Source: Chloroflexota bacterium (lineage in GTDB: Bacteria > Chloroflexota > Anaerolineae > UBA4142 > SHND01). From it: a DNA stretch of 56,968 nt. The notes beneath the pieces are model-generated. The model did no database searches and was not told where the DNA came from. It saw nothing but the letters and a program-made list of their open reading frames with translations. Shown in pieces: positions 1 to 56,968 of this stretch. The first letter of the stretch is position 1; every line of letters starts with the position of its first letter. Made by a program: the position numbers and the translations under genes. The stretch lies in contig JAKOPZ010000080.1 in the NCBI GenBank assembly GCA_029778615.1, positions 1-56,968 of the forward strand. Direction: 5' to 3'.

Positions 1-1231
1 GCGTTTCACCCCCGAATGTCCACCGCTTGGTTTGCGGCTTGGGCGGTGGCGGCTGCACACGCGGCAACGGCGTGAGATGCCGAATGTCCAAACCCCGCTG
101 GGGATTCTTCAAATTCGCCAGATGCCGCATCGCGTGTTCGAGGATCGCGACCGCTTCGGGATGGAGTTGGCGCGCCTGCAATCGAAATGCAAAATCGTAT
201 TGCCGCGCCGCGTGCGCGAGCAGGTAGCATGTCAGGTCACGAGAAATGAGCGCCAACCCCTCACTCGAAGGATGCGGCACCGGACGAAAAAGCCCCGTGC
301 GTCCCACCTGCTCCCAGTTCATTTGCCACTTGTAGCCATGTTGATTCTCCACCATCGCGCGCACAATCGTCACATCGTACTTTCCTTTCAACTTCTCATA
401 GCCCTCATCTTGATGCAACGTCACCATCAATTCATACGCGGCGGTTTGTAGGTGCATCCATTCGCTCGTCCGCGCGGCGGGTCCATCTTCAAACGAGGGC
501 AACGGAAAACTCGCGCGGCGGCACCATTCGTCCAATGCCGCGTCCGCCACTTGCGTCAAATCCGTCCACGCGCGTGCCAATTGGTCGAGAAGGATGAGCA
601 CCCCAAGCGGCGTTCGGGCAAGCGACGGAAGTTCGCGCAGTAATGCTTCTGCGGCGCGACGGTCATAGACCGTTTCTGTCACCACCGCGATGTGTTCGAG
701 CAGCGCTATTTGTTCTTGTTCGGCAAGTGGTTCGAGCGAGACCATTCCGAAGTGTGCGCGTGGTGACAAGCGCGTGAGGCGTTCGACTTGCCACGGCAAT
801 ACCGCAGCGATCACGGCAGGTGAAAACGCAAGCTGCGCCCACACTTCGCTTTGCTCGATGCCGGAGAGACGGTCCAAATCATCCACGCACAAGAGTAATT
901 TGCCCGCGCGGTCAAGCGCCCGCAGCAACTCGGGCAATTCCTCAATTTTCGGCGTATCGCCGCCATAGGATGCCAACGTGTCCGCGATGAAATCATGGGC
1001 GCTGTGCGGACCGCGCGTATGTAAGACAAAATCGCCGGCAGAAAAATAGAAAGCCAAGATGCCGTTGGGTTGGCGCAAGAATTGCAGCGCATACCGACGC
1101 GTCAGCGATTTCAAGACCGCCGTGCGCCCACTCCCCAAGAAGACAAAATCAAATAAAAAGCGAACGTCCTCTGAAGGTGCTGCGAACACCCGCAGAGGAC
1201 TGACCCATACCGTTGAGGTTACCAACGGCAC
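1..1231 (-). CDS. P-loop ATPase-like protein, C-terminus beyond the window
   Basis: One minus-strand frame stays open from about 1254 to the window edge, so at least 400 residues are present and the 3' end lies outside. The start is uncertain: there is no ATG near the 5' end, and GTG at 1231 or TTG at 1225 are the candidates. Near + position 1130 the protein reads FLGSGRTAVLKSL, which looks like a P-loop in which the usual Walker A lysine context is altered (GSGRT). About 80 residues on, LLLCVDDLD fits a hydrophobic Walker B strand with two aspartates. The order resembles the STAND/AAA-type ATPases common in Chloroflexota, but I do not recognise a named family for the C-terminal half. The promoter-proximal end lies against a decayed recombinase, so the 5' end may be disturbed. 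The reading frame is certain; the function is inferred. Confidence 0.6.
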   Translation of the reverse strand, partial: MPLVTSTVWVSPLRVFAAPSEDVRFLFDFVFLGSGRTAVLKSLTRRYALQFLRQPNGILAFYFSAGDFVLHTRGPHSAHDFIADTLASYGGDTPKIEELPELLRALDRAGKLLLCVDDLDRLSGIEQSEVWAQLAFSPAVIAAVLPWQVERLTRLSPRAHFGMVSLEPLAEQEQIALLEHIAVVTETVYDRRAAEALLRELPSLARTPLGVLILLDQLARAWTDLTQVADAALDEWCRRASFPLPSFEDGPAARTSEWMHLQTAAYELMVTLHQDEGYEKLKGKYDVTIVRAMVENQHGYKWQMNWEQVGRTGLFRPVPHPSSEGLALISRDLTCYLLAHAARQYDFAFRLQARQLHPEAVAILEHAMRHLANLKNPQRGLDIRHLTPLPRVQPPPPKPQTKRWTFGGET

Positions 1232-1281
1232 AGGCTGATGCGGATTATATTGGCATCAGTTGACGCGCGCAATCTATGTGT

Positions 1282-1320
1282 CGCCTGTCGTTGGCAATTC
1301 CACGACAGGCGATTTTTGTT
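1282..1320 (+). terminator. Intrinsic terminator-like hairpin upstream of the recombinase remnant
   Basis: A perfect 10-bp stem (CGCCTGTCGT / ACGACAGGCG) with a 10-nt loop is followed by ATTTTTGTTT on the plus strand. It sits between two divergent genes, where a plus-strand terminator has no intact gene to serve. It may be the end of a gene lost during rearrangement, or an attenuator in front of the recombinase. Confidence 0.6.
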
Positions 1321-1358
1321 TGCTCGAAAACGCCTGTCCAAAGAAAGGAGATTGAAAA

Positions 1359-2487
1359 ATGAGTAAACGAGCCGTTTTATATGCGCGTGTGAGCGGTGAT
1401 GCTCGGGGTCGCGAAGGAAGAAGCCTTGCCGGGCAGTTAGAGATGTGTCACGAATATGCACACAAGCGCGGCTATATTATCGTCGCAGAACTCGCTGAGG
1501 ATGACCGAGGGGCGATACGTTCTCGGAGAATATCCCGATACGACAGAGGGCAATTTGATGAAGCATGTGCGCGCCAGCGTCTCTGAATATGAACGAATGA
1601 AAATCATTAAGCGAATGGTTCGCGGATGCTATCTCAAAGCCAAGAGTGGAGGGATTCTCGTGGCGCACCATCCTCCCTTTGGTTATTCTCTCGAACTGAC
1701 TCCGGATGGCAAAAAAAATAGATTGTTGATTCACGAAACTGAAGCAAAGGTGGTCCGATTGATCTTTGAATGGTCCACCATAGGTGATGGCATTGGCGAA
1801 CCGCTTGGCTCGCGAACCATTGCAACAAAACTTAACAAGCTCGGCGTGCCAACCGCAAGTAATCCGATTCGCAAAACTCGCTCAAGAACATGGGCATGTA
1901 GTGCTGTGAGGGGGATTCTCCAGAATGAAACGTATTTAGGCACGTGGCACTATGGAAAAACCCGAGGCAGCCAGCGCAATCCGATTGAAAATTACGTCTC
2001 GGTGCAAGTTCCCGACATCATCGACCGCGAGACATGGGATATCGCGCAAGAACGAATCAAGCGCGGGAACGAAAAATATCAACGCCGTATGATCTACCAA
2101 TACTTGATGAGCCATCGGTTGCGTTGTGGGAAATGTGGTCGCCCATTACACGTGAATGTCGTCTACTATCGCGGCAAAAAGAAAACCAATGTGTACCGGT
2201 ATTACATCTGCGAGGAAACGCGAACAAATCTTGTACACTGCCCGGACATTCGCTGTAATATCCAACGCGTTGACCAGACCATCTGGGAGTGGGTAAAATC
2301 GGTTTTGCTGGACACTGCACAGCTCGAGAGCGGACTCGAAGCATATCGTGAGGTCAATGCCAAAGAAACTGCACATATTCAAGAACGGCTTCAAGTCACG
2401 TGGGATTCTATTTCAGCGCAAACGGGTCGGGGTCGCTCGCATAAATTCGATTCAGGATGCCGAGTTCACGCTCGCGAATTGTTTTGA
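1359..2487 (+). pseudogene. Large serine recombinase, decayed (internal deletion, frameshift, lost 3' end)
   Basis: The first frame (from ATG 1359, with AAAGGAG upstream) encodes a resolvase N-terminus: AVLYARVSG with catalytic Ser12, then SLAGQLEMC and a typical AEDDRGA segment. Homology then jumps, near 1515-1520 and into another frame, to VLGEYPDTTEGNLMKHVRA. Intact relatives have roughly 50 residues between these points, including the DRLSR region of the catalytic domain. The second frame continues through the recombinase domain and a zinc ribbon (CGKC, later two Cys) to about 2400. After that the sequence no longer looks like a recombinase and only runs out to a stop at 2487, over the end of the neighbouring minus-strand gene. 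It should be inactive and marks an old mobile-element insertion. Confidence 0.85.
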
Positions 2488-3133
2488 GAAAATCGTGCGC
2501 GCCGCGCATGTGCTTGAACGCGGCATAGCCGCGTTCGAGAAAACTCATCAGCTCGCTCCAGCCCGCGCGCGTGGCGGGACCGCGCGCCAGCCGAAGCGCG
2601 TTACCGCTAAACGGGATATTCACCAGCGTTTGAACGCCGTTGCCCACCGCATCAATCATTTCAATTTGTCGCACGCGCACCGCATAATTGTTACAGCGGC
2701 GGTACGCTTCGGCGTACATGGACTCGGTGAGCGAGTCGGTCATGCCCAACTGCTTGACCAAAACGTCAAGGAGGCGCGCGTCCAATTCTTCGGTCAGTTC
2801 GTGGAGCGCGATGGCGAGAGTAAAAGGACGAATCAGGGGCTCGGGAATCCACCGCCGGAGGGTCTCGTGCAAGCGCCGCAGGTCCACGTTGCGTTGAGTG
2901 TAATCGCGCGCGGCATAAATGTCGTTGATAAAAAATGTACATGCCGGTTGATAGCGCGGCTGGTTCAGGAGGTCTTGGTACGTGCGGATGAGCCGCCGGA
3001 CTTGCCAGTCCCGCAACAGCGCAAGGGCAGGGTCGAGCCGCGCGCTCGCGACGCGTTCGTGCGGGGTCTGTTCCACAGTGCGTAAAAGTTCGGGCAGTTT
3101 GCGGTAACCGCCGGAAGGAGAGGAATCATTCAT
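2408..3133 (-). CDS. FFLEELY-motif protein
   Basis: 241 residues from ATG 3133. The segment CTFFINDIYAARDYTQRN matches the FFLxDLYG..D..QRD signature of the FFLEELY-motif family, a group of uncharacterised, mostly alpha-helical bacterial proteins. The rest is predicted helical, with Leu/Arg/Glu-rich heptad-like stretches and no signal peptide or membrane segment. The function of the family is unknown to me. Its 3' end abuts the truncated serine recombinase at about 2400, so its native downstream region has been replaced. No clear ribosome-binding site is visible before the start, but the next in-frame methionines would cut into the conserved region. Confidence 0.7.
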   Translation of the reverse strand: MNDSSPSGGYRKLPELLRTVEQTPHERVASARLDPALALLRDWQVRRLIRTYQDLLNQPRYQPACTFFINDIYAARDYTQRNVDLRRLHETLRRWIPEPLIRPFTLAIALHELTEELDARLLDVLVKQLGMTDSLTESMYAEAYRRCNNYAVRVRQIEMIDAVGNGVQTLVNIPFSGNALRLARGPATRAGWSELMSFLERGYAAFKHMRGAHDFLKTIRERELGILNRIYASDPDPFALK

Positions 3134-3230
3134 AGAGGGTGTTCCAGTTTGCCATCAAATGCAGAATTTGGATAGTTTACCAATTTTTCTGCGGCGCAAA
3201 AAATTTTTTTGTTTTTCGGCAAATTCCCTC

Positions 3231-3258
3231 TTGACATTCGCAAAAGGCGTGATAAACT
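3231..3258 (+). promoter_or_regulatory. Sigma-A-type promoter for the ABC exporter leader
   Basis: TTGACA (3231-3236) and TAAACT (3253-3258) are 16 bp apart. Transcription would start near 3265, leaving a leader of about 380 nt before the first ABC gene at 3643. Confidence 0.6.
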
Positions 3259-3372
3259 CTCCCTTGCTTTACTGGCAGGCGCTCGCGACCTTTAGTTGCT
3301 GCCTTTACAAGTTTTGACAATGATAGGAACAAGTTTGGTTCAGCAGTTGTCGGAACGAGTATCAATGAATTA

Positions 3373-3471
3373 ATGAGCATCATCTATTTCATGCTTCCGC
3401 GTGTTCGCACCACCCGTGTTTTGGGCGGTGATGCGTTCGCGCCCTGTACGAGTGCGCCTGTTGACGGATAA
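3373..3471 (+). CDS. Possible 32-residue leader peptide upstream of the ABC exporter
   Basis: ATG 3373 opens a 32-codon frame that begins MSIIYFMLPRVRTTRV and ends at TAA 3471. Two nucleotides after the stop codon starts a hairpin, GCGTTCC-aat-GGAACGC (3473-3489), followed by two intrinsic terminators. A translated short frame in front of hairpins and terminators is the usual layout of ribosome-mediated attenuation of drug-exporter genes, for example bmrB before bmrCD in Bacillus subtilis. The ribosome-binding site is weak (GGAACGAG) and the peptide resembles nothing I know, so this is a candidate only. Confidence 0.3.
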   Translation: MSIIYFMLPRVRTTRVLGGDAFAPCTSAPVDG

Positions 3472-3509
3472 TGCGTTCCAATGGAACGCCCCGTATCGCT
3501 GTCGTTTCG

Positions 3510-3550
3510 ACGGTCACAGTCGCATCTCCTGCGCTGTGACCGTTTTTTAT
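3510..3550 (+). terminator. First leader terminator of the ABC exporter
   Basis: A perfect 10-bp stem ACGGTCACAG / CTGTGACCGT with a 14-nt loop runs directly into a U-tract (TTTTTTAT). It lies in the leader about 95 nt before the ABC start codon, so transcripts must read through it to reach the transporter genes. Confidence 0.75.
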
Positions 3551-3562
3551 TTCTTATTGGTC

Positions 3563-3592
3563 AAGAGCGCATCTTTTCGGCGCTCTTTTTTA
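3563..3592 (+). terminator. Second leader terminator of the ABC exporter
   Basis: The 8-bp stem AAGAGCGC / GCGCTCTT with a 9-nt loop is followed by TTTTTA. It comes 13 bp after the first terminator, making a tandem pair just before the ribosome-binding site. Confidence 0.65.
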
Positions 3593-3642
3593 TCTATCGC
3601 GTTCGCACCGTGAAGTGTGAATGGGAGGCAACGACAGAAATT

Positions 3643-5514
3643 ATGGCTAGAACAAACACGTCCGATTTTCAACATATCGCAAACCAAAAACCACTCGTGG
3701 GCTTGTGGGGTTTGCTGCGCGGCTTTCGGCTGGGTTATGGCGTCGCGGTAAGTTCGCTCGCGATTTCCGTCGCCGCGCGCACCGGAACGTTTTTCCTCAT
3801 CGGTTACTTGGTGGACAACATTCTCCAACAGACCGCGATGCTCCAGGTGCTGCCGTTGGTCGCGGCAGGATTTGTCGCGCTCGCGCTCACCGAAGGAACG
3901 TTCTCGTTTTTGAGCGGGCGTTTCGCCGCGCGCACCGCCGAAGGCATTGCGCGCAAGATTCGCAATTATTTGTATGACCACATTCAACGCATGACGTTCG
4001 CGTTCCATGACAAAATGCCCACGGGCGATTTGATTCAGCGCGCGACGTCGGATGTGGAAGCGGTGCGCCGCTTTTATCAAGAGCAGGCGATTGGCGTGGG
4101 GCGCATCACGCTGCTTTTTCTCGTGAACTTTATCGCGCTGTTGAATTTAAACGCGCGGCTCGCGCTCGCGTCGGTGGTCGTCGTTCCTGTCATCGTCATC
4201 ATGTCCACGTTCTTTTTCCGCCGCGTTTCCAAAGCGTACGAACATTATCAAGAACAAGACGCGGTGGTTTCGACAACGCTGCAAGAAAACTTGACGGGCG
4301 TGCGCGTGGTCAAGGCGTTCGCGCGACAGCAGTACGAAATGGACAAGTTTGAAAAAGACAATTACGAAAAGTTCGTGCGCGGGAAAAAATTGCTCATCAT
4401 GCACTCGCTCTTTTGGCCCACCGCCGACATTTTGTGCGCGACGCAAATGATTGCGGGGTTCGCCATCGGCGCGTTGATGACCATGAACAATCAACTCACG
4501 CTCGGCGAATATGTAACGTACATGGGACTCGTCATTTTGTTGATTTGGCCCATGCGCGAATTGGGGCGCCAAATCGTGCAAGCGTCAACGGGCATGGTCT
4601 CGTTCGGACGTTTGGCAGAAATCATCCGCACCGACCGCGAGCCGATTGAACACGGCACGTTTACACCGCCCGCGAATTATCGTTTGCGCGGCGACATTGA
4701 ATTTGAAAATGTGGGTTTCGAGTACGAGCAAGAACAGCGCGTCCTGCACGAAATTTCGTTTCACGCGGAACCCGGACAAGTGATTGCGTTGATGGGTCCG
4801 ACCGGTTCGGGAAAAACATCGCTCGTGAATTTGATTCCGCGTTTCTATGAATATGAACAGGGCAGTATTCGACTCGACGGTGTGGAATTGAAAGAGTATC
4901 CGCGCGATTACTTGCGCCGGAACATCGGCATTGTGGAACAAGAACCGTTCTTGTTCTCGCGCACGATTCGTGAAAACATCACCTACGGCGTCGGACGCGA
5001 GGTATCGGATGATGAAGTGTTCGCCGCAGCAAAGGCGGCGGCAATTCACCAGGGCATCCTGACTTTTCCCGATGGGTACAACACGCTCGTCGGCGAAAAA
5101 GGCGTGATGCTTTCGGGTGGACAAATGCAGCGGGTGACGATTGCGCGCACGATTCTAAAAAATCCGCGCATTCTCATTCTCGACGATTCCACGTCGTCAG
5201 TGGATACGGAAACGGAAGAAGAAATTCGCAACGCGCTCGAAGAATTGATGAATGACCGCACAACGTTCATCATCGCGCATCGCATTCAAAGCGTGATGAA
5301 CGCCGACCAAATTCTCGTGATGGAACACGGACACATTACCCAACGCGGCACACACCGCGAGTTGGTGAATCAAGACGGGTTGTATCGCAAGATTTACGAA
5401 CTGCAAGCGAAAATCGAAACCGAAGTCGAGCGCGAAGTGGAAGAGAGCACGCACGAACATGCGCCAAAAGGCGACGCGCAGGCGATGCACGAACGGGCAG
5501 CAGTCTTGAACTAG
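3643..5514 (+). CDS. ABC exporter half-transporter, subunit with degenerate catalytic base
   Basis: 623 residues from ATG 3643, preceded by GGGAGG; the frame is open further upstream, but that part overlaps the leader terminators. An N-terminal six-helix exporter domain (about 1-320) precedes a nucleotide-binding domain with Walker A GPTGSGKTS (about 384), signature LSGGQMQRV (about 489), Walker B ILILDDSTSSVD (about 509) and the H-loop IAHR (about 543). The residue after the Walker B aspartate is Asp, not the catalytic Glu. This matches the non-catalytic subunit of heterodimeric exporters such as TM287/288 or BmrC/BmrD. The C-terminus is a charged Glu/His-rich tail. The partner gene follows after 58 bp. 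The substrate is unknown; drugs or lipids are typical for the class. Confidence 0.9.
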   Translation: MARTNTSDFQHIANQKPLVGLWGLLRGFRLGYGVAVSSLAISVAARTGTFFLIGYLVDNILQQTAMLQVLPLVAAGFVALALTEGTFSFLSGRFAARTAEGIARKIRNYLYDHIQRMTFAFHDKMPTGDLIQRATSDVEAVRRFYQEQAIGVGRITLLFLVNFIALLNLNARLALASVVVVPVIVIMSTFFFRRVSKAYEHYQEQDAVVSTTLQENLTGVRVVKAFARQQYEMDKFEKDNYEKFVRGKKLLIMHSLFWPTADILCATQMIAGFAIGALMTMNNQLTLGEYVTYMGLVILLIWPMRELGRQIVQASTGMVSFGRLAEIIRTDREPIEHGTFTPPANYRLRGDIEFENVGFEYEQEQRVLHEISFHAEPGQVIALMGPTGSGKTSLVNLIPRFYEYEQGSIRLDGVELKEYPRDYLRRNIGIVEQEPFLFSRTIRENITYGVGREVSDDEVFAAAKAAAIHQGILTFPDGYNTLVGEKGVMLSGGQMQRVTIARTILKNPRILILDDSTSSVDTETEEEIRNALEELMNDRTTFIIAHRIQSVMNADQILVMEHGHITQRGTHRELVNQDGLYRKIYELQAKIETEVEREVEESTHEHAPKGDAQAMHERAAVLN

Positions 5515-5521
5515 AAATGAT

Positions 5522-5556
5522 AAGTTCAAAAAATGATTCCATCATTTTTTGAACTT
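5522..5556. other. Long AT-rich hairpin between the two ABC genes
   Basis: A perfect 16-bp inverted repeat (AAGTTCAAAAAATGAT and its complement) surrounds a 3-nt centre just after the first ABC stop codon. With its internal A and T runs it could be a weak bidirectional terminator or an RNA-processing or stability element that sets the subunit ratio. Confidence 0.6.
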
Positions 5557-5572
5557 TATCTCTCTCCTCACC

Positions 5573-7396
5573 ATGAATTACGAATTTGAAGAAGAAGATT
5601 TTCAGGCACAACTTTCGGGCAAGACGCTCAAGCGCATGTTCACGCTCACGCTGCCGCACAAGTGGTGGCTGATTGGGTTCATCGTGCTGATTGCTGTCGT
5701 CGCGGCGCAAGATGGCGTGTTCAATTATTTGAAAAAGTTGATAATTGACCAAGGGATTGTGCCGCATGACACGGCCGCGCTGACGAGCGCGCTGATTGTG
5801 TACGCCATCATCGCGCTCACGCAAGCGGCGGGCGTGTTCGGGTTCATTTATCTCGCGGGCATTCTCGGCGAACGCGTGCAGTACGATTTACGCAAGAAAC
5901 TGTTCAATCACTTGCAGACTCTTTCGTTCTCGTACTTTGACCGCACTGCCGTTGGCTGGATCATGTCGCGCGTGACGAGTGATACAGGACACATCGCGGA
6001 CTTGATTACGTGGGGCGCGGTGGATGTGACGTGGGCAATCATGTCCATCATCACAGCAGGATTTTTCATGCTGTTGTTGAATTGGCAGCTCGCGCTCGTC
6101 GTTCTCACCATCATTCCAATCTTGGTGATTGTTGCATCCTGGTTTCAAAAACGCATCATCATGCAATATCGGATTGTGCGAAAAACCAACTCGCGCATTA
6201 CGGGCGCGTACAATGAAAACATTCAAGGTGTGCGCGTCATCAAGGCATTGAACCGCGAAGAAAAAAATCTGGACGAGTTCAGCGATTTGACGGGACAAAT
6301 GTTCACCGCATCGTTCCGCGCGGCGCGTTTGTCGGCAATGTTTTTGCCAGTGGTGCAATTCATCAGCGCGATTGCGTTGAGCATCATTGCGTACTATGGC
6401 GGCGCACAAATCGTATGGGGCACGATGACCGTCGGAACGCTGCAAGCGTTCATCGGTTATATCACGTTCATGCTGTGGCCCGTACAAGATTTGGCGCGCG
6501 TGTATGCTTCGATGCAGCACGCGGTCGCGTCGGCGGAACGAACGTTTTCGCTGCTCGATACACCGGCGGACATTGTGGACCGTCCGAATGCAATTGACCC
6601 GGGCACCTTGCGCGGCGATATTGAATTCGCCCATGTAGATTTTTGGTACGCGCCGGATAAACCGGTGTTGCGCGATTTCAATTTGCATGTGAAAGCGGGC
6701 GAAACGCTTGCTATCGTCGGCGCAACCGGTGGCGGCAAATCCACTATCGCCAATCTCCTCTGCCGTTTTTATGAACCGAAACGCGGTACCATCAAAATCG
6801 GCGGACGCGATTACATGGATTTGACGCTCCACAGCATTCATTCGCGTATCGGCGTCGTGCTGCAAACGCCGCACTTGTTTAGCGGCACGATTCGCGAAAA
6901 CATTCGCTATGGCAAATTGGAAGCAAGTGATGCGCAAGTGGAACATGCCGCCCAAGTCGCGGGCGCGCACGATTTCATCGTCACGCTCGATAAACAATAT
7001 GACGCACAAGTGGGTGAAGGCGGCAACTTGTTGTCAACGGGACAGAAACAACTCATTTCTCTCGCGCGCGCGGTGTTGGCGAATCCCGACATTCTCATCA
7101 TGGACGAAGCGACGAGCTCGGTGGACACGTTGACGGAAGCGTTGATTCAACGCGGGATGGAACACGTGATGCAAGGACGCACCAGTTTCGTCATCGCGCA
7201 TCGTCTCTCGACGATTAAACGCGCGAGTCGGATTCTCGTCATCGAGAATGGCGGGATTTCGGAAATGGGTACGCACGCGGAGCTGTTACGCAAACACGGA
7301 CACTATTACGACCTCTACACGCGCCAATTCCGCAAAGAATTGGAGAGCGAGTACGGTTTGGGACGGTTGACGGGGTTGGCGGTGGCGGCGGAGTAG
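5573..7396 (+). CDS. ABC exporter half-transporter, catalytic subunit
   Basis: 607 residues from ATG 5573 (an in-frame TTG lies upstream inside the hairpin). Transmembrane exporter domain about 25-315, then a nucleotide-binding domain: Walker A GATGGGKST (about 382), signature LSTGQKQ instead of LSGGQ (about 486), canonical Walker B ILIMDEATSSVD (about 506), and the H-loop IAHRLST (about 541). Its signature motif is altered where the partner has a normal one, and its Walker B Glu is present where the partner has Asp. In a dimer, one ATP site would therefore combine both defects and the other would be fully canonical, the hallmark of asymmetric exporters. It follows the partner gene and precedes a terminator at 7467. 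Confidence 0.9.
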   Translation: MNYEFEEEDFQAQLSGKTLKRMFTLTLPHKWWLIGFIVLIAVVAAQDGVFNYLKKLIIDQGIVPHDTAALTSALIVYAIIALTQAAGVFGFIYLAGILGERVQYDLRKKLFNHLQTLSFSYFDRTAVGWIMSRVTSDTGHIADLITWGAVDVTWAIMSIITAGFFMLLLNWQLALVVLTIIPILVIVASWFQKRIIMQYRIVRKTNSRITGAYNENIQGVRVIKALNREEKNLDEFSDLTGQMFTASFRAARLSAMFLPVVQFISAIALSIIAYYGGAQIVWGTMTVGTLQAFIGYITFMLWPVQDLARVYASMQHAVASAERTFSLLDTPADIVDRPNAIDPGTLRGDIEFAHVDFWYAPDKPVLRDFNLHVKAGETLAIVGATGGGKSTIANLLCRFYEPKRGTIKIGGRDYMDLTLHSIHSRIGVVLQTPHLFSGTIRENIRYGKLEASDAQVEHAAQVAGAHDFIVTLDKQYDAQVGEGGNLLSTGQKQLISLARAVLANPDILIMDEATSSVDTLTEALIQRGMEHVMQGRTSFVIAHRLSTIKRASRILVIENGGISEMGTHAELLRKHGHYYDLYTRQFRKELESEYGLGRLTGLAVAAE

Positions 7397-7411
7397 CGAA
7401 CGTTGGCGGTG

Positions 7412-7448
7412 GTGATGCAGCGAACGTTCGCCGTAACGTTCGTAGTGG
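7412..7448. repeat. 37-bp repeat, left copy, flanking higBA
   Basis: This copy matches 8236-8272 at 35 of 37 positions and has the same orientation. It contains the inverted repeat GAACGTT-cgccgt-AACGTTC. A partial extra copy (TAGCGAACGTT) starts at 7393. The two full copies bracket the toxin-antitoxin pair. Confidence 0.75.
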
Positions 7449-7466
7449 TGTGCGATGAGAAAAAGG

Positions 7467-7503
7467 AAACCTGACGCGTGGAGATGGCGCGTCAGGTTTT
7501 CCT
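7467..7503 (+). terminator. Intrinsic terminator after the ABC exporter genes
   Basis: Stem AAACCTGACGCG / CGCGTCAGGTTT (12 bp) with a 9-nt loop is followed by TTCCTTTA. It ends the ABC transcript just before the higBA promoter. Confidence 0.7.
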
Positions 7504-7504
7504 T

Positions 7505-7521
7505 TATCTCAATTTGAGATA
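7505..7521. promoter_or_regulatory. Palindromic operator over the higBA promoter
   Basis: TATCTCAA-t-TTGAGATA is a 17-bp palindrome with a single central base. It abuts the -10-like TATACT (7520-7525), only 6 bp before the GTG start of higB. Type II antitoxins of the HigA kind bind such palindromes to repress their own operon, so this is the likely HigA site. The short distance implies a leaderless or nearly leaderless mRNA. Confidence 0.6.
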
Positions 7522-7531
7522 TACTTGCAGT

Positions 7532-7819
7532 GTGCATGTCATTTCCCGCAAGGCGTTAAAAGAATTTTGGGTTCGGCATCCTGATAGTAAAACGGTGCTC
7601 GTGCGCTGGCACAAGGCAATGGTGCGTGCCGAGTTCAAATCCTTTGCCGAATTGCGCTTGGCGTTCCCGAGCGCGGATTGGGTCGGACCATGGATTGTGT
7701 TTAATATCGGCGGCAACAAATATCGTCTCATTACCTCAATGCATTTCAATCGCGGCAAGGTGTATATTCGGCAAGTGTTGACCCATCCAGAGTACGAGAA
7801 AGGAAGCTGGAAAGAATGA
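7532..7819 (+). CDS. higB: HigB-family toxin (RelE-like mRNA interferase)
   Basis: 95 residues from GTG 7532 (VHVISRKALKEFW). Family features are the N-terminal HVISRKAL, a central GPWIVFNIGGNKYRLI and the C-terminal VYIRQVLTHPEY segment with its basic and His residues. HigB toxins cut mRNA on the ribosome and are held inactive by HigA. The toxin gene comes first, as usual for higBA, and overlaps the antitoxin gene by 4 bp (ATGA). The longer open frame upstream would run through the ABC terminator and the operator, so GTG is preferred. Activity is inferred from the family. Confidence 0.88.
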   Translation: MHVISRKALKEFWVRHPDSKTVLVRWHKAMVRAEFKSFAELRLAFPSADWVGPWIVFNIGGNKYRLITSMHFNRGKVYIRQVLTHPEYEKGSWKE

Positions 7820-8214
7820 GCGTAAATCTGAAAACGCTACAGACACAGTGGCGACCATTGCGTCCGCTGCTTACAATTCGTAACGAACGTGAATACGACC
7901 AAGCAGTCGCGCGCCTCAACACGTTGTTGGACGAAATTGGCACCAACGAAAAACACCCTCTCTACGGTTTGCTCGATACGCTTGGCACACTCGTTCACGC
8001 GTACGAGGAAAAACATATTCGGATGCCTGACGCGAGCGGTGGAGAGATGCTGCAATTTTTCATGGACGAACACGGCTTGACCCAATCCGATTTGCCCGAA
8101 GTCGGTTCGCAAGGTGTCCTTTCGGAAATTCTGAATGGCAAACGCGAATTGAACGTGCGCCAAATTCGCGCGTTGGCGAAACGCTTCCATGTGTCGCCTG
8201 CGGTCTTTGTTTGA
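7816..8214 (+). CDS. higA: HigA-family antitoxin with XRE-type helix-turn-helix
   Basis: 132 residues. The N-terminal part (to about 75) is helical and typical of the HigA group, with residues such as REYDQAVARLNTLLDE. The C-terminal part holds an XRE helix-turn-helix (LTQSDLPEVGSQGVLSEIL, then KRELNVRQIRALAKRFHVS). It neutralises HigB and probably represses the operon at the palindrome at 7505. Start and toxin stop overlap by ATGA, so the two are translationally coupled. The pair stands alone between two convergent housekeeping transcripts and is bracketed by 37-bp repeats. Confidence 0.88.
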   Translation: MSVNLKTLQTQWRPLRPLLTIRNEREYDQAVARLNTLLDEIGTNEKHPLYGLLDTLGTLVHAYEEKHIRMPDASGGEMLQFFMDEHGLTQSDLPEVGSQGVLSEILNGKRELNVRQIRALAKRFHVSPAVFV

Positions 8215-8235
8215 GAACGAATGGAAACACGCCAA

Positions 8236-8272
8236 GTGATGTAGCGAACGTTCGCCGTAACGTTCGTCGTGG
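8236..8272. repeat. 37-bp repeat, right copy, flanking higBA
   Basis: This is the direct-orientation partner of 7412-7448 and keeps the GAACGTT-cgccgt-AACGTTC inverted repeat. It begins 21 bp after the higA stop codon. Confidence 0.75.
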
Positions 8273-8363
8273 GTTTGGTGCGTTGTTCAAAACTGGTGAT
8301 ACGAACACGCCTCTGTTTGTTTTTGAAAACGCATGTGCATTTGGAACCCGTTACGCCGCGAGC

Positions 8364-8400
8364 AAAAAAAATCCATTCCGCATTTCCGGAATGGATTTTT
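8364..8400. terminator. Bidirectional terminator between higA and the glycosyltransferase gene
   Basis: The 10-bp stem ATCCATTCCG / CGGAATGGAT has an A-run before it and a T-run after it. It can stop transcripts arriving from either side of these convergent genes. Confidence 0.75.
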
Positions 8401-9530
8401 CAATTCTCAAAATCTTCAAGCACCGCTGTCACAATTTCCGCCGCCGCATTGGGCTTGCCTGCGCGTTTGGCGCGCTCGCGCATGGCTTGCAATCGTTCGG
8501 GTTCTTTCAATAAGGAAACGGTTGCCGCAGGCGCCATTTCAGCCATCCGCAGTTGAATGCCCGCGCCGCTGCCCGCGACAAAATCCGCGTTCCATTCCTC
8601 TTGTCCCGGAATCGGGTCAATAATAATCATCGGTGTCCCGCGCGCGAGAATTTCGCTCACGGTCAGTCCGCCCGCTTTCGTTATCACCACATCGCTTGCC
8701 GCAATCAAATCGTCCACGTAATCAATAAAGCCGAGTTTGAGCAGGCGCAGGGTTGGACCATTTGCCAAGTCTTCCAGCTCGGCTTCCAATTCTTTGTTGC
8801 GTCCGGCAACGACGACGAGCGTGCCGCGCAATTCGGTCTTGAGAAATTCCTGAACAACGTGACGCACGCGTTGGCTCGGAATGCCGCCGCCCAGCAGTGT
8901 AATGACGTTTTCATCCGCCAGCCCGAGACGCGCGCGTGCCCCGGCGCGCGTTTTCTCTGTGGCGAGTTCGGGCTTGACCGGAATGCCGGTGATGTGAATG
9001 AGCGCGCGGTCAACACCGCGCGCCAGCATCGCATCGCGCGTAAATTCGCTCGCGACAAAATAGGCGTCCACTCCGCTTTGAATCCAATCACTGCTCACCA
9101 TGAAATCGGTAATGACTTCGTACATCGGCGCGGTGATTTCCTGTTTGCGTTTCAAGGGATATAAAATTTCGAGCGGCATGAAATGCGTGCCGATGATAAC
9201 GTCGGGTTTGAATTTTTTGACAAAGCGGTCGAGGGTGAGCGCAAACATCGGGCGCTGTGCCTGTCCGCGCAAGAGATTTTTTATCTCCGCCCAACGCGGG
9301 TCGCTCACGTCGCCGGACTCGTAATACATTTTGTAGAGCAGCGGCGCTTTTTCGCTCACCGTATAACTGCCGACGACGGCGCGCTTGAGCACCTTGCCGC
9401 CAAATTCCAAAACATCCTTGACAATCACGTAACGCACGCCGCGCGCGGCGAACGCTTTTTGCAGCGCGTGGGCGGCGCTGGCGTGTCCGCCGCCGATGGC
9501 AGCATAAAGGATAAGCACGCGCGGTTTCAT
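8400..9530 (-). CDS. Diacylglycerol glycosyltransferase (MGDG synthase/UgtP family, GT28)
   Basis: 376 residues from the ATG at 9530 (MKPRVLILYAAIGGGH); an in-frame upstream start at 9581 would overlap the recA promoter region. The N-terminal Gly-rich loop IGGGHASAAHAL and the C-terminal donor-site region (KAGGLTVSEILARGTP, then IIIDPIPGQEEWN) define the GT28 lipid glycosyltransferases, which transfer glucose or galactose from a UDP-sugar to diacylglycerol. The protein would act at the inner face of the cytoplasmic membrane to make glycolipids, which suits a Chloroflexota lineage. Sugar and anomer cannot be told from sequence. It is divergent from recA and ends at a shared terminator. Confidence 0.85.
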   Translation of the reverse strand: MKPRVLILYAAIGGGHASAAHALQKAFAARGVRYVIVKDVLEFGGKVLKRAVVGSYTVSEKAPLLYKMYYESGDVSDPRWAEIKNLLRGQAQRPMFALTLDRFVKKFKPDVIIGTHFMPLEILYPLKRKQEITAPMYEVITDFMVSSDWIQSGVDAYFVASEFTRDAMLARGVDRALIHITGIPVKPELATEKTRAGARARLGLADENVITLLGGGIPSQRVRHVVQEFLKTELRGTLVVVAGRNKELEAELEDLANGPTLRLLKLGFIDYVDDLIAASDVVITKAGGLTVSEILARGTPMIIIDPIPGQEEWNADFVAGSGAGIQLRMAEMAPAATVSLLKEPERLQAMRERAKRAGKPNAAAEIVTAVLEDFEN

Positions 9531-9574
9531 GGCACACGAATTGTATTGCAGGTGCAAGAAATTTTCAAACAATC

Positions 9575-9603
9575 TTGACACCGCACATCTGTTCTAGTAT
9601 AAT
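9575..9603 (+). promoter_or_regulatory. Consensus recA promoter with an SOS-box-like operator in its spacer
   Basis: TTGACA (9575-9580) and TATAAT (9598-9603) are exactly 17 bp apart. The spacer holds GCACATCTGTTCT, which on the minus strand reads AGAACA-GA-TGTGC. The same 13-bp pattern recurs at 56072 and 56950. It resembles the Gram-positive LexA box (GAAC-N4-GTTC), and its position between -35 and -10 suits LexA repression. Confidence 0.75.
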
Positions 9604-9799
9604 TGGCGCATCGTTCACCCGAACGCGCGTTTGTTCCCCACAAACGAAAATTTTTTTTGCGGTCCCGTTCTTTTGCGAATTCCACTGCATTGCAGGAGAA
9701 TTGCATCTGTAGTATATTCGCCAACGTCACCGTCCCGCGCGAGAGCCATAAGCGCGGTGTTGTGAAGAGACCAAGGGCGGGCAAAAGGAGCATTGCAAT

Positions 9800-10927
9800 A
9801 TGGCTAAATCAGCAGCAGAGACAGAATATCGAGAGAGCAAGGGCAAAGCCCAAACGCTCGACTCGACGCTGACCTCTCTCAAAAAACGGTTCGGCGAAGG
9901 CGCGATTATGCGTCTCGGCGAGCATCCCCATGGCAAGGTTGAAGCCATCTCCACCGGCGCCGTTTCGCTTGACCTTGCGCTCGGCATCGGCGGCGTACCC
10001 AAAGGGCGCATCACCGAAATCTACGGTCCCGAAGCATCGGGTAAAACGACCATCTGCCAACACGTCATTGCCAACGCGCAAAAGTCCGGCGGCACCGCTG
10101 CGTTTATTGATGTGGAACACGCCTTTGACGCCGCGTACGCGGCAAAATGCGGTGTCAACATCGAAGACCTTTTGATTTCCCAACCCGACACCGGCGAACA
10201 AGCGTTGGAAATCGCCGAAGCGTTGGTGCGTTCCGGCGCGGTGGATATCGTCGTCATTGATTCCGTCGCCGCGCTCGTGCCGCGCGCCGAAATCGAAGGC
10301 GAGATGGGCGATTCACACATGGGTCTGCACGCGCGGCTCATGTCGCAAGCGCTGCGCAAGCTCACGGGCGCGATCAAAAAATCCAACACCGCCGTCATCT
10401 TTACCAATCAACTCCGCCAAAAAATCGGCATCATGTTCGGCAATCCCGAAACAACCACCGGCGGGATGGCGCTGAAATTCTACGCGTCGGTGCGCATGGA
10501 CGTTCGCCCGACCGACCAAATCAAAAACGGCGAAGACGTCATCGGTACGCGCGTGCGCGTCCGCGTCAAGAAAAACAAAGTCGCGCCGCCTTTCACCAAA
10601 GCCGAATTTGATATTTTGCACAACGAAGGCATTTCGCGCGAAGGCGACATGCTCGATACCGGCACGGAATATGGCATCATTGAAAAACGCGGCGCGTTCT
10701 ATTCCTATAATGGTCAGCGGCTCGGACAAGGACGCGAAAACGCTCGCAATTTCCTCCGCGAAAATCCGACGGTGATGGACGAAATCGTCAAAGCCATTCG
10801 CGTTAAAGCGGGGATTGACGGCGCGAACGGTGCGGCGGCGCTGCCCAAAGCCATGCAGGACGAGCCCGATTTGGACGAGGACGAAGAAGAAGAGATTGAG
10901 GACGAAGACGAAGAAGACGAAGAATAA
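9800..10927 (+). CDS. recA: RecA recombinase
   Basis: 375 residues from ATG 9800, with AAAGGAG upstream. Walker [10 protein letters not shown] (about 75), Walker [14 protein letters not shown] (about 148), the [15 protein letters not shown] segment, the L2 region [13 protein letters not shown] (about 213) and the C-terminal domain are all present. It forms filaments on single-stranded DNA, promotes strand exchange and activates LexA cleavage. The tail is strikingly acidic (a long Asp/Glu run from about 355). Transcription starts about 190 nt upstream at a consensus promoter with an SOS-box-like site. A hairpin follows the stop codon, and recX comes only after a gap of about 570 bp. Confidence 0.97.
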
Positions 10928-10959
10928 AAATTCTGTCTTACGCACGCGAACGAACCAAA

Positions 10960-10986
10960 CAGACCCATCCCCATCGGATGGGTCTG
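10960..10986 (+). terminator. Hairpin after recA
   Basis: The 11-bp stem CAGACCCATCC / GGATGGGTCTG with a 5-nt loop lies 33 bp after the recA stop codon. There is no U-tract (CTGCTTTGG follows), so it may be a weak terminator or a 3'-end stabiliser. Confidence 0.5.
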
Positions 10987-11057
10987 CTGCTTTGGCGTAA
11001 AAATGCGGCGCGGCGAATGCTGCGTGCGTGCGTTCGCTTTTTGATACAAGTTAGTGG

Positions 11058-11490
11058 TATAATCCGTCCATTCTAACGCGTGCAAACGCGTGGGTCTCGC
11101 CCATGTGAGACCACTTTTACCCACAGCGAAAATTTCTCGTGTAATGTCAAACTGCGCTTCGAATTGTGAATTTGGCACAATGCTTTCGAACTATCGTTGA
11201 ATGGCGAGTTACGTTTTCTGACAAGGACCAAGACTTGATTTTTGAAATGGCGCCGCCATCTGTTCGGCTTGTGTGCTCTCTATGTGCGGGCAAGGTCCGT
11301 GCTTTCGCGTTCACACTTTTGACGCGGCCCGCACGCGCCGCGCGTTAGCTTGACACGCGTCGGGCGCCGTCGCGTCCGACGCAACATACCGCGCCGTGTT
11401 GTACGGCGCGCTCAAAGTGCAAGACCAACTCAAATCGCTGTGGGTTTGACACGCTTGGCGTGTTGACCATAGCGATTTGTTGTTTGTGTT
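11058..11490 (+). other. Hairpin-rich recA-recX intergenic region; candidate structured RNA
   Basis: No convincing gene lies between recA and recX. A TATAAT at 11058-11063 (weak -35) could start a transcript near 11070. Stems seen in order: ACGCGT/ACGCGT (11076-11091); GTGGGTCTC with GAGACCAC (about 11089-11114); TTCGAATTGTG with CACAAT..TTCGAA (about 11159-11191); GCGGGC/GCCCGC (11286-11332); GTCGG/CCGAC and GCGCCGT/ACGGCGC (about 11359-11410); and CAAATCGCT/AGCGATTTG (11431-11479) followed by TTGTTTGTGTT, which is terminator-like. It shows none of the core motifs of tmRNA, RNase P RNA or SRP RNA that I could recognise. Confidence 0.35.
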
Positions 11491-11499
11491 AAGAGACTT

Positions 11500-12258
11500 A
11501 TGCCATTTCGCAAAACCAACAAACCTTTTGCGCGCAAATTCAAAACTGCCGCCGAACGCGAAGCGGCGCGTGCCGCGCGACTCGCGCGTATCAACACGAG
11601 TCCCGGACGCGTCACCGCCATCGAGCCGCAGGTGAAACGCGCGAATCGGTTCAGTTTGTACATTGACGACCATTTTGCGATGGGCTTGAACGCGTTTGTC
11701 GCGGCGGGTGTACGCGTGGGGCAAGAGCTCTCGCGCGCCGATTTGGAAAATTTATTGCGCGCGGAACAACTGGAAGAAGCGCGCGACAAGGCGCTCAGTT
11801 TTTTGGCGGTGCGCCCGCGCAGCGAACAAGAAATCCGCCGCCAGTTGGCGAAAAAAAAATATCCCGAAGAAATTATCAATCAAGTGCTCGCGCGGCTCGG
11901 CGATGTAAAACTCGTGGATGACCGCGACTTTGCCAAGTTCTGGGTGGAAAACCGTGAGGGCTTTAAACCGCGCAGTAAACGCGCCTTGCAGTACGAACTG
12001 CGTCAAAAAGGAGTCCCGTCGGACGAAATTACGCGCGCGGTGAAAAAAGTAGACGAACGCGACAGCGCGTATCGCGCTGCACAGTCCAAAGCGTTGCGCT
12101 ATAAAGATTTGGACGCGCAAGCGTTTCGTGAAAAATTGAGCGGCTTTCTCGCGCGGCGCGGTTTCGATTACAGTGTCACGCGCGAAACCGTCACCCGGTT
12201 GTGGCAAGAAGTGAAGGGAAAGCAAGAAGATTTGAATCAAGATTGGGACGTTGAATAG
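11500..12258 (+). CDS. recX: Regulatory protein RecX
   Basis: 252 residues. After a basic N-terminal extension of about 85 residues, the three-helix RecX repeats begin at ALSFLAVRPRSEQEIRRQLAKK and continue through RDFAKFWVENREGFKPRSKRAL and ALQYELRQKGVPSDEI to a C-terminal third repeat. RecX binds RecA filaments and limits their growth, so its place after recA fits. The long N-terminal part (AIEPQVKRANRFSLYIDDHF) matches the extended RecX form of many Gram-positive and Chloroflexota bacteria. It has its own upstream region instead of being coupled to recA. A short repeat-like inverted sequence (GTAGCA..TGCTAC) separates it from rny. Confidence 0.9.
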   Translation: MPFRKTNKPFARKFKTAAEREAARAARLARINTSPGRVTAIEPQVKRANRFSLYIDDHFAMGLNAFVAAGVRVGQELSRADLENLLRAEQLEEARDKALSFLAVRPRSEQEIRRQLAKKKYPEEIINQVLARLGDVKLVDDRDFAKFWVENREGFKPRSKRALQYELRQKGVPSDEITRAVKKVDERDSAYRAAQSKALRYKDLDAQAFREKLSGFLARRGFDYSVTRETVTRLWQEVKGKQEDLNQDWDVE

Positions 12259-12316
12259 GTAGCAGGTAGCACGGAGTAGGTTTGACTTGCTACTTGATAC
12301 TTTTGTTGGAGGAAAC

Positions 12317-13855
12317 ATGGAAATTGTCGTCACGCTCGCGGTTGCCATTGTAGTTGGCGCCCTCGCGTTTGCGGCGGGCTATGTCCTCCAGTCTCGTGTC
12401 TTTACGGCAAAAAAGGTCGAACTCGAAGCGCAACGCGCCGAAATTGAAAAAAAGCGAGTTGAAGCGGACGCACAGGCAAAAGATATTATCTTGAAAGCCA
12501 AAGACCAGGCGCTCGCCATCCGCAATGAACAAGAAGCGGATAATAAACGCAAGCGCGCGGAACTGTCTCGCGAAGAAGAACAGCTGCGACAGCGCCGCGA
12601 AGCCCTTGACAAACGACTGGAGCAAATCGAAAACCGCAATCGCAAGTTGGAAAATCGGGAAAAGGAAGCGGAACGCGCCCGCGCGCGCATGGAGGAATTG
12701 GAAAACAAAAAGCTGCAAGAGATTCAGCGCGTCGCGCAAATGAGCACCGACGAAGCCAAGCAAGTGCTCTTGCAAGCGGTGGAAAAAGATACGCGTCAGG
12801 ATGCCGCGCGCATTATTCGCGAAATCGAAGCGACCGCCAAAGACGAAGGCGAACGGCGCGCGCGCGAAATTCTCACCACTGCTATCGAACGCGTCGCGTC
12901 CGACCAGGTGGTCGAGAGCACCGTATCACTCGTGCCCCTGCCGAGTGATGAAATGAAAGGGCGCATCATCGGCAAACAGGGTCGCAATATCCGCGCCATC
13001 GAGATGCTCACGGGCGTTGACCTGGTGGTGGACGATACCCCCGAAGCGGTCATCATTTCATCGCACAATCCGATTCGCCGCGAAGTGGCGCGCGTGTCGC
13101 TGCAAAAACTCATCAGCGACGGGCGCATTCATCCGGGGCGCATTGAGAAAATTGTCGAAAGCGCGGAAGAAGAAGTGAACAAAAGCATTGCCGAAGCGGG
13201 CGAAGCCGCCGTACTGGAAACGGGCATCGGCGGACTGCATCCCGAATTGGTGAAAATGCTTGGCTCGCTGAAATTTCGCACCTCGTACGGACAAAATGTT
13301 TTAGCGCATGTGGTGGAAACTTCGCACCTCGCGGGAATGATTGCCGCCGAACTCAAAGCCGACGTCAAGAGCGCGAAAATGGGCGCACTGCTGCACGACA
13401 TTGGCAAAGCCGTCACGCACGAAGTGGGCGGCGCACACGCCATCATAGGCGCCGAATACGCGCGCAAATATGGCGTCCCCGAAAACGTTTGCAACATGAT
13501 TGCTTCGCATCACGGCGAAGTAGAACCGAAATCGCTGGAAGCGGTGCTCGTCACTGCCGCCGACGCTATCTCGGGCGCGCGTCCCGGCGCACGCCGCGAA
13601 TCGCTCGAACAGTACTTGAAGCGTGTAGAGGCGCTGGAAAGTATGGCGAATGCGATGCCTGGTGTACAGCAGTCCTATGCAATTCAGGCGGGGCGTGAGC
13701 TACGTATCATAGTGAAACCGGAGCACATTGACGATCTGGGCGCGATTAATCTTTCCAAAATGATTGCGCACAAGATAGAAGAAAATTTGGAATACCCGGG
13801 GCAAATCAAGGTCACGGTCATTCGCGAGCAGCGCGCCGTCGAGTACGCAAAATAG
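12317..13855 (+). CDS. rny: Ribonuclease Y
   Basis: 512 residues from ATG 12317, with GGAGG 6 bp upstream; an earlier in-frame start lacks a ribosome-binding site. An N-terminal membrane helix (about 4-22) is followed by a long Glu/Arg/Lys-rich coiled coil (about 30-190), a KH RNA-binding domain (GRIIGKQGRNIRAIE, about 215-230) and an HD domain with catalytic HD at 360-361 (LLHDIGKAV). It is the membrane-bound endonuclease that initiates mRNA decay. In Bacillus subtilis rny is followed by ymdB and spoVS; here spoVS follows after about 300 bp and ymdB is missing. The length is normal for the family. Confidence 0.96.
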   Translation: MEIVVTLAVAIVVGALAFAAGYVLQSRVFTAKKVELEAQRAEIEKKRVEADAQAKDIILKAKDQALAIRNEQEADNKRKRAELSREEEQLRQRREALDKRLEQIENRNRKLENREKEAERARARMEELENKKLQEIQRVAQMSTDEAKQVLLQAVEKDTRQDAARIIREIEATAKDEGERRAREILTTAIERVASDQVVESTVSLVPLPSDEMKGRIIGKQGRNIRAIEMLTGVDLVVDDTPEAVIISSHNPIRREVARVSLQKLISDGRIHPGRIEKIVESAEEEVNKSIAEAGEAAVLETGIGGLHPELVKMLGSLKFRTSYGQNVLAHVVETSHLAGMIAAELKADVKSAKMGALLHDIGKAVTHEVGGAHAIIGAEYARKYGVPENVCNMIASHHGEVEPKSLEAVLVTAADAISGARPGARRESLEQYLKRVEALESMANAMPGVQQSYAIQAGRELRIIVKPEHIDDLGAINLSKMIAHKIEENLEYPGQIKVTVIREQRAVEYAK

Positions 13856-14159
13856 CAAAGCCCCGGACGTGTTTGGCGCATCAAATATGCGCCTCGCATT
13901 CATCTGGTTTTAATTTGCGAGGCGTATAAGGGATGGATATAGAGCGCCCGGGATCGTCGCACACGCATCACGCGCGGCATCCACCAGAATCTTTTTTTCC
14001 CATAGCCGCCACACCAAGTTTGACAACACTGCCCATATCACCTCTGGGTGTTCCGGTCAAACTGCTCTGTAACGATTGGGTTGTGAAGTGGTGACCGCAG
14101 GTATGTCGTCTGGTCTGTGGTCGCGAATGTGTGGAGCTGTGAGTAGGGGAGTATGTCAC
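13856..14159. other. rny-spoVS intergenic region with two overlapping hairpins
   Basis: No gene is seen. GGCGCAT/ATGCGCC (13875-13893) and CGCCTCGCA/TGCGAGGCG (13890-13924) share four bases, so the two hairpins exclude each other. Neither is followed by a U-tract. A TTGACA at about 14018 has no good -10 partner. The ribosome-binding site of spoVS (GGGGAG) closes the region. Confidence 0.4.
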
Positions 14160-14492
14160 ATGGATACCATCAAAGTTTCCGCCAAATCTCGTTCCACTGC
14201 GGTGGCAGGCGCCATCGCAGGCGTGATTCGCGAATATCGCAAAGCCGAAGTGCAAGCGATTGGCGCCGGCGCCGTCAATCAAGCCATCAAGGCGATTGCC
14301 ATTGCGCGCAGCTATCTGCAACAAGACCAACTCGATCTTGCCGTGGTGCCCACCTTTGCCGAAGTGGATATTAACGGTGAAGAACGCACCGCCGTGCGTC
14401 TGTACATTGAATCGCGCGGTGCAGCGGAAGCGCCTCCCGTGCCGCACAGCAACGGGCATCATGCTGAGGCGGCAGACCTCGAAGCGATCTAG
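14160..14492 (+). CDS. spoVS: Stage V sporulation protein S family protein
   Basis: 110 residues from ATG 14160, after GGGGAG; the frame is open further upstream without support. The SpoVS core is complete: IKVSAKSRSTAVAGAIAGVI, then EVQAIGAGAVNQAIKAIAIAR, and EVDINGEERTAVRLYIE. SpoVS is an Alba-like-fold protein that affects sporulation and septum formation in Bacillus, but it is also widespread in non-sporulating lineages such as Thermus and Chloroflexota, so its presence does not show sporulation. The last 20 residues (His/Ala/Glu-rich) are an addition to the usual 86-residue core. A 60-nt hairpin with ATGCAGCACAG arms lies 4 bp after the stop codon. Confidence 0.93.
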   Translation: MDTIKVSAKSRSTAVAGAIAGVIREYRKAEVQAIGAGAVNQAIKAIAIARSYLQQDQLDLAVVPTFAEVDINGEERTAVRLYIESRGAAEAPPVPHSNGHHAEAADLEAI

Positions 14493-14585
14493 TTCAATGC
14501 AGCACAGCGCCTCGCGCGCGTTCACGTCTCGACGCCAACGCGGCACTGTGCTGCATTTCCTCAATCTCTTTCGTCGGAGCAAACA

Positions 14586-15449
14586 TTGTCCCAGCCAACT
14601 CAAAAAATGCGCGTGGACCTACACGCGCATACCAACGCGTCTGACGGCGAACATGCGCCGGAGGAATTGGTGCGCATTGCGCGCGAGCGCGGCGTCACCG
14701 TTCTCGGCATCGCCGACCATGACACCATCGCGGGCATCGAGCGCGCGGTAAATTTTGCAAAACAATTTGACGACATTGAAATCATCCCCGCTGTCGAATT
14801 TTCAACCGATTGGGAAAAACGCGAGATTCACGTGCTTGCGTATCTGGTAGATTATCTCGACCCTGCGACCATCGCGCTCGCGGACAAATTTCGCGAAGGA
14901 CGTTTGGGACGCGCACAAAAAATTCTGGCGAAACTTGACGCGCTCGGCGTGCCGGTGGAATTTGATGCCGTTGCCGCGATTGCGGGGGACGCGGCGATTG
15001 GGCGGCCGCATGTCGCGCGCGCCATGCTCGCTGCCGGACATGTAACATCAATCCAAGAAGCGTTCGACAAATATCTCGCGAGTGACAAGCCCGCGTATGT
15101 GGAATACGAAAGCGCGTCGCCGCATCAAGCAGTGGAAATGATTCGCGCGGTGGGCGCGGTTCCTATTCTCGCGCATCCGCTCGAAGTCACGCGCATCATT
15201 CCCGAATTGATTCAACACGGACTCGTCGGCATCGAATGTTATTACGCGCAATACAACGAGCATGAACAGCGCGAACTCGTTGACCTTGCGAAACAGTATG
15301 GTTTGCTCGCCACCGGCGGCAGCGATTTTCACGGACTCGGTCGCATGGGACACATGAGTGCGTTGGGCAAAGTGGATGTGCCAATCGAGGTCGTGGAAAA
15401 AATGAAACAAGCAAAAGAAAAAGTGGGCAACAAAAAACCGAACGCTTGA
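14586..15449 (+). CDS. PHP-domain phosphoesterase (RNase AM/TrpH-like)
   Basis: 287 residues from TTG 14586 (GGAGC upstream); ATG 14607 is a shorter alternative that begins MRVDLHAH. Metal-binding motifs of the PHP superfamily are DLHAHTNASDG (13-15), GIADHDTIAG, PAVEFST, PILAHPLE and GGSDFHG. This arrangement matches the TrpH/YciV group (RNase AM, 3',5'-nucleoside bisphosphate phosphatase), which removes 5' nucleotides from short RNAs or dephosphorylates pAp-like nucleotides. It follows rny and spoVS, so a role in RNA turnover is plausible. The substrate cannot be decided from sequence. Confidence 0.85.
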   Translation: MSQPTQKMRVDLHAHTNASDGEHAPEELVRIARERGVTVLGIADHDTIAGIERAVNFAKQFDDIEIIPAVEFSTDWEKREIHVLAYLVDYLDPATIALADKFREGRLGRAQKILAKLDALGVPVEFDAVAAIAGDAAIGRPHVARAMLAAGHVTSIQEAFDKYLASDKPAYVEYESASPHQAVEMIRAVGAVPILAHPLEVTRIIPELIQHGLVGIECYYAQYNEHEQRELVDLAKQYGLLATGGSDFHGLGRMGHMSALGKVDVPIEVVEKMKQAKEKVGNKKPNA

Positions 15450-15465
15450 GTCGTTCGGTTTTTTT
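15432..15465. terminator. Bidirectional terminator between the PHP gene and holB
   Basis: CCGAACG/CGTTCGG forms a 7-bp stem flanked by AAAAAA on one side and TTTTTTT on the other, serving both convergent genes. Confidence 0.8.
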
Positions 15466-16564
15466 ATCCTCCTCGCGGGTAACGAAGCGTCAATGCTTCG
15501 GTGACGAGACGCGCGTTCGCGTTTTGTCCCAGTTGCCGCGCCGCCGTGCGCGTCGCGTTCAGTGCGCGCTGAATGTCCTCGATGGAAAGTTGCTGCGCGT
15601 GTGATTGCAACGCGTTCATGTAATCCACATTCGTCACGCGCGCGTTTTGTTCGGATGCGAGCAGCAAAATATCGCGCCACCACGTTTGCCATGTTTCCAA
15701 CATTTGCGGGAGTTCCGATGAATCTTTTGACAATTTTTCCGCGCGTGTGATACGTTCCGCGCGTCCTTCTTGTACCAACGCGTTCAACGCGTCCAATGCT
15801 GCGCGGCGCGTTTCCAAAACGTTCGGCGTACTCAATGCGCGCACTGCCCAGCCCAAACGTCCACCCGAAATGCGCGCGAGCAATTGCGCGTCCGCTTCGT
15901 TGGCGTTCCATTTTTCCATGAGCGCGCGCTCGACGCTTTCAACGGACAGCGGGCGCAAGTTCAGTGGTTGGCAGCGCGAGACAATCGTCGGCAATAGCAG
16001 TCCCGCATCTTGCGCGGTGAGAATGAGAATCGCGTGTGACGGCGGTTCTTCCAGCGTTTTCAAAAACGCGTTTTGCGCTTCCTCGTTTGCATCTTCAAAA
16101 CGGCGCACAATCCCAATTTTGTATTTTCCTTCAAACGGCGCGGTGGATAACCATTTTTCCATGTCGCGCATTTGGTCCACGAGCAAAATTCGTTTTTCGC
16201 GGTCACTCTTGCGCGGCGGCGCGGTCGAACCGTTCTTGTTGTAAAAATCGCGCGACGGTACGCCTTCCAAAAGCATCACGTCGGGATGCACGCCTTTGGC
16301 ATTTTTCACGCACGCGCGACATTCGCCGCACGGCGGTTCGTTCACCACAGCCGCGCCGCCGAATAAATCGTTTTGCGCGACGGGTGAATCGTTCGTGGTG
16401 CAGAGCAGCCGTTTCGCCAACGCGCGCGCGAGCGTGGTCTTGCCGATGCCGTGCGCGCCGGCAATCAAAAACGCGTGCGCCGCGCGCCGGGTGCGAATGG
16501 CATGCTCCAACGCTTCGACCGCCCACGTGTGTCCCACCATACCCCAACGTTCGTTCAAATTCAT
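15464..16564 (-). CDS. holB: DNA polymerase III subunit delta'
   Basis: 366 residues. The clamp-loader features are an N-terminal AAA+ domain with Walker A GAHGIGKTT (36-44), a zinc-binding CGECRAC cluster (about 80), the delta' segment EAQNAFLKTLEEPP and the SRC motif in TIVSRCQPLNLRPL. Delta' sits next to gamma/tau in the clamp loader and supplies the SRC arginine. An insertion after the zinc cluster (PSRDFYNKNGSTAPPRKSDR) makes it slightly longer than the Escherichia coli protein. It is divergent from the HEPN/MNT pair. Confidence 0.9.
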   Translation of the reverse strand: MNLNERWGMVGHTWAVEALEHAIRTRRAAHAFLIAGAHGIGKTTLARALAKRLLCTTNDSPVAQNDLFGGAAVVNEPPCGECRACVKNAKGVHPDVMLLEGVPSRDFYNKNGSTAPPRKSDREKRILLVDQMRDMEKWLSTAPFEGKYKIGIVRRFEDANEEAQNAFLKTLEEPPSHAILILTAQDAGLLLPTIVSRCQPLNLRPLSVESVERALMEKWNANEADAQLLARISGGRLGWAVRALSTPNVLETRRAALDALNALVQEGRAERITRAEKLSKDSSELPQMLETWQTWWRDILLLASEQNARVTNVDYMNALQSHAQQLSIEDIQRALNATRTAARQLGQNANARLVTEALTLRYPRGG

Positions 16565-16630
16565 CGCGCGCCGATTCTATCACAACTCGTTTCGTGTCGC
16601 GTACCAAGCGCAGTGAAAATCCCCGAATTG

Positions 16631-16660
16631 GTTGACGCTGTGCGCGGCGGCGTGTTACAA
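16631..16660 (+). promoter_or_regulatory. Promoter of the HEPN/MNT pair
   Basis: TTGACG is followed after 18 bp by TACAAT, about 25 bp before ATG 16681, which is preceded by CGGAG. Confidence 0.55.
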
Positions 16661-16680
16661 TTTGAGCACGGAGATTCCCC

Positions 16681-17106
16681 ATGGGCGACCCTGAGGTGCG
16701 CTGGATTCAAAGATACAAGCATTTCGCGCAAGCGCTGTCGCAATTACAGGCGGCGGTTATGTTGGCGCGTCAACGTGAATTATCGCAGCTGGAGGAGCAG
16801 GGACTGATTCAAGCGTTTGAATTTACGCATGAGCTCGCATGGAATACCTTGAAAGATTTTTTAGAGAGTCGCGGTGTGGGTGATTTGTATGGTTCGCGGG
16901 ACACCACACGCGAAGCATTCAAACGCGGCTTGATTCAATCCGGAGAGATTTGGATGGATATGATTAATAGTCGCAACCTAACATCGCACACATACAATCG
17001 TCAAGTCGCTCGTTTCATTGCCCAGTCAATTCAAAACACGTATGCCGCAGAATTTGCCAAAGTGCTGGAAACGTTGGAAACACAAAGGCAAAAAGAAGCA
17101 GAATGA
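16681..17106 (+). CDS. HEPN-domain protein of the HI0074/nucleotidyltransferase-substrate-binding family
   Basis: 141 residues, all helical. It contains EFTHELAWNTLKDFLESRG, typical of the HI0074 family, and RNLTSHTY, which matches the R-X4-H-X-Y motif of HEPN ribonucleases. The family is found next to small MNT-type nucleotidyltransferases, as here (4-bp overlap with the next gene). In characterised HEPN/MNT systems the HEPN protein is the RNase toxin and the MNT protein silences it by adding AMP to the motif tyrosine. The same pair may have another role, since HI0074/HI0073 was first described as a nucleotidyltransferase complex. A promoter directly precedes the gene. Confidence 0.85.
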   Translation: MGDPEVRWIQRYKHFAQALSQLQAAVMLARQRELSQLEEQGLIQAFEFTHELAWNTLKDFLESRGVGDLYGSRDTTREAFKRGLIQSGEIWMDMINSRNLTSHTYNRQVARFIAQSIQNTYAAEFAKVLETLETQRQKEAE

Positions 17107-17429
17107 AATTCGGGTTAAGTGAAAGCGTAATTCAAAAAATCTGCGACACTCTGGCGCGCTATTCGCAAGTGGAGAAAGCAATTTTGTACGGCTCGCGCGC
17201 CAAAGGCAATTTCAAGCGCGGCTCGGATATTGACCTCACCTTGCAAGGCGAGAACCTCACTCTATCTGTACTGTATCGCATCATGGATGAACTCGAAGAG
17301 TTACTCTTGCCCTACACTATTGATGTATCTCTATACGACACAATCGGCGATGCCGAAGTGAGGGCGCATATTGCGCGTGTAGGGGTTGTGTTTTATAGCA
17401 AGCGCAATGCGCAAGCTGCTATCGCGTGA
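17103..17429 (+). CDS. MNT-type minimal nucleotidyltransferase (HI0073 family)
   Basis: 108 residues with the complete catalytic signature GSRAKGNFKRGSDIDL, which is GS-X10-DXD, and a third acidic strand at TIDVSLYD. These small polymerase-beta-fold enzymes transfer AMP to a partner. The start overlaps the HEPN stop by ATGA, so the two are probably made together. Likely role: antitoxin of the HEPN/MNT pair by AMPylation. A hairpin follows but serves mainly the convergent acnA. Confidence 0.85.
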   Translation: MKFGLSESVIQKICDTLARYSQVEKAILYGSRAKGNFKRGSDIDLTLQGENLTLSVLYRIMDELEELLLPYTIDVSLYDTIGDAEVRAHIARVGVVFYSKRNAQAAIA

Positions 17430-17447
17430 CCGCGCGCGGAGAACAAA

Positions 17448-17482
17448 AAACTCCATCCTGTAAAATGCACAGGATGGAGTTT
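17448..17482 (-). terminator. Terminator of acnA
   Basis: ACTCCATCCTGT/ACAGGATGGAGT is a perfect 12-bp stem. Read on the minus strand it is followed by TTTTTTGTTC, so it ends the aconitase transcript. Confidence 0.75.
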
Positions 17483-17502
17483 GCGCGCGCGATTCGCAAT
17501 CT

Positions 17503-20214
17503 CTAACTCTTGGCGAGATTCCGCAAGACTGTTTGCAAGATGCCGCCGTTCTTGTAATAGTCCACATCAATCGGCGTGTCGAGCCGCGCGATGACTTCAA
17601 ATTCTTTTTTCGCGCCGAAATCATCCGTCGCCACAACCTTAAGAATCTGGCGCGGTTTGATGTCGTCGTGGATGCCGAGAATGTCATACGTTTCATAGCC
17701 GCTCAAGTCGAGCATGTCGGCATTTTCGCCCGGTTTGAACACGAGCGGCAAAACGCCCATGCCCACCAAGTTCGAGCGATGAATGCGTTCGAACGATTCC
17801 GCAATCACCGCTTTGACGCCGAGCAGCGCGGTGCCCTTTGCCGCCCAATCGCGCGACGAACCGGTGCCGTATTCTTTGCCCGCGAGAATAATGAGCGGCA
17901 CGCCCTCTTGTTTGTACACCATCGCCGCGTCAAAAATCGGCATCGCTTCGCCTTCCAAATCGGTGGGCGCGCGTCTGCCGCCGAGAAGACGCGTGTAACC
18001 GCCCTCAATGCCCGGCACGAGATGATTCAACAAACGCACATTGGCGAACGTGCCGCGCATCATCACTTCATGGTTGCCGCGTCGCGTGCCGTATTGATTG
18101 AAATCATGCGGCGCGACATCGTGGTCTTCCAGCCATTTTGCGGCGGGCGAATTTTTTGCGATGCTGCCCGCCGGCGAAATGTGGTCGGTGGTGATACTGT
18201 CGCCGAACAGTCCAAGCACGCGCGCATTGCGAATTTCTTGCAGTGGTTCGAGCGTGGGCTTGAGGTTTTCAAAGAACGGCGGATTTGCAATATACGTCGA
18301 ACGGTCGCTCCATTCGTACAACTCGCCGCCCCGCGTCGGAATTTCATTCCACATCGGATTGCCGTTGAACACATTGCCGTACGATTGTTCGTACATTTGC
18401 GCGTCAATCGCGTTCAAAACGGTTTGCGCGATTTCTTGCTGCGAGGGCCAAATGTCGCGCAAGAAAACGGGCTGTCCATCTTTGCCCATGCCGAGCGGTT
18501 CATTCGCCAAATCAATGTCAGTGGTGCCCGCGAGCGCGTAGGCGACCACGAGCGGAGGTGATGCAAGGAAATTTGCTTTGACGTGCGGATGTACGCGTCC
18601 CTCAAAATTGCGATTGCCGGACAGCACTGCCGACGCGACGAGATTGCCCGCGTTGATGGCGCGCGTCACGGGTTCGGGCAGCGGACCACTGTTGCCGATG
18701 CACGTTGTACAGCCGTACCCGACAATATCGAAGCCGAGTTGTTCGAGATACGGCAAGAGTCCCGCTTTGACGAGATATTCATGCACCACTTTGGAACCGG
18801 GCGCCATACTCGTTTTGACGTATGGTTTGACGTTCAATCCTTTTTCGACCGCTTTTTTCGCCACGAGTCCCGCGCCGACCATCACCGACGGATTGCTGGT
18901 GTTGGTGCAAGAAGTGATGGCAGCAATCACCACCGCGCCGTGCCCGATGGTCGCGGAATGCCCGTTGTCCTGTACATCAGCCGTTTTGGAAATGGCGGCG
19001 GGGTCGAGCGCGTAACCGCGTTCTTTGATGGGCGCGGTGAGCGCGGCGCGAAATGTTTTTTTCAAATCCTTCATCAACACGCGGTCTTGCGGTCGTTTGG
19101 GACCTGCGAGGGATGGCTCGACGGTCGAGAGGTCGAGTTCGAGCATGTCGGTAAAAACAGGGTCAGGCATATCGTCCGTGCGGAAGATACCTTGCTCTTT
19201 GGCATAGCGTTCCAACAAATCTGCGGAACGCGCGCGTCCGGTTACGCGCAAGTAGCGTAACGTCTCGGCATCGGTGGGGAAAAAGCCGCATGTCGCGCCA
19301 TATTCCGGCGCCATGTTGCCAATCGTCGCGCGGTCGGGCAGGGACATGGACGAAAGTCCCGCGCCGAAAAATTCTACGAATTTATCTACGACACCTTTTT
19401 TCCGCAACATCTGCGTAACGGTCAACACCAAGTCCGTTGCGGTCACACCATCGCGCAGCGAACCCGAAAGTTTCATTCCAATTACTTGCGGCGTCACCAT
19501 ATACAGCGGTTGTCCCAACATCACCGCTTCGGCTTCAATCCCGCCGACGCCCCAACCGAGCACGCCGAGTCCGTTAATCATTGTCGTGTGCGAATCGGTG
19601 CCGACGAGCGTGTCGGGGAAAATATTTCCGTCGCGGGTGAGGACGCCTTGCGCGAGATATTCCAAATTCACTTGATGCACGATGCCGGTCGCCGGCGGCA
19701 CGACACGCAAATTTTCAAACGCTTGCGAACCCCATTTCAAAAATTCATAGCGTTCGCGATTGCGTTGAAATTCCAATTCCGCGTTGCGAATGAGCGCGGT
19801 CTCGTTGCCAAAAAAATCTACCTGGACCGAATGGTCAATCACCAAATCCACCGAAACGAGCGGATTGATTTTTTTGGGGTCGCCGCCGAGTTGTTTCATT
19901 GCATCGCGCATGGCGGCGAGGTCCACCACGCACGGGACGCCGGTGAAATCCTGCATGACGACGCGCGCGGGCATGAACGGCAGTTCCATCTGTGCGGGCT
20001 TGAGCGCGTCCCATGACGCGAGATTTTTTACATCTTGCTCTGTGACAATGTAATTGTCTACATTGCGGAGTACGGCTTCGAGCAGAATTTTTATTGAAAA
20101 GGGGAGACGTTCGAGGTTGGACGCGAGTCCGAGCCGGGCGAGTTGGTCGAGACGATACATCGTGTACTCGCCGAGCGGCGCGCGGGCGCCAAACGCATCA
20201 ATGCGGCTTGCCAT
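17503..20214 (-). CDS. acnA: Aconitate hydratase A
   Basis: 903 residues, full length for the AcnA/IRP1 type. Cluster ligands are Cys437 ([13 protein letters not shown]) and Cys501/Cys504 ([17 protein letters not shown]). Other motifs include [26 protein letters not shown], best read in parts: [12 protein letters not shown] for substrate and the C-terminal [11 protein letters not shown] for the swivel domain. It isomerises citrate to isocitrate through cis-aconitate in the TCA cycle. AcnA-type proteins can also bind RNA when the 4Fe-4S cluster is lost. Its own 5' region holds two small hairpins. The gene is apparently monocistronic. Confidence 0.96.
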
Positions 20215-20230
20215 ATTTGTTTTTCCTTTC

Positions 20231-20289
20231 GGGACTCACAGGGTCCCAATCAAATGTCTGACCACACAGGGGTCAGCATCACAATTATA
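20231..20289 (-). promoter_or_regulatory. acnA 5' region: -10 element and two hairpins
   Basis: On the minus strand a TATAAT (20284-20289) is followed by two small stems: CTGACC/GGTCAG (20258-20276) and GGGAC/GTCCC (20231-20247). The second one ends just before the ribosome-binding site AAAGGAA. No good -35 is visible. The stems could modulate translation, but this is speculative. Confidence 0.35.
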
Positions 20290-20321
20290 GCACAATCAAT
20301 CCGACAATCTTTGTGCCGAAT

Positions 20322-21191
20322 TCATTTCGCGGGCTGCAACACTTCGCGCAACACCATCACATCTTGTTCGCCCAAACCTTGCGCGAGTCCGATGTGCATG
20401 ATTTCGCGCGCAGCGGCGACGGTGGGCAGGGGGACATGATGGTCCAGTCCTTCCGCGAGCGCGTACGTCATATCTTTGTGCATCAGGCGCAAAGAAAACG
20501 CGGCATTGTAATTGCGCGCCAACAGCTGCGGCAGTTTGCGTTGAAAGAGAATGGGCGAAACGGTTGTTTGCGTCAACACGGACGCGACTTGAGCGGTGTC
20601 CATACCGCTCGCTTCCGCCAGCGCAATGCCTTCCACCAAAACCAATTGCTCGACGCCGCCAATCAAATTGTTGATGAGTTTCATCATCGCGCCGCTGCCG
20701 TTCGCGCCGAGATGATGAATGGTTTTGCCCATCGCCATCAAAACGGGGCGCGCGCGTTCGATGGCGTCCGCGTCACCGCCGACGAAAAAAATCAGTTCGC
20801 CGTTTTCCGCCTGTGCTTTGCTGCCGGTGACCGGCGCATCGAGAAAGGCACACCCGCGCGCGGCGGCGTGCTGCGCGAGTTCGCGCATACACGCAGGCGA
20901 GAGCGTGCTCGAGTCAATGCACACCGCGCCCGGCTGCGCGCCGGCAAGTGCGCCCTCTTCACCCAACCACACCGCGCGCGCGGCATGGTCATCGGCAACC
21001 ATGCTGATAATCACGTCGGCGTTTTCCGCCGCCGCACGCGGAGAAGCGGCAACTTGCGCGCCCTCATGGGCGAGTTCCTCTGCGCGCGCAGAGGTGCGAT
21101 TGTAGACGGTGAGTGTATGTCCACTTTGGAGCAAGTTATGTGCCATGCCCCTGCCCATAATGCCGAGACCGAGAAAGGCAATGTGTTTCAT
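20322..21191 (-). CDS. NAD(P)-dependent beta-hydroxyacid dehydrogenase
   Basis: 289 residues from ATG 21191 (MKHIAFLGLGIMGRGMA). The Rossmann motif GLGIMGRGM is at the start, the substrate-binding segment is DAPVTGSKAQAENGEL, and the catalytic lysine region is GSGAMMKLINNLIGG, as in 3-hydroxyisobutyrate, tartronate semialdehyde and succinic semialdehyde reductases. Specificity cannot be assigned. The gene shares no operon with valine-catabolism genes in this window; it is divergent from the molybdenum-hydroxylase maturation operon. A longer start at 21227 is open, but the Rossmann fold fits best beginning at 21191. Confidence 0.88.
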   Translation of the reverse strand: MKHIAFLGLGIMGRGMAHNLLQSGHTLTVYNRTSARAEELAHEGAQVAASPRAAAENADVIISMVADDHAARAVWLGEEGALAGAQPGAVCIDSSTLSPACMRELAQHAAARGCAFLDAPVTGSKAQAENGELIFFVGGDADAIERARPVLMAMGKTIHHLGANGSGAMMKLINNLIGGVEQLVLVEGIALAEASGMDTAQVASVLTQTTVSPILFQRKLPQLLARNYNAAFSLRLMHKDMTYALAEGLDHHVPLPTVAAAREIMHIGLAQGLGEQDVMVLREVLQPAK

Positions 21192-21317
21192 TGGCGTAAG
21201 AAAAGAAATAGGAAAGCAGGTAGACAAAGTGGCTGCCTGTTTCCTTGTTTCCCTTTTTTGCGATTTCTCCTTTGTGATATGCTATACTCGCGCACAGCGC
21301 ATTATACACGAGTGCTT

Positions 21318-22130
21318 ATGTATTTATTTCCTGAAATTTTGATTATCGTCAAAGGCGGCGGCGATTTGGGAACGGGCGTCGCGTGGCGTTTGCACAAGGC
21401 AGGGTTTCCCGTCGCGATAACGGAACTCGCGCAGCCGCTGGTGGTTCGACGTACTGTCGCATTCGCCAGCGCGGTGTACGACGGCGAATGCGCGGTGGAA
21501 GGCGTGACCGCGTGGCGCGCGGAATCCATTCACGACGCGCGCACTTTGATTGACGATGAGATGATTCCCGTGCTGGTGGACCCGCAGTGCAATGCGCGTG
21601 CGGAATTGCAGCCGACGATTTTGATTGACGCCATCATGGCGAAAAAAAATACCGGCACACACATCACCGATGCGCCATTCGTCATGGCGCTCGGTCCGGG
21701 CTTGGCGCCACAGCGCGATTGTCACTGTGTTGTTGAAACACAACGCGGGCACAATCTCGGGCGTGTGTGGTGGCATCGCGCGGCAGAAGAAAATACGGGC
21801 GTGCCCGGCGAGATTGGCGGCAAGAGCGCGGAACGCGTTTTGCGCGCGCCGAGTGATGGAACGGTGACAGCTAAAAAAAGAATTGGCGATGTCGTCACGC
21901 AGAATCAAGTGCTGGCGCAAGTGGACGGGGTTGACGTTCGCGCGCCGTTCGATGGCGTCCTGCGCGGGCTGGTGCATGATGGATTGTTTGTCACGCGCGG
22001 ATTGAAAATTGGAGATGTTGACCCGCGCGCACAGCGCGAACATTGTTTCACGGTGAGCGACAAAGCATTGGCGATAGGGGGGGGGGCGTTGGAAGCGGCG
22101 TTGGAATGGCTGAAAATCCATCGCGGCTAG
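21318..22130 (+). CDS. yqeB: YqeB-like molybdenum hydroxylase maturation protein (EF2563 family)
   Basis: 270 residues from ATG 21318; the longer open frame upstream is antisense to the dehydrogenase gene. The N-terminus has a Rossmann-like VKGGGDLGTGVAWRLHKAGF, and the body carries EVPGEIGG-like (GVPGEIGGKSAERVLRAP) and biotinyl-lipoyl-like VDGVDVRAPFDGVLRGL segments typical of the selenium-dependent molybdenum hydroxylase system protein. It belongs to the maturation of xanthine-dehydrogenase-type enzymes. A run of ten G (22077-22086) near the 3' end makes this coding sequence prone to slippage. First gene of an operon with a histidine phosphatase, the yqeC-mocA fusion and a second phosphatase. 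The preceding TGCTATACT is a likely extended -10. Confidence 0.82.
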   Translation: MYLFPEILIIVKGGGDLGTGVAWRLHKAGFPVAITELAQPLVVRRTVAFASAVYDGECAVEGVTAWRAESIHDARTLIDDEMIPVLVDPQCNARAELQPTILIDAIMAKKNTGTHITDAPFVMALGPGLAPQRDCHCVVETQRGHNLGRVWWHRAAEENTGVPGEIGGKSAERVLRAPSDGTVTAKKRIGDVVTQNQVLAQVDGVDVRAPFDGVLRGLVHDGLFVTRGLKIGDVDPRAQREHCFTVSDKALAIGGGALEAALEWLKIHRG

Positions 22131-22282
22131 ACCACATTCGCACGCGCCGTTTCATGCGTTATCTTTTTAGAAAGGAACGCATTTCCAAAAAAAGATTTTC
22201 GGTACGGTCGGTTACAAAGCAAGGTGAACAATCCATCACCAATTCACCTGCTCATATCTTGGCGAGATGCGTTGAGAGACCA

Positions 22283-22987
22283 ATGACAACTGAACTTGTG
22301 CTCGTGCGTCATGGACACGCGGTGCGCGTCAAGGGCGATTATGTTCATGCGCCGCTCACCGAGTTGGGACGCAAGCAAGCGGAATTGACGGGTCTGCGTT
22401 TTTGCAGCGAAGATTTCGAGTTCGAGGGATTTTATTGCAGTCCCTTGCTTCGCACCAAAGAGACATCGGCAATCATCGGAAGTAAAACGCAAAAAATTCC
22501 AAACATACAGAACGGCATTCAAGAGCTCGAAGGATTTGAAGTGCCGCTGCTGGTCGCATCGGAATTTCTCGCGCATTTTGGTTGGTTCGGCGGGTACTTG
22601 TACGAAAACGCGGGCAAGCCGCTGCACTGGCCCATTATTGGACGCGTGTCGCAAGTGATTAGCGAACTTGTAAAAAAACACGCCGGCGGGCGCGTTGCCG
22701 TCGTCACGCACAGCGGTGTCATTTCGTCGGTGCTCGCGTGGTATTTTCCAAACAAGCGGCGGCGTTGGTGGACGTATACCGTTGACAATTGCTCATTGAC
22801 GCGATTATGGATTGATGGGACGCACGCGGAAATCATTGTCGTCAATGACACATATCATTTGAGCGACGCGCTAACGACCAAACAACCGCCTGCGGCAACG
22901 GTGGAGGTTGCAAAGAAAGTCGAAGTACAAGCCGAAGAAATTGTCGCGCCCAAAAGTGACAAAGCGAAAAACGCGATGCTGAAATGA
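22283..22987 (+). CDS. Histidine phosphatase superfamily protein 1
   Basis: 234 residues from ATG 22283. The catalytic RHG is at 9-11 (LVRHGHAVR), the substrate loop is APLTELGRKQAELTG, and the second catalytic His lies in VVTHSGVISSVL. The phosphoglycerate-mutase-like fold therefore looks complete. After the core comes an Ala/Lys/Glu-rich tail of about 35 residues. It ends with a 4-bp overlap into the yqeC-mocA fusion. A paralogue sits just after that gene; both share RRRWW..TV.NCS near the C-terminal part of the fold. Substrate unknown. The position inside a molybdenum-cofactor maturation operon suggests a small phosphorylated cofactor or nucleotide. Confidence 0.82.
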   Translation: MTTELVLVRHGHAVRVKGDYVHAPLTELGRKQAELTGLRFCSEDFEFEGFYCSPLLRTKETSAIIGSKTQKIPNIQNGIQELEGFEVPLLVASEFLAHFGWFGGYLYENAGKPLHWPIIGRVSQVISELVKKHAGGRVAVVTHSGVISSVLAWYFPNKRRRWWTYTVDNCSLTRLWIDGTHAEIIVVNDTYHLSDALTTKQPPAATVEVAKKVEVQAEEIVAPKSDKAKNAMLK

Positions 22988-24354
22988 AATTGGCGCAAGC
23001 GCTCGGGATACGCGACAAACAGGTCGTTGCGTTTGTTGGCGGCGGGGGTAAAACGACTGCCATGTTTCGCCTTGCCGACGAACTGGTTACACAAGGCAAG
23101 TGCGTCGTGACGACGACCACCACGCGCATTTTTGCTTCACAGATTCAACTCGCGCCAAAACATTGGAGATTGGAGCGTGGAGATTGGCGCTTGCAGATGC
23201 AACAGCTGCGCGCGGCTTTGCATAATTCTAGGCATCTTTTGATTGTCGGTGCGACAACAGAGGATGGCAAGGCGTTTGGCGTGGCGCCAGAAATGATTGA
23301 TGCACTGGTGGCGTTGGAAGATGAAATGGATGTGGTGTTGGTGGAAGCGGACGGTTCGCGTATGCGTCCCTTCAAAGCGCCCGCCGAGCACGAGCCGGTG
23401 ATTCCGCATTCGACAACATTGCTCGTTCCGGTTGTTGGAATTGACACGGTTGGAAAAACACTTACGGATGCGCATGTGCATCGCGCGGAACGGGTCGCGC
23501 AAATTTTGAATGTGCCCCTTGGTACGATTTTGGAAAATGAACATATCGCGCGTGTGATAGCCAACGTGAACGGCGGTTTGAAAAATAAACCCGCATCTGC
23601 GCGCGTCGTTCCGCTCATCAACAAAGTAGAGAATGCGGAACAGCGGCGCGCGGCGCGTGAAATCGCAGTGGAACTTTTGCGGAACGATTCGATTGATGCT
23701 GTCGCCATTGGCGCGGTGAAAGATTCCGCGTTGCCTATCACAGCACTTCAATCGCGCGTGTCGGCTGTGATTCTCGCGGCGGGCGGTTCGACGCGCATGC
23801 GCGGTCAAATCAAACAGCTGTTGCCGTGGGGCGATACGACGTTTGTGGGCAACGCCGTGCGAGTCGCGCAAGCGTCGCAAGTGAATGAAATTGTGGTCGT
23901 GACGGGGAACCGCGCGCAAGAGGTCAAAACCGCAATTGAGCAATGGGGAGAAATACGCGTCATACACAACCCCGCGTGGGAAACCGGGCGCGCGTCCAGT
24001 GTTCGCAGCGGAATTGGCGCGTTGGCAGCGAATTCGAGCGCGGCGATTTTTATTAACGCCGACCAACCCTTTCTCAGTCCGCGCGTGTTGGACGCAATTC
24101 TGGAAACTTTTTCCGCGACGCGCGCGCCGATTGTGGTGCCTGTCTATGAGGGCGGAACGGGCAGTCCGGTTTTGTTTGCGCGTGAACTGTTTGACGAATT
24201 GAACGCGCTGCAAGGCGAACAGGGCGGACGGGACCTTTTGGAAAGATATCGCGCGCATTTGGCACGCGTCGAAATTGCGGATGCGCGCGCGGGATTGGAT
24301 TTGGATACACCCGAAGAATATGCGGCGGCACAGAGGATTCGCGGCGATGATTAA
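22984..24354 (+). CDS. Fusion of YqeC-like P-loop protein and MocA-like cytidylyltransferase
   Basis: 456 residues. The first half (about 1-255) is YqeC-like: P-loop FVGGGGKTT (17-25), TTTTTRIF, VVLVEADGSRMRPFKAP and the C-terminal INKVEN. The second half (from about 260) is a nucleotidyltransferase of the MobA/MocA type: LAAGGSTRMRGQIKQLLPWG, NADQPFLSPR and GSPVLFARELFDEL. MocA makes molybdopterin cytosine dinucleotide for xanthine-dehydrogenase-type enzymes, and YqeC is a putative maturation factor. Fusion of the two supports a shared pathway. An in-frame stretch HWRLERGDWRLQ (about 23160-23200) is encoded by a GGAGATTGGAG-like repeat and looks inserted. Confidence 0.85.
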   Translation: MKLAQALGIRDKQVVAFVGGGGKTTAMFRLADELVTQGKCVVTTTTTRIFASQIQLAPKHWRLERGDWRLQMQQLRAALHNSRHLLIVGATTEDGKAFGVAPEMIDALVALEDEMDVVLVEADGSRMRPFKAPAEHEPVIPHSTTLLVPVVGIDTVGKTLTDAHVHRAERVAQILNVPLGTILENEHIARVIANVNGGLKNKPASARVVPLINKVENAEQRRAAREIAVELLRNDSIDAVAIGAVKDSALPITALQSRVSAVILAAGGSTRMRGQIKQLLPWGDTTFVGNAVRVAQASQVNEIVVVTGNRAQEVKTAIEQWGEIRVIHNPAWETGRASSVRSGIGALAANSSAAIFINADQPFLSPRVLDAILETFSATRAPIVVPVYEGGTGSPVLFARELFDELNALQGEQGGRDLLERYRAHLARVEIADARAGLDLDTPEEYAAAQRIRGDD

Positions 24355-25042
24355 CGTGAACGCGCCCGTCACGCTTCCGAACGATACTGCGTTAATACAA
24401 GTGATTCAACTGTTTTTGATTCGACATGGCAACGCGCGCAAGCGGCGCGGGGAAACGTACGTCACCGCGCCGCTCACGGAACTGGGACGGCAACAGGCAA
24501 AGCGGACGGGAGATTATTTCAAACAACAAGGCATTTCTTTTGACGGTTTTTATTCCAGCTCGCTCTTGCGCGCTGTCGAAACCGCGAACCTGATTGGTGC
24601 CGAAATCGGGCAGACGCCAACGGTGCGCGGCGGAATTCAAGAAATGGAGTATCGCGAAATTCCCGCGACGATTTTGGCAGAATTGTTTACGCGCACCGGA
24701 GTGTTAAATCGGTATTTGGAAAATCGCATCGGCAAAGCGGTGCGTTATCCAATGATTGGGCGCGTGGCGAACGGACTGTTGGAAATCTTGGCGCAGCACG
24801 CGCAGGGACAAATTGGTTTGGTCGTTCACGGCGGCGTCATTTCCAGTGTGCTGTCGTGGTATTTTCCGCGCGAACGCAGACGTTGGTGGCGCGAAACAGT
24901 GGGCAATTGTTCGATTACGCATTTGGAAATTTCTAACGGGCGCGCCGCCCTGCGCGAATTTGATTTCACTGCTCATCTAGGAAATTTGGCATCCACCGCG
25001 CATCAACGCAATTATACGTTTACGGGCGATGAAGGGGTATGA
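24347..25042 (+). CDS. Histidine phosphatase superfamily protein 2
   Basis: 231 residues from ATG 24347, overlapping the preceding stop codon by 8 bp. RHG in FLIRHGNARKRR, the loop TAPLTELGRQQAKRTG, and the second His in VVHGGVISSVLSWYFPR are all conserved. It is a paralogue of the phosphatase at 22283: they share GGIQEME/GIQELE, ISSVL.WYFP and RRRWW. The repeated pattern phosphatase, fusion, phosphatase implies a local duplication around the fusion gene. Function inferred only as a phosphomonoesterase of unknown substrate, linked by context to molybdenum-hydroxylase maturation. Confidence 0.82.
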   Translation: MINVNAPVTLPNDTALIQVIQLFLIRHGNARKRRGETYVTAPLTELGRQQAKRTGDYFKQQGISFDGFYSSSLLRAVETANLIGAEIGQTPTVRGGIQEMEYREIPATILAELFTRTGVLNRYLENRIGKAVRYPMIGRVANGLLEILAQHAQGQIGLVVHGGVISSVLSWYFPRERRRWWRETVGNCSITHLEISNGRAALREFDFTAHLGNLASTAHQRNYTFTGDEGV

Positions 25043-25048
25043 TATAAT
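25043..25048 (+). promoter_or_regulatory. -10 element directly before a leaderless-looking gene
   Basis: TATGATATAAT places TATAAT at 25043-25048, 8 bp before ATG 25057. Transcription would begin at or beside the start codon, giving a leaderless mRNA. Confidence 0.55.
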
Positions 25049-25056
25049 TTCGGTAT

Positions 25057-25356
25057 ATGAGTCCTGAATCTATTTCCTTTTGGGCAGACGTGGCAGCGAT
25101 TTATTGCGTTGTCAATGCTTTGATTCTGACGCTTGTCAGCGGCGTGGCGTTGGGTTTGGGCTGGTGGTATTTGCGTAAAGGACGCAAAGCGCTCGGGATG
25201 CCTTTGTTGATGGCACAAGTCTATACCTTGCGCGCGCAGCATATCACGATGCAGGTGACGGATGCTATCGCGAACGTGCCGATTGGGATTCATACGACGA
25301 CGGCGCGCCTCAAAGTGACGGCACAGACCTTGATGCGCGGCAAGAGCGGTCTCTGA
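25057..25356 (+). CDS. Small membrane protein, unknown function
   Basis: 99 residues from ATG 25057. One strong membrane helix (about 12-36, ADVAAIYCVVNALILTLVSG) precedes a basic segment (YLRKGRKAL) and an amphipathic region. No family recognised. No ribosome-binding site is visible and the -10 lies 8 bp upstream, which suggests leaderless translation. The next gene, also a small membrane protein, follows 35 bp later, so the pair probably forms a unit. Confidence 0.65.
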   Translation: MSPESISFWADVAAIYCVVNALILTLVSGVALGLGWWYLRKGRKALGMPLLMAQVYTLRAQHITMQVTDAIANVPIGIHTTTARLKVTAQTLMRGKSGL

Positions 25357-25391
25357 CCGGCGCAACCCTATTTGCAGAACGGAGGCTGGCA

Positions 25392-25841
25392 TTGCCAGTC
25401 AAAAGAAATATGGCACAAGAACCTTTTTTCAAACAGAGCGAGGCGCAAATGGCGTGGGACGATTTGAGAACGAGTCCCGCTTTTCCCGCGATTGTCGGCG
25501 GCATCGCGGGCGCGTTGGGCGGCGCTGCGTTGATGGTGTTATTGGGAGGACGCAAGTCAAAAGAAAAATTGCCGTTGGCGTATGATGAAAGTGGCAATCA
25601 AGTCAAAGTGGTGTACTTGCCGCAGCAAGCTTCGCCGCGCATCGCGGGATTCACGCCGACCGATTTGGTTACGCTCGCGACCATCGGGATTTCGCTCGTG
25701 CGCCAAATCCAAGACATGGCACAAATCAAAGGATTGGAAAAAGATACTGCCGTGTTGCAAGACCAAAAAGAAATTTTGCAGGACAAAACCGGCGTGCCTG
25801 CGCCGCCCGCGCACACCGTTCCGGCTGCCAAAAAGAAATAA
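25392..25841 (+). CDS. Small membrane protein, unknown function
   Basis: 149 residues from TTG 25392, with GGAGG at 25381; ATG 25410 is the alternative start (MAQEPFF). A membrane helix FPAIVGGIAGALGGAALMVL (about 32-52) is followed by a basic anchor (GGRKSKEK), a soluble part with a second hydrophobic stretch (FTPTDLVTLATIGISLV), and a coiled-coil-like KDTAVLQDQKEILQDKTG. It ends in a Lys/Pro/Ala tail. No family recognised. A terminator follows at 25892. Confidence 0.7.
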   Translation: MPVKRNMAQEPFFKQSEAQMAWDDLRTSPAFPAIVGGIAGALGGAALMVLLGGRKSKEKLPLAYDESGNQVKVVYLPQQASPRIAGFTPTDLVTLATIGISLVRQIQDMAQIKGLEKDTAVLQDQKEILQDKTGVPAPPAHTVPAAKKK

Positions 25842-25891
25842 TCGGTACGGAAAAAGCTGTAGTAAAATAAACTGCATATGATTCGAGAATG

Positions 25892-25940
25892 GAGCAATCG
25901 CAAACACCGCGTCGGGGTGACAGGCGATTGTTCTTTTTTG
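25892..25940 (+). terminator. Terminator after the small membrane protein pair
   Basis: GAGCAATCGC pairs with GCGATTGTTC (one G-U pair) across a 22-nt loop and is followed by TTTTTTG. It separates this unit from the oxidoreductase gene. Confidence 0.6.
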
Positions 25941-25994
25941 CCCGTGTGAAAATTTGTCGCATCTCATTTGAGGTCGAACGTACGAGTATTGCGT

Positions 25995-27545
25995 ATGAGT
26001 GAAATGTATCCGAAACGCGATGCGCGCGATCCCGCGTTGCTGGATTTGGGAGAATTGGATCGCTATGAACGCGCGAGCATTCCGGCGGGTCCGCCGCCCA
26101 AGCAAGACCCCCGGCAGCGCGTATTGAATTTTGACGAAGTGTTTTTGGGTTATAGCGAGGAACAAGCCATTGTCGAAGCGGCGCGTTGTATTCATTGTCC
26201 CTCGCCCGAGCCGTGTATTCTCGGCTGCCCTTTACACAATGATATTCCGACGGCGATGTTGTTGATTGAACAGCGGCGCTTTGTGGATGCGGCGAATGTA
26301 TTTCGCGCGACGAGCAACATGCCCGAAGTGTGCGGACGCATTTGCCCGCAGGAAAGTTTGTGCGAAGGTTCCTGCACGGTCGCGGGGTATGACCGCGCCG
26401 TCAACATTGGCAAACTCGAAGCGTATTGTTCTGATTGGCAGAGGCATCATGAAGGTTTTCCACATTATCAGATTGCGTCGCCGACGGGGCGCCGCGTGGC
26501 GATTGTGGGCAGTGGTCCGGCGGGCATGGCAGTGGCGGAAGAGTTGATGCGCGATGGACATCAAGTCGTCGTGTACGAAGAATGGCCCAAACCCGGCGGT
26601 TTGAACGTGTACGGCATTCCGGGTTTCAAGTTGTATAAAGGCATCATTTTTCAAAAAGCGGAATGGCTCGAAAGCTATGGTGTGAAATTTATTTGCAACA
26701 CGCGCGTCGGGCAAGACATTGCGCTGCAAACATTGTTGGACGAATATGACGCGGTGTTTTTGGGCATCGGCGCGCCGATTGGCAATAAAGCGCGCTTGCC
26801 GGGTGAAGAGTTAAAGGGCGTTTATCAAGCGACCGAATTTTTGGTGCGCGCGAATCTGCCGCTCGAAGACTTACCCGCGCGGATGCGTTCGCGTCCCGAA
26901 ATCGGCAAACATATGGCGGTTATCGGCGGTGGTGATACGTCAATGGATTGCGTGCGGAGTTCGATTCGGTTGCAAAGACAGGCGGGCATGACGGATGCGG
27001 TGATTACCGATTACTATCGCCGCACGGAAAATGAAATGCCCGGACGCGCCGAAGAACGGATGCACGCGAAACAAGAAGGTGTGCAATTTGAATTTCTGGT
27101 CGCGCCCGTCGCGTTTCACGGTGACGAAGACGGGCATGTGCGAAAATTGGAGTTGCAGCGGATGGCGTTGGGCGCGCCGGATGCGTCGGGACGGCGTTCA
27201 CCGCAACCGGTGGAAGGTTCAAATTTTCTGGTGCCGGCGGATGTGGTCGTTCTCGCACTCGGGTACAGTCCTGACCCAACGATTGGCAATTCGATGCCGG
27301 AATTGGAAAAGGGATGGAAAGGTTTGTTCAAGGTGGAAACAGAATTTACAGGCGCGACGAATCTGCCCGGATTATATGCGGCGGGTGATGATGTGCGCGG
27401 CGCGGATTTGGTCGTCACCGCGATTGCGGCGGCGCGACATGCCGCGCGCGCGATGGATGCGTATTTGAGGAGTTTGGATGCGTCGCCGAAGGGTCGGCTT
27501 GAAAACATTCATATAACTGCATCAACTTTGGTTGCGGCGGAATGA
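25995..27545 (+). CDS. NAD(P)-dependent oxidoreductase of the glutamate synthase small-subunit (GltD) type
   Basis: 516 residues from ATG 25995. The N-terminal Fe-S region has two Cys clusters: CIHCPSPEPCILGC (65-78) and CGRICPQESLCEGSC (about 113-127). The FAD-binding motif VGSGPAGMA (about 172) and the NAD(P) motif IGGGDTSMD (about 313) follow, then the C-terminal AAGDDVRGADLVVTAI. It is full-length for the GltD/PreT/NfnB-like flavoprotein family. No large GltB subunit lies in the window, so the partner and the substrate remain open; glutamate synthase, sulfide dehydrogenase and NfnB are alternatives. A strong terminator follows the stop codon. Confidence 0.88.
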   Translation: MSEMYPKRDARDPALLDLGELDRYERASIPAGPPPKQDPRQRVLNFDEVFLGYSEEQAIVEAARCIHCPSPEPCILGCPLHNDIPTAMLLIEQRRFVDAANVFRATSNMPEVCGRICPQESLCEGSCTVAGYDRAVNIGKLEAYCSDWQRHHEGFPHYQIASPTGRRVAIVGSGPAGMAVAEELMRDGHQVVVYEEWPKPGGLNVYGIPGFKLYKGIIFQKAEWLESYGVKFICNTRVGQDIALQTLLDEYDAVFLGIGAPIGNKARLPGEELKGVYQATEFLVRANLPLEDLPARMRSRPEIGKHMAVIGGGDTSMDCVRSSIRLQRQAGMTDAVITDYYRRTENEMPGRAEERMHAKQEGVQFEFLVAPVAFHGDEDGHVRKLELQRMALGAPDASGRRSPQPVEGSNFLVPADVVVLALGYSPDPTIGNSMPELEKGWKGLFKVETEFTGATNLPGLYAAGDDVRGADLVVTAIAAARHAARAMDAYLRSLDASPKGRLENIHITASTLVAAE

Positions 27546-27548
27546 CGT

Positions 27549-27595
27549 AAAAAAGACTCATCCTGAAATAGTTGGTTTCGGATGAGTCTTTTTTT
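27549..27595 (+). terminator. Terminator of the GltD-like gene
   Basis: AAGACTCATCC/GGATGAGTCTT is an 11-bp stem followed by TTTTTTT, with an A-run on the other side, so it may also serve the convergent gene at 27621. Confidence 0.8.
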
Positions 27596-27620
27596 GCGTT
27601 ACTTCTAATTGGCAGGATGC

Positions 27621-28193
27621 TTATTTGGGTTTCGATGCGAATTGTTGAATGGTCTCACCAGTCATCGCATCAATAACGTAGTTCCAATCGCTTGGAATCG
27701 CTTTGAGTGGTTGCGCTTTTTTCGGATCCGCCACAGCGGGTCCGCTAACCGGCATGACACTCACTCCGCAAAAAGTGACAACCCATGCTGGCACATTTTG
27801 GTAGAGCAAATTTTTATCGGCCTCTTCATCATTTCCAACGGTAGAGGCAGCGCCCACAATATCGTTGCTGAAAAGAACATATTGAACTTTGACCGCTGGA
27901 GCTGGTAGTTGCGCGCTAACGTATGAGTTCTTGATTGCAGTCTCCAACGCGTTCTGTTCGCTGATCTTTGGAATGCCAACTTGAGCTGGGTCAGCTGGGT
28001 CATAATGAATAAAGCTTGAAAATGGCGTACCACTTCCGCATGCTGCTTCAATAGACTGAGTGTCGCTCTTGCTTAGATTTTGTGCTTTTGCGGGTGGAGC
28101 ATAGGGATGATTGCCTAAAGCAAAAGCAACAAAAGCAAGCAAAATAGTTATCACGATCCAAGTTATGGGGTGTATTGAAAATTTCACAGACAA
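27621..28193 (-). CDS. Secreted or membrane-anchored protein, unknown function
   Basis: 190 residues with an N-terminal hydrophobic segment (about 9-27, PITWIVITILLAFVAFALG), so exported or anchored. The soluble part ends WNYVIDAMTGETIQQF, reminiscent of the last strand of PepSY-like domains, but the rest shows no recognisable family. AAGGAT lies upstream of the start. Base composition is visibly poorer in G and C than in the surrounding genes, and codon choice differs accordingly. It lies 49 bp behind the next minus-strand gene, which shares these traits, so the two look like a transferred pair. Confidence 0.7.
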   Translation of the reverse strand: MSVKFSIHPITWIVITILLAFVAFALGNHPYAPPAKAQNLSKSDTQSIEAACGSGTPFSSFIHYDPADPAQVGIPKISEQNALETAIKNSYVSAQLPAPAVKVQYVLFSNDIVGAASTVGNDEEADKNLLYQNVPAWVVTFCGVSVMPVSGPAVADPKKAQPLKAIPSDWNYVIDAMTGETIQQFASKPK

Positions 28194-28242
28194 ATATCCT
28201 TCTTAATGAACGCGTGAGAATAGACAGAATCCAAGTGCTCTT

Positions 28243-29028
28243 TCACTGAAGAGGATCTGTCCAAACCTGTAAGGTAGAATCATCCACGCGCCGACGATGG
28301 TAGCGAGGTCCGCCCTTTTGAGTTGGGATACCGGCGGGGGGAACCCAATTACATCCACCGCAAGACTGATATTGCATTGCACTAAAAATCGCCCGATCAC
28401 CATTGGTTCCAGGAATATCGTCACCTAAATCATGTGTTTCTGCTAAATATTGTCGCGACCACGGTTGAGCACCCCACCCGTCTGGAGGTGGTAGGGCTGC
28501 ATCAAAGGGAGTTTCGTCAACTCGCACCAAATCAATCCACATGTTGACACGGTGTTTTCCTGGGCTGTATCTCACTTGATATGAGTGGTTTCCGGGAGTT
28601 GGAGCACCATACAATTGTGGTGGGTCAACGTTATTTATGTTCTGCCCCCATTCACTGAACTTGACAAACCCACCAGCCCACTTCAAATAGCCGGATTGTG
28701 CGAACATGCCGCCGTCTTGGGTTGTTAGACCAGCTGCAAGCATGACCCAAATCGATGAGGTAGATACGTTGCCATTTCCGCATGTCAGGGGCTCACGAGT
28801 ATTAATGTAAGAACTTACTGCAATCGCATTTGGACTAACCCCAGCTTGCCCAAAATCTACTGCACTAGTAAAGTGCAATACCTGTCCATTCTCTTGACAT
28901 GCTTGAGCTGCATCAATATGCGAACTCGCGAACATACTTGAGAATAGTGACAAAATGAAAACGCCAACTATAACCGCGACCGAAACCCGAAGTTGACGAA
29001 CGAGTTCCGTATTCCTTCTTTTAATCAA
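28243..29028 (-). CDS. Secreted protein, unknown function
   Basis: 261 residues. A basic N-terminus (MIKRRNTELVRQLR) and a hydrophobic stretch (about 16-34) make a signal peptide or anchor, possibly cleaved around Ser35-Ala40. The mature part is rich in Gly, Trp and Asp with few Lys, typical of a beta-rich extracellular domain; paired Cys occur at CQENGQ, CGNGN and CGGCN. I do not recognise a family. GC content is low relative to its neighbours. It is transcribed ahead of the gene at 27621 and behind the terminator of the NYN gene. Confidence 0.7.
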   Translation of the reverse strand: MIKRRNTELVRQLRVSVAVIVGVFILSLFSSMFASSHIDAAQACQENGQVLHFTSAVDFGQAGVSPNAIAVSSYINTREPLTCGNGNVSTSSIWVMLAAGLTTQDGGMFAQSGYLKWAGGFVKFSEWGQNINNVDPPQLYGAPTPGNHSYQVRYSPGKHRVNMWIDLVRVDETPFDAALPPPDGWGAQPWSRQYLAETHDLGDDIPGTNGDRAIFSAMQYQSCGGCNWVPPAGIPTQKGGPRYHRRRVDDSTLQVWTDPLQ

Positions 29029-29100
29029 ATAGGGACATGTTCTGAATAGATTGATTTATCGAACTTTCGCTATGAATCCAGTACAGCGCTACTCCCTCAA

Positions 29101-29140
29101 GAAAAACAAGATTCATCCGAAATTTGAGCCAGGATGAATC
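29101..29140 (-). terminator. Terminator of the NYN-domain gene
   Basis: GATTCATCC/GGATGAATC (9 bp, 13-nt loop) is followed on the minus strand by TTGTTTTTC. Confidence 0.65.
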
Positions 29141-29153
29141 CTGTTCTCTGAAT

Positions 29154-30092
29154 TCACATTCCATTTCCCTCGCTTGGTGTTGAAACGGGTTCTTCAGGCA
29201 CAATCATTATCGCGGTGGTTTCGACAGTGGTCGAGATTGCGGAAACATTCAGCGGTGGGGGCGCAGGCGCGGGCGTTGGTGTGGCGAGGGCGCGCAGCAC
29301 TTCGGGATGTTCGCGGCGGAAATGCAAGAGCCGCAGTGTGCGTCCTTCCATATCGCGGATTTCTTCTTCGAGGATGCGGCGTTCTTTGAACCCGGTCAGA
29401 ATCATGTCCACTTGCATTGGGGTCAATTCGACTTGATTGCTCGGGGCGAGCGCGTGCGTCTTTACAAAGAGGAAAGTGAGATAGGGGCGGGTGCGGTCGA
29501 GATATTCAATTAGTTTGAGGAGTTTGATTTCCGCTTGCTGCAAGTCGGGGAATTCAGACGTGTCCAAAGTAGGGTAAGGTTTTCCAAGCGTTACCGGTTC
29601 GCGGACAATCGGCGTCCAACCTTCTTCAAAAATCGGGTCATTAATATCGGCAGCGGCAATCAAATCATTTGACACACAACCCGGCACGCCGGACACGACG
29701 ACTTTTTTGTTAAAGCGATAGCGCGCGCGGGCGACGGCGCGAATAAAATCGCTGTCGCCGGTCATTAAAATCAAAGTGGTCACTGTGGGACGGTCCAGCA
29801 AGCAGTCAATAATGTCCAAAAGCATTGCCATATCGGACGAGCTTTTGTGCGCGACATCGGGACTGCGGCGGGGAATATCGCGCGGGGAAATGCCGGCGAC
29901 TTCGAGCTTGCGGCGATAGAATTCGGGGTGCTCGGTAAAGTCCGCATACGCGTTCGCGAGCGCGACGGGTCCGTATTTGCGGGCTTTTTCCATCAATTTT
30001 TGCGGCTCGGGTTCTATACCATATGTGTTCTTCAAGCCGTACCTAACATTCTCAAAATCAATGAACAAGGCGACTTCGCCATTTTCTGACAT
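29154..30092 (-). CDS. NYN-domain (LabA/DUF88-like) protein
   Basis: 312 residues. The N-terminal NYN (PIN-like) nuclease fold shows ALFIDFENVRYG (first Asp/Glu/Asn), a central KSSSDMAMLLDIIDCL, and ILMTGDSDFIRAVARAR: three acidic positions of a metal-dependent RNase site. The C-terminal half (about 175-265) resembles an OST-HTH/LOTUS-like helical region, ending in a Pro/Ala/Thr-rich tail. These proteins are thought to act on RNA. Nothing in the neighbourhood defines a target. The gene is monocistronic with its own terminator. The 250-bp region upstream (30093-30341), divergent from the glycosidase gene, holds no further gene that I can see. Confidence 0.8.
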   Translation of the reverse strand: MSENGEVALFIDFENVRYGLKNTYGIEPEPQKLMEKARKYGPVALANAYADFTEHPEFYRRKLEVAGISPRDIPRRSPDVAHKSSSDMAMLLDIIDCLLDRPTVTTLILMTGDSDFIRAVARARYRFNKKVVVSGVPGCVSNDLIAAADINDPIFEEGWTPIVREPVTLGKPYPTLDTSEFPDLQQAEIKLLKLIEYLDRTRPYLTFLFVKTHALAPSNQVELTPMQVDMILTGFKERRILEEEIRDMEGRTLRLLHFRREHPEVLRALATPTPAPAPPPLNVSAISTTVETTAIMIVPEEPVSTPSEGNGM

Positions 30093-30341
30093 CGTACTTG
30101 TACAACCCTAACTCACTCGGTGACGCTGGAGAGCGATGTCATGACATTTCACCAAAAGGTCCAAAAGCTCTCTGACGCCAACATGCAATGACGGAAAAAC
30201 AATCTTTGAGCAACCTGAACCGTCATCCAAGAGTGAGCTAGCGCCGTATCTCTCCCAATCAACAGGAATTACCTACGCGCTGCATTTGTGAAACAATACG
30301 AATAGGTTTAAAGTTTGGCAGGATTTTAACAGCATCACTAT

Positions 30342-31463
30342 ATGTTGTCAATCATCTTTTCGCGCTATGTCAAAATCTTGAAATGGGTTGCGCGCGCGGT
30401 CATTCTTTTTGGCTTTGGATACGTTGTTTGGCAGTTCGCCGCGCCGCCGCCGATTCTGGTGACGCTCGGTGCGCCGCAAACGGTACAAACGCTTCATCCC
30501 AAGATGGGCGTGCATACGCGCATGACGGACGAAGTGGAAACATGGAAAATCAAAAAGAATTATGAAATGGTGCGCGAGATGGGCGCAACCTATGTGGTTG
30601 AGTTTTTTCCGTGGGCGTACATTGAAAATGCCAAAGGCGAGTTCGATTGGCAGCACGCCGACGAAATGGTGGACTATGCGCGCACGCAAGGGCTCACCAT
30701 GATGGCGCGTTTGGGGTTTGTGCCGCCGTGGGCGCGTCCCGAAAATACTTCGGTCACGTATTTGGATGAAAACGCGTATCAGGACTTTGGTGATTTCGTC
30801 GCCGCGTTCGCGGAACATTTTCGCGGGCGCGTCAATTATCTCATCATCTGGAACGAGCCAAATGTAAATTTTGAATGGGGACAGCGCCCCGTTGACCCCG
30901 CAGCGTATACGGCGCTGTTAAAAGCAGTGTATGGGCGGGCGCATGAAAAAAATCCCGATGTAAAAATTCTCGCCGGAGCCTTGGCGCCCAATCTCGCGCC
31001 GCCCGGGGCAACGGATGCGATGAACGATTTGGAATACCTCGACAAAATGTATCAAGCGGGCGCGCAAAATTATTTTGACATTTTGTCCGTTCACGCGTAC
31101 GGGTGGAAATCGCCCGAAGACGAAACCCCCTCGCCCGACCGCGTAAATTTCCGCCGCACGGAATTGCTGCGCGACATCATGCTGAAATACGGTGACGACG
31201 CGAAAAGTGTGATGCTCACGGAAGGCGGCTGGAATGACCATCCGCGTTGGACGAAAGCGGTGACACCCGCCGAACGCATTCAAAACACCATCGCCGCGTA
31301 CGATTGGTGTGAAAAAACGGAATGGATTGCCGCGTGCGCGTTGTGGGTATTCCGTACACCCGCGCCGACGTACACGTTCAACGATTATTTCACATTTGTC
31401 ACCCCCGACTTTGATGCGAAACCAATTTATTATGAAGTGCGGAAATACGCGCGCGGCGAGTAG
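30342..31463 (+). CDS. Membrane-anchored glycoside hydrolase of clan A (GH5/GH39-like)
   Basis: 373 residues. A single membrane helix (about 13-31) anchors the protein outside the cell. The (beta/alpha)8 barrel shows the clan-A pattern: acid/base Glu172 in LIIWNEPNVNFEWG and probable nucleophile Glu294 in VMLTEGGWND, plus GATYVVEFFPWAYIE on an early strand. The substrate cannot be predicted; distant relatives cut plant or microbial polysaccharides. The next gene encodes an anchored solute-binding protein 75 bp downstream. The short space between them contains GAGATGGAGAGATGGAGAG-type direct repeats. Confidence 0.78.
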   Translation: MLSIIFSRYVKILKWVARAVILFGFGYVVWQFAAPPPILVTLGAPQTVQTLHPKMGVHTRMTDEVETWKIKKNYEMVREMGATYVVEFFPWAYIENAKGEFDWQHADEMVDYARTQGLTMMARLGFVPPWARPENTSVTYLDENAYQDFGDFVAAFAEHFRGRVNYLIIWNEPNVNFEWGQRPVDPAAYTALLKAVYGRAHEKNPDVKILAGALAPNLAPPGATDAMNDLEYLDKMYQAGAQNYFDILSVHAYGWKSPEDETPSPDRVNFRRTELLRDIMLKYGDDAKSVMLTEGGWNDHPRWTKAVTPAERIQNTIAAYDWCEKTEWIAACALWVFRTPAPTYTFNDYFTFVTPDFDAKPIYYEVRKYARGE

Positions 31464-31538
31464 GGTTGCGCGTTGTGCGCGTTTCGAGATGGAGAGATGG
31501 AGAGTAATCAATTTTCAGTGTTCCGTGAGCAGAGGTCG

Positions 31539-32354
31539 ATGATTAGGAATTGGCGCGTCGGTTCTCTTCCGTTTGCTCTTGTCCTGAGTACGGCGTTACT
31601 GCTGATTGCTTACTGGTTACTTGCGCCCCAATCTCCGCCGAAACCCGACGACACGTGGACGCGCATTCAAAGCGAACGCGTGCTTCGCATCGGCATTGAC
31701 CCGAGTTCGCCGCCGTTCATTGTGGATGATGGCACAGGAAAACTTTCGGGCTTTGATGTCGCGCTGGCGAATGAATTGGCGAAAACGTGGGGCGTGAGCA
31801 TTCAGTACGTTTATACCGGCTTTGATGGTTTGTATGACGCATTGAATGCCCAACAATTCGACCTGATTTTGTCCGCGCTGCCGTACAATCCAAACAAGAC
31901 GCAAGATGTTTTTTTCTCGCACGCCTATTTCAACAACGGACCTGTTTTAATTGTGCGCGGCGATGACGCGACGACAACTGATTTGGCAAATTTGCAGAAC
32001 CGCACCATCGCCGTAGAACTCGGTTCGAACGGCGATGCCGCCGCGCGCAAATGGCAAAAACGTTACGCGTTGAATTTAAAACAATTTGATACCTCGTTCG
32101 ACGCGCTGCGCGCATTACCGCGCGGTGAAGCCAGTGCGGCGATTGTGGACCCGATTACGTTCATTGATTTTCAACGCGCCGAGGCGGATACGGGAATAAA
32201 AAATTGGCGCATCGTCGGCAAACCCCTCGCAGATGAAAATTATATTATCGCCGTGCGAAGAGATTCGCCGTCACTGTTGAAAGAAATTAACGCGGTGATT
32301 GATTCGTTACGGGCAGATGGACGTTTGGAGGAACTGCAAAAGGAAAATTTCTGA
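31539..32354 (+). CDS. Family 3 extracellular solute-binding protein, membrane-anchored
   Basis: 271 residues from ATG 31539. One hydrophobic segment (about 9-28) without a lipobox Cys suggests an uncleaved anchor or signal peptide. The family-3 fold is plain: ERVLRIGIDPSSPPFIVDD, LSGFDVALANELAKTWG, DLILSALPYNPNKTQDVFFS and the C-terminal hinge. Members bind amino acids or small polar ligands for ABC import or for sensing. No permease gene lies nearby, so it may serve a distant transporter or act alone with the glycosidase. A terminator follows at once. Confidence 0.85.
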   Translation: MIRNWRVGSLPFALVLSTALLLIAYWLLAPQSPPKPDDTWTRIQSERVLRIGIDPSSPPFIVDDGTGKLSGFDVALANELAKTWGVSIQYVYTGFDGLYDALNAQQFDLILSALPYNPNKTQDVFFSHAYFNNGPVLIVRGDDATTTDLANLQNRTIAVELGSNGDAAARKWQKRYALNLKQFDTSFDALRALPRGEASAAIVDPITFIDFQRAEADTGIKNWRIVGKPLADENYIIAVRRDSPSLLKEINAVIDSLRADGRLEELQKENF

Positions 32355-32361
32355 CACAAAA

Positions 32362-32395
32362 AATCCGTCGCGTTGTGCACGACGGATTTTTTTTT
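32362..32395. terminator. Terminator between the solute-binding gene and rodA
   Basis: AATCCGTCG/CGACGGATT (9 bp) ends in a nine-T run on the plus strand; the minus side also has an A/T-rich flank, so it serves both convergent genes. Confidence 0.8.
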
Positions 32396-33539
32396 ACACC
32401 GGCTGCGGCTTGGTTCGCAAGCCCAACATTTTTTCGTGGGCGAGAATACTTTGGATGATACCAATCATCATCAAGTACGTAACGAGCGAACTGCCACCCG
32501 AACTGACAAAGGGCAGGGGAATGCCCGTGACCGGCATGATGCCCACGTTCATACCCAAATTGACGAACGCTTGAAAGAATAACGCGGCGGAAAAGCCGAC
32601 CGCAGTCAAGCGCCCGAAGGTGGAACGTGACACTTGTGCCGCGCGCAGCATTCGCAAAAGCACAAACGCGTACAGCGCAAAGAAAAACACGCCGCCGAAA
32701 AATCCCAACTCTTCCCCGATGACGGAAAAGATAAAGTCGGTGTGACGAATGCGAAGAAACTGCAATTGGCTCTGCGTCCCGGCGCCAATTCCGCGTCCCA
32801 AGACTTGTCCCGAACCGATGGCAATGCGCGCCTGATTCACGTTGTAACCCGAACCGAGTGGGTCAGCCGCCGGATTCAAAAAGGTGGTGATACGGTCGCG
32901 TTGATACGGCTGCAAGGTCAGATAAATAATCGGCAGCAGCACGGCGAGAATAATCGCAATCGTCAAAAGTTGTCGCCATGACAAGCCCGCCGCGAGCACC
33001 ATAATGCCCCAAACGAACATGAAAATCAGCGACGTTCCCAAATCGGGTTGTACGTAGGTCATGCCGCTGGGAATCGCGACAAGGGCAAACGAAAAAACCA
33101 ACGTGCGCCATTTGTCCATCTTTTTGCTGTTGTCCGCGAGAAATTTGGCGAGCACCAACACGAGAAACAATTTTCCCACTTCGGATGGTTGCAGCTGAAA
33201 AGGACCGAGCGGAATCCAACGCTGTGCGCCGAGCGTGAACTGTCCCAAGAAAAACACAATCGCCAGCATCGCCAACAGCGCGAGATAAAACAGCCACTGC
33301 AAGCTCGCGAGAATGCGATAGTCCATCTGCGAAAGAATAAACAGCACGACGAACCCGCCGATGGCGTACAAAATTTGGCGAAAGGTGAAATCTTGGAGCA
33401 GATTGCTCGTGTCGAACAATCCTTCGACCGCAGCAGTGGTGTTGTTGATGAGGATGATTCCCAGCAGAACCAAAAGTCCTACCGCGAGAATCAACAGCCA
33501 GTCAAAATTTTGAAAGAGGCGACGTTCTTGTAAAACCAC
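32394..33539 (-). CDS. rodA: Peptidoglycan glycosyltransferase RodA (SEDS family)
   Basis: 381 residues with about ten membrane helices. SEDS motifs are GAQRWIPLGPFQLQPSE, YVQPDLGTSLI, GSGYNVNQARIAIGSGQVLGRG, FSVIGEELGF and the C-terminal GIPLPFVSSGGSSL. It polymerises lipid II glycan strands for lateral wall growth with a class B penicillin-binding protein. It is followed (on the minus strand, upstream) by the min genes, so cell-shape and division-site genes lie together. GTG or TTG alternatives exist at the start, but the ATG at 33539 is adopted. An AT-rich repeat lies between it and minE. Confidence 0.94.
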   Translation of the reverse strand: MVLQERRLFQNFDWLLILAVGLLVLLGIILINNTTAAVEGLFDTSNLLQDFTFRQILYAIGGFVVLFILSQMDYRILASLQWLFYLALLAMLAIVFFLGQFTLGAQRWIPLGPFQLQPSEVGKLFLVLVLAKFLADNSKKMDKWRTLVFSFALVAIPSGMTYVQPDLGTSLIFMFVWGIMVLAAGLSWRQLLTIAIILAVLLPIIYLTLQPYQRDRITTFLNPAADPLGSGYNVNQARIAIGSGQVLGRGIGAGTQSQLQFLRIRHTDFIFSVIGEELGFFGGVFFFALYAFVLLRMLRAAQVSRSTFGRLTAVGFSAALFFQAFVNLGMNVGIMPVTGIPLPFVSSGGSSLVTYLMMIGIIQSILAHEKMLGLRTKPQPV

Positions 33540-33548
33540 GCGTGCATT

Positions 33549-33625
33549 TATGATTTATGATTTATGATTTTTGAATTGCTCCGAATTCGCGCAAATCGAA
33601 AATCATAAATCACAAACCCAAAATC
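33549..33625. repeat. AT-rich tandem and inverted repeat between minE and rodA
   Basis: Three tandem ATTTATG units near 33548-33568 are followed by an inverted copy; ATTTATGATTTT pairs with AAAATCATAAAT around a 26-nt centre. A related copy lies between minD and minC at 34741-34803. Confidence 0.6.
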
Positions 33626-33630
33626 CAAAA

Positions 33631-33903
33631 TCATTCTCCCGAGGCGGCTTTGGCGCGCACCGCTTTGATGGGAATGTCCGCGATAAGACGTTGGCCGCGC
33701 TCGCCGCGTTCCGTCGTAATACGCATGCCCTCGCGGTCAATATCAATCCGCTGCGAAATGGCGCGCACAATATCGTCTTGCAGCATGTGCAGTAATTCCG
33801 GCGAAAGATTGCTGCGGTCAATTTGAATCGCAACTTTGAGCCGCGATTTGGCAACTTGCGCGCTGGGCTCGGAGCGCCTGAAAAGGGAATCGAACCAACT
33901 CAC
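33631..33903 (-). CDS. minE: Cell division topological specificity factor MinE
   Basis: 90 residues from GTG 33903, which overlaps the minD stop (GTGA). The N-terminal membrane-binding WFDSLFRR and the anti-MinCD helix (AKSRLKVAIQIDRSNLSPEL) are followed by the topological specificity domain with RERG-like TTERGERGQRLIADIPI. It drives MinD off the membrane and sets up pole-to-pole oscillation. Presence of MinE implies an oscillating Min system in a rod-shaped cell. Strong translational coupling to minD is expected. Confidence 0.92.
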   Translation of the reverse strand: MSWFDSLFRRSEPSAQVAKSRLKVAIQIDRSNLSPELLHMLQDDIVRAISQRIDIDREGMRITTERGERGQRLIADIPIKAVRAKAASGE

Positions 33904-34715
33904 GCGCCACCTCCGCCATTTGGACTGCGAAACCACCGCTGCACGCGCGATAAAATTCCGGTTTCATCTTCAAACACGCCGAACGGCACATCTTCGCCAA
34001 GGAGCCGCCGCGCAATGCGCCCGTACGCCTGTCCGGCTCGGGATTTTTGTTCATAGGCAACCGGATTGCCGCGATTGGTCGAAGTAATAATCGTTTCGTC
34101 TTCCGGCACGATGCCAATCAAATCAATCGCCAGAATTTCCAACACATCATCGGTAGCGAGCATGTCACCGCGTTTCACCATGCCCGGACGCAGGCGATTG
34201 AGAATCAATTGCGGTTTCGGTTTTTCTGCCGCTTCCACCAAACCGATAATGCGGTCGGCGTCGCGCACCGCGCTCACTTCGGGAGTTGTCACAATCAACA
34301 CCCGGTCGGCGGGCGCAATCGCATTCTTGAAACCATGCTCGATGCCTGCGGGCGAATCAATAATGATAAAGTCCACTTCGGCGCGCAAGTCATCCGCAAG
34401 TTTCATCATTTGCTGCGGGTTCACCGCTGTCTTGTCGCGCGTCTGGGCGGCGGGCAGCATCTGTAATTCCGGCAAGCGTTTGTCGCGAATCAATGCCTGC
34501 CGCAAACGCGCGCGCCCTTCTACCACATCCACAATGTCATAGACAATCCGATTTTCCAAACCCAACACAACGTCGAGGTTCCGCAGCCCGATGTCCGCGT
34601 CCACACACGCTACGCGTTTGCCATGGCGCGCCAACGCCACGCCCAAATTTGCAGTAGTGGTCGTTTTACCCACACCGCCCTTGCCTGAAGTGATGGTGAT
34701 AACAGTCCCGGACAT
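33900..34715 (-). CDS. minD: Septum-site-determining ATPase MinD
   Basis: 271 residues. The deviant Walker A GKGGVGKTTT (11-20), VDADIGLRNLD, and FIIIDSPAGIEHG are the hallmarks of MinD. The C-terminal amphipathic helix GILSRVQRWFRSP anchors it to the membrane when ATP is bound. MinD recruits MinC to block FtsZ at the poles and is displaced by MinE. It is unusually followed by minE with a 4-bp overlap. Upstream, minC is present in two copies. Confidence 0.95.
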   Translation of the reverse strand: MSGTVITITSGKGGVGKTTTTANLGVALARHGKRVACVDADIGLRNLDVVLGLENRIVYDIVDVVEGRARLRQALIRDKRLPELQMLPAAQTRDKTAVNPQQMMKLADDLRAEVDFIIIDSPAGIEHGFKNAIAPADRVLIVTTPEVSAVRDADRIIGLVEAAEKPKPQLILNRLRPGMVKRGDMLATDDVLEILAIDLIGIVPEDETIITSTNRGNPVAYEQKSRAGQAYGRIARRLLGEDVPFGVFEDETGILSRVQRWFRSPNGGGGA

Positions 34716-34740
34716 ACGAATTAACGCTTTAGGAGTTGGG

Positions 34741-34803
34741 ATTTATGATTTCCGCTTATGAGCGCGTCGTTTGCCCGCAAATCATACACCAACAATCATA
34801 AAT
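34741..34803. repeat. AT-rich inverted repeat between minC and minD
   Basis: ATTTATGATT at 34741 pairs with AATCATAAAT ending near 34803. The same core is found at 33549-33625, so the two repeats flank minD-minE. Confidence 0.55.
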
Positions 34804-34814
34804 CAAAAATACAT

Positions 34815-35462
34815 TCACTCTTTTATTTTCCACGCTTCAATCAAAATGCGTCCTTCGCGCACGCGCGCAATTTCGGGACCACGCTGGGGACGTGGCGATT
34901 CGTCGGGCGCACGCGCGATAAAAGTTCCAATGCGTAACTGTGTCGGCATCAACTGCAGCGCCGACACCACCGCGTTGCTGTTGCCCGAAGCGCCTGCGTG
35001 CACGACTCCGCGCAATCTGCCCCAGACCAACACATCGCCGGCGGCAACAATTTCTGCGCCGGGATTCACATCACCCATGACGACAACATGTCCCGCATAG
35101 CGAATCGCTTGACCCGAGCGCAGTGTGCGCGGACACAATGCGGCTTCTTCCCAAACGGCGACGTTTGATATTTGCGGTGGCAGGGAAAGCGGCGGTTCGC
35201 TCAATCCCGGCAAGTGTGCTTGGGTGCCATTACTTGCCCACTCGAACGTCATGTCATGCAGTTCGAGCAGCCACGCCAACTCTTCGGCTTGAACCGGAGT
35301 GAGTGCGCGCTCGCCCGTTTCAATTCGCACATGCCGCGACCGAAAAATGTCTGCGGCGCGCGGGCGCTCCAATTCGAGCGCCAGTTCCGCAAGGATTTTG
35401 GACCAAGCCCCCTCACCAAGAACGACAACCAAACCGTCACCACTGCTCCTGAGCGTAATCAT
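34815..35462 (-). CDS. minC: Septum site-determining protein MinC, copy 1
   Basis: 215 residues from ATG 35462 (an in-frame TTG lies at 35492). The N-terminal FtsZ-directed domain (about 1-85) is joined by a short linker to the C-terminal beta-helix: RTLRSGQAIRYAGHVVVMGDVNPGAE, then VLVWGRLRGVVHAGASG, and QLRIGTFIA. These match the MinD-binding surface. It inhibits FtsZ polymerisation where MinD places it. The second copy lies directly upstream. An AT-rich -10-like TATGATATATT precedes the start. Confidence 0.9.
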   Translation of the reverse strand: MITLRSSGDGLVVVLGEGAWSKILAELALELERPRAADIFRSRHVRIETGERALTPVQAEELAWLLELHDMTFEWASNGTQAHLPGLSEPPLSLPPQISNVAVWEEAALCPRTLRSGQAIRYAGHVVVMGDVNPGAEIVAAGDVLVWGRLRGVVHAGASGNSNAVVSALQLMPTQLRIGTFIARAPDESPRPQRGPEIARVREGRILIEAWKIKE

Positions 35463-35572
35463 GGTGGGCGACAGCTCAATTGGTAAAGTCAACCCGTTTC
35501 ATCAAATGAGCTCAAACCTTAATATATCATACCCTTCTTGAATTTTCCACTGGCACCGCGCGCAGAAAAAAC

Positions 35573-35597
35573 AAAAATCCGCTTGCGGCGGATTTTT
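35573..35597. terminator. Terminator between the two minC copies
   Basis: AAAAATCCGC/GCGGATTTTT is a perfect 10-bp stem with A and T runs built in. It separates minC copy 2 from copy 1, suggesting separate transcripts. Confidence 0.7.
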
Positions 35598-35620
35598 GGA
35601 TGAAAACGATAACGACAGCG

Positions 35621-36274
35621 TCACACGCGCCACGGCTCGATGACGATGCGTCCCTCGCGCACGAGCGCCATTTCAGGGCTGCGCGTCTTGCGTTTCTTGT
35701 CATCGGCAGAACTCGCCGCGATAAAATTTCCGATTCGCAATTGCGGCGGGTTCAACGCGAACGCGCCAATTGTCGCGTGGTCGTCGCCACCCGCGCCCGC
35801 GTGCACCAACCCGCGCAGTTTTCCGAAAATCAATACATCGCCCGTTGCCACAATTTCCGCGCCGTCGTTCACATCGCCGTACACAATCACCGGTCCTTGA
35901 TGATGAATGATTTGTCCCGAGCGCAGTGTGCGGCGAATCATCAGCACTTGATGCGCTTCGGTCTCGCGCGTGTACATGTCCGGGCGTTCCGCGCGCGGCG
36001 CGGGCGCCGCCGTCGCGGCGGGCATCATTGCGCCAACCTGAATATTGTGCGCCGCCAAAATGCTTTCCAATTCCTCCCGTTCCCCTTGATTCAAAAACCG
36101 CTTGCCCGTTTCAATGCTCACACGGGCGCCGCGAAAAAACGCGGAAGCATTCGGGCGCGCCAGCTGCTGTTCCAAATCGCGCAGTACACTGTCCCAATCG
36201 CCATCGCCGAGCACAATCAGGACCCCTTCGCGCGTGCCGCGCCAACTCACTTTGGCATCCGATTCCGTATTCAT
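35621..36274 (-). CDS. minC: Septum site-determining protein MinC, copy 2
   Basis: 217 residues. Same two-domain layout as copy 1: an N-terminal domain (to about 80) and a C-terminal beta-helix with RTLRSGQIIHHQGPVIVYGDVND, VLIFGKLRGLVHAGAGG and QLRIGNFIAA. The two C-terminal domains are clearly similar; the N-terminal domains and linkers have diverged, and this copy has an Ala/Pro-rich linker (PAATAAPAPRAERP). Two minC genes in tandem are unusual. The copies may divide FtsZ inhibition and MinD binding between them, or form mixed dimers. A terminator lies between the copies. Confidence 0.88.
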   Translation of the reverse strand: MNTESDAKVSWRGTREGVLIVLGDGDWDSVLRDLEQQLARPNASAFFRGARVSIETGKRFLNQGEREELESILAAHNIQVGAMMPAATAAPAPRAERPDMYTRETEAHQVLMIRRTLRSGQIIHHQGPVIVYGDVNDGAEIVATGDVLIFGKLRGLVHAGAGGDDHATIGAFALNPPQLRIGNFIAASSADDKKRKTRSPEMALVREGRIVIEPWRV

Positions 36275-36366
36275 GGTGTGCCACCCTTGTACTTGGGAGA
36301 GTGCAGAGCTTGTCGTGTCAACATGGCTTGGTTATACAACGAGTTTTCGATTACGTCATTCACAGA

Positions 36367-36450
36367 GCGATTACAATCGCATACTTGGTATGCAGCGTTT
36401 AGACGTGACAGGTTTCGGCGGTGGAGTTCACCGCATAAACCTGTCACGTC
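36367..36450. repeat. Three consecutive hairpins behind the HD-GYP gene
   Basis: In order: GCGAT-taca-ATCGC (about 36367-36380), GCATA-cttgg-TATGC (about 36379-36393), and a perfect 14-bp stem GACGTGACAGGTTT / AAACCTGTCACGTC (36402-36450) that holds an inner GCGGTG/CACCGC stem. There is no U-tract on either side. The last hairpin ends 15 bp from the HD-GYP stop codon. It could be a 3' stabiliser, a terminator of unusual kind, or a palindromic repeat. Confidence 0.6.
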
Positions 36451-36464
36451 TTGATGCAGAGTCA

Positions 36465-39440
36465 TCAGAGCAGCTGCAAAAATGCTTGCACTACACGCGG
36501 GTCGAACGCTTTGCCTGCCTGGTCTTGCAAATACGCGCGCACTTGAATCTCCATCCACGCGGTGCGATAGGGACGATTTGAACGCAGCGCGTCCCACGTA
36601 TCTACAACAGCAAAGATGCGCGCGGCGAACGGAATTTCTTCACCTTTGAGTCCGCGCGGATAACCGGAGCCGTCCCAGCGTTCATGGTGACAGTACGGGA
36701 TTTCAAGTGAGCGGTTCAGGTAGGGGATCGGCGCGAGCATCTCGTACGCAAATTGCGGATGGCGCCGCATCACGCGCCATTCATCCGGTTCCAGCTTGTC
36801 GGGCTTGAGGAGAATGCGGTCGGGAATTCCCATCTTGCCAATGTCATGCAGCAGCGCACCGCGCTTGATGTGAATGAGGTCGGCTTCGCTCACGCCGAGC
36901 GCGCGCGCCAGCCGAAGCGTCAGTTCGGTAACACGTTGGGTATGTCCTTCGGTTTCGTGGTCGCGCATATCGAGCGCGCGCGACCAACCTTCAATCGTCG
37001 AATCGTACGCGAGTTTCAAATCTTGGTTGGTGCGTTCCAGATGATTGACGAGCGCGGCATTGTCCATGGTGAGCGCGGCTTGTGCCGCAATCGCGCCTGC
37101 CAGGTCGATCCATTCGCCGTCGGGTTGAATCAGCGTGCGCGAAAACAATTCCAATACACCTTGCAGTACGCCTTTGGCAATCAACGGAATGGCGACATAG
37201 CTTTTGAAATCTTCGTACGGCAAGAGCGGCGCGTGACCCAAGCCGTCTATGGCGTGGTCCAAATCGGGCACCACAATCACGCGGCGTTCCAGCGCGCACG
37301 CGCCCGCATATCCTTTGCCGAGCGCGAGTTGCGTATGCTGTAAGGCGCTGGTGCGAAAACCGCGCGCGGCGCTAAACAACAACGTTTGCGATGCGGGTTC
37401 ATATTGCAAAACGGTTCCCGCATCCATATTCAATTGCGCCAACGCGTGTGTGAGCAAAATGTCGAGCGTCACGCGCAAATCGGTGCCCGCGCTGATGGCG
37501 GTATCAATGGCGCGCAATGCCGCGAGCTGCTGCATGCGTTGTTCTGTTTGTGCCAACGATGCCGCGCGCGCAAACGCGTTGCCCGCGATTTCGGCGATGG
37601 TGGTCAGCAACGCGACTTCGTTGGCGTCCAACACGCGCGGATGCGGAACAGAAATCGCGAAAACGCCGATGGGTTCGTGCACGTTGCGTACGGGCACCAG
37701 CGCGCCGCTGACCGCGTGCGGAACTTGGTCGCGCGCCAATTCACTCGTCAACGGGTCCGTCATAAAATCGCGCGTCAGATACGGCAGGTTCGTTTGCATG
37801 ACTTGACCTGCAATCCCATCGTTTGCGGGAGCGCGGCGCGGTGTGCGCGTGAACCAGCCGCGTGATGCCTGCACAATCAAATCGCGGCGGTTCGCGGCGA
37901 GAAAGGCAATTTGCCCATCGCGCGCATTCAAGGCGCGCAGCGTTTCGTCCAACACGCGCGCAGAAATTTCTGCTTGCGTCATCGCTTGGCGCACAACCGT
38001 CGAAATGCGATTCAGCGCGTCCAATTCTTGCAAACGCTGTTGCGTTTCTTGCCACAGGCGCGCGTTTTCGAGCGCGGCAGAGACTTGGCGCGCAAACAGT
38101 GCGACGGTATCCAAATCGGACCGATTTAGATTATTGCCAATGACCATGAGAATGCCCGTCATGGTATTTTGCCGCATCAACGGCGCCATCAAGACCGCGC
38201 CGCGCGCAGCTTGTTCCAAAACCCATTCGGCGAGCAGCGCCGCTTCCGGCGCGAGCTGTTCTGTCGCCACCGGCGCGAGCGAGTCGCGCATGACGCTCTT
38301 GCCTGCTTCCAATTGGGTGAGTGCATCGCCCAACCAACGGAAAGGCAAAACCATGTTCGGTTTGGGGACGAATGCAAATTCCGCGCGCGCGGTAGAATGC
38401 GCGGACGTGTGGACATGCGCCAAGCCCTCTGGCGTGCGTTCGTACACTTGGGCGAAACTACCGAGCGCGCGCAGTTCGTCACAGGCGGCGCGAAAAATTT
38501 CGGCGGGTTCGCGCAGGGCTTGAATTTCGGCGGCAGCGCGGTTGAGCGATTCCAATTGAATGGCGCGCCGACGTGTCTCGTTGAGCAAGCGCGCATTTTC
38601 CAGCGCGATAGCGGCTTGGTCGGCAAACGCCAGCAGACGCTCCGACGCGGCATCATCAAAAAAATCAGTGGTCGCGCTGTCCAAATTCAAAAAACCAATC
38701 GTCTCGCCGCGCACGCGAATTGGCGCCGCCACATACGAACGAATCCATGCCGTCTCGGGAATGGGAATCCAGCCGCGCGCGCTTTGTGTATCGCGCAGCA
38801 GCAGCGGTGTTCCCGTTTTCAGCATTTGCTGCATGTTGGGGAAAGCTTGAATTTGAAAGGTCATGTCGCGAATGGACATGCGGTTTGGCTCGCCATAGCC
38901 GCGCGAACCTACGACGCGCGCGCGTGTGCCTTCAATCAACATCACGTTCGCGGCATCGTGCGGTACGACGCGTCCGACATGGGCGAGAATGCGCTCGATG
39001 ACTTGCTCCAGGTTCAAAGTGCTGTTCAGTAACGCAGCCGTGTCGCGCAATGCTTCGGCGAGTTGGCGTTGTTCGCGTTCCGCGTGTTCGACCTGTTTGC
39101 GCGCAGTAATGTCTTGAAACAAAACAGCAAACTGTCCGTGTTTTGGACAGAATGCTGTAATCTGATAGTGTCGCCCCGTCGCGGCGCTGTAATTTTCAAA
39201 ATGCGCGGACTCGCCTGTCAACGCCACGCGCCCGTAGGTTTCAATCCAAAAGAGTTCGAGATTCGGCAAAAGCGCGCGTGCCGTTTTGCCCACCAGGTCA
39301 TCGGCGCGCAAGCCGGTCATGCGTTCATACGCCGGGTTGATTTGTAAAAAGCGATAATCAATGGGCATGCCCTGTGTGTCACAAATAATTTCGTGGAGCA
39401 CAAAGCCGCTGTCCAATTCTTGGAAAAGTTGTTCCAGCAT
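36465..39440 (-). CDS. PAS-GAF-HD-GYP cyclic-di-GMP phosphodiesterase
   Basis: 991 residues from ATG 39440 (AAGGAG 5 bp upstream; a GTG 6 bp earlier overlaps it). Order: PAS (about 1-118), four GAF-type domains (about 125-290, 300-470, 480-640 and 650-800), then an HD-GYP domain with catalytic HD at 865-866 (LLHDIGKMGIPDRILLKP) and HHERWDGSGYPRGL (about 925-938). The GYP and metal residues are intact, so activity against cyclic-di-GMP (to GMP via pGpG) is likely. No membrane helix is visible, so it is a cytoplasmic sensor-effector. It is divergent from the giant hybrid kinase whose cluster ends in a GGDEF cyclase. Confidence 0.9.
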   Translation of the reverse strand: MLEQLFQELDSGFVLHEIICDTQGMPIDYRFLQINPAYERMTGLRADDLVGKTARALLPNLELFWIETYGRVALTGESAHFENYSAATGRHYQITAFCPKHGQFAVLFQDITARKQVEHAEREQRQLAEALRDTAALLNSTLNLEQVIERILAHVGRVVPHDAANVMLIEGTRARVVGSRGYGEPNRMSIRDMTFQIQAFPNMQQMLKTGTPLLLRDTQSARGWIPIPETAWIRSYVAAPIRVRGETIGFLNLDSATTDFFDDAASERLLAFADQAAIALENARLLNETRRRAIQLESLNRAAAEIQALREPAEIFRAACDELRALGSFAQVYERTPEGLAHVHTSAHSTARAEFAFVPKPNMVLPFRWLGDALTQLEAGKSVMRDSLAPVATEQLAPEAALLAEWVLEQAARGAVLMAPLMRQNTMTGILMVIGNNLNRSDLDTVALFARQVSAALENARLWQETQQRLQELDALNRISTVVRQAMTQAEISARVLDETLRALNARDGQIAFLAANRRDLIVQASRGWFTRTPRRAPANDGIAGQVMQTNLPYLTRDFMTDPLTSELARDQVPHAVSGALVPVRNVHEPIGVFAISVPHPRVLDANEVALLTTIAEIAGNAFARAASLAQTEQRMQQLAALRAIDTAISAGTDLRVTLDILLTHALAQLNMDAGTVLQYEPASQTLLFSAARGFRTSALQHTQLALGKGYAGACALERRVIVVPDLDHAIDGLGHAPLLPYEDFKSYVAIPLIAKGVLQGVLELFSRTLIQPDGEWIDLAGAIAAQAALTMDNAALVNHLERTNQDLKLAYDSTIEGWSRALDMRDHETEGHTQRVTELTLRLARALGVSEADLIHIKRGALLHDIGKMGIPDRILLKPDKLEPDEWRVMRRHPQFAYEMLAPIPYLNRSLEIPYCHHERWDGSGYPRGLKGEEIPFAARIFAVVDTWDALRSNRPYRTAWMEIQVRAYLQDQAGKAFDPRVVQAFLQLL

Positions 39441-39601
39441 AGGCACTCCTTGAAAAAAACAAAACGATTATACAGCTGGCACGCCGCGCTGCGCGGCTTT
39501 GGTTTAGCTAATACTTTGGTCATGGGACAAACAATCTATCTTCATTGCGCGCAAGCTGCGCTATAATTTTTATGCCCCGGTCATTGGACAAAAGGAATCA
39601 A

Positions 39602-42600
39602 ATGAAACAGCTTCGAACTGTATCACGACCCGAAGTCATTATCTTTGCGGCAGGGCTTGTCATTCTCGCGCTTGTGGCAGTGGAGCTTGGATTGGTGCAG
39701 GCGGCGCTGACGAGTGTTTCACCTGTACGCTCCACGCTCGACCCGCTGGCGACTTGGAATCTGACGTCGGTGCTGGACTTGTTATGGCGCTACAGTTGGG
39801 TTTTGATTTTGTTGGTGATGGCAATCTTTGCGGGACTGGGATTGATGCTGGTGCGCAATCGCCGCGCCGGCGAACAACAGAGCGCCGAGCTGGAACACAA
39901 GATTCAAGAACGCACCGCGCAGCTGGCATATGAACGCAATTTGCTGCGCACTTTGCTCGACCATATCCCCGCCGAAGTGTATATCAAAGATGCGCAAGGA
40001 CGTTTTCTCGACGCGAATGCAATGGTGGCGCAAAAATTTGGCGTGGACGCGCCGGAAGCGTTGGTGGGCAAAACGGATTTGGATTTGCGCGCGAATGCGG
40101 CACAAGATTTCGCGCTCGAGCAAAATGTGCTTGCCACGGGCGAGCCGTTGTTGAATCGTGAAACAGTGGATGCAGAGAACCACCGCTGGCGTTTGGAAAA
40201 CAAAATTGCGCTGCGCGACGGGCAGGGAAAAATCGTGGGCTTGGTCGGTCTCAATTGGTACATTACCGAGCGCAAGCAAACGGAACAAGCCCTACAGCAG
40301 CGCGCGGACGAGTTTGCGGCATTGTACGAAAGCAGCCGCGACCTCGCATCACAGACCGATTTGGCAAGTTTATTGGACACCCTTGTCCTGCGCGCGCGCC
40401 AACTTTTGAAAACCCCGTGGGGCGACATGGCGCTTTATGATGCGGCACGCGGCGACCTTGAATTTGTCGTGACGCAGAGCCGCGCCACGATGGTCGGCAC
40501 GCGTCGCCAAATGGGTGTCGGCGTTGTGGGGCGGGTCGCTGAGACGCGCCAACCAATGTATGTTAACGATTACCCCGCGTGGGATGGGCGCATGGAGAAG
40601 TATGCCGAATCGGGCATTCGCTCCGTGCTCGCCGTTCCGATGTTGTATCGCGGCGAACTTGTTGGCGTGCTGTGTGTCATCGAAGTGGGCGCGGCGAGCC
40701 GCGATTTTGGCGAAGCCGATGTGCGCCTGTTGTCGCTCTTTGCCCAACAAGCGGCGAGCGCGGTCTATAATGCGCGGTCGCTTGAAACACAGCGCCGCGC
40801 GCGCGAACAAGCCGAAAAACTTTTAGCCGCGACACAGGCACTTGGCGCGACGCTCGATTTGCAGCAAGTGCTGGAACTCATCTTGAAAGAATTGCAGCAG
40901 GTGGTGCCGTACGACAGCGCGTCGGTTCAGGAACTCAAGGGCGACCAGCTGGAGATTCTCGGCGGCGTCGGCTTTACCAATTTGGCAGAAATTGTCGGCA
41001 CGCGTTTCAATATTGTCAACGGCGACAATCCCAACAAACACGTTATCGCCAGCCGCAAGCCGCTTATCCTCGAAGATGCGGGCGATGAGTATCATAATTT
41101 TCGCGAGAAACGCTTTGACGTTTTGGAAATTCATTCGTGGCTCGGCGTACCGCTTTTATTTGGCGAGCGCATCATCGGGATGTTGACGCTCGATAAACGA
41201 GAGCCACAGTTCTACGCGCCCGCGTCCGCGCAGCTCGCGCTTGCTTTTGCCACGCAAGCGGCGATTGCAATTGAAAATGCGCGGCTGTTTGAAAAGACAC
41301 AAGACGCGCTCGCGGTGAGCGAACGTTCGGAAGCCGCGCTGCGCCGCCAGACTGCGCGCTTGCGCGTGGCTGCTGACCTTGGACGCGCGGTGACGGCGAT
41401 TTTGGAAATTGACCAGGTGGTCCCGCAAATCGCGACGCTCATTAACGAGTACTTTGGGTATTATCATATCGGATTGTTTCTGATAGACGAGAGCGGGAAA
41501 TGGGCAGTGCTCAAAGGCAACAACGGCGAAATGCCGCATCCTTTGGACGGCAAAGAATTTCGCCTGCCCGTCGGCAATCCTACGAGTATGATTGGCTATG
41601 TCACGGGTAACGGCAGAGCTTATGTGAGCAGCGACGTGAGCGCCGACCCCCATTATTACTTTGAACCAACGCTTCCCGACGTGCGTTCGGAAGCGGTGTT
41701 TCCATTGATTGCGGGCGGCAAGATTATTGGCGCGCTCGATATTTCCTCCGACACGCGCGACGCATTCAAGGCGGATGATATTTCAATCCTGTCATTGGTT
41801 GCCGACCAAGCCGCGATTGCGATTCAGAACGCGCGTCTGTATCAAGCCGCACAACAAGAACTGGCAGAACGCAAGCGCGCCGAAGCCGAAACGCGCGAGC
41901 GCAATCGCGAGCTTGAAGTCATTACGCGTATTTCTGAAATCTATACGAGCACCCTCGACACCACTGACGCGCTGCAACAAATGGCGCGCGAAATGACCAA
42001 AATTTTTCGCGCGCGCAATTGCGGCATCGCAGTGCTCAATGCCGAAGGCACGGAACTCCAAGTCATTGCCGACGCGCTCGATGTAAAGCATGCGCAGCGC
42101 GCCGTCGGCATCGTCATTCCCGTCCTGGGCAATCCTTCGTCGCAGTATGTTATCGAGACCGGAAAATCGCTGGTCATCCCGCACGCGCAGACCGACCCGC
42201 GCACCGAGCTCATTCACGAACGCATGAAACAGCGCGGCACACATTGTCTTGCCATTGTGCCGCTCTTGTCCAAAACTCAAGTCATTGGCACGATTGGTTT
42301 GGACATGACCGACCCCAACGCTGTGTATAGTGAACGCGAAATACGCCTCGCGGAAACCATTGCAACGCAAATGGCGGGTGTGCTTGAAAAGGCGCAGCTC
42401 TTTGAATTGACCCAGCAGCACGCGCAAGAGCTGGCTGCTATCAACCAAGTGGCGAGCGCCATTTCACAACAGCTTGAATTGGAGCAGCTGTTGGAAACTG
42501 TGCATTCTCAAATTCAACGCGTCATGTCGGTGGACGCGTTCTTTGTCGCGCTGCTTGACGAGACGGGTGAGTGCGTCAGCTTTCCCTTTATCTTTGACGA

Positions 42601-45600
42601 TGGCAAGCGCTTTCCTGCCGAAACCGAGCGCCAACTCCCCGTTGGCAATGTCAAACGCGCGATAGCGCAAGGTGAACCACTTTTGCTCCGCCGAACTCCC
42701 GCCGAGCTGCGAGACAAGACCACATCCGGCGCAAACACCATTGGCGCCCAGCGCTATGCGGCATCGCTGTTGTTTGTCCCGATGCGCATCGGCGCGCGGA
42801 TAATTGGCTGCATTTCCGCGCAGAGTTATGAATTTAATGCCTACTCGTCGCGCGAGGCAGATGTGTTGGTCGGCATCGCCAATCATGTTGCCATTGCTAT
42901 CCAAAATGCAAATCTGTTCAAGGAATCGCAAAACGCGCTCCAAAAAACGCAGCTCGCGCTGTTGCAGGTCGGCGAGGCACAGGGCAAGCTGGAAGAAAGC
43001 GAACTGCGCCTCCGCACGCTCTTTGCTGCTTCGCCCGACGCCATCATCGTGGTTGACCCGCATGACCCGGTGGTGCTCTGGCCCATCATGGACTGCAATC
43101 AAGTCATCAGCCGAATGACCGGCTATACACGCCAAGAGCTCATTGGACAGTCCATTAATCTGGTCAACGTGACCCCCGCGTCACGCGCCGAGTTTGATGA
43201 ATTCGTCGCGCGTGTCCGCGAAAACGGCGTCGTGCGTATGGAAACCGCGCATCGGCACAAGGACGGTCACGAATACCCCATCGAAATTTCAATGACGCTG
43301 ATTACCTCGAGCGGACGCGAATTGCTGATGGGCATTGCGCGTGATATTACGGAACGCAAACTCGCAGAGGAACGTTTGCGCGCCAACGAATCGCTCTATC
43401 GTTCATTGGTGGAAGCGATTCCGCAGTGTGTGACGCGCAAAGACCTGCAAGGACGCATCACGTTTGGCAACTCGCGTTACTTGGCGGACACGCAAAAGAC
43501 ACCGGCAGAAATTTACGGCAAGACTGATTTCGATTTTCATCCTTACGAATTGGCGACCAAGTACTGGCAAGATGATATGCGAATCATCCGCAGCGGCGAG
43601 CCGCTCGACACCATCGAAGAGCACGAACGCGGAGACGGCGCGCGCACGTTTGTGCATGTCATCAAAACGCCGCTGCGCGATGACGCGGGCAACATTAACG
43701 GCATTCAGACCATGTTTTGGGACATTACGTCCGAGCGCGAACAAAGCGAACGCCTGCGCGAACGCGAAGAACTGTTGTCCCGCGTTTTGGAAACGGTTGA
43801 GGACGGAATTTATATTGTTGACCGCACCGGCAAGATGACCTTTATCAACAAAGCCACCGAGCGCATTATCGGCATCACGCGCGACCAAATCTTGGGCGCA
43901 CAGTACAACGACGCACGCTGGCAAATGACCACTCTCGACGGCAAGCCATTTCCCGAAGCACAACAGCCCTTTACCCAAATCATGGCAACGGGCGAGCCGG
44001 TGTACGATGTGGAGCAATCCATTTTGCGCGCCGATGGGACGCGAGTGACGGTCTCGATTAATGCCGCGCCTTTGCACGATGCCGATGGCAAAGTGGTTGG
44101 CGAGGTCGCCTCCATGACGGATATTACCGCGCGCAAACAAGCAGAAAACCAACTGCGCGAGAGTGAACGCCTGTTACGTCAGGCGCAGCAGATTGCGCAC
44201 GTGGGTTCGTGGCGCTGGGATTTTGAAACCGGACACCTTGAATGGTCCGAAGAAATGTATCGCATCTATGGGATGGAACACGCGGACTTGACCCACGATA
44301 TTCGACAGGTGATTGAACAAACCGTCCATCCCGACGACCGCGCGCGCGTGCATCAAGCAACCGACAAGAGTTTGAATGGACACGCCGCACCGTTGGAATA
44401 TCGCGTGGTGCATCGTGACGGGCAGGAACGCACGGTATGGACGGAAGGCGAAATTGTCCGCGACGCAAGCGGCACCCCGCTCGGGATGGTCGGCATTGTG
44501 CAGGATATTACCGAACGCAAGCATGCCGAAGCCGAACTGCGCCGTCAAAATGAATATTTGGACGCGTTACACGAAACGACCATCAACTTGATTGGGCGAC
44601 TGCATCTGCACGACCTCTTGCAAGCGATTGTTCAACGCGCCGCCAAGCTGATGGATACGCAGCACGGTTATATTTATTTGCATGAAACGGACGCCGATGA
44701 GATGGCAATGAGTGTGGGCGTGGGACTCTTTGAACAAATGGTGGGCACTGCCACGCGGCGCGGTGTGGGCGCAACGGGTGTTGTATGGGAAACGGGCGAA
44801 GCGCTCCTCATTGACAATTATCAATTATGGGACAACCGCTTGCACAAGCGGGGGACTTCGGAGGTCCGCGCGCTGGTGAGCATTCCTTTGAAATCGCGTG
44901 ACCAGGTGGTGGGCGTATTTGGAGTGGCGTACAGCGACGCGGAACACAAATTTGACGAAACCTCCGTTGACATTTTGACGCGCTTTGCGCAGCTTGCCGC
45001 CATCGCGCTCGACAATGCGCGTTTGTATGATGCCGCGCAGCAGGAATTGACCGAACGCACACGCGCCGAAGAAAAATTCCGCGCGCTGTTCACCGCATCG
45101 CCCGACGCGATTTTGCTGCTGGACCCCAGTCAACCGCATTGGCCCATTGTGGACTGCAATCAGGCGGCATGTGATATGAACGGTTACACGCGCGAGGAAC
45201 TGATTGGTCAAAGCATTGATATTTTGAATACAGCGCCGGGGACGCCGGAAGAACGCGCGGAATACTTGGAAACCATTCGACGCAGCGGCATTTTGCATGT
45301 GGAGGCGGAACATCGTCGTCGCGACGGACAGATTATCGTGATGGAAACGTCCACCTGTTTGCTCACGCTCGGCGAACATGAAATGGTGTTGGGCATTGAC
45401 CGCGATGTTACCGAGCGGCGCCGCGTGGAACGCGAAATGACGCATCAGCGTGAGGTGCTGCAAACCGTTTTTGATAACAGCCCGGTGATGATTGGGATGT
45501 TTGATGTGGCGGGACACTATACGTTGATTAATCGCGAATGGGAACAGACGCTCGGCTATACGGTAGAGGAAATGAATCGCGGGGATGTCATGGTGGGGAT

Positions 45601-47284
45601 GTATCCCGATACGGACCAGCGTCTCGCCGCGCGCAGCTTTATGTTTGCGCCGACGGAAGGGTGGCGCGATTTCAAAACGGTTGTCCGCGATGGACAAGTG
45701 CTTGATACGTCGTGGGCGTACAAACCGCTTTCCAACGGCATGACCATTGCGTTTGCCCAAGACATTACCCAGCGCAAACAAGTGGACCGTCTCAAAAATG
45801 AATTTATCTCTACCGTAAGTCACGAACTGCGCACGCCGCTCACTTCGATTCGCGGTTCGCTCGGTTTGATTGCGGGCGGCGTCGCCGGAGAGATTCCCGA
45901 CCGCGCGCGCAGCATGATTGATATTGCGTACAAAAACAGCGAACGGCTCGTGCGCTTGATTAACGACATTCTCGACATTGAAAAAATCGAATCGGGCAAA
46001 ATGGTGTTCCAATTCAAACCGCTGGAATTGGCGCCGCTTATCGAAGCAAGCGTGGAAGCCAATCGCGCGTATGGCGCGCAGTACAATGTGGGGTTTGTCA
46101 TCCGCGCGCTGCCGCGCGATATTTTGGTCAACGCGGATGCAGACCGGCTCACCCAAGTCCTGACCAACCTGCTGTCGAACGCGGTGAAATTTTCGCCGTC
46201 CGGCGGGCGCGTCGAAATCGAGGTCACGCGTCATGCTGCGCTCGTGCGCGTCGCCGTACATGATGACGGACCGGGAATCCCCGAAGAATTCAAGCCGCGT
46301 ATTTTTCAAAAATTCGCGCAAGCGGATGCGTCCGACACGCGTCAAAAAGGCGGGACCGGTTTGGGGCTTTCCATTGTCAAAGCGATTGTGGAAAAGCACG
46401 GCGGCAATATCGGTTTTCGTTCGGCGGAGGGGGGGGGGACAACTTTTTACTTTGAACTGCCCGTGTATCAAGTTGCGCCTCTGCCCGCGCAATCGCCTTT
46501 TGCCGCCAAGCCGCGCATTTTGATTTTGGAAGATGACCGCGATGTCGCGCTCCTCTTGAGCTTGATGCTGCATCAAGGCGGTTTTGAAACTGACGTGGCG
46601 TACAAGGCGATGGATGCGCTCGAACTGGTGCGTTTGCATTCCTACGCGGCGATTACACTCGATTTGACGCTTCCCGACCGCGACGGGATTTCGCTCATCC
46701 GCGAATTGCGCGCAAACCTTCCAACGCGCGAGCTGCCCATCGTCGTCGTTTCCGCCAAAGCGGAACAGGGCAAACAACAATTGAACGGCGATGCGATTTG
46801 GGTCGAGGACTGGCTGCAAAAACCGATTGACCAGAACTTGCTGGTGCGCGCGGTGCTGCGCGCCTCGCGACGACTTCATCGTTCCAAACCGCATATCTTG
46901 CACGTTGAAGATGATGGAGATGTACTGCAAGTGGTGCAAGCCATTCTGCAAGATACCGCAGATGTGACCCCGGCGCGCGATTATGCCGAGGCGCGGCAAC
47001 TTTTAGCGCGCGAGGAATTTGATTTGGTGCTCTTGGATTTGGTCTTGCCCGATAATTCGGGCAGTGAGCTGCTGCCGTTCTTGCGGCGCGGCGATACGCA
47101 GATTCCGGTCGTCATTTTTTCCGCCCGCGAGCAAGACCAAAATCTGGTGAATTATGTCAGCGCAACGCTCATCAAGTCACGCACGACGAATGAACAGTTG
47201 CTTAAAACGATAACGCACTGGATTGGTGTCCAGCCGGATGGAGAGACCCGTGAACACGCCGTTGCAACGCATCCTATTGATTGA
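39602..47284 (+). CDS. Giant membrane-bound hybrid histidine kinase (GAF/PAS array, two receiver domains)
   Basis: 2560 residues from ATG 39602, with AAAGGA upstream; a TATAAT lies about 35 bp before it. Two membrane helices (about 11-35 and 59-84) enclose a short outside loop. Then come, roughly: PAS (105-228), five GAF domains (240-1110), PAS (1130-1255), PAS (1258-1385), PAS (1388-1518), PAS (1520-1645), GAF (1650-1815), PAS (1820-1945), PAS (1950-2060), HisKA with phospho-accepting His2074 (VSHELRTPLTS), HATPase (about 2175-2290), and two REC domains (Asp2354 and Asp2479). The PAS domains starting at 1130 and 1820 are close paralogues (SPDAI, DCNQ, GYTR.ELIGQSI), so the array grew by duplication. 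A G10 tract (46429-46438) sits in the ATPase domain. Downstream regulators are probable targets. Confidence 0.93.
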   Translation: MKQLRTVSRPEVIIFAAGLVILALVAVELGLVQAALTSVSPVRSTLDPLATWNLTSVLDLLWRYSWVLILLVMAIFAGLGLMLVRNRRAGEQQSAELEHKIQERTAQLAYERNLLRTLLDHIPAEVYIKDAQGRFLDANAMVAQKFGVDAPEALVGKTDLDLRANAAQDFALEQNVLATGEPLLNRETVDAENHRWRLENKIALRDGQGKIVGLVGLNWYITERKQTEQALQQRADEFAALYESSRDLASQTDLASLLDTLVLRARQLLKTPWGDMALYDAARGDLEFVVTQSRATMVGTRRQMGVGVVGRVAETRQPMYVNDYPAWDGRMEKYAESGIRSVLAVPMLYRGELVGVLCVIEVGAASRDFGEADVRLLSLFAQQAASAVYNARSLETQRRAREQAEKLLAATQALGATLDLQQVLELILKELQQVVPYDSASVQELKGDQLEILGGVGFTNLAEIVGTRFNIVNGDNPNKHVIASRKPLILEDAGDEYHNFREKRFDVLEIHSWLGVPLLFGERIIGMLTLDKREPQFYAPASAQLALAFATQAAIAIENARLFEKTQDALAVSERSEAALRRQTARLRVAADLGRAVTAILEIDQVVPQIATLINEYFGYYHIGLFLIDESGKWAVLKGNNGEMPHPLDGKEFRLPVGNPTSMIGYVTGNGRAYVSSDVSADPHYYFEPTLPDVRSEAVFPLIAGGKIIGALDISSDTRDAFKADDISILSLVADQAAIAIQNARLYQAAQQELAERKRAEAETRERNRELEVITRISEIYTSTLDTTDALQQMAREMTKIFRARNCGIAVLNAEGTELQVIADALDVKHAQRAVGIVIPVLGNPSSQYVIETGKSLVIPHAQTDPRTELIHERMKQRGTHCLAIVPLLSKTQVIGTIGLDMTDPNAVYSEREIRLAETIATQMAGVLEKAQLFELTQQHAQELAAINQVASAISQQLELEQLLETVHSQIQRVMSVDAFFVALLDETGECVSFPFIFDDGKRFPAETERQLPVGNVKRAIAQGEPLLLRRTPAELRDKTTSGANTIGAQRYAASLLFVPMRIGARIIGCISAQSYEFNAYSSREADVLVGIANHVAIAIQNANLFKESQNALQKTQLALLQVGEAQGKLEESELRLRTLFAASPDAIIVVDPHDPVVLWPIMDCNQVISRMTGYTRQELIGQSINLVNVTPASRAEFDEFVARVRENGVVRMETAHRHKDGHEYPIEISMTLITSSGRELLMGIARDITERKLAEERLRANESLYRSLVEAIPQCVTRKDLQGRITFGNSRYLADTQKTPAEIYGKTDFDFHPYELATKYWQDDMRIIRSGEPLDTIEEHERGDGARTFVHVIKTPLRDDAGNINGIQTMFWDITSEREQSERLREREELLSRVLETVEDGIYIVDRTGKMTFINKATERIIGITRDQILGAQYNDARWQMTTLDGKPFPEAQQPFTQIMATGEPVYDVEQSILRADGTRVTVSINAAPLHDADGKVVGEVASMTDITARKQAENQLRESERLLRQAQQIAHVGSWRWDFETGHLEWSEEMYRIYGMEHADLTHDIRQVIEQTVHPDDRARVHQATDKSLNGHAAPLEYRVVHRDGQERTVWTEGEIVRDASGTPLGMVGIVQDITERKHAEAELRRQNEYLDALHETTINLIGRLHLHDLLQAIVQRAAKLMDTQHGYIYLHETDADEMAMSVGVGLFEQMVGTATRRGVGATGVVWETGEALLIDNYQLWDNRLHKRGTSEVRALVSIPLKSRDQVVGVFGVAYSDAEHKFDETSVDILTRFAQLAAIALDNARLYDAAQQELTERTRAEEKFRALFTASPDAILLLDPSQPHWPIVDCNQAACDMNGYTREELIGQSIDILNTAPGTPEERAEYLETIRRSGILHVEAEHRRRDGQIIVMETSTCLLTLGEHEMVLGIDRDVTERRRVEREMTHQREVLQTVFDNSPVMIGMFDVAGHYTLINREWEQTLGYTVEEMNRGDVMVGMYPDTDQRLAARSFMFAPTEGWRDFKTVVRDGQVLDTSWAYKPLSNGMTIAFAQDITQRKQVDRLKNEFISTVSHELRTPLTSIRGSLGLIAGGVAGEIPDRARSMIDIAYKNSERLVRLINDILDIEKIESGKMVFQFKPLELAPLIEASVEANRAYGAQYNVGFVIRALPRDILVNADADRLTQVLTNLLSNAVKFSPSGGRVEIEVTRHAALVRVAVHDDGPGIPEEFKPRIFQKFAQADASDTRQKGGTGLGLSIVKAIVEKHGGNIGFRSAEGGGTTFYFELPVYQVAPLPAQSPFAAKPRILILEDDRDVALLLSLMLHQGGFETDVAYKAMDALELVRLHSYAAITLDLTLPDRDGISLIRELRANLPTRELPIVVVSAKAEQGKQQLNGDAIWVEDWLQKPIDQNLLVRAVLRASRRLHRSKPHILHVEDDGDVLQVVQAILQDTADVTPARDYAEARQLLAREEFDLVLLDLVLPDNSGSELLPFLRRGDTQIPVVIFSAREQDQNLVNYVSATLIKSRTTNEQLLKTITHWIGVQPDGETREHAVATHPID

Positions 47285-47633
47285 AGATGACCCCGACATC
47301 CAAGCCATCGGCAAGCTCGCGCTCGAAGCGGTGGGCGGATTCACAGTTACCGTGTGCGCGTCCGGACACGAAGCACTCGCCTGTGTCTCTAGTTTCGCGC
47401 CCGACCTTGTTTTGCTCGACGTGATGATGCCGGGGATGGATGGTCCCACGACCTTTGCCGCACTGCGCGCGCTGCCGCAGACCGCGCATACGCCGATTGT
47501 TTTTATGACTGCCAAAGTGCAGACGCACGAATTGGCGTACTATGAACGGCTCGGCGCGTTGGATGTCATCACCAAACCCTTTGACCCGATGACTCTCTCG
47601 GACACGATACGCGCAATTTGGGCGCGCGCGTAG
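47250..47633 (+). CDS. Single-domain response regulator
   Basis: 127 residues from GTG 47250 (GGAGAG upstream; ATG 47238 is an alternative), overlapping the kinase stop. It is a receiver domain only: acidic pocket LLIEDDPD, phospho-acceptor in VLLDVMMPGMDG, Thr in IVFMTAK and Lys in VITKPFDP. It has no output domain and probably passes phosphate on, as in multistep relays with an Hpt protein; such an Hpt domain lies in the gene at 48834. Overlap with the kinase gene argues for co-translation. Confidence 0.85.
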   Translation: MNTPLQRILLIEDDPDIQAIGKLALEAVGGFTVTVCASGHEALACVSSFAPDLVLLDVMMPGMDGPTTFAALRALPQTAHTPIVFMTAKVQTHELAYYERLGALDVITKPFDPMTLSDTIRAIWARA

Positions 47634-47644
47634 ACGGAGGCGCT

Positions 47645-48793
47645 ATGGCAGATGCTGCGTTACGTATCCTGATTGTTGACGACGATGAAACCATCGGCAA
47701 GCTGTTGACGCTGGTGTTGGAAGAAGAGGGCTATCAAACGCGCTTTGCCCAAGAAGGGCAAGTCGGTTTGAACCTCGCGCTTACACAGCACTTTGACCTT
47801 GCGATTCTCGACGTGATGCTGCCGGGTATGGATGGCTATATGCTGTGTCGCGAGCTGCGTCAACATCCCACCACCGCGCTCATCCCCATTTTGATGTTGA
47901 CCGCGCAAGACGACACGCGCGATAAACTCGCGGGCTTTAACGCAGGCGCGGACGATTATTTGACGAAACCGTTCGAGCCCAAGGAACTGGTCTATCGCGT
48001 CAAAGCGCTGCTCGCGCGCAGTCAGCCCGTGAGCGGGTCTGTGCCGAGCGCTTCCGGTGGACAGGTGTGGGCGGTCTTTGGCGCCAAAGGCGGTGTGGGC
48101 AAGACGACGATTGCGGTCAACCTTGCCGTCGCGCTCGCAAAAAATCCTGACACGCGAGTCGTGTTGATTGACGGCGATTTTTCCTTTGGCGATGTAGGCG
48201 CGCATTTGAATCTCTCGCCGTCGCGTACGATTATGGATTTGGTTCCGCGCGTGGATGAGATGGACGTGGATTTGCTCGGCAAGGTCTTGATTCGGCACGA
48301 GTCGAATGTGCGCGTTCTGCTGGCGCCGTATCATCCCGCCGACGCGGAACGCATTCCCGCCGAAAATCTCAAGCGAATTTTGGAAATGCTCGCGAGCATT
48401 TCCGATTTTGTGTTGGTGGATTGTCCGGCGAATTATGACGAACGCACGTTGACGATTTTGGAAAATGCCGACCAAATCATCATGGTCTTGACGCCCGAAA
48501 TTGGACCGGTAAAAAACACGAGCGCCTTTATTGATTTGGCGCGGCAGTTGGACATCCCCGCGCACAAAATTCAAGTCGTGTTGAATCGCGCGAATTCAGA
48601 AGTGGGCATCGCCGCGCCCGAGATTGAAAACGCGTTGCAGAAAAATATTCCGGTACGGCTGATGAGTGGGGGACGCGCGGTGGTGTTGAGCGCCAATCGC
48701 GGTGTGCCGATTCTGATGGAACAGCCCCAGCATCCGTTTTCTCAACAGCTGCTGCGGATGACCGAGACGCTGCAAAGCGTGGCGCGCGGCTGA
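47645..48793 (+). CDS. REC-ParA/MinD-like ATPase (CpaE/TadZ-like)
   Basis: 382 residues from ATG 47645, with GGAGG upstream. The N-terminal receiver (to about 125) is intact: LIVDDDE, AILDVMLPGMDG, MLTAQDD and DDYLTKPFEP. After a short linker comes a MinD/ParA ATPase with the deviant Walker A GAKGGVGKTT (about 146), LIDGDFSFGDVG and FVLVDCPANYDERT. The domain order is that of CpaE/TadZ, which place Tad pilus machinery at the pole, but no tad genes are in the window. Here it probably localises or times an output of the kinase relay. The unmodified receiver distinguishes it from most TadZ proteins, whose receiver is degenerate. Confidence 0.88.
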   Translation: MADAALRILIVDDDETIGKLLTLVLEEEGYQTRFAQEGQVGLNLALTQHFDLAILDVMLPGMDGYMLCRELRQHPTTALIPILMLTAQDDTRDKLAGFNAGADDYLTKPFEPKELVYRVKALLARSQPVSGSVPSASGGQVWAVFGAKGGVGKTTIAVNLAVALAKNPDTRVVLIDGDFSFGDVGAHLNLSPSRTIMDLVPRVDEMDVDLLGKVLIRHESNVRVLLAPYHPADAERIPAENLKRILEMLASISDFVLVDCPANYDERTLTILENADQIIMVLTPEIGPVKNTSAFIDLARQLDIPAHKIQVVLNRANSEVGIAAPEIENALQKNIPVRLMSGGRAVVLSANRGVPILMEQPQHPFSQQLLRMTETLQSVARG

Positions 48794-48833
48794 ACACCGC
48801 CGCGCGGCGAATGACGTGTGAACTTGGTGTGGC

Positions 48834-50480
48834 ATGGACAAGTCCAATTTTCAATCGTCCTTGGATGCGCTGCGCGAGGAATATCGTCGCAACCTGCCAA
48901 CTAAAATTGGCGAGATTGAAAAACTGTGGCGGCAACTCGACGCGGCGGGGTGGAGCGACGACGCCTGCAAAATGTGGCTGCGTCAAGTGCACAGTCTCGC
49001 CGGTTCGGGGACAACGTACGGCTTTGCCCAAGTGACCGATTGCGCGCGTGCGTTAGAGTATTTTGCAAAAGAAATGTTGCCGCATGTTCCGCCCAGTGAT
49101 GCAGAGCGTCGGCAGATTGAAGCGCTGCTTGTACGTTTGCAGTTGAGCGCGACCCAGCCCGCCGAAAACGCGTCCTCTGCCGCGCCGCGCACCGAAAATT
49201 CGCCGACGCTTGAACCGCCCGTTTCGCTCACGCCAAAACTTTGGTTGTGCGAGCTGGACGCGGGGACGACGGGCGAACTCTCGGAGCCGCTGCAAGCGCA
49301 CGGCTATGCAGTGGAGCCGATTGACGTGGCGCGTTTGTGTAATGCGGACGAAAACTTGCCGACTGCGGTGGTGGTGGATTGGGATATCGCGCAAAAGACC
49401 ATCGCCGCGCCCGAGCGCGCATGTATTTTGCAATTGCACCAACGCGCGCCGTTGCTGCCCATTTTGTTTCTTGCCGGCCGCGACGATTTGGACGCGCGGC
49501 TCGAAGCCGTGCGCTGCGGCGCAACCGCGTTTTTGGTGAAACCGGTGGACACAACCACTGTGCTCGAAACTCTGGAGACCCAAGTCGGCGGGCAGAGCCG
49601 CGAGCCATATCGCATTTTGATTGTGGAGGATGACGATGCACTCGCATCGTATTATGCTCAGGTGCTGCGCGAAGCGGGGATGCTGACTCGAGTGGTAACG
49701 AATCCGTTGGATGTGATGGGACCGTTGATTGACTTTCGTCCCGATTTGATTTTGACGGATATTAACATGCCGCATGTGAGCGGTCTGGAATTGGCGGCGA
49801 TATTGCGCCAGCAAGAGGCGTACAACAGCATTCCGCTTGTCTTTGTGTCGGGCGAACTGAATGTGGACAAACGGTTGGAGGCGCTCTTGCTCGGCGGCGA
49901 TGATTTTTTGACCAAGCCCGTTTTGCCGGAGCATCTCACAACGACGGTGCAAAGCCGCGCGCGGCGCGCGCGCATTTTGCGCGGCCTCGCCGAACGCGAT
50001 TCACTCACGGGACTTTTGAATCATGTGCGCTTTACCGAGCAATTGGGCATCGAAGTTGCGCGCGCCAAGCGCACACGCACGAGTTTGGCTTACGCCATGC
50101 TCGACATTGACCGCTTCAAGACCGTGAACGATACCTTTGGACATCCGACGGGCGACCGCGTCATCAAAAGTTTTGCGCGCCTGTTGCAAGAACGTTTGCG
50201 CCGTTCCGATATTTTGGGACGGTACGGCGGCGAAGAGTTTGCGATTATTTTGCCCGAAACGGAGGTTGACGCGGCGTGGCGCGTGATGGAAGAAATACGC
50301 AGTCTCTTTGGGCAGATTCGTCAGCAGGGGGGGGGGACAGAATTTAGTGTCACGGTCAGCGGCGGCGTTGCCACGATGCCGCCTGCGGTGGACGCGCTGT
50401 CGTTGAATGAGAACGCGGACCGCGCGCTGTATCAAGCGAAACGCGGCGGCAGAAATCAAATTGTGACAATGATGGAATGA
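48834..50480 (+). CDS. Hpt-REC-REC-GGDEF diguanylate cyclase
   Basis: 548 residues. An Hpt-like N-terminal helix bundle contains His53 in VHSLAGSGTTYGF, close to the HxLKG motif. A first receiver-like domain (about 135-245) lacks the acidic pocket and is probably degenerate. The second receiver (about 258-375) is intact: LIVEDDD, TDINMPH with Asp309, KPVLP. The GGDEF domain carries the active-site GGEEF (465-469), with an RxxD inhibition site (RRSD) just before it, so it should make cyclic-di-GMP and be inhibited by it. A G10 tract (50327-50336) lies in the cyclase domain. It ends the relay begun by the giant kinase, and faces the HD-GYP enzyme at the other end of the locus. Confidence 0.9.
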   Translation: MDKSNFQSSLDALREEYRRNLPTKIGEIEKLWRQLDAAGWSDDACKMWLRQVHSLAGSGTTYGFAQVTDCARALEYFAKEMLPHVPPSDAERRQIEALLVRLQLSATQPAENASSAAPRTENSPTLEPPVSLTPKLWLCELDAGTTGELSEPLQAHGYAVEPIDVARLCNADENLPTAVVVDWDIAQKTIAAPERACILQLHQRAPLLPILFLAGRDDLDARLEAVRCGATAFLVKPVDTTTVLETLETQVGGQSREPYRILIVEDDDALASYYAQVLREAGMLTRVVTNPLDVMGPLIDFRPDLILTDINMPHVSGLELAAILRQQEAYNSIPLVFVSGELNVDKRLEALLLGGDDFLTKPVLPEHLTTTVQSRARRARILRGLAERDSLTGLLNHVRFTEQLGIEVARAKRTRTSLAYAMLDIDRFKTVNDTFGHPTGDRVIKSFARLLQERLRRSDILGRYGGEEFAIILPETEVDAAWRVMEEIRSLFGQIRQQGGGTEFSVTVSGGVATMPPAVDALSLNENADRALYQAKRGGRNQIVTMME

Positions 50481-50482
50481 AA

Positions 50483-50511
50483 ACGTCCCGGTCGCACGGG
50501 ACGTTTTTTTA
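50483..50511. terminator. Terminator between the cyclase gene and the emfourin-like gene
   Basis: ACGTCCCG/CGGGACGT (8 bp, 6-nt loop) runs into TTTTTTT on the plus strand; the AAAA on the other side makes it usable for the convergent gene. Confidence 0.78.
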
Positions 50512-51189
50512 TTCGGGCAAAAGGGCGTTGAGGCGTTCGATGAGTGGTTTCAAATTTTCCGGCACACTGCCGTCAAACACAGTCAACTCGTTGGAACGTT
50601 GTCCAAGCCGCGCGGCAATTTCATACGCGAACGCGTCGGGGTTTTGTTCGCCGCGTCCTTCCGTTTTCCAAAAATTGATTTGGTCCAACAACTTGCGCAG
50701 CGAAATAATTTGTCCGTCGTTCAACGCGCGGCGCAAACGATTGTATTCTTTTTGCGGCACGCCGCGCGCATCATACGCGACTTTGCCGTCGGGATACAGT
50801 ACGACTTCACGCGTCGTAAAGTGTAGTCCGCCGCTTTTGCGAAAGGCGATGAACGCGCCGCGCGCGAGGCGCAAAGGTTCCGGCGCGGGCGGATTGGACA
50901 TGTCTGCGCTCAAAACGCCGGGCGCTTCGGCTGGCGCGGGCGCAGGTTCGGTTTCCGTTGGCGCGGGGGGGGGCGCGGATTCTTTTTGTTCGGTTGTTTG
51001 TTTTTTGCGCGATGCTTTTTTCGGCGGCGTCATTTCTTTGTCGCCTTCGCCCGAAAGGGTACCGAGCGCGGGCTCGCTCGCACTCAGCATCGGCGCATCT
51101 TGAAGCGTGCTCATTTCCACCGGCGGTTCGTCTGTGGTTTTACGCGGCGCGCTTTTTTGGGTTTTTGCTTTTTTGGTTTTTTCACTCAT
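50509..51189 (-). CDS. Emfourin-like protein with long disordered N-terminus
   Basis: 226 residues. The first 105 are disordered, rich in Lys, Pro, Ala and Glu, and include a C9 tract (poly-G on the plus strand, 50965-50973) that encodes Pro. The C-terminal domain (about 110-225) has FIAFRKSGGLHFTTREVV, a leucine-rich helical middle and DGSVPENLKPLIERLNALL, resembling emfourin, the small inhibitor encoded next to protealysin-type M4 peptidases. An M4 peptidase gene lies three genes upstream on the same strand. Assignment is by eye and moderate. No signal peptide is visible, as for cytoplasmic emfourin. It overlaps the next gene by 4 bp. Confidence 0.5.
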   Translation of the reverse strand: MSEKTKKAKTQKSAPRKTTDEPPVEMSTLQDAPMLSASEPALGTLSGEGDKEMTPPKKASRKKQTTEQKESAPPPAPTETEPAPAPAEAPGVLSADMSNPPAPEPLRLARGAFIAFRKSGGLHFTTREVVLYPDGKVAYDARGVPQKEYNRLRRALNDGQIISLRKLLDQINFWKTEGRGEQNPDAFAYEIAARLGQRSNELTVFDGSVPENLKPLIERLNALLPE

Positions 51190-51785
51190 TGCAGTTTCAC
51201 CGATTGGAGAATCTCGTCCATGCGTTGGCTGGCGCGGTCAAAATCCTGTTGCGATGCCGCGAGCGTGAGATAGTACGTGCGCGTCGGCGTGAGAATGATG
51301 TAATCGCGCGCGAGAACGACGACGGGCAGCGACGCGCGGCGCGGTGTATCAATGGGTTGCACCACGTAAGAATAACGCAGTTCTTGCGCGGGCGCGCCAC
51401 CGACGGTCGTTTCGTTGTTTGCCAAAAAATGGTATGCCGTCAGCGCGCTGCGTTGTGCGACGCGGCGGTCTACCAATTGCTGCATCGTCGGCGGCGCGGA
51501 CGGGTCGAGGTCGCGCGCTTCGACCGTCAAGGTCGTTTTAAAAGACGACGCGGCAGCGGGGTCTTCGAGCTTGAGCAATACGTCCTGCAGCGATTCCGCA
51601 TTGGTCCAGCGCGCGGGATAATTGAATTGAAACGGCGAATCAGTCTCTTGAAACGTTTTTGTGCGATGAATGACGATTTGGCTCAGCAAGAAACCAAGCG
51701 TCAGCGCAACGGCGACAACAAGCGCAACGCCGAGGTCTTTTTTCCACGTGACAAAGGTGTGAATGGTCGGATTGGATACGGACAT
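51186..51785 (-). CDS. Membrane-anchored protein, unknown function (PsbP/DUF1795-like)
   Basis: 199 residues with one membrane helix (about 17-36, KDLGVALVVAVALTLGFLLS) and an outside domain with PFQFNYPARWTNAESLQDVLL, a typical early strand of PsbP/DUF1795-type lipid-side domains, and RDYIILTPTRTYYLTLAAS near the end. Function unknown. It is coupled by a 4-bp overlap to the emfourin-like gene and follows the PrsW-like gene after 3 bp, so the four minus-strand genes 50509-55286 may be one unit. Confidence 0.7.
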   Translation of the reverse strand: MSVSNPTIHTFVTWKKDLGVALVVAVALTLGFLLSQIVIHRTKTFQETDSPFQFNYPARWTNAESLQDVLLKLEDPAAASSFKTTLTVEARDLDPSAPPTMQQLVDRRVAQRSALTAYHFLANNETTVGGAPAQELRYSYVVQPIDTPRRASLPVVVLARDYIILTPTRTYYLTLAASQQDFDRASQRMDEILQSVKLQ

Positions 51786-51788
51786 GGT

Positions 51789-52724
51789 TTAGGTGTTTGC
51801 CGCGCGCAGTGTAAACGCTTGCGCGCGCTGCATCAAATACACTAACGCGCCAAAGGTCAACAACGCAACGAGGAGACCGAAAACGAGCGAACGCCACGGC
51901 TCGACGGTCAGCCCGGTCGCGCTCACTTCGTTAATGAGCCAGCTGAATAAACCATTCAACACTGCCGCGACTACCGCGCCCAGCGGAACCCACCAAACGG
52001 GTTTGTGTTCAAATTTTGCTTGCGCCATGAAATAGCCGAGCACGCCGCCGAACGATGCTTGCGCCAACGCGGTGGTGACAACACTGATGATGCCGGGCGC
52101 GAGCGCAACGCCTTCATTGTCAATGATGTAATGCAAATTCAACATTGTCGCGACGCCGAGTCCCGCGACGGTGCCGTACACAATCCCGTCCATGCGTTCG
52201 TCATATTCGTTTGTGCCGTACACCCAAATGCGAATCGAGAAATACATGATTGCGGTGTACGCAAAACCGTTTATCAAAATCGCCGCGCCCAGCGATGTCC
52301 AATTATTGTACGAAGCCCATTGCGGCACCGCCAGCCATTCGTTAATCAACGGCAAAGCTAGAAATCCGGTCAGTACGATGGCGGTAAACAACACCGAGCC
52401 GACACGTTCTTTTGGCTCCGGTTCGAGGCGGTCTTGCAGATAAAAATAAACGAGCCATACCACCGTTGGCACAATCGCAAAAAGGATGCCTACAATGGTC
52501 AAGGTCGTGCGGTCAAGGTCATGGACGTCGCGCAGGAAAAACGCGAGAATCCCGCTCGCAAGCCCCATGCCCAAAATCATGAACGCCGCCGAACGCCAAA
52601 AACCCGCGTGGGGTTTGTTCACTTGGGCGAAATGGCGCGCACAATACACGCGTCCGCCGAGCATATTGTATGGCGGCGAAACGGGTTCGTGGTCAATACA
52701 GCAGTATTGTTGTGGTTCAGCCAT
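51789..52724 (-). CDS. PrsW-like intramembrane protease homologue
   Basis: 311 residues with about eight membrane helices. The N-terminus carries a small Cys/His segment (CCIDHEPV..YCARHF) that could bind zinc. The transmembrane part shows YDERMDGIVYGTVAGLGVATMLNLHYI, clearly related to the DGxxYG..GxGFa..EN..Y motif of PrsW-family glutamic intramembrane proteases. Here the EN is replaced by LN, so one usual catalytic position is missing; another Glu (NEYDER) lies just before DG. Catalysis is therefore uncertain. It lies between the membrane-anchored unknown and the secreted M4 peptidase, which suggests a link to processing of exported proteins. Confidence 0.6.
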   Translation of the reverse strand: MAEPQQYCCIDHEPVSPPYNMLGGRVYCARHFAQVNKPHAGFWRSAAFMILGMGLASGILAFFLRDVHDLDRTTLTIVGILFAIVPTVVWLVYFYLQDRLEPEPKERVGSVLFTAIVLTGFLALPLINEWLAVPQWASYNNWTSLGAAILINGFAYTAIMYFSIRIWVYGTNEYDERMDGIVYGTVAGLGVATMLNLHYIIDNEGVALAPGIISVVTTALAQASFGGVLGYFMAQAKFEHKPVWWVPLGAVVAAVLNGLFSWLINEVSATGLTVEPWRSLVFGLLVALLTFGALVYLMQRAQAFTLRAANT

Positions 52725-52730
52725 GTATGG

Positions 52731-55286
52731 TTAACGGCTCCTTCGCAGTGTTGCATCCACGCTAAACGGATTCGTCGCGTTTTGTGGAATCTCGATGCCG
52801 TCGTCGGCGACGATGGGACGATACCCGCGCGCAATGATAATCGCGCTGTACGCGCGTCCAACCGGCAGCGCCACATCGGTCTGATAAAAACCGTTCGCAT
52901 CCGAAATGGCTTGCGCGATAATTTCACTGCGCGTCACCTGGTCATCCGCTGCCGCGTCCGATGCCGAGAGCCCCGGTTTCATAATAAACACTTGCGCGCC
53001 TTCAACGCCGCGCCGTGTGTCCGCGTCCACAATGTTGCCTTGCAAATAAACACTGTTCGCCGCCGCCTGAGGCGCGGAGGGTGCGCTGCCGGTGGTGCAG
53101 GCAATCAACGCGACATCGTCCACAAACATCGAACTCACATTGCCGCGCGGATTTTCCGAAGTGAACGCGAGGCGAATCACTTTGCCTGCGAACTGGGTGA
53201 GGTCGGCTTGTTTGTTCTGCCAGCGGTCATCGGCTTGCGACGACACTAATTTTTCCACTGCGCCCACCACTTGTCCGTTGGTGTTGGCAACCACCGCGCC
53301 AAAATTCGCGTCACCCGCCAAGAGTCCGGCAAAGCCGCTGAATTCTTCATGCAAATAACGATAGTATTCGAGCTGTACGCGTGTGGCGTTTGCGGGAATC
53401 GCAATGTCCTGATAAATCGTTTGAATCGGCTCCTTGTCCTGCCCGCCGAGCCACGCGCTGCGCTTGCCTGTATGCGGCAGTTCCGTATCAATCAAAACAC
53501 TGCGCTCGCCCGAAATATCATTCCAGCCATCGTCCGTTTCAAACGTGCCGTTGACGACCAAATTGTTGCAGCCCTGCGGCGTCGTATTGGACGGAGGGGG
53601 GGGGGCGTTGTTATTGGAAGGCGTTGATGTGGGCTGGGTCGGCACATTGTTGGCGCCGCTCACATTCAAACCGACGCCCGCAAAACCGTTCTGCACGGCT
53701 TGAACTTCGCTCGCATTGCCATACAAGTCTTGTGCCGCGCGTACGGTTGCTTTTGCCGCGTCGAGAAATTGTGAATTGGGTGCGAGATATTGCGTGAGCG
53801 TGCGGTAATAAATCTGCTCCAATTTCTCCATCCCGATTTTGCTGCCGATGAGAAACGCGGCGTAATTGGGAATGCCGCTGTTGATGTGCACGCCGCCGTT
53901 ATCGCCTTTGCGGCTGATGGGCAAGCGCGCGTACTCGCTCACATTTTTCGGCTGCCCGACGCCGTTAAGCGGATTGCGCGGGTCGAACGCGCCGCGCAGG
54001 TTCGGGTCTTCGAGACTGCGGAGCATCGGGCGCGGGAACGGCGGCGATTTGATAACCGTTTCGCCAATCGTCCAGTTTGCGCGGTCAATCATCACGCCGA
54101 AAACATCCGAGTACGATTCGTTCAGCGCGCCCGATTGCGCTTTGTATTCCAGAGAGGCGGTAGCGCCCGTGACGCCGTGCGTGAATTCGTGACCGACAAC
54201 ATCGAGACCAAACGCGAGCGGTTTGAAAATTTTTCCGCCGTCGCCGTAAATCATTTGTTGGTATTCGCCAATCCACGCGGCGTTCTCGGCGTCTTCGGGG
54301 TCGGTGCCGTAATGCACGGTCGAGACAAGCGCGCCGCCCTGTCCATCCACCCCATCACGTTTGAACGTATTGAAATAATAGTCGTACACTTTGCCCGCGC
54401 CGTCGTGTGCGGCTTGAGCGATTTGGTCGCGCGAACGTTCGCCTTCTTGAATCAGTAATCGTCCGGGAATGTCCGTGTCGTTGTCGGCAGAGTACGTCTG
54501 ACGCTGTTTGATATGTTCCACACTGTCATAGACGTGTGTCACTGCCGGACGCCGCGCATTGATATAGTAATACCACTGTCCGAGCGGCGCGTTGGTCATG
54601 ATGGTAACCGCCCATGTGAGCGTGGCGTGATTTTCATTCGTGTCGTCCACATAAATGACGAGCTGTGTTTTGTCGGACAAAATTTTGGTGCTCACGCGCG
54701 CGCGTTCATTGCTTTGCAATTGGTTGTTTAACAAATCGTCGAGTGCCACTCGCTCCGCGTCTTGTTTGGATACGAGCGGGTCAATCATCACATTCAAATT
54801 GGGGACGAATTGTCCGTTGACCGCGACGATGTTTTGCTGCGCGTCGAGATGGACGATGACTTGTCTGTCTTGAACGGGGATGTTTTTGAAGGTCTGGTCC
54901 AAACGCACGTGCGAATAATTCAACTGCGCGTCGGGTTCGATGCGGCGCAGCGCGAATGAATCGTTCGCCGTGAATTTGAACAATGCCGCGTTCTCGGCAA
55001 GAAAACCGCGCGCAATCAATTCGGGATTGCCGCGTTCGTTCGCTTTGGGCGTGTACGGAATGCGCGCGGTGGCATCATCACTCGAAATAAAATTCGGGAC
55101 GCCCGTCGCGTCATCCCACGACGCGTTGAGTTTGCCCAATGCGCGCGCGTTCAAATACAGCCACGCGGCGCGCGGACCCGTTTCCGTTTTGTTCGCGACC
55201 ACACTGCCGACAAGCAGTGCGGCGATGCCGACGAGAGTGATGGCGAGCGTAAAAGCAAGAATCCAACCGATGCGAGTGCGGGACAT
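52731..55286 (-). CDS. Secreted thermolysin-like M4 metallopeptidase with C-terminal beta domains
   Basis: 851 residues from ATG 55286, with AAGGA 6 bp upstream. A signal peptide or anchor (about 8-33) is followed by an FTP/PepSY-type propeptide (to about 280). The M4 domain contains HEFTH (366-370) and the third zinc ligand in NESYSD, with DNGGVHINSGIPN as the M4 C-terminal signature (active-site His). A Pro/Asn/Thr linker containing a C10 tract (poly-G on the plus strand, 53596-53605) leads to a jelly-roll-like domain (about 595-745) and a carboxypeptidase-regulatory-like domain at the C-terminus (SVYLQGNIVDADTRRGVEG). It degrades extracellular protein after autocatalytic removal of the propeptide. 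An emfourin-like gene lies downstream on the same strand. Confidence 0.93.
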   Translation of the reverse strand: MSRTRIGWILAFTLAITLVGIAALLVGSVVANKTETGPRAAWLYLNARALGKLNASWDDATGVPNFISSDDATARIPYTPKANERGNPELIARGFLAENAALFKFTANDSFALRRIEPDAQLNYSHVRLDQTFKNIPVQDRQVIVHLDAQQNIVAVNGQFVPNLNVMIDPLVSKQDAERVALDDLLNNQLQSNERARVSTKILSDKTQLVIYVDDTNENHATLTWAVTIMTNAPLGQWYYYINARRPAVTHVYDSVEHIKQRQTYSADNDTDIPGRLLIQEGERSRDQIAQAAHDGAGKVYDYYFNTFKRDGVDGQGGALVSTVHYGTDPEDAENAAWIGEYQQMIYGDGGKIFKPLAFGLDVVGHEFTHGVTGATASLEYKAQSGALNESYSDVFGVMIDRANWTIGETVIKSPPFPRPMLRSLEDPNLRGAFDPRNPLNGVGQPKNVSEYARLPISRKGDNGGVHINSGIPNYAAFLIGSKIGMEKLEQIYYRTLTQYLAPNSQFLDAAKATVRAAQDLYGNASEVQAVQNGFAGVGLNVSGANNVPTQPTSTPSNNNAPPPPSNTTPQGCNNLVVNGTFETDDGWNDISGERSVLIDTELPHTGKRSAWLGGQDKEPIQTIYQDIAIPANATRVQLEYYRYLHEEFSGFAGLLAGDANFGAVVANTNGQVVGAVEKLVSSQADDRWQNKQADLTQFAGKVIRLAFTSENPRGNVSSMFVDDVALIACTTGSAPSAPQAAANSVYLQGNIVDADTRRGVEGAQVFIMKPGLSASDAAADDQVTRSEIIAQAISDANGFYQTDVALPVGRAYSAIIIARGYRPIVADDGIEIPQNATNPFSVDATLRRSR

Positions 55287-55449
55287 TATCGTTCCTTTGC
55301 GTTCCAATGCGGGTCTGACAGCGACAAAAGTGCAAAGTCAATTCTCATTTTACATGAGATGTGAAATTCATGCTAGAAAGGAATCGTGATGCACACCGAA
55401 ATGAACTTGACGTATCGAAAACCGTAAACAATTTTTAATGCAGTACGTA

Positions 55450-55478
55450 TTGACCCGCGCGGGCGAATTTGATAGAAT
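55450..55478 (+). promoter_or_regulatory. Promoter of the membrane-anchored LuxR gene
   Basis: TTGACC (55450-55455) and TAGAAT (55473-55478) are 17 bp apart, about 95 bp before ATG 55576. The -10 is directly followed by the palindrome at 55483. Confidence 0.6.
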
Positions 55479-55482
55479 CCCG

Positions 55483-55502
55483 AATAGAACCTTAGTTCTA
55501 TT
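55483..55502. promoter_or_regulatory. LexA-box-like palindrome at the LuxR transcription start
   Basis: AATAGAAC-ctta-GTTCTATT is a perfect 8-bp palindrome with a GAAC-N4-GTTC core, the core of Gram-positive SOS boxes. It lies 4 bp after the -10, covering the expected start site, where a repressor would block transcription. Confidence 0.6.
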
Positions 55503-55575
55503 GACAGTGTCTTGACTGCGCCTGCTTCCCCTCTGTATTTCCCTCTCGCAGGAATCCCGATGTGTTACCCGTCTT

Positions 55576-55944
55576 ATGGATTGGCTCATTGTCGGAGCGC
55601 TCGTGTTTGTTTTGCTCGCGGTCAGCGTGGGTGTGTACTATTGGAGTACGCCGCGCGTTCCGCGTGTACGCAATGTACGCAACGTTGATACGCACGCATT
55701 GCATACGGAAACCAAAACGGTCTCGATGAAAAAAACCATGGCTACGTATCCGCTCACCGCGCGCGAACGCGAAATCGCCTTGCTCGCGATGCAAGGGCAG
55801 TCGAGCACCGAAATTGCCGGGCAGCTGGCGATTAGTGTTCGCACCGTAGACAAACACCTGCAAAACATCTATCGCAAACTCAACATTCGCTCGCGCAGTG
55901 AATTGAAATATGTGCTGCGCGATATGGATGCGGTTGACATGTAG
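55576..55944 (+). CDS. Membrane-anchored LuxR-type helix-turn-helix protein
   Basis: 122 residues. A single N-terminal membrane helix (about 4-24, LIVGALVFVLLAVSVGVYYW), a basic linker with an RVPRVRNVRNV repeat, and a C-terminal GerE/LuxR DNA-binding domain: YPLTAREREIALLAMQGQSS, then IAGQLAISVRTVDKHLQNIYRKLNIRSRSEL. The helix-turn-helix is complete and ends at the protein end. No sensory or receiver domain exists, so it would be a membrane-tethered regulator or one released by proteolysis. No ribosome-binding site is apparent. It belongs to a run of small genes with related promoter palindromes. Confidence 0.85.
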   Translation: MDWLIVGALVFVLLAVSVGVYYWSTPRVPRVRNVRNVDTHALHTETKTVSMKKTMATYPLTAREREIALLAMQGQSSTEIAGQLAISVRTVDKHLQNIYRKLNIRSRSELKYVLRDMDAVDM

Positions 55945-56061
55945 CATTGCCCCTTGTGGACATTTTGCTTCCACCCACAAGATAGAGTTACGTACTCTGT
56001 TTTCGTAAACGTATAATTCGGCTCTGCCCAAAATTCCCCGCAAAAATACGCAGTTTCCCCA

Positions 56062-56090
56062 TAGACAAGCATAGAACACTTGTGCTATTA
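56062..56090 (+). promoter_or_regulatory. Promoter with SOS-box-like operator before the RecA-fold-like gene
   Basis: TAGACA (56062-56067) and CTATTA (56085-56090) are 17 bp apart. The site AGAACA-CT-TGTGC (56073-56085) fills the spacer, as at recA. ATG 56098 lies 7 bp after the -10, implying a leaderless transcript. Confidence 0.6.
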
Positions 56091-56097
56091 GGGAAAC

Positions 56098-56625
56098 ATG
56101 TTTTCACCGCAAACATTTTTTTCTTCCGCGACGCGTCACGGGCGCGTCGTTCTCGTCCTCGGCAATGCTCTCCCGCGTGCCTTTCTCAATTCTGCACTCG
56201 CCTGGCTCGCGCTGCAACACAAAACGCTGCGCGTCATTGACGGCGCAAACATTTTCGACGCGTACGCGCTCGCGCGCTATGCCGCACGCGCACGTCGCGA
56301 CCCGCGCGTCGTTTTGAAAAAAATCCAACTCGCCCGCGCGTTCACCTGTTATCAATTCGCGCAGTGCGCGGCGGCGCAAACCTTTTCGCCCGACGCGGTG
56401 CTGTGCTTGCTCGGCGCGCTCGATACGTTTTATGACGAAAGTGTTCCGCTCGCCGACGCGCTGCGTTTACTCGACGCGCTGTGCGGACAAATCCGCCAAC
56501 ACCGCGCGCACGGCGGACTCGTATTCATCACCGCGAAACTTCCGCCCGCCGAAGCGTTCACCCGCATTACGCTGGTGAAAAAATTAAAAGCGTGCGCGGA
56601 CGATATTCATTGGTTGAAACTATAA
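56098..56625 (+). CDS. RecA-fold-like protein without a recognisable P-loop
   Basis: 175 residues. LRVIDGANIFDAYALARYA and KIQLARAFTCYQFAQ resemble the strand-helix and RAFT segments of RecA/Rad51-like ATPases (LDggNrFdpy; vaRAFTcyQ), and VLCLLGALDTFYDESVP resembles the following Walker B region. The position of the P-loop, however, reads VLVLGNALPRAFLNSAL, which lacks GKT/S, so ATP binding is doubtful. No characterised family is recognised. The promoter carries the same SOS-box-like site as recA, so a role in the DNA-damage response (for example a RecA-like accessory such as ImuA) is a possible, unproved reading. A small LuxR gene follows after 30 bp. Confidence 0.6.
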   Translation: MFSPQTFFSSATRHGRVVLVLGNALPRAFLNSALAWLALQHKTLRVIDGANIFDAYALARYAARARRDPRVVLKKIQLARAFTCYQFAQCAAAQTFSPDAVLCLLGALDTFYDESVPLADALRLLDALCGQIRQHRAHGGLVFITAKLPPAEAFTRITLVKKLKACADDIHWLKL

Positions 56626-56655
56626 CGACTCAAGTCGTTACTACGAGGTTGATTG

Positions 56656-56898
56656 ATGGGACGCACACCGGCATCTTGTCCAGCATCGTCTGCAAATCGT
56701 TTCGCGTGCGTTTTATCCAAACGCGAATGGCAAGTCGCGCGTCTCGTCGCGCAAGGAAAACGGAATCACGAAATCGCAGACGAAATGATATTGAGCGTAT
56801 TGACGGTCGAAACACATCTCAAGCACATTTACGCCAAACTCAATTTGCGTTCGCGGACGGAACTTGTGGCGTGGATTTTGGAAAATCATGTGTTGTGA
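56656..56898 (+). CDS. Minimal LuxR-type helix-turn-helix protein
   Basis: 80 residues from ATG 56656 (a TTG lies one codon earlier). After a short Cys-containing N-terminus, nearly the whole protein is a GerE/LuxR domain: LSKREWQVARLVAQGKRNHEIADEMILSV and VETHLKHIYAKLNLRSRTEL, similar to the domain at 55576. No sensor part, so it is a stand-alone DNA-binding protein, possibly a partner or antagonist of a larger regulator. It lies 30 bp after the RecA-fold-like gene and probably shares its transcript. Confidence 0.82.
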   Translation: MGRTPASCPASSANRFACVLSKREWQVARLVAQGKRNHEIADEMILSVLTVETHLKHIYAKLNLRSRTELVAWILENHVL

Positions 56899-56947
56899 CC
56901 AGAAATGGTCTGTACGACAAAAATACCTGATTTCAGGGATGCTTTTC

Positions 56948-56964
56948 AAGAACAAATGTGCTAG
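56948..56964 (+). promoter_or_regulatory. SOS-box-like site at the right edge
   Basis: AAGAACA-AA-TGTGCTAG repeats the AGAACA-NN-TGTGC pattern of the recA and 56098 promoters, in the same orientation as the latter. The gene it would control lies beyond the window. Confidence 0.5.
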
Positions 56965-56968
56965 TCTA

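Follow-up and report, generated by a model that had tools for sequence, protein, structure and literature searches.

The ABC exporter operon of the window, the whole 56,968-nt stretch of Chloroflexota DNA analyzed here, is preceded by a leader which, judged from conservation and predicted pairing, probably acts as a transcription attenuator read by the ribosome on a short upstream open reading frame (uORF). This leader likely belongs to a previously unnoticed family of attenuators of resistance genes in the Anaerolineae. Antibiotic-responsive attenuators whose segments have been mapped come mainly from Firmicutes, with a few examples from other groups; searches of the open-access literature found none for Chloroflexota, nor any earlier description of such a leader family in Anaerolineae or Chloroflexota.

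Exporter operon and its leader

The operon encodes two exporter subunits on the forward strand (subunit 1, 3643–5514; subunit 2, 5573–7396), each with the Pfam domains PF00664 (ABC_membrane) and PF00005 (ABC_tran). According to the translations, NBD1 of subunit 1 carries a degenerate Walker B motif ending in ILILDD, with Glu replaced by Asp, and NBD2 of subunit 2 a non-canonical LLSTGQ signature, in agreement with the original prediction of an asymmetric exporter. PDB matches of subunit 1 include TM288 and 7m33 chain YheI. Between the two genes lies a near-perfect 16-bp inverted repeat (5522–5556), and the relatives L006 and L007 seem to have a short intergenic hairpin as well. Downstream of the operon, a strong terminator-like hairpin of 15 bp (7465–7501) is found, as well as two small ORFs (7478–8214; 113 and 132 aa) which by appearance form a putative pair of HigB-type toxin and HTH antitoxin. 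An ORF at 1456–2487 (343 aa) reads as a putative serine recombinase-like protein whose start is possibly frameshifted.

The leader begins with a promoter on the forward strand (3231–3258) consisting of TTGACA (3231–3236), a 16-nt spacer and TAAACT (3253–3258), which matches the consensus at 10/12 positions and has an extended −10 TG. Sites matching at least 10/12 positions occur upstream of 29 of 38 related leaders (mean 10.4 vs. 7.3 in shuffled DNA, scored on sequence only). Next comes segment 1 (GGCAGGCGCUCG, 3274–3285), a candidate anti-antiterminator which in the predicted leader fold is able to pair with segment 2. Between segment 1 and the uORF, a hairpin is predicted at 3312–3355 (arms UUUUGACAA and UUGUCGGAA); it recurs in the six exporter leaders of the genus, and on inspection L004–L008 have the same arms. 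The uORF itself (3373–3471, forward strand) starts with ATG at 3373, encodes the 32 aa MSIIYFMLPRVRTTRVLGGDAFAPCTSAPVDG and ends with the stop codon at 3469–3471. Its start is overlapped, as TAATG, by a two-codon frame (ATG-NNT-TAA, 3364–3375) which is kept in 6/6 exporter leaders of the genus. Segment 2 (3450–3465), the conserved core GAGUGCGCCUGUUGAC, spans the S-A-P-V-D codons of the uORF and is assigned from pairing and conservation as the 5′ strand of the antiterminator.

Downstream of the uORF, terminator 1 (T1, 3510–3548) is formed by the arms 3510–3519/3534–3543 with an inner stem 3521–3524/3530–3533 and a T6 tract (U run 3543–3548). It has a ΔG of −23.9 and is near-identical in five relatives of the same genus; its 5′ arm and loop contain segment 3 (3513–3528), the partner of segment 2 by duplex prediction. 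Terminator 2 (T2, 3563–3592; arms 3563–3570/3580–3587, then a U run) follows, and a second terminator is also present downstream in nearly all relatives. Promoter, 32-codon frame and both terminators thus lie where the original prediction had placed them (3231, 3373–3471, 3510 and 3563). The hairpin which it noted 2 nt after the uORF stop also exists, with 7 bp (3473–3479/3483–3489), but is not generally conserved: among five relatives of the same genus it is clearly kept in L004 only, and L008 has a different hairpin. It is therefore probably dispensable.

As a whole, the 381-nt leader has a more stable predicted fold than its dinucleotide shuffles (z −5.6). A generic terminator scan was uninformative (12 found vs. 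11.4 in shuffles) and omits T1 and T2, whose loops are longer than the maximum of 8 that it accepts; the two terminators are credible because they are conserved. Conservation in close relatives, on which the original prediction had been made to depend, is indeed observed, as promoter, uORF and T1 precede the orthologous exporter in 6/6 genomes of the genus (L001, L004–L008).

The leader family

When the leader DNA was searched against the genome from which the window comes, a paralogous leader, L002, was found in front of tandem GNAT acetyltransferase genes, and GNAT-type leaders like it were found in 5/5 other genomes of the genus. A uORF-peptide pattern with one mismatch allowed matched only within this genus, so that profile searches were needed; across 396 genomes of the class, these uncovered a wider family whose uORFs share the C-terminal motif PCRSAP. 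In these searches the family comprises about 50 leaders, all from Chloroflexota and mostly from Anaerolineae, with some placed just as Chloroflexi. One member, L113, belongs to Anaerolinea thermolimosa IMO-1. Two further Chloroflexi candidates, L126 and L182, were discarded as chance matches.

When 84,980 species genomes were scanned with a pattern, the combination of short uORF and terminator occurred, among the matches listed, in Chloroflexota in all cases, and those short-frame matches outside the phylum that were examined had no comparable terminator. A phylum-wide HMM search yielded no convincing member outside the class, and its matches L245 and L247 were rejected, being located in long frames. 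The nucleotide pattern of the core alone is no commoner than a reversed control; members are recognized by the surrounding Shine-Dalgarno sequence (SD), uORF and terminator.

Protein-family searches with representative target genes identified exporters with ABC_membrane/ABC_tran, a drrA-like ATPase, GNATs, one transporter of the MFS type and a HAD hydrolase. The target of L132 is an ABC-F protein whose score exceeds the NCBIfam cut-off for ribosomal protection-like ABC-F, and the remaining target genes were identified by eye from translations. In another genome (G050), the leader L009 has the uORF MVYSSALGKPSRLPCSVLAPHA and then a terminator before an orthologous exporter; it carries a similar motif without the RNA core and is possibly a diverged member.

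Competing pairings and a proposed mechanism

The original prediction found no clear antiterminator pairing by eye. Such a pairing does exist: in the window, segment 2 (3450–3465) is predicted to form a 14-bp helix with 3513–3528 (−16.6 kcal/mol, shuffle p 0.015). In 41 leaders, the mean 2:3 duplex between segment 2 and its own T1 reaches −18.2 kcal/mol, as opposed to −10.7 kcal/mol for shuffled sequence (Wilcoxon p 1e-12; this and the other p values for the 2:3, 1:2 and 4:5 pairings overstate independence because the leaders share ancestry). The same pairing is also stronger than that of segment 2 with the T1 of other leaders (−15.7 kcal/mol, Wilcoxon p 4e-5) or with its own T2 (−10.1 kcal/mol, Wilcoxon p 7e-8). 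A second, separate set of 11 core-bearing leaders outside this test gave 2:3 p values of at most 0.05 in 10 cases.

Covariation in relatives, named in the original prediction as a check, is seen as compensatory changes within the 2:3 pairing. These comprise G-C to U-A at S2 in L242 (AUUGCGCC with GGCGCAA), C-G to U-A at P1 in L095 (GUCUG with CAGAC), C-G to U-A at A2 in L238 (GUGUGCC with GCGACAC) and A-U to G-C at S1, and three pair types are seen across leaders at the wobble position of the R codon; the table of these changes was built from the best duplexes and leans towards pairing, a bias of which the own-versus-others comparison is free.

Segment 2 is also able to pair, in most leaders, with a segment further 5′ that usually is the SD of the uORF. 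This 1:2 pairing with the uORF start region averages −17.3 vs. −10.6 kcal/mol (p 9e-9), and in the window the 1:2 duplex reaches −19.6 kcal/mol (shuffle p 0.005). Testing for 1:2 pairing at a fixed offset failed in four exporter leaders of the same genus, as the distance of segment 1 varies. A further pairing, 4:5, joins the 3′ arm of T1 to the 5′ arm of T2 (−14.5 vs. −9.7 for other leaders, p 3e-6) and is absent in the exporter subgroup of the window. As predicted from these pairings, the logic of segments 1:2, 2:3 and 3:4 in most leaders is that of a classical attenuator.

We propose a mechanism with four competing segments: segment 1, close to where the uORF starts and often its SD; segment 2, the core at the 3′ end of the uORF; segment 3, the 5′ arm and loop of T1; and segment 4, the 3′ arm of T1. 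The pairings 1:2 and 2:3 would be alternatives. An unhindered ribosome would reach the stop codon and occupy segment 2, so that 3:4 forms and transcription ends; if no ribosome is loaded, 1:2 would form, followed by 3:4, and the operon would likewise stay off. A ribosome that a translation inhibitor halts at an early point of the uORF would leave segment 2 free as segment 3 emerges, 2:3 would form first and the polymerase would pass T1. Segment 4, now free, would then be able in most relatives to pair with the 5′ arm of T2 and to disable it as well, a step which the subgroup of the window lacks. The order of events, the translation of the uORF and the induction by drugs are the parts of this model that we infer, and translation inhibition in general would be its most economical signal.

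When the RNA is folded as far as the loop of T1, the expected number of 2:3 pairs averages 11.4 with a ribosome near codon 13 and is zero with a ribosome at the stop codon. Once the 3′ arm of T1 is added, T1 dominates at equilibrium in nearly all leaders, the complete T1 averaging −22.4 kcal/mol vs. −18.4 kcal/mol for 2:3. Because the complete terminator is more stable and thus favored at equilibrium, the 2:3 pairing would have to act kinetically. This stability of T1 counts against the model, as does the fact that a ribosome stalled at codons 10–14 would not itself cover segment 1. Further points against it are the absence of 4:5 pairing in the subgroup of the window, the absence of a clear SD before the window's uORF and the absence of third-position bias in the N-terminal part of the uORF.

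Reading of the uORF and comparison with known systems

The uORF frame is open in 39/39 tabulated leaders, as opposed to 9 and 5 for the other two frames, and an SD precedes the uORF in 32 of the 33 leaders outside the exporter subgroup. The uORFs of the six exporter leaders of the genus, that of the window included, have no clear SD; reinitiation from the two-codon frame could possibly load ribosomes on these SD-poor uORFs. In a codon-position test, the N-terminal part of the uORF showed neither third-position bias nor a sign of purifying selection.

The motif [RK]x[RK] precedes the core in 12 of 39 uORFs, vs. 4.4 expected after shuffling; the window has RVR at codons 10–12, and several relatives have RLR at codons 12–14. 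Since RLR is where ErmDL is arrested by ketolides (PMC8298421) and is also found in the rli80 uORF (PMC6310831), the leaders might be attenuators specific to macrolides or ketolides, like those of ermD or rli80, with R-x-R in mid-uORF as the trigger. We regard this as unlikely, since the motif is missing from 27/39 uORFs, that of the paralogous leader L002 among them. R-x-R is thus at most a specialization of a general mechanism and not its common trigger; a sharper response to macrolides and ketolides may be its effect.

The core is read as PCRSAP in most leaders, and a conserved arrest peptide was initially the favored explanation. According to it, the C-terminal motif (PCRSAP, or PCTSAPVD) would stall a drug-bound ribosome, which in turn would refold the RNA. 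The motif recurs in dozens of uORFs with its Cys nearly always retained, and Ala, Ser or Thr just before the last residues would suit stalling by chloramphenicol or linezolid. This explanation was dropped upon finding a second reading frame. A nucleotide search of 288 genomes of the class showed that the core, CCUUGUCGUAGUGCGCC, is entered in another frame in L260, L264, L265, L266 and L268. Second-frame uORFs end in LS at a UAG inside the core in at least six leaders, L132 being arranged likewise, and L208 has the core in a third reading (such alternative readings end in LS or ALSECAC). Moreover, wobble bases are fixed where they are paired, residues follow changes of the pairing partner (S to I, P to S), and a ribosome stopped at the motif would cover segment 2 and favor termination. 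An arrest-peptide switch is therefore improbable, and more so than a macrolide-specific one.

The core is thus conserved in about 50 leaders across more than one reading frame, which argues that the RNA, more than an arrest peptide, is the conserved element. Whichever of the two main frames is used, a ribosome terminating on the uORF sits over segment 2, in keeping with the role of this segment in the attenuator that we propose. The eight bases that precede segment 2, CCUUGUCG, are conserved across reading frames yet mostly unpaired in every predicted state (e.g., L010, L093 and L268).

An amino-acid attenuator or metabolite riboswitch, for which the architecture resembling trp-type attenuators would speak, is very unlikely: inspection of the uORFs revealed no conserved repeated codon and no cognate-codon run, the targets are not biosynthetic, and the window and six relatives match no Rfam family (T-box, riboswitches or known leaders) at gathering score. 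Least probable of all is that the terminators do no more than shield the operon from transcription arriving from upstream, with an accidental uORF, since the set of promoter, uORF, core and terminator is conserved as a unit in different families and before different types of gene, with covarying pairing, even if generic scans return terminators and promoters at about chance number.

Beyond the ribosome-read attenuator itself, we hold a wider proposal to be about evenly balanced, namely that the leaders form a class-wide family, mobile in context, which constitutes a cis-encoded resistance regulon sensing a general slow-down of the ribosome and not one drug. Its conserved unit would be the RNA core read in different frames, and most members would have two tandem terminators with shared arms that are switched off stepwise as a cascade, first by 2:3 and then by 4:5. 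If the attenuator reading is right, one RNA element flags translation-stress-linked exporters, acetyltransferases and ABC-F genes in hard-to-culture genomes and offers a handle on substrates yet to be assigned. In a natural leader of this kind, selection on the RNA can be told apart from selection on the peptide by the two reading frames, and the double terminator with shared arms is a directly testable design.

Among known systems, trp-type attenuators share the 1:2, 2:3 and 3:4 segments, whereas the Anaerolineae leaders have no cognate-codon run, their segment 1 is often the ribosome-binding site of the uORF itself and the presumed signal is translation inhibition. ErmDL-type translational attenuators use a drug-stalled uORF as sensor, as proposed for the Anaerolineae leaders, and a minority of the Anaerolineae uORFs contain the corresponding +X+ motif; there, however, control consists in freeing the ribosome-binding site of the gene, as opposed to transcription termination. 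The rli80 leader of hflXr in Listeria monocytogenes combines a short uORF, alternative terminator and antiterminator and a resistance-type target, and its RLR recurs in some Anaerolineae members; its uORF has 14 codons, most Anaerolineae uORFs are without RLR and the targets differ (PMC6310831). Another close system is the bmrB leader of bmrCD in Bacillus subtilis, where a uORF also precedes a heterodimeric ABC exporter and terminator, antiterminator and anti-antiterminator are found, the antiterminator being less stable than the terminator and described as acting in time, not at equilibrium (PMC4191407). The terminator lies inside the uORF in bmrB and downstream of it in the Anaerolineae leaders, which moreover belong to another phylum, have two tandem terminators and place one core before many gene types. 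The bmrB-type ribosome-mediated attenuation suggested in the original prediction is supported at the sequence level by the conserved antiterminator, the anti-antiterminator in most leaders and the other resistance-type targets, including ABC-F. The leader, and with it the family, would work like the bmrB and rli80 attenuators, a likeness drawn from architecture.
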